A DNA stretch of 11,956 nucleotides from Podochytrium sp. JEL0797. Its lineage: Eukaryota > Chytridiomycota > Chytridiomycetes > Chytridiales > Chytriomycetaceae. The notes under the pieces are model-generated. The model saw only the letters and a list, made by a program, of their open reading frames with translations. It ran no database searches and was not told where the DNA came from. Location of the stretch: the NCBI GenBank assembly GCA_027596195.1, contig JADGJG010000836.1:1-11956 (forward strand), read 5' to 3'. A program made the position numbers and the translations under genes. Positions 1-11,956 of the stretch are shown in pieces; position 1 is the stretch's first letter, and every line of letters begins with the position of its first letter.

Positions 1-550
1 TTTGTTTTGCCACTGGGGATTTGAACTCAGGCTGATATTGCTCGCAAGAAATCTTCCCCAAAAAAGCGAGCAAGACTCAGCCGATTTCAATCAGACAAGT
101 GCAGGACAGTCGATCAGTCACAGGAGGGCCGGAGCGCGACAAATCTCCTCTCGCTTTTTTCAAGTTCAAATACCACGTGCAGCTGCCGAAAATTTTCGTC
201 ACCCATCACCGTTTTCTCTTTTGGAGGGTCGAAGGTGGGTGCCGGAATGGGTTAGGGACATTGCTCTTGCGCATGATACCCACACTCGGTGAGAGTTGTT
301 CTGTGCACCCCGCAGACCACCGAGCAGCAACTGCCTGGGCTGAACCAGTATCCAGCCCTCCTCGTTGCAAGCCCAGAAGGCACCTTCTTTTCCTCACCGA
401 TCTTTTTGCGACTCAGATCGAAAAGTTAGGGAGACAGGAGTGGATGAAGAAATTAAAAAACGTTTATATATGTGTGTAGAACCACACCAGCTGTCCCCGC
501 ATAAAAGAAAATAACAAACTCAGAGTAGTCCAAGTAAAAAAAAAGAACTA
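1..550. other. No supported gene; downstream flank of the GATA gene
   Basis: I see no convincing coding region here. The open frames on both strands overlap each other, have no recognisable domain and have ordinary shadow-ORF composition. The segment lies 3' of the minus-strand GATA gene, so positions just below 551 should hold its 3' UTR; a T-rich run on the minus strand occurs there, but I find no clear AATAAA. An overlapping pair of E-box-like words (CACGTG at 174-179 and CAGCTG at 180-185) may be chance. Confidence 0.6.
38..73. repeat. Short perfect inverted repeat (8-bp arms)
   Basis: TTGCTCGC at 38-45 is the exact reverse complement of GCGAGCAA at 66-73, with a 20-nt A-rich spacer, so an 8-bp hairpin could form. 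No gene is close enough to give it a role, and an 8-bp repeat at this spacing can arise by chance. Confidence 0.35.
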
Positions 551-1114
551 CTACATCCCCAACCGATTCCGTCTCTTGACCCCGCTCTTTCGAAACGGAA
601 ACTCACTCGGCCGATCCTTCCCATGCTTCTTCCTAAACAACCCACACGCGTTGCAAATGAGCTGTTTGGCCTCATCCCGCCGCCACACGGACGTGCGCAG
701 TGTGAGGCAGTTGGTGCATTGCAGCGGGCCCTTGTGTGCGGGTTGCAGCGGTTGGTAGTAGTGGTGGGTGGGTGGTGGGTGGAGTAGCTGCAGGAAGGTA
801 TCTTGCGGTGGGGATTGGGGTGGTGGGGAGTTGACGAGGTTGGTTCCGGGGGCGAAGAAGTAGGGACTTGTTGGGGTGAGGGACGGGCTTGATGTGCTTG
901 TGGTGAGGGGGATGTAAGGGCTTGTGGCGGGGGACGGCAGCGGGGAGGGTGTGGGTGAGAGCGCGGGCGAGAGGGAGAGAGTCGAAGCAAAGTCGAGGAG
1001 GTACTCGTAGATGTGGTGCTGGTCTGGGTGCACTTCGGAGCCGTCCGAGGCGGTCAGCTGGATGGATGGAACTGAGCCATAGGAGAACTGCGGGTCCAGT
1101 TGGTGGTGGGTCAT
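551..1114 (-). CDS. GATA-type zinc finger transcription factor (AreA/Nit2-like finger)
   Basis: The 187-residue protein is a probable nuclear, sequence-specific DNA-binding regulator recognising GATA motifs. The finger is C133-x2-C136-x17-C154-x2-C157, the 17-residue loop spacing typical of fungal type IVa fingers. It contains the VWRRD segment (W144) and the C-N-A-C-G-L-F turn, followed by a basic tail ending VKRRNR (179-184) that resembles the KKRNR tail of AreA/Nit2-class nitrogen regulators. Residues 49-66 are rich in Ser-Pro pairs, and 95-125 are rich in Pro, His and Tyr, so the N-terminus is likely disordered and may activate transcription. The ATG at 1112-1114 is the first in frame, and the stop is at 551-553. 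It appears to be a single exon. At 187 residues it is much shorter than AreA, so it may be a small paralogue or lack upstream exons. It is divergent from the DNMT5 gene. Finger assignment is firm; the nitrogen role is inference. Confidence 0.9.
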   Translation of the reverse strand: MTHHQLDPQFSYGSVPSIQLTASDGSEVHPDQHHIYEYLLDFASTLSLSPALSPTPSPLPSPATSPYIPLTTSTSSPSLTPTSPYFFAPGTNLVNSPPPQSPPQDTFLQLLHPPPTHHYYQPLQPAHKGPLQCTNCLTLRTSVWRRDEAKQLICNACGLFRKKHGKDRPSEFPFRKSGVKRRNRLGM

Positions 1115-1459
1115 TTTGAGTTTTCGGCTTGCTGTTGGGAGGGAAGTGGCGGGAGGCGTCCTTCCTTTTTGTGCAATCTCCGAAAAAAGTTCAACTCGGC
1201 GAATTTCGCAGCATGCGCGGAGATGGGGTGGGAAAATTTTGTTTGAGTGGTTACTGATACATTAGAATACAAAGCCCGAACAAGCCCTGCAAGCCCGCCG
1301 AGGTAGAGAAAGTTAGCAAACTCTCCGTTCATAAACCGACTGCTGGACGAGGAGAGGAGAGACCGCCGAAAAGGGAAGCGCAGCCATAAAATTCATTCAT
1401 TTCGAATGTCGCCATTTCGTCAGCACTGTTCGACTCCATCAGTCCATGTGGATGCCACC

Positions 1460-1508
1460 CTATCACAAAATAAACTCAGTCCTCGTTTACGTGATAGCCC
1501 AGTGATAG
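1460..1508. promoter_or_regulatory. Cluster of three WGATAR (GATA-factor) sites
   Basis: CTATCA at 1460-1465 (TGATAG on the minus strand), TGATAG at 1492-1497 and TGATAG at 1503-1508 all match the WGATAR consensus within 49 bp. TGATAC near 1256 and TGATAT at 1537-1542 are partial matches. The cluster lies about 350 bp upstream of the GATA gene's start codon and 30-80 bp upstream of the TATA-like element on the plus strand. Binding by the neighbouring GATA factor is inference. Confidence 0.5.
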
Positions 1509-1539
1509 CTCCTTCGTATTTCAAAACTCCCTTTTGTGA

Positions 1540-1548
1540 TATATAAAA
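1540..1548. promoter_or_regulatory. TATA-like element
   Basis: TATATAAAA reads as a good TATA box on the plus strand. On the minus strand the same bases, with their neighbours, read TATATATC. If used on the plus strand it would start transcription near 1570-1580, about 820 bp before the chosen DNMT5 ATG, implying a long leader, a 5' UTR intron (a GGTAAG donor-like word occurs at about 1634) or a separate transcript. If used on the minus strand it would give the GATA gene a leader of roughly 400 nt. The sequence alone does not decide. Confidence 0.4.
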
Positions 1549-1592
1549 CGGCAAGAATCTCTCCTTGCATAAGCTTTCCCCTCCATTTGCCA

Positions 1593-1613
1593 GACGTCAT
1601 TCCAGAAACTGGA
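1593..1613. promoter_or_regulatory. CRE-like half site and two-unit heat-shock-like element
   Basis: GACGTCAT at 1593-1600 differs by one base from the palindromic CRE (TGACGTCA). It runs directly into TTCCAGAA (1600-1607), two inverted nTTCn/nGAAn units. TCCAG-AAA-CTGGA at 1601-1613 is a perfect 5-bp inverted repeat. Two heat-shock units are usually too few for strong binding. Reported as a candidate site only. Confidence 0.25.
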
Positions 1614-2394
1614 GCTCCTGGATGCGATTTGCTCGGTAAGGGCTAAGTGTACGAGTCAGCTTCGAGTGTGGCGAAACCACTTTGGCCACCCCTGGGTGGT
1701 GCCCCCATCGTGCCCCCCTACAAAAACTTTTTATTTAATTTACGTGCGCGCGATGGCACTCTCCAACCCCCGCGCGGATCCACCGCACTGTGCGCACCAG
1801 AAAGAAGAAACCCCAGCAACCCGCAATAATCGAAAACCGTGACCTCGTCCACTACCAACCTGAATTAAACACGGTTTTCAACACGTCGCACTTCCGCGAT
1901 GGACCCTTTTTTTTCATTGCGTCCAAAATGTGATGTTGATGGTGAACGATTGAATCTTCCCCACCTCCGCGCCGCCAAAGTCTGGAAAAGGCACCATGAG
2001 TATCAGTTTCCGTGTGAGTGTATGTAACCCGCGGCTGACTGAGTCTGATGGTGCAGTTGTCGAGGCGGAAGGTTCAGTTTGTGTATGCGAATTGCGGGTT
2101 CAGTCGCCGTCGGGGTTGAGAAGACTGGTGGCCGATTGGGTGGATTTTAGAATGCGCGCCGTCCGAAATTCTAGAGTCCAATTAGGTCGGAAGGCATCAA
2201 TGAATTGCAGGAACGCGAGTTGTCGCCAGATTCGATTCGATAGTTGTAGACAGAAAAGGAAACAGTGGAGGGATACGAAAAAGGTGGCAAGCTTCGTGAC
2301 AACAACAAAAGAAGGCCAAAGCTCTGTGGAAGATGTGAAAGCCTGTGCTGGGTGTTTTTTTGTTTTTGTCCGGACATCAACACTTGTCCCAAAG

Positions 2395-5300
2395 ATGCTT
2401 GGCAAGAACGCAACTGCCAAAGCAACGAGAGAGGTTTCAGGCTCTTCCTCCTCCGATGACCTTCAAGGGATCGTTAAGAAGGGCAGAGGCAAGCGAGTAG
2501 TTGTCTGTGACTCTGACGAGGAAGAAGTCAAGGGCAAGGCATCATCGGCTTCTAGTCAAGTCCCACCAAAGAAAAAGGCTGTGCAGACCTCGCTCGATTC
2601 CTTCTTTGGCGGAAAGCCGACAAAGACAGCGACGCCAGCGAAGCCAGAGCAAAAGAAGCCCAAGCCTGCCTCCTCTGCTGTCAAGAAGGTCGCCAAGGAG
2701 CCCAAGCCTGCCTCTGCTGTCAAGAAGGTCGCAAAGGAGCCCAAGCCTGCCTCGGCTGTCAAGAAGGTCGCAAAGAAGCCCAAGCTGAACGACGACGAGG
2801 AAGGTGCGTCTCTTTTTGCCCCTAGTCCATCCATCTAGGAGCACCCTAGTAACACTCTTACATCCTAGTCGATGACGCCCTCGCCGCCTCTGCCCTAGCC
2901 GACCTCGAACCCATCAACCAACTCAACGACATGTTCTCCGACATGGTCACGCGCGTACCAAACCTGTACGACGCAGTTAAACAGTTCGCGTCCCAACGCG
3001 GCCCGCTAAGAGTCGCCACAATGTGTTCTGGGACGGAATCGCCGCTTCTTGCCATCGAGTTGATTAGCGAAGCCTTGGAGGAGAAACTGGGCGGTGCTTC
3101 GAAGCTGGATGTGAAGCACGTGTTTAGTTGTGAGATTGAGCCGTTTAAGCAAGGTGACCATCAAAACGCGTTTTGTTTGTACACTTTTCAAATCGAAATT
3201 TTTAATCAAAACAAACCAACCCAGCCTACATTGACCGCAACTTCTCCCCCCCACTCCTCTTCCGCGATGTCCGCCAACTTTCCTCCACAACTGCCACTAC
3301 CGCATACGGATCCACCGCCCCAGTCCCAGGACACGTGGACATTCTCATTGCAGGCACCTCCTGCGTCGACTACTCGTCCCTCAACAACAAAAAGCAAGGC
3401 ATCGAAGCTGCTGGTGAATCTGGTGACACTTTCCGTGGTATGCTTGGGTGGGTTGTGAACCATCGTCCTCCGATTGTGATTCTCGAAAACGTGTGTGGCG
3501 CGCCGTGGGACAAGGTCGTGGATCTGTTTGAGGGGGTCGGGTACGCCGCCAGTTTTACACGCGCGGATACGAAATTTTATTATATCCCGCATACACGGAC
3601 GAGGGTGTATCTGGTCGCGTTTTGTAAAGAGGTGTTTGGGGAGGTGGGCGCCGAAGAGGGGGTCGAGAAGTGGAAGGCTGCGCTGAAGGCGATGCAACGA
3701 AAAGCGAGTACGCCTTTGGAGGATTATTTGTTGGCGACCGATGATGCACGGATTCATCAAGCGCGTGTTCAGTTGGCCAAGACGAAGGTATGTGAAGCTC
3801 ACGCGCTACCCGCGCGTGATCTAGTGTGAGCGAGGTCGGGCGTGGCAATGCGCGGCGCCGCAGCGCGAAGCGCGTGTGTGTATGTGGGGTACGGCGCTAA
3901 GCACGTGGGAGGTCGGCGCGGGTCGACGCGCGTGTCTGTACGCGCGTGCGAGCGATCGAAGTCGGCGCGTAGCGCACGCATGCGTGCTTGTATTTGAGCT
4001 TTTGCACGCGTTTTTACAAGCGTTTCCCTGCTCCGCAACTAACAAAACCAAAAAAAATAGGACAACGCACCCACCAACCGACGCACCGAATGGTCCCGCT
4101 GTGAATCCCGTCACTCTTTTGCCCGCATCAACGAAAACCTGGGCCAAAAACGCCCGCTCACGGCCTGGTCCGAAGGCGGCATGTCCAACTACCCCGATTA
4201 CGCGTGGAACGACTGGGGGCGCACGCAGACGGACCGTGTGTTGGATTTATCGGATATCAATTACCTGCGTTTGGCGAAAACGGGGGTGGATGCCATGTTC
4301 AAGACGTTGGTGTGGAATTTGAGCCAGAATGTGGATCGGAATACGGCGTGAGTCTTTTGTTTTTTGGGATTCCGATGGGAGAGAGGTTTAAAACCAGCGA
4401 ATACAGTTCCTCAAACCCTGGAATCTGCCCCTGCCTGACCCCTACCATGATCGCCTGCATCACGAACCGCGGCGGGCCCCTCGTCGGTCTCGAAGCCCTC
4501 AGTTTACAAGGCATCCCCGTCGACAAACTCCTCCTCACACGCGAGACGGAAGACCAGCTCGCGGATCTCGCCGGAAACGCCATGACTTCCACCGTCGTCG
4601 GGGCCGCGTTCCTCTCCGCTTTTGTGGCGGGACTCGAAGGTTTGCTCGCACATGGGGTGAAATTGGCGGATGTCGTGCCGGAGGAAGAGCAAACAATCGA
4701 AACGAACCAAGTCTCACTTGAAGACCACGTGATTGGAACACAAGTCCTCACCCCGCACCCTCTCAACCTCCAAGTCCAAACCCCACTCATCCTGTCCACC
4801 TTCCTCACCGAATCCCAACAAACTTCACGTCATTGCGCGTGTGAAGGCCGAGACGGTGTTTCCACAAGCCCCATCCAAACATGTACCGAGTGTGCGCATT
4901 CGTCGTGTTTACAGTGCGGGGGCAGACCTGAGCATGTATATTCTGATGTGTTTGTTTTACCTGAGGGGCGCGCGGCGCCGGCGGGGTTTGCGGGGAGGGT
5001 GAAGGAGGCGTTGCCGATGAGGGTGTACGTGCAATGGATTTCGGGGGATGCGTTGATGCAGGTTGTTGAGGGGTTGAAGCCATGTCCGAAGGATGTGGAT
5101 GCTGCGTTAGTAAACGAATGGATTGAGATCGTGTCTTCCGTGCTTTCAAGTAATGGACGCGGCGACACGGAGTTTCGGTTCTCGAGTCTGAAGAGGCAGG
5201 AAGTGTGGACGGCTGTTTACGTGTCTCGAGGGGCGCGGTTGGTGTTGAGTGTGGAACCTGGGAGTGTGTATTGGTTGATGTTTGTGGATGCTGTGAAGGG

Positions 5301-8300
5301 GTGTTCTGTGGGTGTGAGAGAGGCTTTGAAGAACCCCGTGGCGAGGATGGAGGTTCCTATCGGGGCTGAAGGGATGCAAGTCGCGGATGCGTTGGTGGAA
5401 GGGAAGTGGGATGTATTCGTGCCTGCTGCGTTTCGGTTTAACGTGAGTGTGACGGGGGAAGGTGTGTTGATGGATTCATGGGAATCGCGGTTAGGTTTGC
5501 AAGCGGAATTCGCGGACAAGAAGGTGTGGAGTCTGTGGAGGGTTTCGAATGCTTCGAGTGCGGAGATTGAGCTTCCATTCGGAGGAATTGATGGCGTGTT
5601 TCGCGCGATACCCAAATGTGGAACCGCGATGGAATCTTTGCATGTACGTGAGAAGGATGCGGAGGAGAGAGGGGAGTTGTTTTTTTTCATGGACCCCACG
5701 CGGTGTGGACATGCTGCAGAGGATTCGTTTGTATTCGCGACACGGGCGAGGAGGTTGGAGTATTTGGAGCAGAGGATGCCGATTGCAGTTTTGGATGCGG
5801 GGTGGCGGCCTTCGGATGTGAGTGGGGAGCAGGTTGTGAGGGCGAGGGTGGATGGGGTTTGGGCGCGGTTAGGGGAGGTTGGGATGAGGGTGGAGTCGCG
5901 GGGTGGACGAGCGGAGATGAGTGTGTTGGAGAAACACGCGTTGGTGGAGTCTGTTTCGGAACGGGAGAGGTGTTGCGCGTCGTCTGTGGCGTTGGTGCAG
6001 GTTGAGGTTGAGTTGGGGGAATATGTGGAGTCTGTATGGAGTAGGAAGGGTTGGAATGAAGTGGATTTGGTCAAGACGGGGAAAGAGGTGTTTGAGAAGG
6101 TGGCTTGGTTTAGTGAGCGGGTTGAGATGCCGCGGTGGGTGCAGGAGTGGAGTGTGATGGGGGCGGAGAGTTTGGGGTTGGGGTGTTTGGTGAGCATCTT
6201 GTTTTTTCACGTTTGACATATTTTTGCTGATGAACGCGTGTATAGGTTCACGGCACGAGTCCTTGTATCTCCTGCGCCCCCAACGAGCCCAAAATCCTCT
6301 GGGTCCCTAGCCTCAAGGGCAAATCGAAAAGCTTTCTCGCGATCGAAGACCCCTCTCAAGCCGGAGTCTACGAACGCGCGCTCAAGAACCGACCCAACGC
6401 GTTCGTGGTGCAACTCCAACTGCAAGAATCGGGCGAAACGAAAACGGGCGTGTTTCGAATTGGAATCAATTTCGCGTCCTTGATTCATCGCGCGGCGGCG
6501 CGGTTGGTGACTGTTCCGTTTTTGACGGATTCGTCTTCCGGATATGAGTTTTCATGGCGGGTTACTTGTGATGCTGCAATGCACTCGCGGGGAGTACAGT
6601 CGTTGCCCAAACTGCAACTCTGTTCGAACCGCAACGACGCGCAAGTCGCGCAACCGCCGAGTTTCAAAAAGTTTCCTTTGCGGCCTGAACAGGTGCGGTC
6701 GTTGGGGTGGATGATTCGGCAGGAGGAGGAGGCGGTGGGGTTCACGGAGGAAGAGGTTTCGGAGGCGTCGCTTGAGTTTTTGGGGTGGCGTGCTGAAGGG
6801 AGGGCGGCGCGGTCTGTTTTGATTCGGGGAGGGGTAGTTGCTGTGAGTTTTTGCATTTTCTCTTCCCTGTTTTGCTATGGATTTGAAACTGATGGGGGGT
6901 GAAATAATAGGACGAAGTTGGATACGGCAAAACCGCAATCACCCTCGGCCTAATCGACTACGCCAAACACTCCCCCTCCTACAATCTCCCACGCCCCGAC
7001 GTACCAGGCCGCATCTCCGTCAAAGCGACCCTCATCCTCGTCCCCGGCCACCTCCTCAAACAATGGCCCAGCGAAATCAAAAAATTCACGGGAACCACAC
7101 TCACGACGCTCGTTATTACGGACGTGGGACATCTCAACAAACTCACGGTCGAGGATGTGATGAAGGCGGATGTGATTGTCGCGTCGTCCAAGATTTTCGT
7201 GTCGGAAAAGTATTGGGATAACGTCGAGGTTCTGGCGGCGGATGGAAAGTTGCCGCCGGATGCGAAAAAGGGGGGGCGGTATTTCAATGCGCGGTATAAG
7301 GAGTGTTTGGGGAGTTTGCGTGCGCAGGTGGAGAAGTTGAAGGTGGGGGATGTGAGTGGGGTTGTTGGGGAGATGGAGAGGGCCAAGGATTTGGCGGTGG
7401 AGGAGGAGGTGCGGGCCAAGAGTGGGAGTGCTGTTGTGCAGGGGAAGAGGTTGAAGGGGAAGCAGTATCGTGACAAGAATGGGAAGGGGGAGAGTGTTGA
7501 GGAGGAGGAGGAGGAGGGAGACGAGGAGGACGGGGATGAAGTGAAGGACGCTGTCAAGAAGCACAAGCTTGGCAAATCGTCGATGGCGGACCCGTGGGGA
7601 CTCACGAATTCGGATGTCAAGAGGAACTGGAAGAAGATGAAGTGTCCTCCTTTCGAGATGTTTCATTGGAATCGATTGGTTGTGGATGAGTTTACTTATT
7701 TGACGGACCGTATCCATGCGGCTGTGATTAATGTGAGCGCAACGAATCGGTGGATCTTGTCTGGAACGGTGAGTTTTTTTATTGGAGTGGTGTACGATCC
7801 TATTTTTCTTATTCCCTGTTCCAATCTCCAGCCACCCGTCAAAGACTTCAACGACATCAAATCCATCGCCGTCTTCTTGGGCGTCCACCTCGGCGTCGAC
7901 GACGAAAGCGACTTTTCGGGCGCGAAAGCCAAACGCCGCAAGCGTGAAGCCACCTCTGTCGAACAGTTCCATGCGTTCCGCGAAATCCATACCCCCTCCT
8001 GGCACGCCCGCCGTCACGCCATGGCGCAGTCCTTCCTGTCCCAATTCGTACGTCAAAACATTGCCGAGATTGATGAAATCTTTGCGGAGGAGGTGATTGT
8101 GAGCGTCGATCTCCCGCCTGCCGAACGTGCGATTTATCTGGAACTCGAGCATCACCTCCAAGCGCTGGATATGAATTCGAAAAAGGCGGTCAAGTTCAAG
8201 ACGGGGATGGATGGCGATCGGGATCGCAGGATGTTTAAGGCGTTGGGGAATTCGTCGACGGCTGAGGAGGCGTTGATGAAACGGTGTTCGCATTTCGCGT

Positions 8301-9874
8301 TGGATGAAGGATTGGAGGGGGGTGTGGTTGGTTCGAAGAAGGTTGAGGAGGAGGAGGATGGGTCGGATGAGGAGAATGAGGATGTGGGTGTGGCCAGTGG
8401 GTCTGCGGGTAGTGCGGGGAAACTCATGACGGCTGCAGAGACTTGTGCGGAGATTACGTCCACGCGAAAAGGGCAGATGATTGAATGCGTGCGGGACATT
8501 TGGACGCAGATTCACCGCATCAAGCAGGCGCGTGATATCGCCAAGGGACGCGACGATTTCAAGGCGCATTGTCGTGAGATTCGGTCCAAGGATCGAAGCG
8601 ACGCGGTGGATCATTTTGACAAGTGGTTGATGATGGTTGGGAGTGGCGGGCATGTCGGGGATGTGGAGGCGATGGCGATTGTGGTGTTTTTGATCAAGAG
8701 GGCGGGGTGTGTGGATTCCGGGTCTGTTGCGGAGGAGTTGGTTGAGAAGCAGTATGGGGATTTAGTGGGGTCTGGGAAGAGTGTGGATGTGGTTGGGGAT
8801 GTGTTGAGGATTCGCGGGTTGGTGGATATTAACCTCAAGACGGTTTTGAAACCGATTGCTGTGTGGAAACCAACCGTCAAGGCGAGCAAAAAGACGGTCA
8901 AGCGGACCAAAGTGGAGGTTGATGAAGAAGCCGAGGAAGCTGTGGGAAGTTTGGAGGCCACTCTGGCCAAGATTGCTGGGGAGGGCGCGTTTGATGTGGC
9001 CGAAGTGCTTCACTTTATCCGCGAGGAAACTCATGCTGGAGGTCGTTTGCAGAAGGAGTTGCTGGGACGCGTGCGGTCCCTCCGTTTCTTCAACGGTGTC
9101 GACAACATTGTGCTTTCCGACACGCGGTTCGAAATTCTCGCGAACGCGATCCAAGAGTGCTCGAGCGACGCTTGCGCGACTGACAAGACGATGGGACTCG
9201 AAAGTCAGCAGTACCTTGTCGATAACTCTGCCATTCTGTCCTGCTGTGGCCACATGGGATGCCTTGCATGCGTGATGCGATCAGCTGCCAATCAGAAGTG
9301 TCTCTCTCCCGGATGCAGTATCGTTGTTCACGACAAGGCGATTGTCCCGACGACCGTGTTTGGAGACCTCTCCTCAACGGATGTGAACGGCCAGTCGACT
9401 GCTTCTGGAAAGTTTGGCGCCAAGCTCATGCAGCTCGTGGAAATTATCCAAACGCGCGTGATTCCCAACAAGGAAAAGGTGCTCGTGTTCGTGCAGTTTG
9501 ACGACTTAATGGAAAAGGTCGGGCTCGCGTTGGATCAGTATGGGATTGGGCATTTGGAAATCAAGGGGACTTCGGCGGCCAAGAGCAAAGCGTTGGATTT
9601 GTTCCAGTCTTCGGAGAAGGGAACTGGTGCGCCCGTGTTGCTGTTGAATGTGGGGGATGAAAGCGCGGCTGGTGCCAATTTGACCATTGCGAACCATGTG
9701 GTGTTTTTGAACCCGCTGTTTCACCAGTCGAATGAGTGGATTCAAGCATGTGAGACGCAGGCAATTGGGCGAGCTAGGCGGTACGGGCAGCTCAAGAAGG
9801 TGTGGATTTATCGGCTGCTCGCGTCGGAAACGATTGACACTGTTTTGTTTGAGAAGCGGGCCAAGTTTGTATAG
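2395..9874 (+). CDS. DNMT5: DNMT5-type cytosine-5 DNA methyltransferase with SNF2-like ATPase and RING-like finger
   Basis: Exons: 2395-2803, 2869-3153, 3225-3787, 4061-4347, 4407-6189, 6246-6842, 6911-7768, 7832-9874. The join is in frame and gives 2274 residues, close to the size of known fungal DNMT5. The family maintains CG methylation using ATP in the nucleus. Order seen: PIP-box 64-71; Lys/Pro/Ala repeats 89-128; methyltransferase about 180-590, with motif I C-S-G-T-E-S-P (189-195), catalytic C278 in G-T-S-C-V-D-Y-S, motif VI E319-N-V, motif VIII R356-T-R358 and motif X G571-N-A; Cys-rich module 658-685; a second CxxC at 1116-1119; helicase motif I D-E-V-G-Y-G-K-T (1309-1316); Ia L-V-P-G-H-L-L-K-Q-W (1351-1360); II D1567-E-F; III S-G-T-P-P (1592-1596); RING-like Cys/His 2037-2089; motif VI Q2237..G-R-A-R-R..Q2247. 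Acidic insertions lie at about 7497-7550 and 8340-8390. The catalytic Cys is preceded by Ser, not the Pro of most C5 methyltransferases; I believe this is a family trait. No chromodomain is visible. Start chosen at the ATG with A at -3 just before the PIP region; an upstream in-frame ATG exists at 1996. DNMT5 identity is secure; exact junctions are manual. Confidence 0.92.
2584..2607 (+). other. PIP-box (PCNA-binding motif) in the DNMT5 N-terminus
   Basis: Residues 64-71 read Q-T-S-L-D-S-F-F, an exact match to the consensus Q-x-x-(L/I/M)-x-x-F-F. They are preceded by a lysine cluster (P-P-K-K-K-A-V) that can act as a nuclear localisation signal and strengthen PCNA binding. The surrounding region (Ser-rich 15-20, acidic D-S-D-E-E-E at 39-44) is predicted disordered, as expected for an accessible PIP-box. 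Match to consensus is seen; PCNA binding is inferred. Confidence 0.75.
2659..2784 (+). repeat. Three tandem 39-42-bp repeats encoding a linker-histone-like lysine-rich tail
   Basis: Copies lie at 2659-2700 (42 bp, one extra Ser codon), 2701-2739 and 2740-2778, plus the start of a fourth (2779-2784). Each encodes P-K-P-A-S-A-V-K-K-V-A-K-E or a close variant. The copies are nearly identical at DNA level, including synonymous sites, which indicates recent duplication and probable length variation between strains. The Lys/Pro/Ala composition resembles histone H1 C-terminal tails and would bind DNA non-specifically. Confidence 0.85.
2804..2868 (+). other. DNMT5 intron 1 (65 nt, phase 1)
   Basis: Donor AAG/GTGCGT, acceptor TCCTAG/TC. 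Joining gives E-E-V-D-D-A-L-A, linking the N-terminal tail to the methyltransferase domain. Other CTAG words inside the intron were not used because they do not restore the frame. Confidence 0.85.
3154..3224 (+). other. DNMT5 intron 2 (71 nt, phase 1)
   Basis: Donor CAAG/GTGACC, acceptor AACCCAG/CC. Joining gives E-I-E-P-F-K-Q-A-Y-I-D-R-N-F, the expected cofactor-binding segment after methyltransferase motif I. Confidence 0.88.
3788..4060 (+). other. DNMT5 intron 3 (273 nt, phase 0, extremely CpG-rich)
   Basis: Donor AAG/GTATGT, acceptor AAAAATAG/GAC, with a CTAAC branch-like word about 20 nt upstream of the acceptor. It is four to five times longer than the other introns. By hand count it holds about 42 CpGs, about 38 of them in its first 210 nt, with alternating CGCGCGTG-type runs; ACGCGCGTG occurs at 3926-3934 and 3940-3948. 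Retention would hit a stop at 3827-3829, inside the methyltransferase domain. Confidence 0.85.
4348..4406 (+). other. DNMT5 intron 4 (59 nt or 50 nt, phase 2)
   Basis: The donor is GC/GTGAGT. Two acceptors nine bases apart both keep the frame: ACAG ending at 4406 (used here) and CCAG ending at 4397, which adds E-Y-S. The distal one is preferred because the only A-rich branch-like word (about 4389-4393) sits too close to the proximal AG. Both may be used, giving isoforms that differ by three residues. Confidence 0.7.
4834..4917 (+). other. Cysteine-rich putative zinc module after the methyltransferase domain
   Basis: Residues 658-685 have spacing C-x-C-x13-C-x2-C-x4-C-x2-C (C658, C660, C674, C677, C682, C685, with H657 and H679 adjacent). 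This could bind one or two zinc ions. It does not match the CxxC domain of DNMT1 or a PHD finger in spacing that I can recognise. Function unknown; a protein or DNA contact is plausible. Confidence 0.55.
6190..6245 (+). other. DNMT5 intron 5 (56 nt, phase 0)
   Basis: Donor TTTG/GTGAGC, acceptor TGTATAG/GTT. Joining gives G-C-L-V-H-G-T-S-P-C-I-S-C, starting exon 6 with a CxxC pair. Confidence 0.85.
6843..6910 (+). other. DNMT5 intron 6 (68 nt, phase 0)
   Basis: Donor GCT/GTGAGT, acceptor AATAATAG/GAC. Joining gives R-G-G-V-V-A-D-E-V-G-Y-G-K-T, an intact helicase motif I (Walker A). Confidence 0.9.
7769..7831 (+). other. DNMT5 intron 7 (63 nt, stop-free, multiple of three)
   Basis: Donor ACG/GTGAGT, acceptor CTCCAG/CCA. 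Because it is 63 nt and has no in-frame stop, it can be mistaken for coding sequence. Removing it restores W-I-L-S-G-T-P-P-V, the classical SNF2 motif III; leaving it in inserts 21 residues between T1594 and P1595. The restored motif is strong support for splicing. Confidence 0.88.
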
Positions 9875-9975
9875 TCGAATTGATTTTTATTTATGTGTCA
9901 AAGGGAACATAAAGACGTGAGAGAAATGAGAAAATTCATTTGTGGTCGTGCTTTGCTCACTCCGACGTGCATGTT

Positions 9976-10002
9976 CCTCGAAAAACGCGTCGCGCGTTGA
10001 GG
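9976..10002. repeat. CpG-rich hairpin between convergent genes
   Basis: AACGCG (9984-9989), a TCG spacer and CGCGTT (9993-9998) form a perfect 6-bp inverted repeat with a 3-nt loop. CCTC (9976-9979) and GAGG (9999-10002) extend the stem across a 4-nt bulge. It could pause polymerase or separate the convergent transcripts, but no such role is shown. Confidence 0.45.
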
Positions 10003-10098
10003 TTGCGGAGGACAGTTTTATATCTGCTAATATCATCGTTGAGAAACAGACGCTAAGGGTTTAACCGCGAGTTTTTCAAAAACAAGACGCGTGTGGCA

Positions 10099-10104
10099 TT
10101 TATT
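10099..10104 (-). terminator. Polyadenylation signal AATAAA for the permease
   Basis: TTTATT on the plus strand is AATAAA on the minus strand, 31 nt downstream of the permease stop codon (10136-10138). This is a usual distance in compact fungal 3' UTRs. Confidence 0.5.
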
Positions 10105-10135
10105 TAACAAACAGAAACGAGTCGAAAATATAAAA

Positions 10136-11810
10136 TCAAAACAACTTGAACCAAATCTTCTGTCCCCACTCCTTCAAGTTCTTGGGTCTTGCATGCGCAC
10201 GGTCGTTCTCCTCTCTCTGCTCGGCAGTCTCAATCAATCTTCCCGTCTCGAAATCCATGTCTTCGTATTTGACGAGACTGAACCCACTCTTGAAGATACC
10301 GTGACAAAGGAACAGAGCGAGAATCAACGGCGCACCAAAATAGATCCATGAGTGATCGAGCCACCATTGCAGGTTGAAGAAAGTTGCACTGTCTTCTCCG
10401 TTGGTGAAAAATGCCGAGAATACCATCAGCACCGTGACGAATGATCCGATGCTCAAAGAGAGAACGTCGGCATATGGGTAGAAAGGCGCCACATAAGGCA
10501 ACTCTTCGGTCTTGTGACCTGTGTTTGAGAAGTGGAGAGTGTGAGCAAACTGATTCGGCTGAAGTCAAATTACTGCGACCAACCTTGCGATAAATACCCC
10601 GCACGGAATCTCAAATGAGTGATTGACATAATGTTCCAATTGGTCACAACGCCGAACCCAAGAATTCCAGACAGGAAATCGAACACGTGAGTGGACCCTT
10701 CTGGCCCGGACAAGAACGCGGACCCGACGGCTACCAAACCAAACATGGCGACAAGAAGCACAGAGTTGACGGGGACACCGCGTCGGTCGACCTTGGCGAA
10801 AATCTGGGGCGCGTTTCCCTCTTGCGAGAGGCGCAGCAACGTGCGGGCACAAGCGTAAAGAGCCGAGTTGGCGGCTGGATGAAACAGAACCATCAAACAA
10901 AGCTCGTATATAGCAAAATCACCGAAACTCACCACTCGAGGCAGATACAATGATGATAAAGTTCATGAAATCAGCACCAAACGCGATCCCCGCTTGGTTG
11001 TACGCATACACGAACGGCGATTCCTTAATAGACGAGGCTTGCAAAATCTCGGAGTCCGGAGCGAGAAGCACACCCACGAGGAACAGGGAAAGAAGATAAA
11101 AGATGACAATGCGATCTATAAATCGATTAGATCCCATGGCACACACTCTAAAGTGATTCAACTCACAGAAGGTTCCATTAATGGCGCGCGGGACAGACAG
11201 CCGAGGGTTGGCAGCCTCCCCGGCTGTCACTCCGACAAGCTCCGTGCCACCATACGAAAAGAAGGCTGTGATGAAAGTGGAGCCAATGTTGATGAAGCGG
11301 ATCAAAGAAGTGTCTCCAACGATGGCAGGATTCCAGTTTGTGAACCAAAGAGGCCCGGTTCCTTGTCCAACGCCGAACCAGACGAATGTTCCTGTGTTGT
11401 TCCACTAATTTCAGTTCAAAGCTCGCCGGGGAAACAAATGCAGTCGAAACGAGAGGAATATCTACCAATCAACAGGAACAACACGATGGCGAATATCTTT
11501 ACAATACACATGCCAAATTCAGCTTCGGCATAGCCCGTCACGGCAAACAAATTGAGGGACACCAGCGGAATCATGTAAACCAAAGACCACACCCAGCTTG
11601 GACATTCCTCAACCGTCACCCAGTACTGCATGAGCGACGCGATGCCGGCCATCTCGGCTGGGAATGTGAGGGCTGAAGATTTTGGGTGAGTTTGAGCTTC
11701 TTATTTCATATTCGGGAAATATAACTTACCCCAAACTGTCCAGTAACTCCATCCGTTCGCGAAACCCAGCGCCGGCATCACAAATCTGGCGGGCATGTTG
11801 CTAAAGGCGC
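10136..11810 (-). CDS. Amino acid permease, fungal YAT/APC family (N-terminus not resolved)
   Basis: Exons on the minus strand in transcript order: 11810-11730, 11672-11466, 11391-11167, 11115-10933, 10874-10584, 10518-10136. The join is in frame and codes for about 456 residues, including the stop-proximal cytosolic tail. It is a multi-pass transporter, likely of the plasma membrane, importing amino acids with protons. Family signatures include G-A-F-S near the left end, A-L-G-F-A-N-G-W-S-Y-W, T-F-P-A-E-M-A-G-I, F-F-S-Y-G-G-T-E-L-V-G-V-T-A-G-E-A-A-N-P (sixth membrane segment), Y-R-I-V-I-F-Y-L-L-S, A-A-N-S-A-L-Y-A-C-A-R-T-L, N-A-P-Q-I-F-A-K-V-D-R-R-G-V-P and H-L-R-F-R-A. About ten hydrophobic segments remain, matching segments 3-12 of a 12-segment family. 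Segments 1-2 (with the G-T-G-L-F motif) are not found before the right edge, so the gene is cut by the window or truncated. Substrate cannot be read from sequence. Convergent with DNMT5. Confidence 0.9.
10519..10583 (-). other. Permease intron (65 nt, phase 1)
   Basis: Minus-strand donor CAAG/GTTGGT, acceptor ACACAG/GTC. Joining gives L-S-Q-G-H-K-T-E-E-L-P-Y-V-A-P-F, the loop before the last two membrane segments. Confidence 0.85.
10875..10932 (-). other. Permease intron (58 nt, phase 1)
   Basis: Donor AGTG/GTGAGT, acceptor ATCCAG/CC. Joining gives V-S-A-S-S-A-A-N-S-A-L-Y-A, a conserved permease segment. Confidence 0.88.
11116..11166 (-). other. Permease intron (51 nt, stop-free, multiple of three)
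   Basis: Donor TTCT/GTGAGT, acceptor TTATAG/AT. Joining gives I-N-G-T-F-Y-R-I-V-I-F-Y. If retained, the frame stays open and adds 17 residues. The family motif Y-R-I-(V/L)-x-F-Y is restored only by splicing. Confidence 0.87.
11392..11465 (-). other. Permease intron (74 nt, phase 1)
   Basis: Donor ATTG/GTAGAT, acceptor ACACAG/GA. Joining gives F-L-L-I-G-T-F-V-W-F-G-V-G. Confidence 0.82.
11673..11729 (-). other. Permease intron (57 nt, phase 1)
   Basis: Donor TGGG/GTAAGT, acceptor CTTCAG/CC. Joining gives W-T-V-W-A-L-T-F-P-A-E-M, as expected for membrane segment 3. It is a multiple of three but contains a TAA in frame. Confidence 0.86.
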
Positions 11811-11956
11811 CTGAATTGATTACGTGAGCAAAGCCATCAACCCGAGAAAAATTGCGATGTGAGATTCCCATCTCACGGGGGGTTGGTTGAGTTTGTTCTT
11901 TAGTTAGTTGTTGGATGTATTCAGTTTTGGGCTTGGGATTTTTCTCCGCGGGCGGA
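11811..11956 (-). other. Unresolved 5' part of the permease gene
   Basis: An acceptor (ATTCAG/GC) ends at 11811 and a good donor (GTGAGA) starts at 11876, so 11876-11811 is a likely 66-nt intron; it too is a multiple of three and stop-free. The 80 nt to its right (transcript upstream) read as a hydrophilic Lys/Gln/Thr/Pro-rich stretch in the matching frame, with none of the hydrophobic sequence expected for membrane segments 1-2. Either this is still intron, or the gene lacks these segments, or the true upstream exons lie outside the window. An in-frame ATG inside the putative intron (about 11870-11872) could start a shortened protein. Confidence 0.45.

Follow-up and report, generated by a model that had tools for sequence, protein, structure and literature searches.

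The window analysed here is one entire contig of 11,956 nucleotides (JADGJG010000836.1) from the assembly of the chytrid Podochytrium sp. JEL0797 (GCA_027596195.1; 24.4 Mb in 995 contigs). It contains a plus-strand gene of eight exons whose joined frame is open up to the stop codon and whose seven introns all begin with GT and end with AG. Exon 3 matches the Pfam DNA_methylase family, an SNF2-related domain begins in exon 7, and exon 8 carries a Helicase_C match slightly under the Pfam curated cut-off; we take this order of domains to fit DNMT5, the name that the gene received in the initial annotation. The exons lie at 2395–2803 (exon 1, with the start codon and lysine-rich repeats), 2869–3153, 3225–3787, 4061–4347, 4407–6189, 6246–6842, 6911–7768 and 7832–9874, and the introns between them at 2804–2868 (65 nt), 3154–3224 (71 nt), 3788–4060 (273 nt), 4348–4406 (59 nt), 6190–6245 (56 nt), 6843–6910 (68 nt) and 7769–7831 (63 nt). 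Intron 7 is in frame and stop-free, so that exons 7 and 8 read through as one open frame of 987 residues; its retention would add 21 residues to the protein. By eye, intron 3 is dense in CGCG-type words, in which it differs from the other introns, and near-exact tandem repeats at 2650–2790 give rise to a lysine/proline/alanine-rich segment in exon 1, the DNMT5 exon that has no C gradient. On the minus strand lie a single-exon gene for a GATA factor (551–1114) and a 291-nt permease exon (10584–10874).

Counting C at third codon positions (C3) in the first and last 30 codons of each DNMT5 exon revealed a saw-tooth along the gene: C3 went from 20 to 4 in exon 2, 20 to 2 in exon 3, 17 to 5 in exon 4, 20 to 0 in exon 5, 16 to 0 in exon 6, 21 to 4 in exon 7 and 23 to 4 in exon 8. 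These recounts reproduce all seven values that had first been reported for the exons after introns, the end value of 5 given for exon 8 being matched when sense codons alone are counted (4 with the stop codon). The same agreement was obtained for exon 1, which had been described as lacking the trend (10 at either end), for the GATA gene (15 to 2, a gradient without any intron) and for the permease exon (13 to 6, in one of two open frames). We corrected the C slope for amino-acid composition and compared each exon with 2000 within-exon permutations: the fall persisted in exons 2–8 (z = -4.4, -5.3, -4.3, -9.0, -5.6, -6.3 and -3.1, respectively) and was absent from exon 1 (z = +0.9). G increased along all eight exons (z 2.0 to 7.1), weakly in exon 1. 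Exon 8 is non-monotonic, with C climbing anew over the seventh and eighth tenths of its length (C3 of 44% and 32%; about 9060–9470), where there is no intron; this C-rich stretch could be the trace of a lost intron, or could reflect codon constraint in a conserved region. Fitting one break to the C-G track placed it about 480 nt after the start of exon 5 and 240 nt after that of exon 7, but this statistic drifts to mid-exon by construction (correlation 0.87 with exon length) and was not relied upon.

Outside the window we examined 24 stretches, each 10 kb long, which together make up about 1% of this genome. Each was the first 10 kb of a contig of 10,477–44,374 bases, the contigs being picked at intervals down the contig list; longer contigs (e.g. 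one of 122,827) fall outside, so that the sample is non-random. Genes were predicted with two finders: finder A, run on 20 stretches, has a single coding composition, and finder B has two alternating coding compositions and is blind to exon edges. When run on DNMT5, finder B recovered five of the eight exons exactly, placed one edge wrongly in the other three and added one false exon. Gene models with a coding score of at least 20 were kept (98 of 111), which outside the window amounted to 95 genes, 38,477 codons and 170 introns. One stretch (L026) contains a large predicted gene model that by eye resembles a retroelement polyprotein, with a zinc-knuckle-like segment.

In the profile from finder A, the 10 codons that follow an acceptor had a C3 of 0.45 as compared to 0.34 expected from the amino acids, and the 10 that precede a donor had 0.19 as compared to 0.32. 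The first 50 codons after start codons had C3 of 0.36–0.48 (expected 0.29–0.33), and the last 10 before stop codons 0.13 (expected 0.29). Among the 157 sampled exons that have at least 60 codons and do not run off a stretch, C3 was lower in the last 30 codons than in the first 30 in 128, higher in 19 and equal in 10 (sign test p = 5e-21, exons that share a gene being non-independent), and the per-gene amplitude was positive in 72 of 78 genes. DNMT5 is a strong case, with a C drop of at least 16 in six of its seven post-intron exons as compared to 14 of the 157 in the sample. The fall was found in exons of every type: 18 of 25 running from start codon to donor, 49 of 62 from acceptor to donor, 39 of 42 from acceptor to stop codon, and 22 of 28 from start to stop codon. 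The last group, with three rises and three ties, is the intronless control that the initial annotation had called for, and it reveals that the underlying pattern exists without introns.

The claim that C resets after introns was borne out beyond the window. Among the 107 predicted introns with at least 30 codons on each side (63 of the 170 were dropped), C rose across 84 and fell across 23 (p = 2e-9), with a mean change of +0.154. By contrast, 629 points lying 60 codons or more from either edge of an exon showed no reset (239 up, 323 down, mean -0.028). In about 1% of the genome, therefore, C3 does peak after acceptors, and arbitrary break points within exons do not imitate it; the saw-tooth is confirmed as real and general within the sample. 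For only 5 of 170 introns did the two-composition model's change from a G-like to a C-like state coincide exactly with the junction (113 were C-like and 52 G-like on both sides), which counts in part against a sharp reset and indicates that the average reset is made of many moderate shifts. Of the 67 switches of that type located within exons, 24 lay at most 60 nt after an acceptor and 9 at most 60 nt before a donor.

It is scarcely credible that these results are an artefact of our home-made gene models, or that they describe one unusual gene. The errors of the finder within DNMT5 speak for such an artefact, and so do 4 of 14 introns inside Pfam domains across which C did not rise. These introns come from four gene models, drawn from the 39 with at least three exons after exclusion of one with an internal stop, that encode coatomer gamma, succinyl-CoA ligase, chitin synthase and a kinase running into a Sec1-like gene. 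Against an artefact, C rose at the remaining 10 (at one barely), with pooled C going from 0.365 to 0.475 and G from 0.350 to 0.199; the single-composition finder yields the same profile; and intronless genes show the fall. Moreover, mapping the deposited coatomer gamma protein by tblastn onto its stretch (L024) gave blocks that mostly show a fall of C, at 19/15, 21/6, 8/12 (of 25), 14/17, 14/6, 18/1, 20/3 and 21/0, where block edges are the approximate ends of tblastn matches and the start of the fifth block is taken from our own gene model. The two blocks without a fall, which count the other way, are the shortest (51 and 62 codons).

Averaging over the sample revealed that every kind of coding-segment edge, whether start codon, acceptor, donor or stop codon, has a collar of about 180–240 nt on its coding side. 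There the strand that leads out of the non-coding gap and into the exon has more C than G and, to a smaller degree, more A than T. Edge effects on C-G were +0.271±0.042 at acceptors, +0.293±0.046 at start codons, -0.250±0.035 at donors and -0.377±0.038 at stop codons. Thus the gradient is intron-linked, as first described, insofar as it restarts at introns and does so generally in the sample, but start codons behave like acceptors and stop codons like donors. Regression of amino-acid-corrected third positions on the distance to an exon's own edges, with a best-fitting decay near 180 nt, gave C-G effects of +0.294 on the left and -0.295 on the right; for A-T, at 200 nt, the values were +0.095 and -0.116. 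In the 63 exons of at least 180 codons, C-G on the left was +0.196, +0.201 and +0.209 over 0–180 nt, +0.110 at 180–240 nt and +0.025 at 240–300 nt, and on the right, from the edge inward, -0.240, -0.189, -0.169, -0.076 and -0.051, a profile that is plateau-like more than sloping.

An exon's left and right collars come close to being mirror images. In exons of at least 130 codons, the first 180 nt contained A 0.229, C 0.355, G 0.206 and T 0.209, and the reverse complement of the last 180 nt A 0.248, C 0.332, G 0.201 and T 0.219, while the middles were balanced (A 0.221, T 0.224, C 0.279, G 0.276; dinucleotide strand-symmetry distance 0.024). The dinucleotide distance between these two end segments was 0.085 with the last 180 nt reverse-complemented and 0.496 with them taken as read. 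An exon start therefore closely resembles the reverse complement of an exon end, so that the pattern is nearly blind to the direction of transcription; the switch had been called strand-asymmetric, a description that with respect to transcription does not hold.

A row of exons, each with two opposite collars that add, produces the appearance of a saw-tooth, and the rough additivity of the collars leaves short exons with a smaller skew. Summed collars from long exons predicted exons of 70–110 and 110–180 codons with scale factors of 0.96 and 1.06. For exons of fewer than 110 codons, which made up three classes, adding beat a nearest-edge rule by 30, 46 and 44 squared-error units (all bootstrap intervals positive), and the nearest-edge rule was also worse there than a prediction of zero; at 110–180 codons the gain was +13 units, with a bootstrap interval that spans zero. 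Additivity is only rough: at 20–45 codons adding was no improvement on a prediction of zero, at 45–70 codons the skew was 1.6 times the sum, and in 29 strong-signal exons of 20–70 codons it was 2.0 times the sum.

Distance to the exon edge described the skew better than position in the gene (sum of squared errors 17634 vs 17905, null 18167), and relative position along the exon was rejected as an alternative scale, since its cross-validated error was at best 16376 as compared to 16324 for fixed distance (null 16831). A residual gene-level gradient of -0.148±0.026 remained in 60 multi-exon genes after the exon edges had been fitted. For the next exon edges beyond an exon's own, the estimates were +0.074±0.093 and -0.144±0.116, and the reset showed no clear trend with intron length over 44–300 nt (124 introns). 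Outside coding DNA, where skew was measured relative to start and stop codons, (C-G)/(C+G) stood at -0.24 in the first 20 nt downstream of stops and at +0.20 upstream of start codons, reaching about 0 past 40–60 nt; within introns, skew was short-range and signal-like only.

The signal is not confined to third positions. C at codon position 1 was 0.26–0.30 in the first 30 codons and 0.16–0.18 in the last 30, codon position 2 carried the signal too, and amino-acid usage was also shifted at exon edges. There was no step in GC: in the 63 long exons GC3 was 0.651 in the first 60 codons, 0.648 in the middle 60 and 0.626 in the last 60. At fourfold sites, pyrimidines went from 0.655 at exon starts through 0.549 in the middle to 0.451 at ends as GC remained almost constant (0.653, 0.658 and 0.629), so the change along the exon is chiefly from C to G. 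Deamination of cytosine or adenine alone, which needs a constant balance of purines and pyrimidines, is thereby excluded. As a modifier of the pattern, translational selection gave a Spearman correlation of -0.15 (p = 0.19, 78 genes).

Use of 4-mers at edges, expressed as log observed/expected, tracked that in exon interiors (correlations 0.93 and 0.94). A few words slightly passed the chance limit (TTTT, CCAA, CAGA and AGAG at exon ends, GCCG at starts) and others were depleted (GGTG, GTGG and GGGG at ends, GGGG at starts); selection for motifs thus finds little support, word use following composition save in these few cases. Local folding in 60-nt windows followed no common rule across the kinds of edge when compared with interiors, where the energy was -11.2: windows that begin an exon gave -10.0 at acceptors and -10.6 at start codons, and those that end one gave -11.8 at donors and -11.2 at stops. 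Coding regions of the 24 stretches also show a strong avoidance of TA (observed/expected 0.33–0.38 against position-specific composition). Third-position C is preferred over T at 0.89 in exon starts and 0.72 in ends when the next base is A, and at 0.63–0.66 in starts and 0.34–0.43 in ends before other bases.

What might produce collars of this kind? Three causes had been offered at the outset, and they fit the collars less well. Purine-rich splice enhancers before donors sit badly with the fact that A drops and T increases toward donors; avoidance of AG after acceptors, with the fact that start codons bear the same collars and that these reach 180–240 nt; and R-loops would be expected to mark one strand along transcription, and would not by themselves yield equal and opposite collars. 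A broader mutational bias tied to the phases of RNA polymerase II transcription (initiation, elongation and termination), possibly together with splicing-dependent R-loops, seems to us quite unlikely. It would accord with the C-rich 5' and G-rich 3' gene ends published for most unicellular fungi examined (PMC3315797, in the portion of its text available) and with the gene-level gradient that survives the exon-edge fit; yet DNMT5 runs through several cycles within one transcript, C steps up across most introns, and a skew that is edge-bound and near strand-symmetric counts against explanations tied to transcription start and end. The mirror symmetry itself would be explained if each exon start paired with an exon end, either that of the same exon or the one across an intron, under selection to unite splice sites, given that C/A-rich and G/T-rich segments are compositionally complementary. 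We regard such pairing as highly improbable: in 60-nt windows, true partners had no clear advantage over swapped ones, with energies of -25.91 and -25.97 kcal/mol across introns (124 pairs), and of -27.47 and -27.14 kcal/mol within exons (194 pairs, z = -0.6).

Selection at the RNA level is a more serious rival, although we still think it rather unlikely. Factors for exon recognition or packaging would here prefer C/A-rich starts and G/U-rich ends, with the cap and poly(A) machinery acting at gene ends. That skew fades within 40–60 nt outside coding DNA, that a gene-level gradient remains and that few introns switch composition exactly at the junction all lend it weight, as do a collar mostly confined to coding DNA, with fast decay in introns and flanks, the reset of the collar by introns of every length class from 44 to 300 nt, and the greater skew retained by short exons than pure addition predicts. 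Pre-donor skew was also greater at donors of strong consensus (rho -0.355, n = 136); we attribute this correlation chiefly to false introns that dilute the weak class, but it could be real, in that weak donors still reset (27 of 39, as compared to 31 of 38 strong ones). Set against selection on RNA are the scarcity of words enriched past composition, with donor-like GGTG and GTGG and runs of G falling under expectation at exon ends; the weaker collars of short exons, which are those most in need of definition; the lack of an obvious reason for near-equal mirror amplitudes; and the shift in amino acids as well as synonymous sites.

The reading that we prefer, and hold tentatively, is that the collars may stem from a strand bias that acts on DNA in the manner of mutation and takes non-coding gaps as its anchors. 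These gaps would be promoters, terminators and introns, those of 44–65 nt included, and the bias would extend about one nucleosome length into the adjoining coding DNA; the collar length of 180–240 nt is suggestive of a link to nucleosomes. One strand might be repaired or copied outward from the accessible gap or, alternatively, short transcription might proceed outward in both directions. Equal and opposite edge fits, the reverse-complement symmetry, superposition of the collars, the near-absence of motifs, the signal at codon positions 1 and 2, the lack of a clear trend with intron length and the better fit of exon-edge distance than of position in the gene favour a gap-anchored mutational bias. 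It is weakened by the far smaller skew on the non-coding side, since a mutational source should mark unconstrained DNA equally or more, although events that begin at scattered sites within a gap might have signs that cancel there. The change from C to G at almost constant GC, which deamination alone does not account for, the greater strength of stop edges, the residual gene-level gradient, the roughness of additivity and the rarity of exact junction switches weaken it further.

A C-to-G skew at the level of the gene is already known in fungi (PMC3315797); what is added here are collars at exon edges that are mirror images of one another and roughly additive. These sharpen the published property by assigning the skew to the edges of coding segments, over about 200 nt and near-equally on both strands; they alter amino-acid choice at exon edges and are relevant to gene finding and codon-usage work in chytrids. 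More doubtful is a wider proposal, that gaps anchor a strand-symmetric mutational process which imprints the first nucleosome length on each side; if so, the skews at fungal gene ends would be one instance of a more general effect of gap edges and not a mark of transcription phase.

Among the matches listed in the open-access literature, we found no report of exon-level, strand-symmetric collars. The nearest precedent is the study of McLean and Tirosh (2011; PMC3315797), which, in the portion of its text available, describes C at the 5' and G at the 3' ends of genes in most unicellular fungi, with all codon positions affected and G skew peaking at stop codons, and lists Batrachochytrium dendrobatidis among its data. 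Our genes share with that description the excess of C at starts and of G at ends, the involvement of codon positions 1 and 2 and the strongest G at stop codons. Beyond coding DNA the published skew enters promoters and 3' UTRs; here the sign is likewise kept, over about 40–60 nt from start and stop codons. Our genes differ from the published ones in that AT skew, flat along the latter, here flips together with C-G, and in that one cycle per gene in the published scheme is replaced here by restarts at introns, a set collar length and rough additivity. That analysis treated whole genes, the main text as available mentioning 'intron' a single time and 'exon' never, and no exon-level resets were found in it.

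Splice-related skews in mammals, as covered in the available part of a review (PMC10030826) that refers to Zhang et al. (2008) and Touchon et al. (2004), resemble the collars in being positioned relative to splice sites. According to that review, citing Zhang et al., exons and introns of human and mouse are oppositely skewed, intronless genes have no skew and yeast deviates; by contrast, intronless genes bear the pattern here, and their falling C also departs from what a bias in exonic splicing enhancers leads one to expect, namely its absence from such genes. In Arabidopsis and rice, introns structure G+C content (Ressayre et al., 2015; PMC4684703, in the part of its text available). As in these plants, coding composition in the chytrid steps at introns; unlike in the plants, where it is G+C that changes, GC3 stays at about 0.63–0.65 throughout and it is the strand skew that flips.
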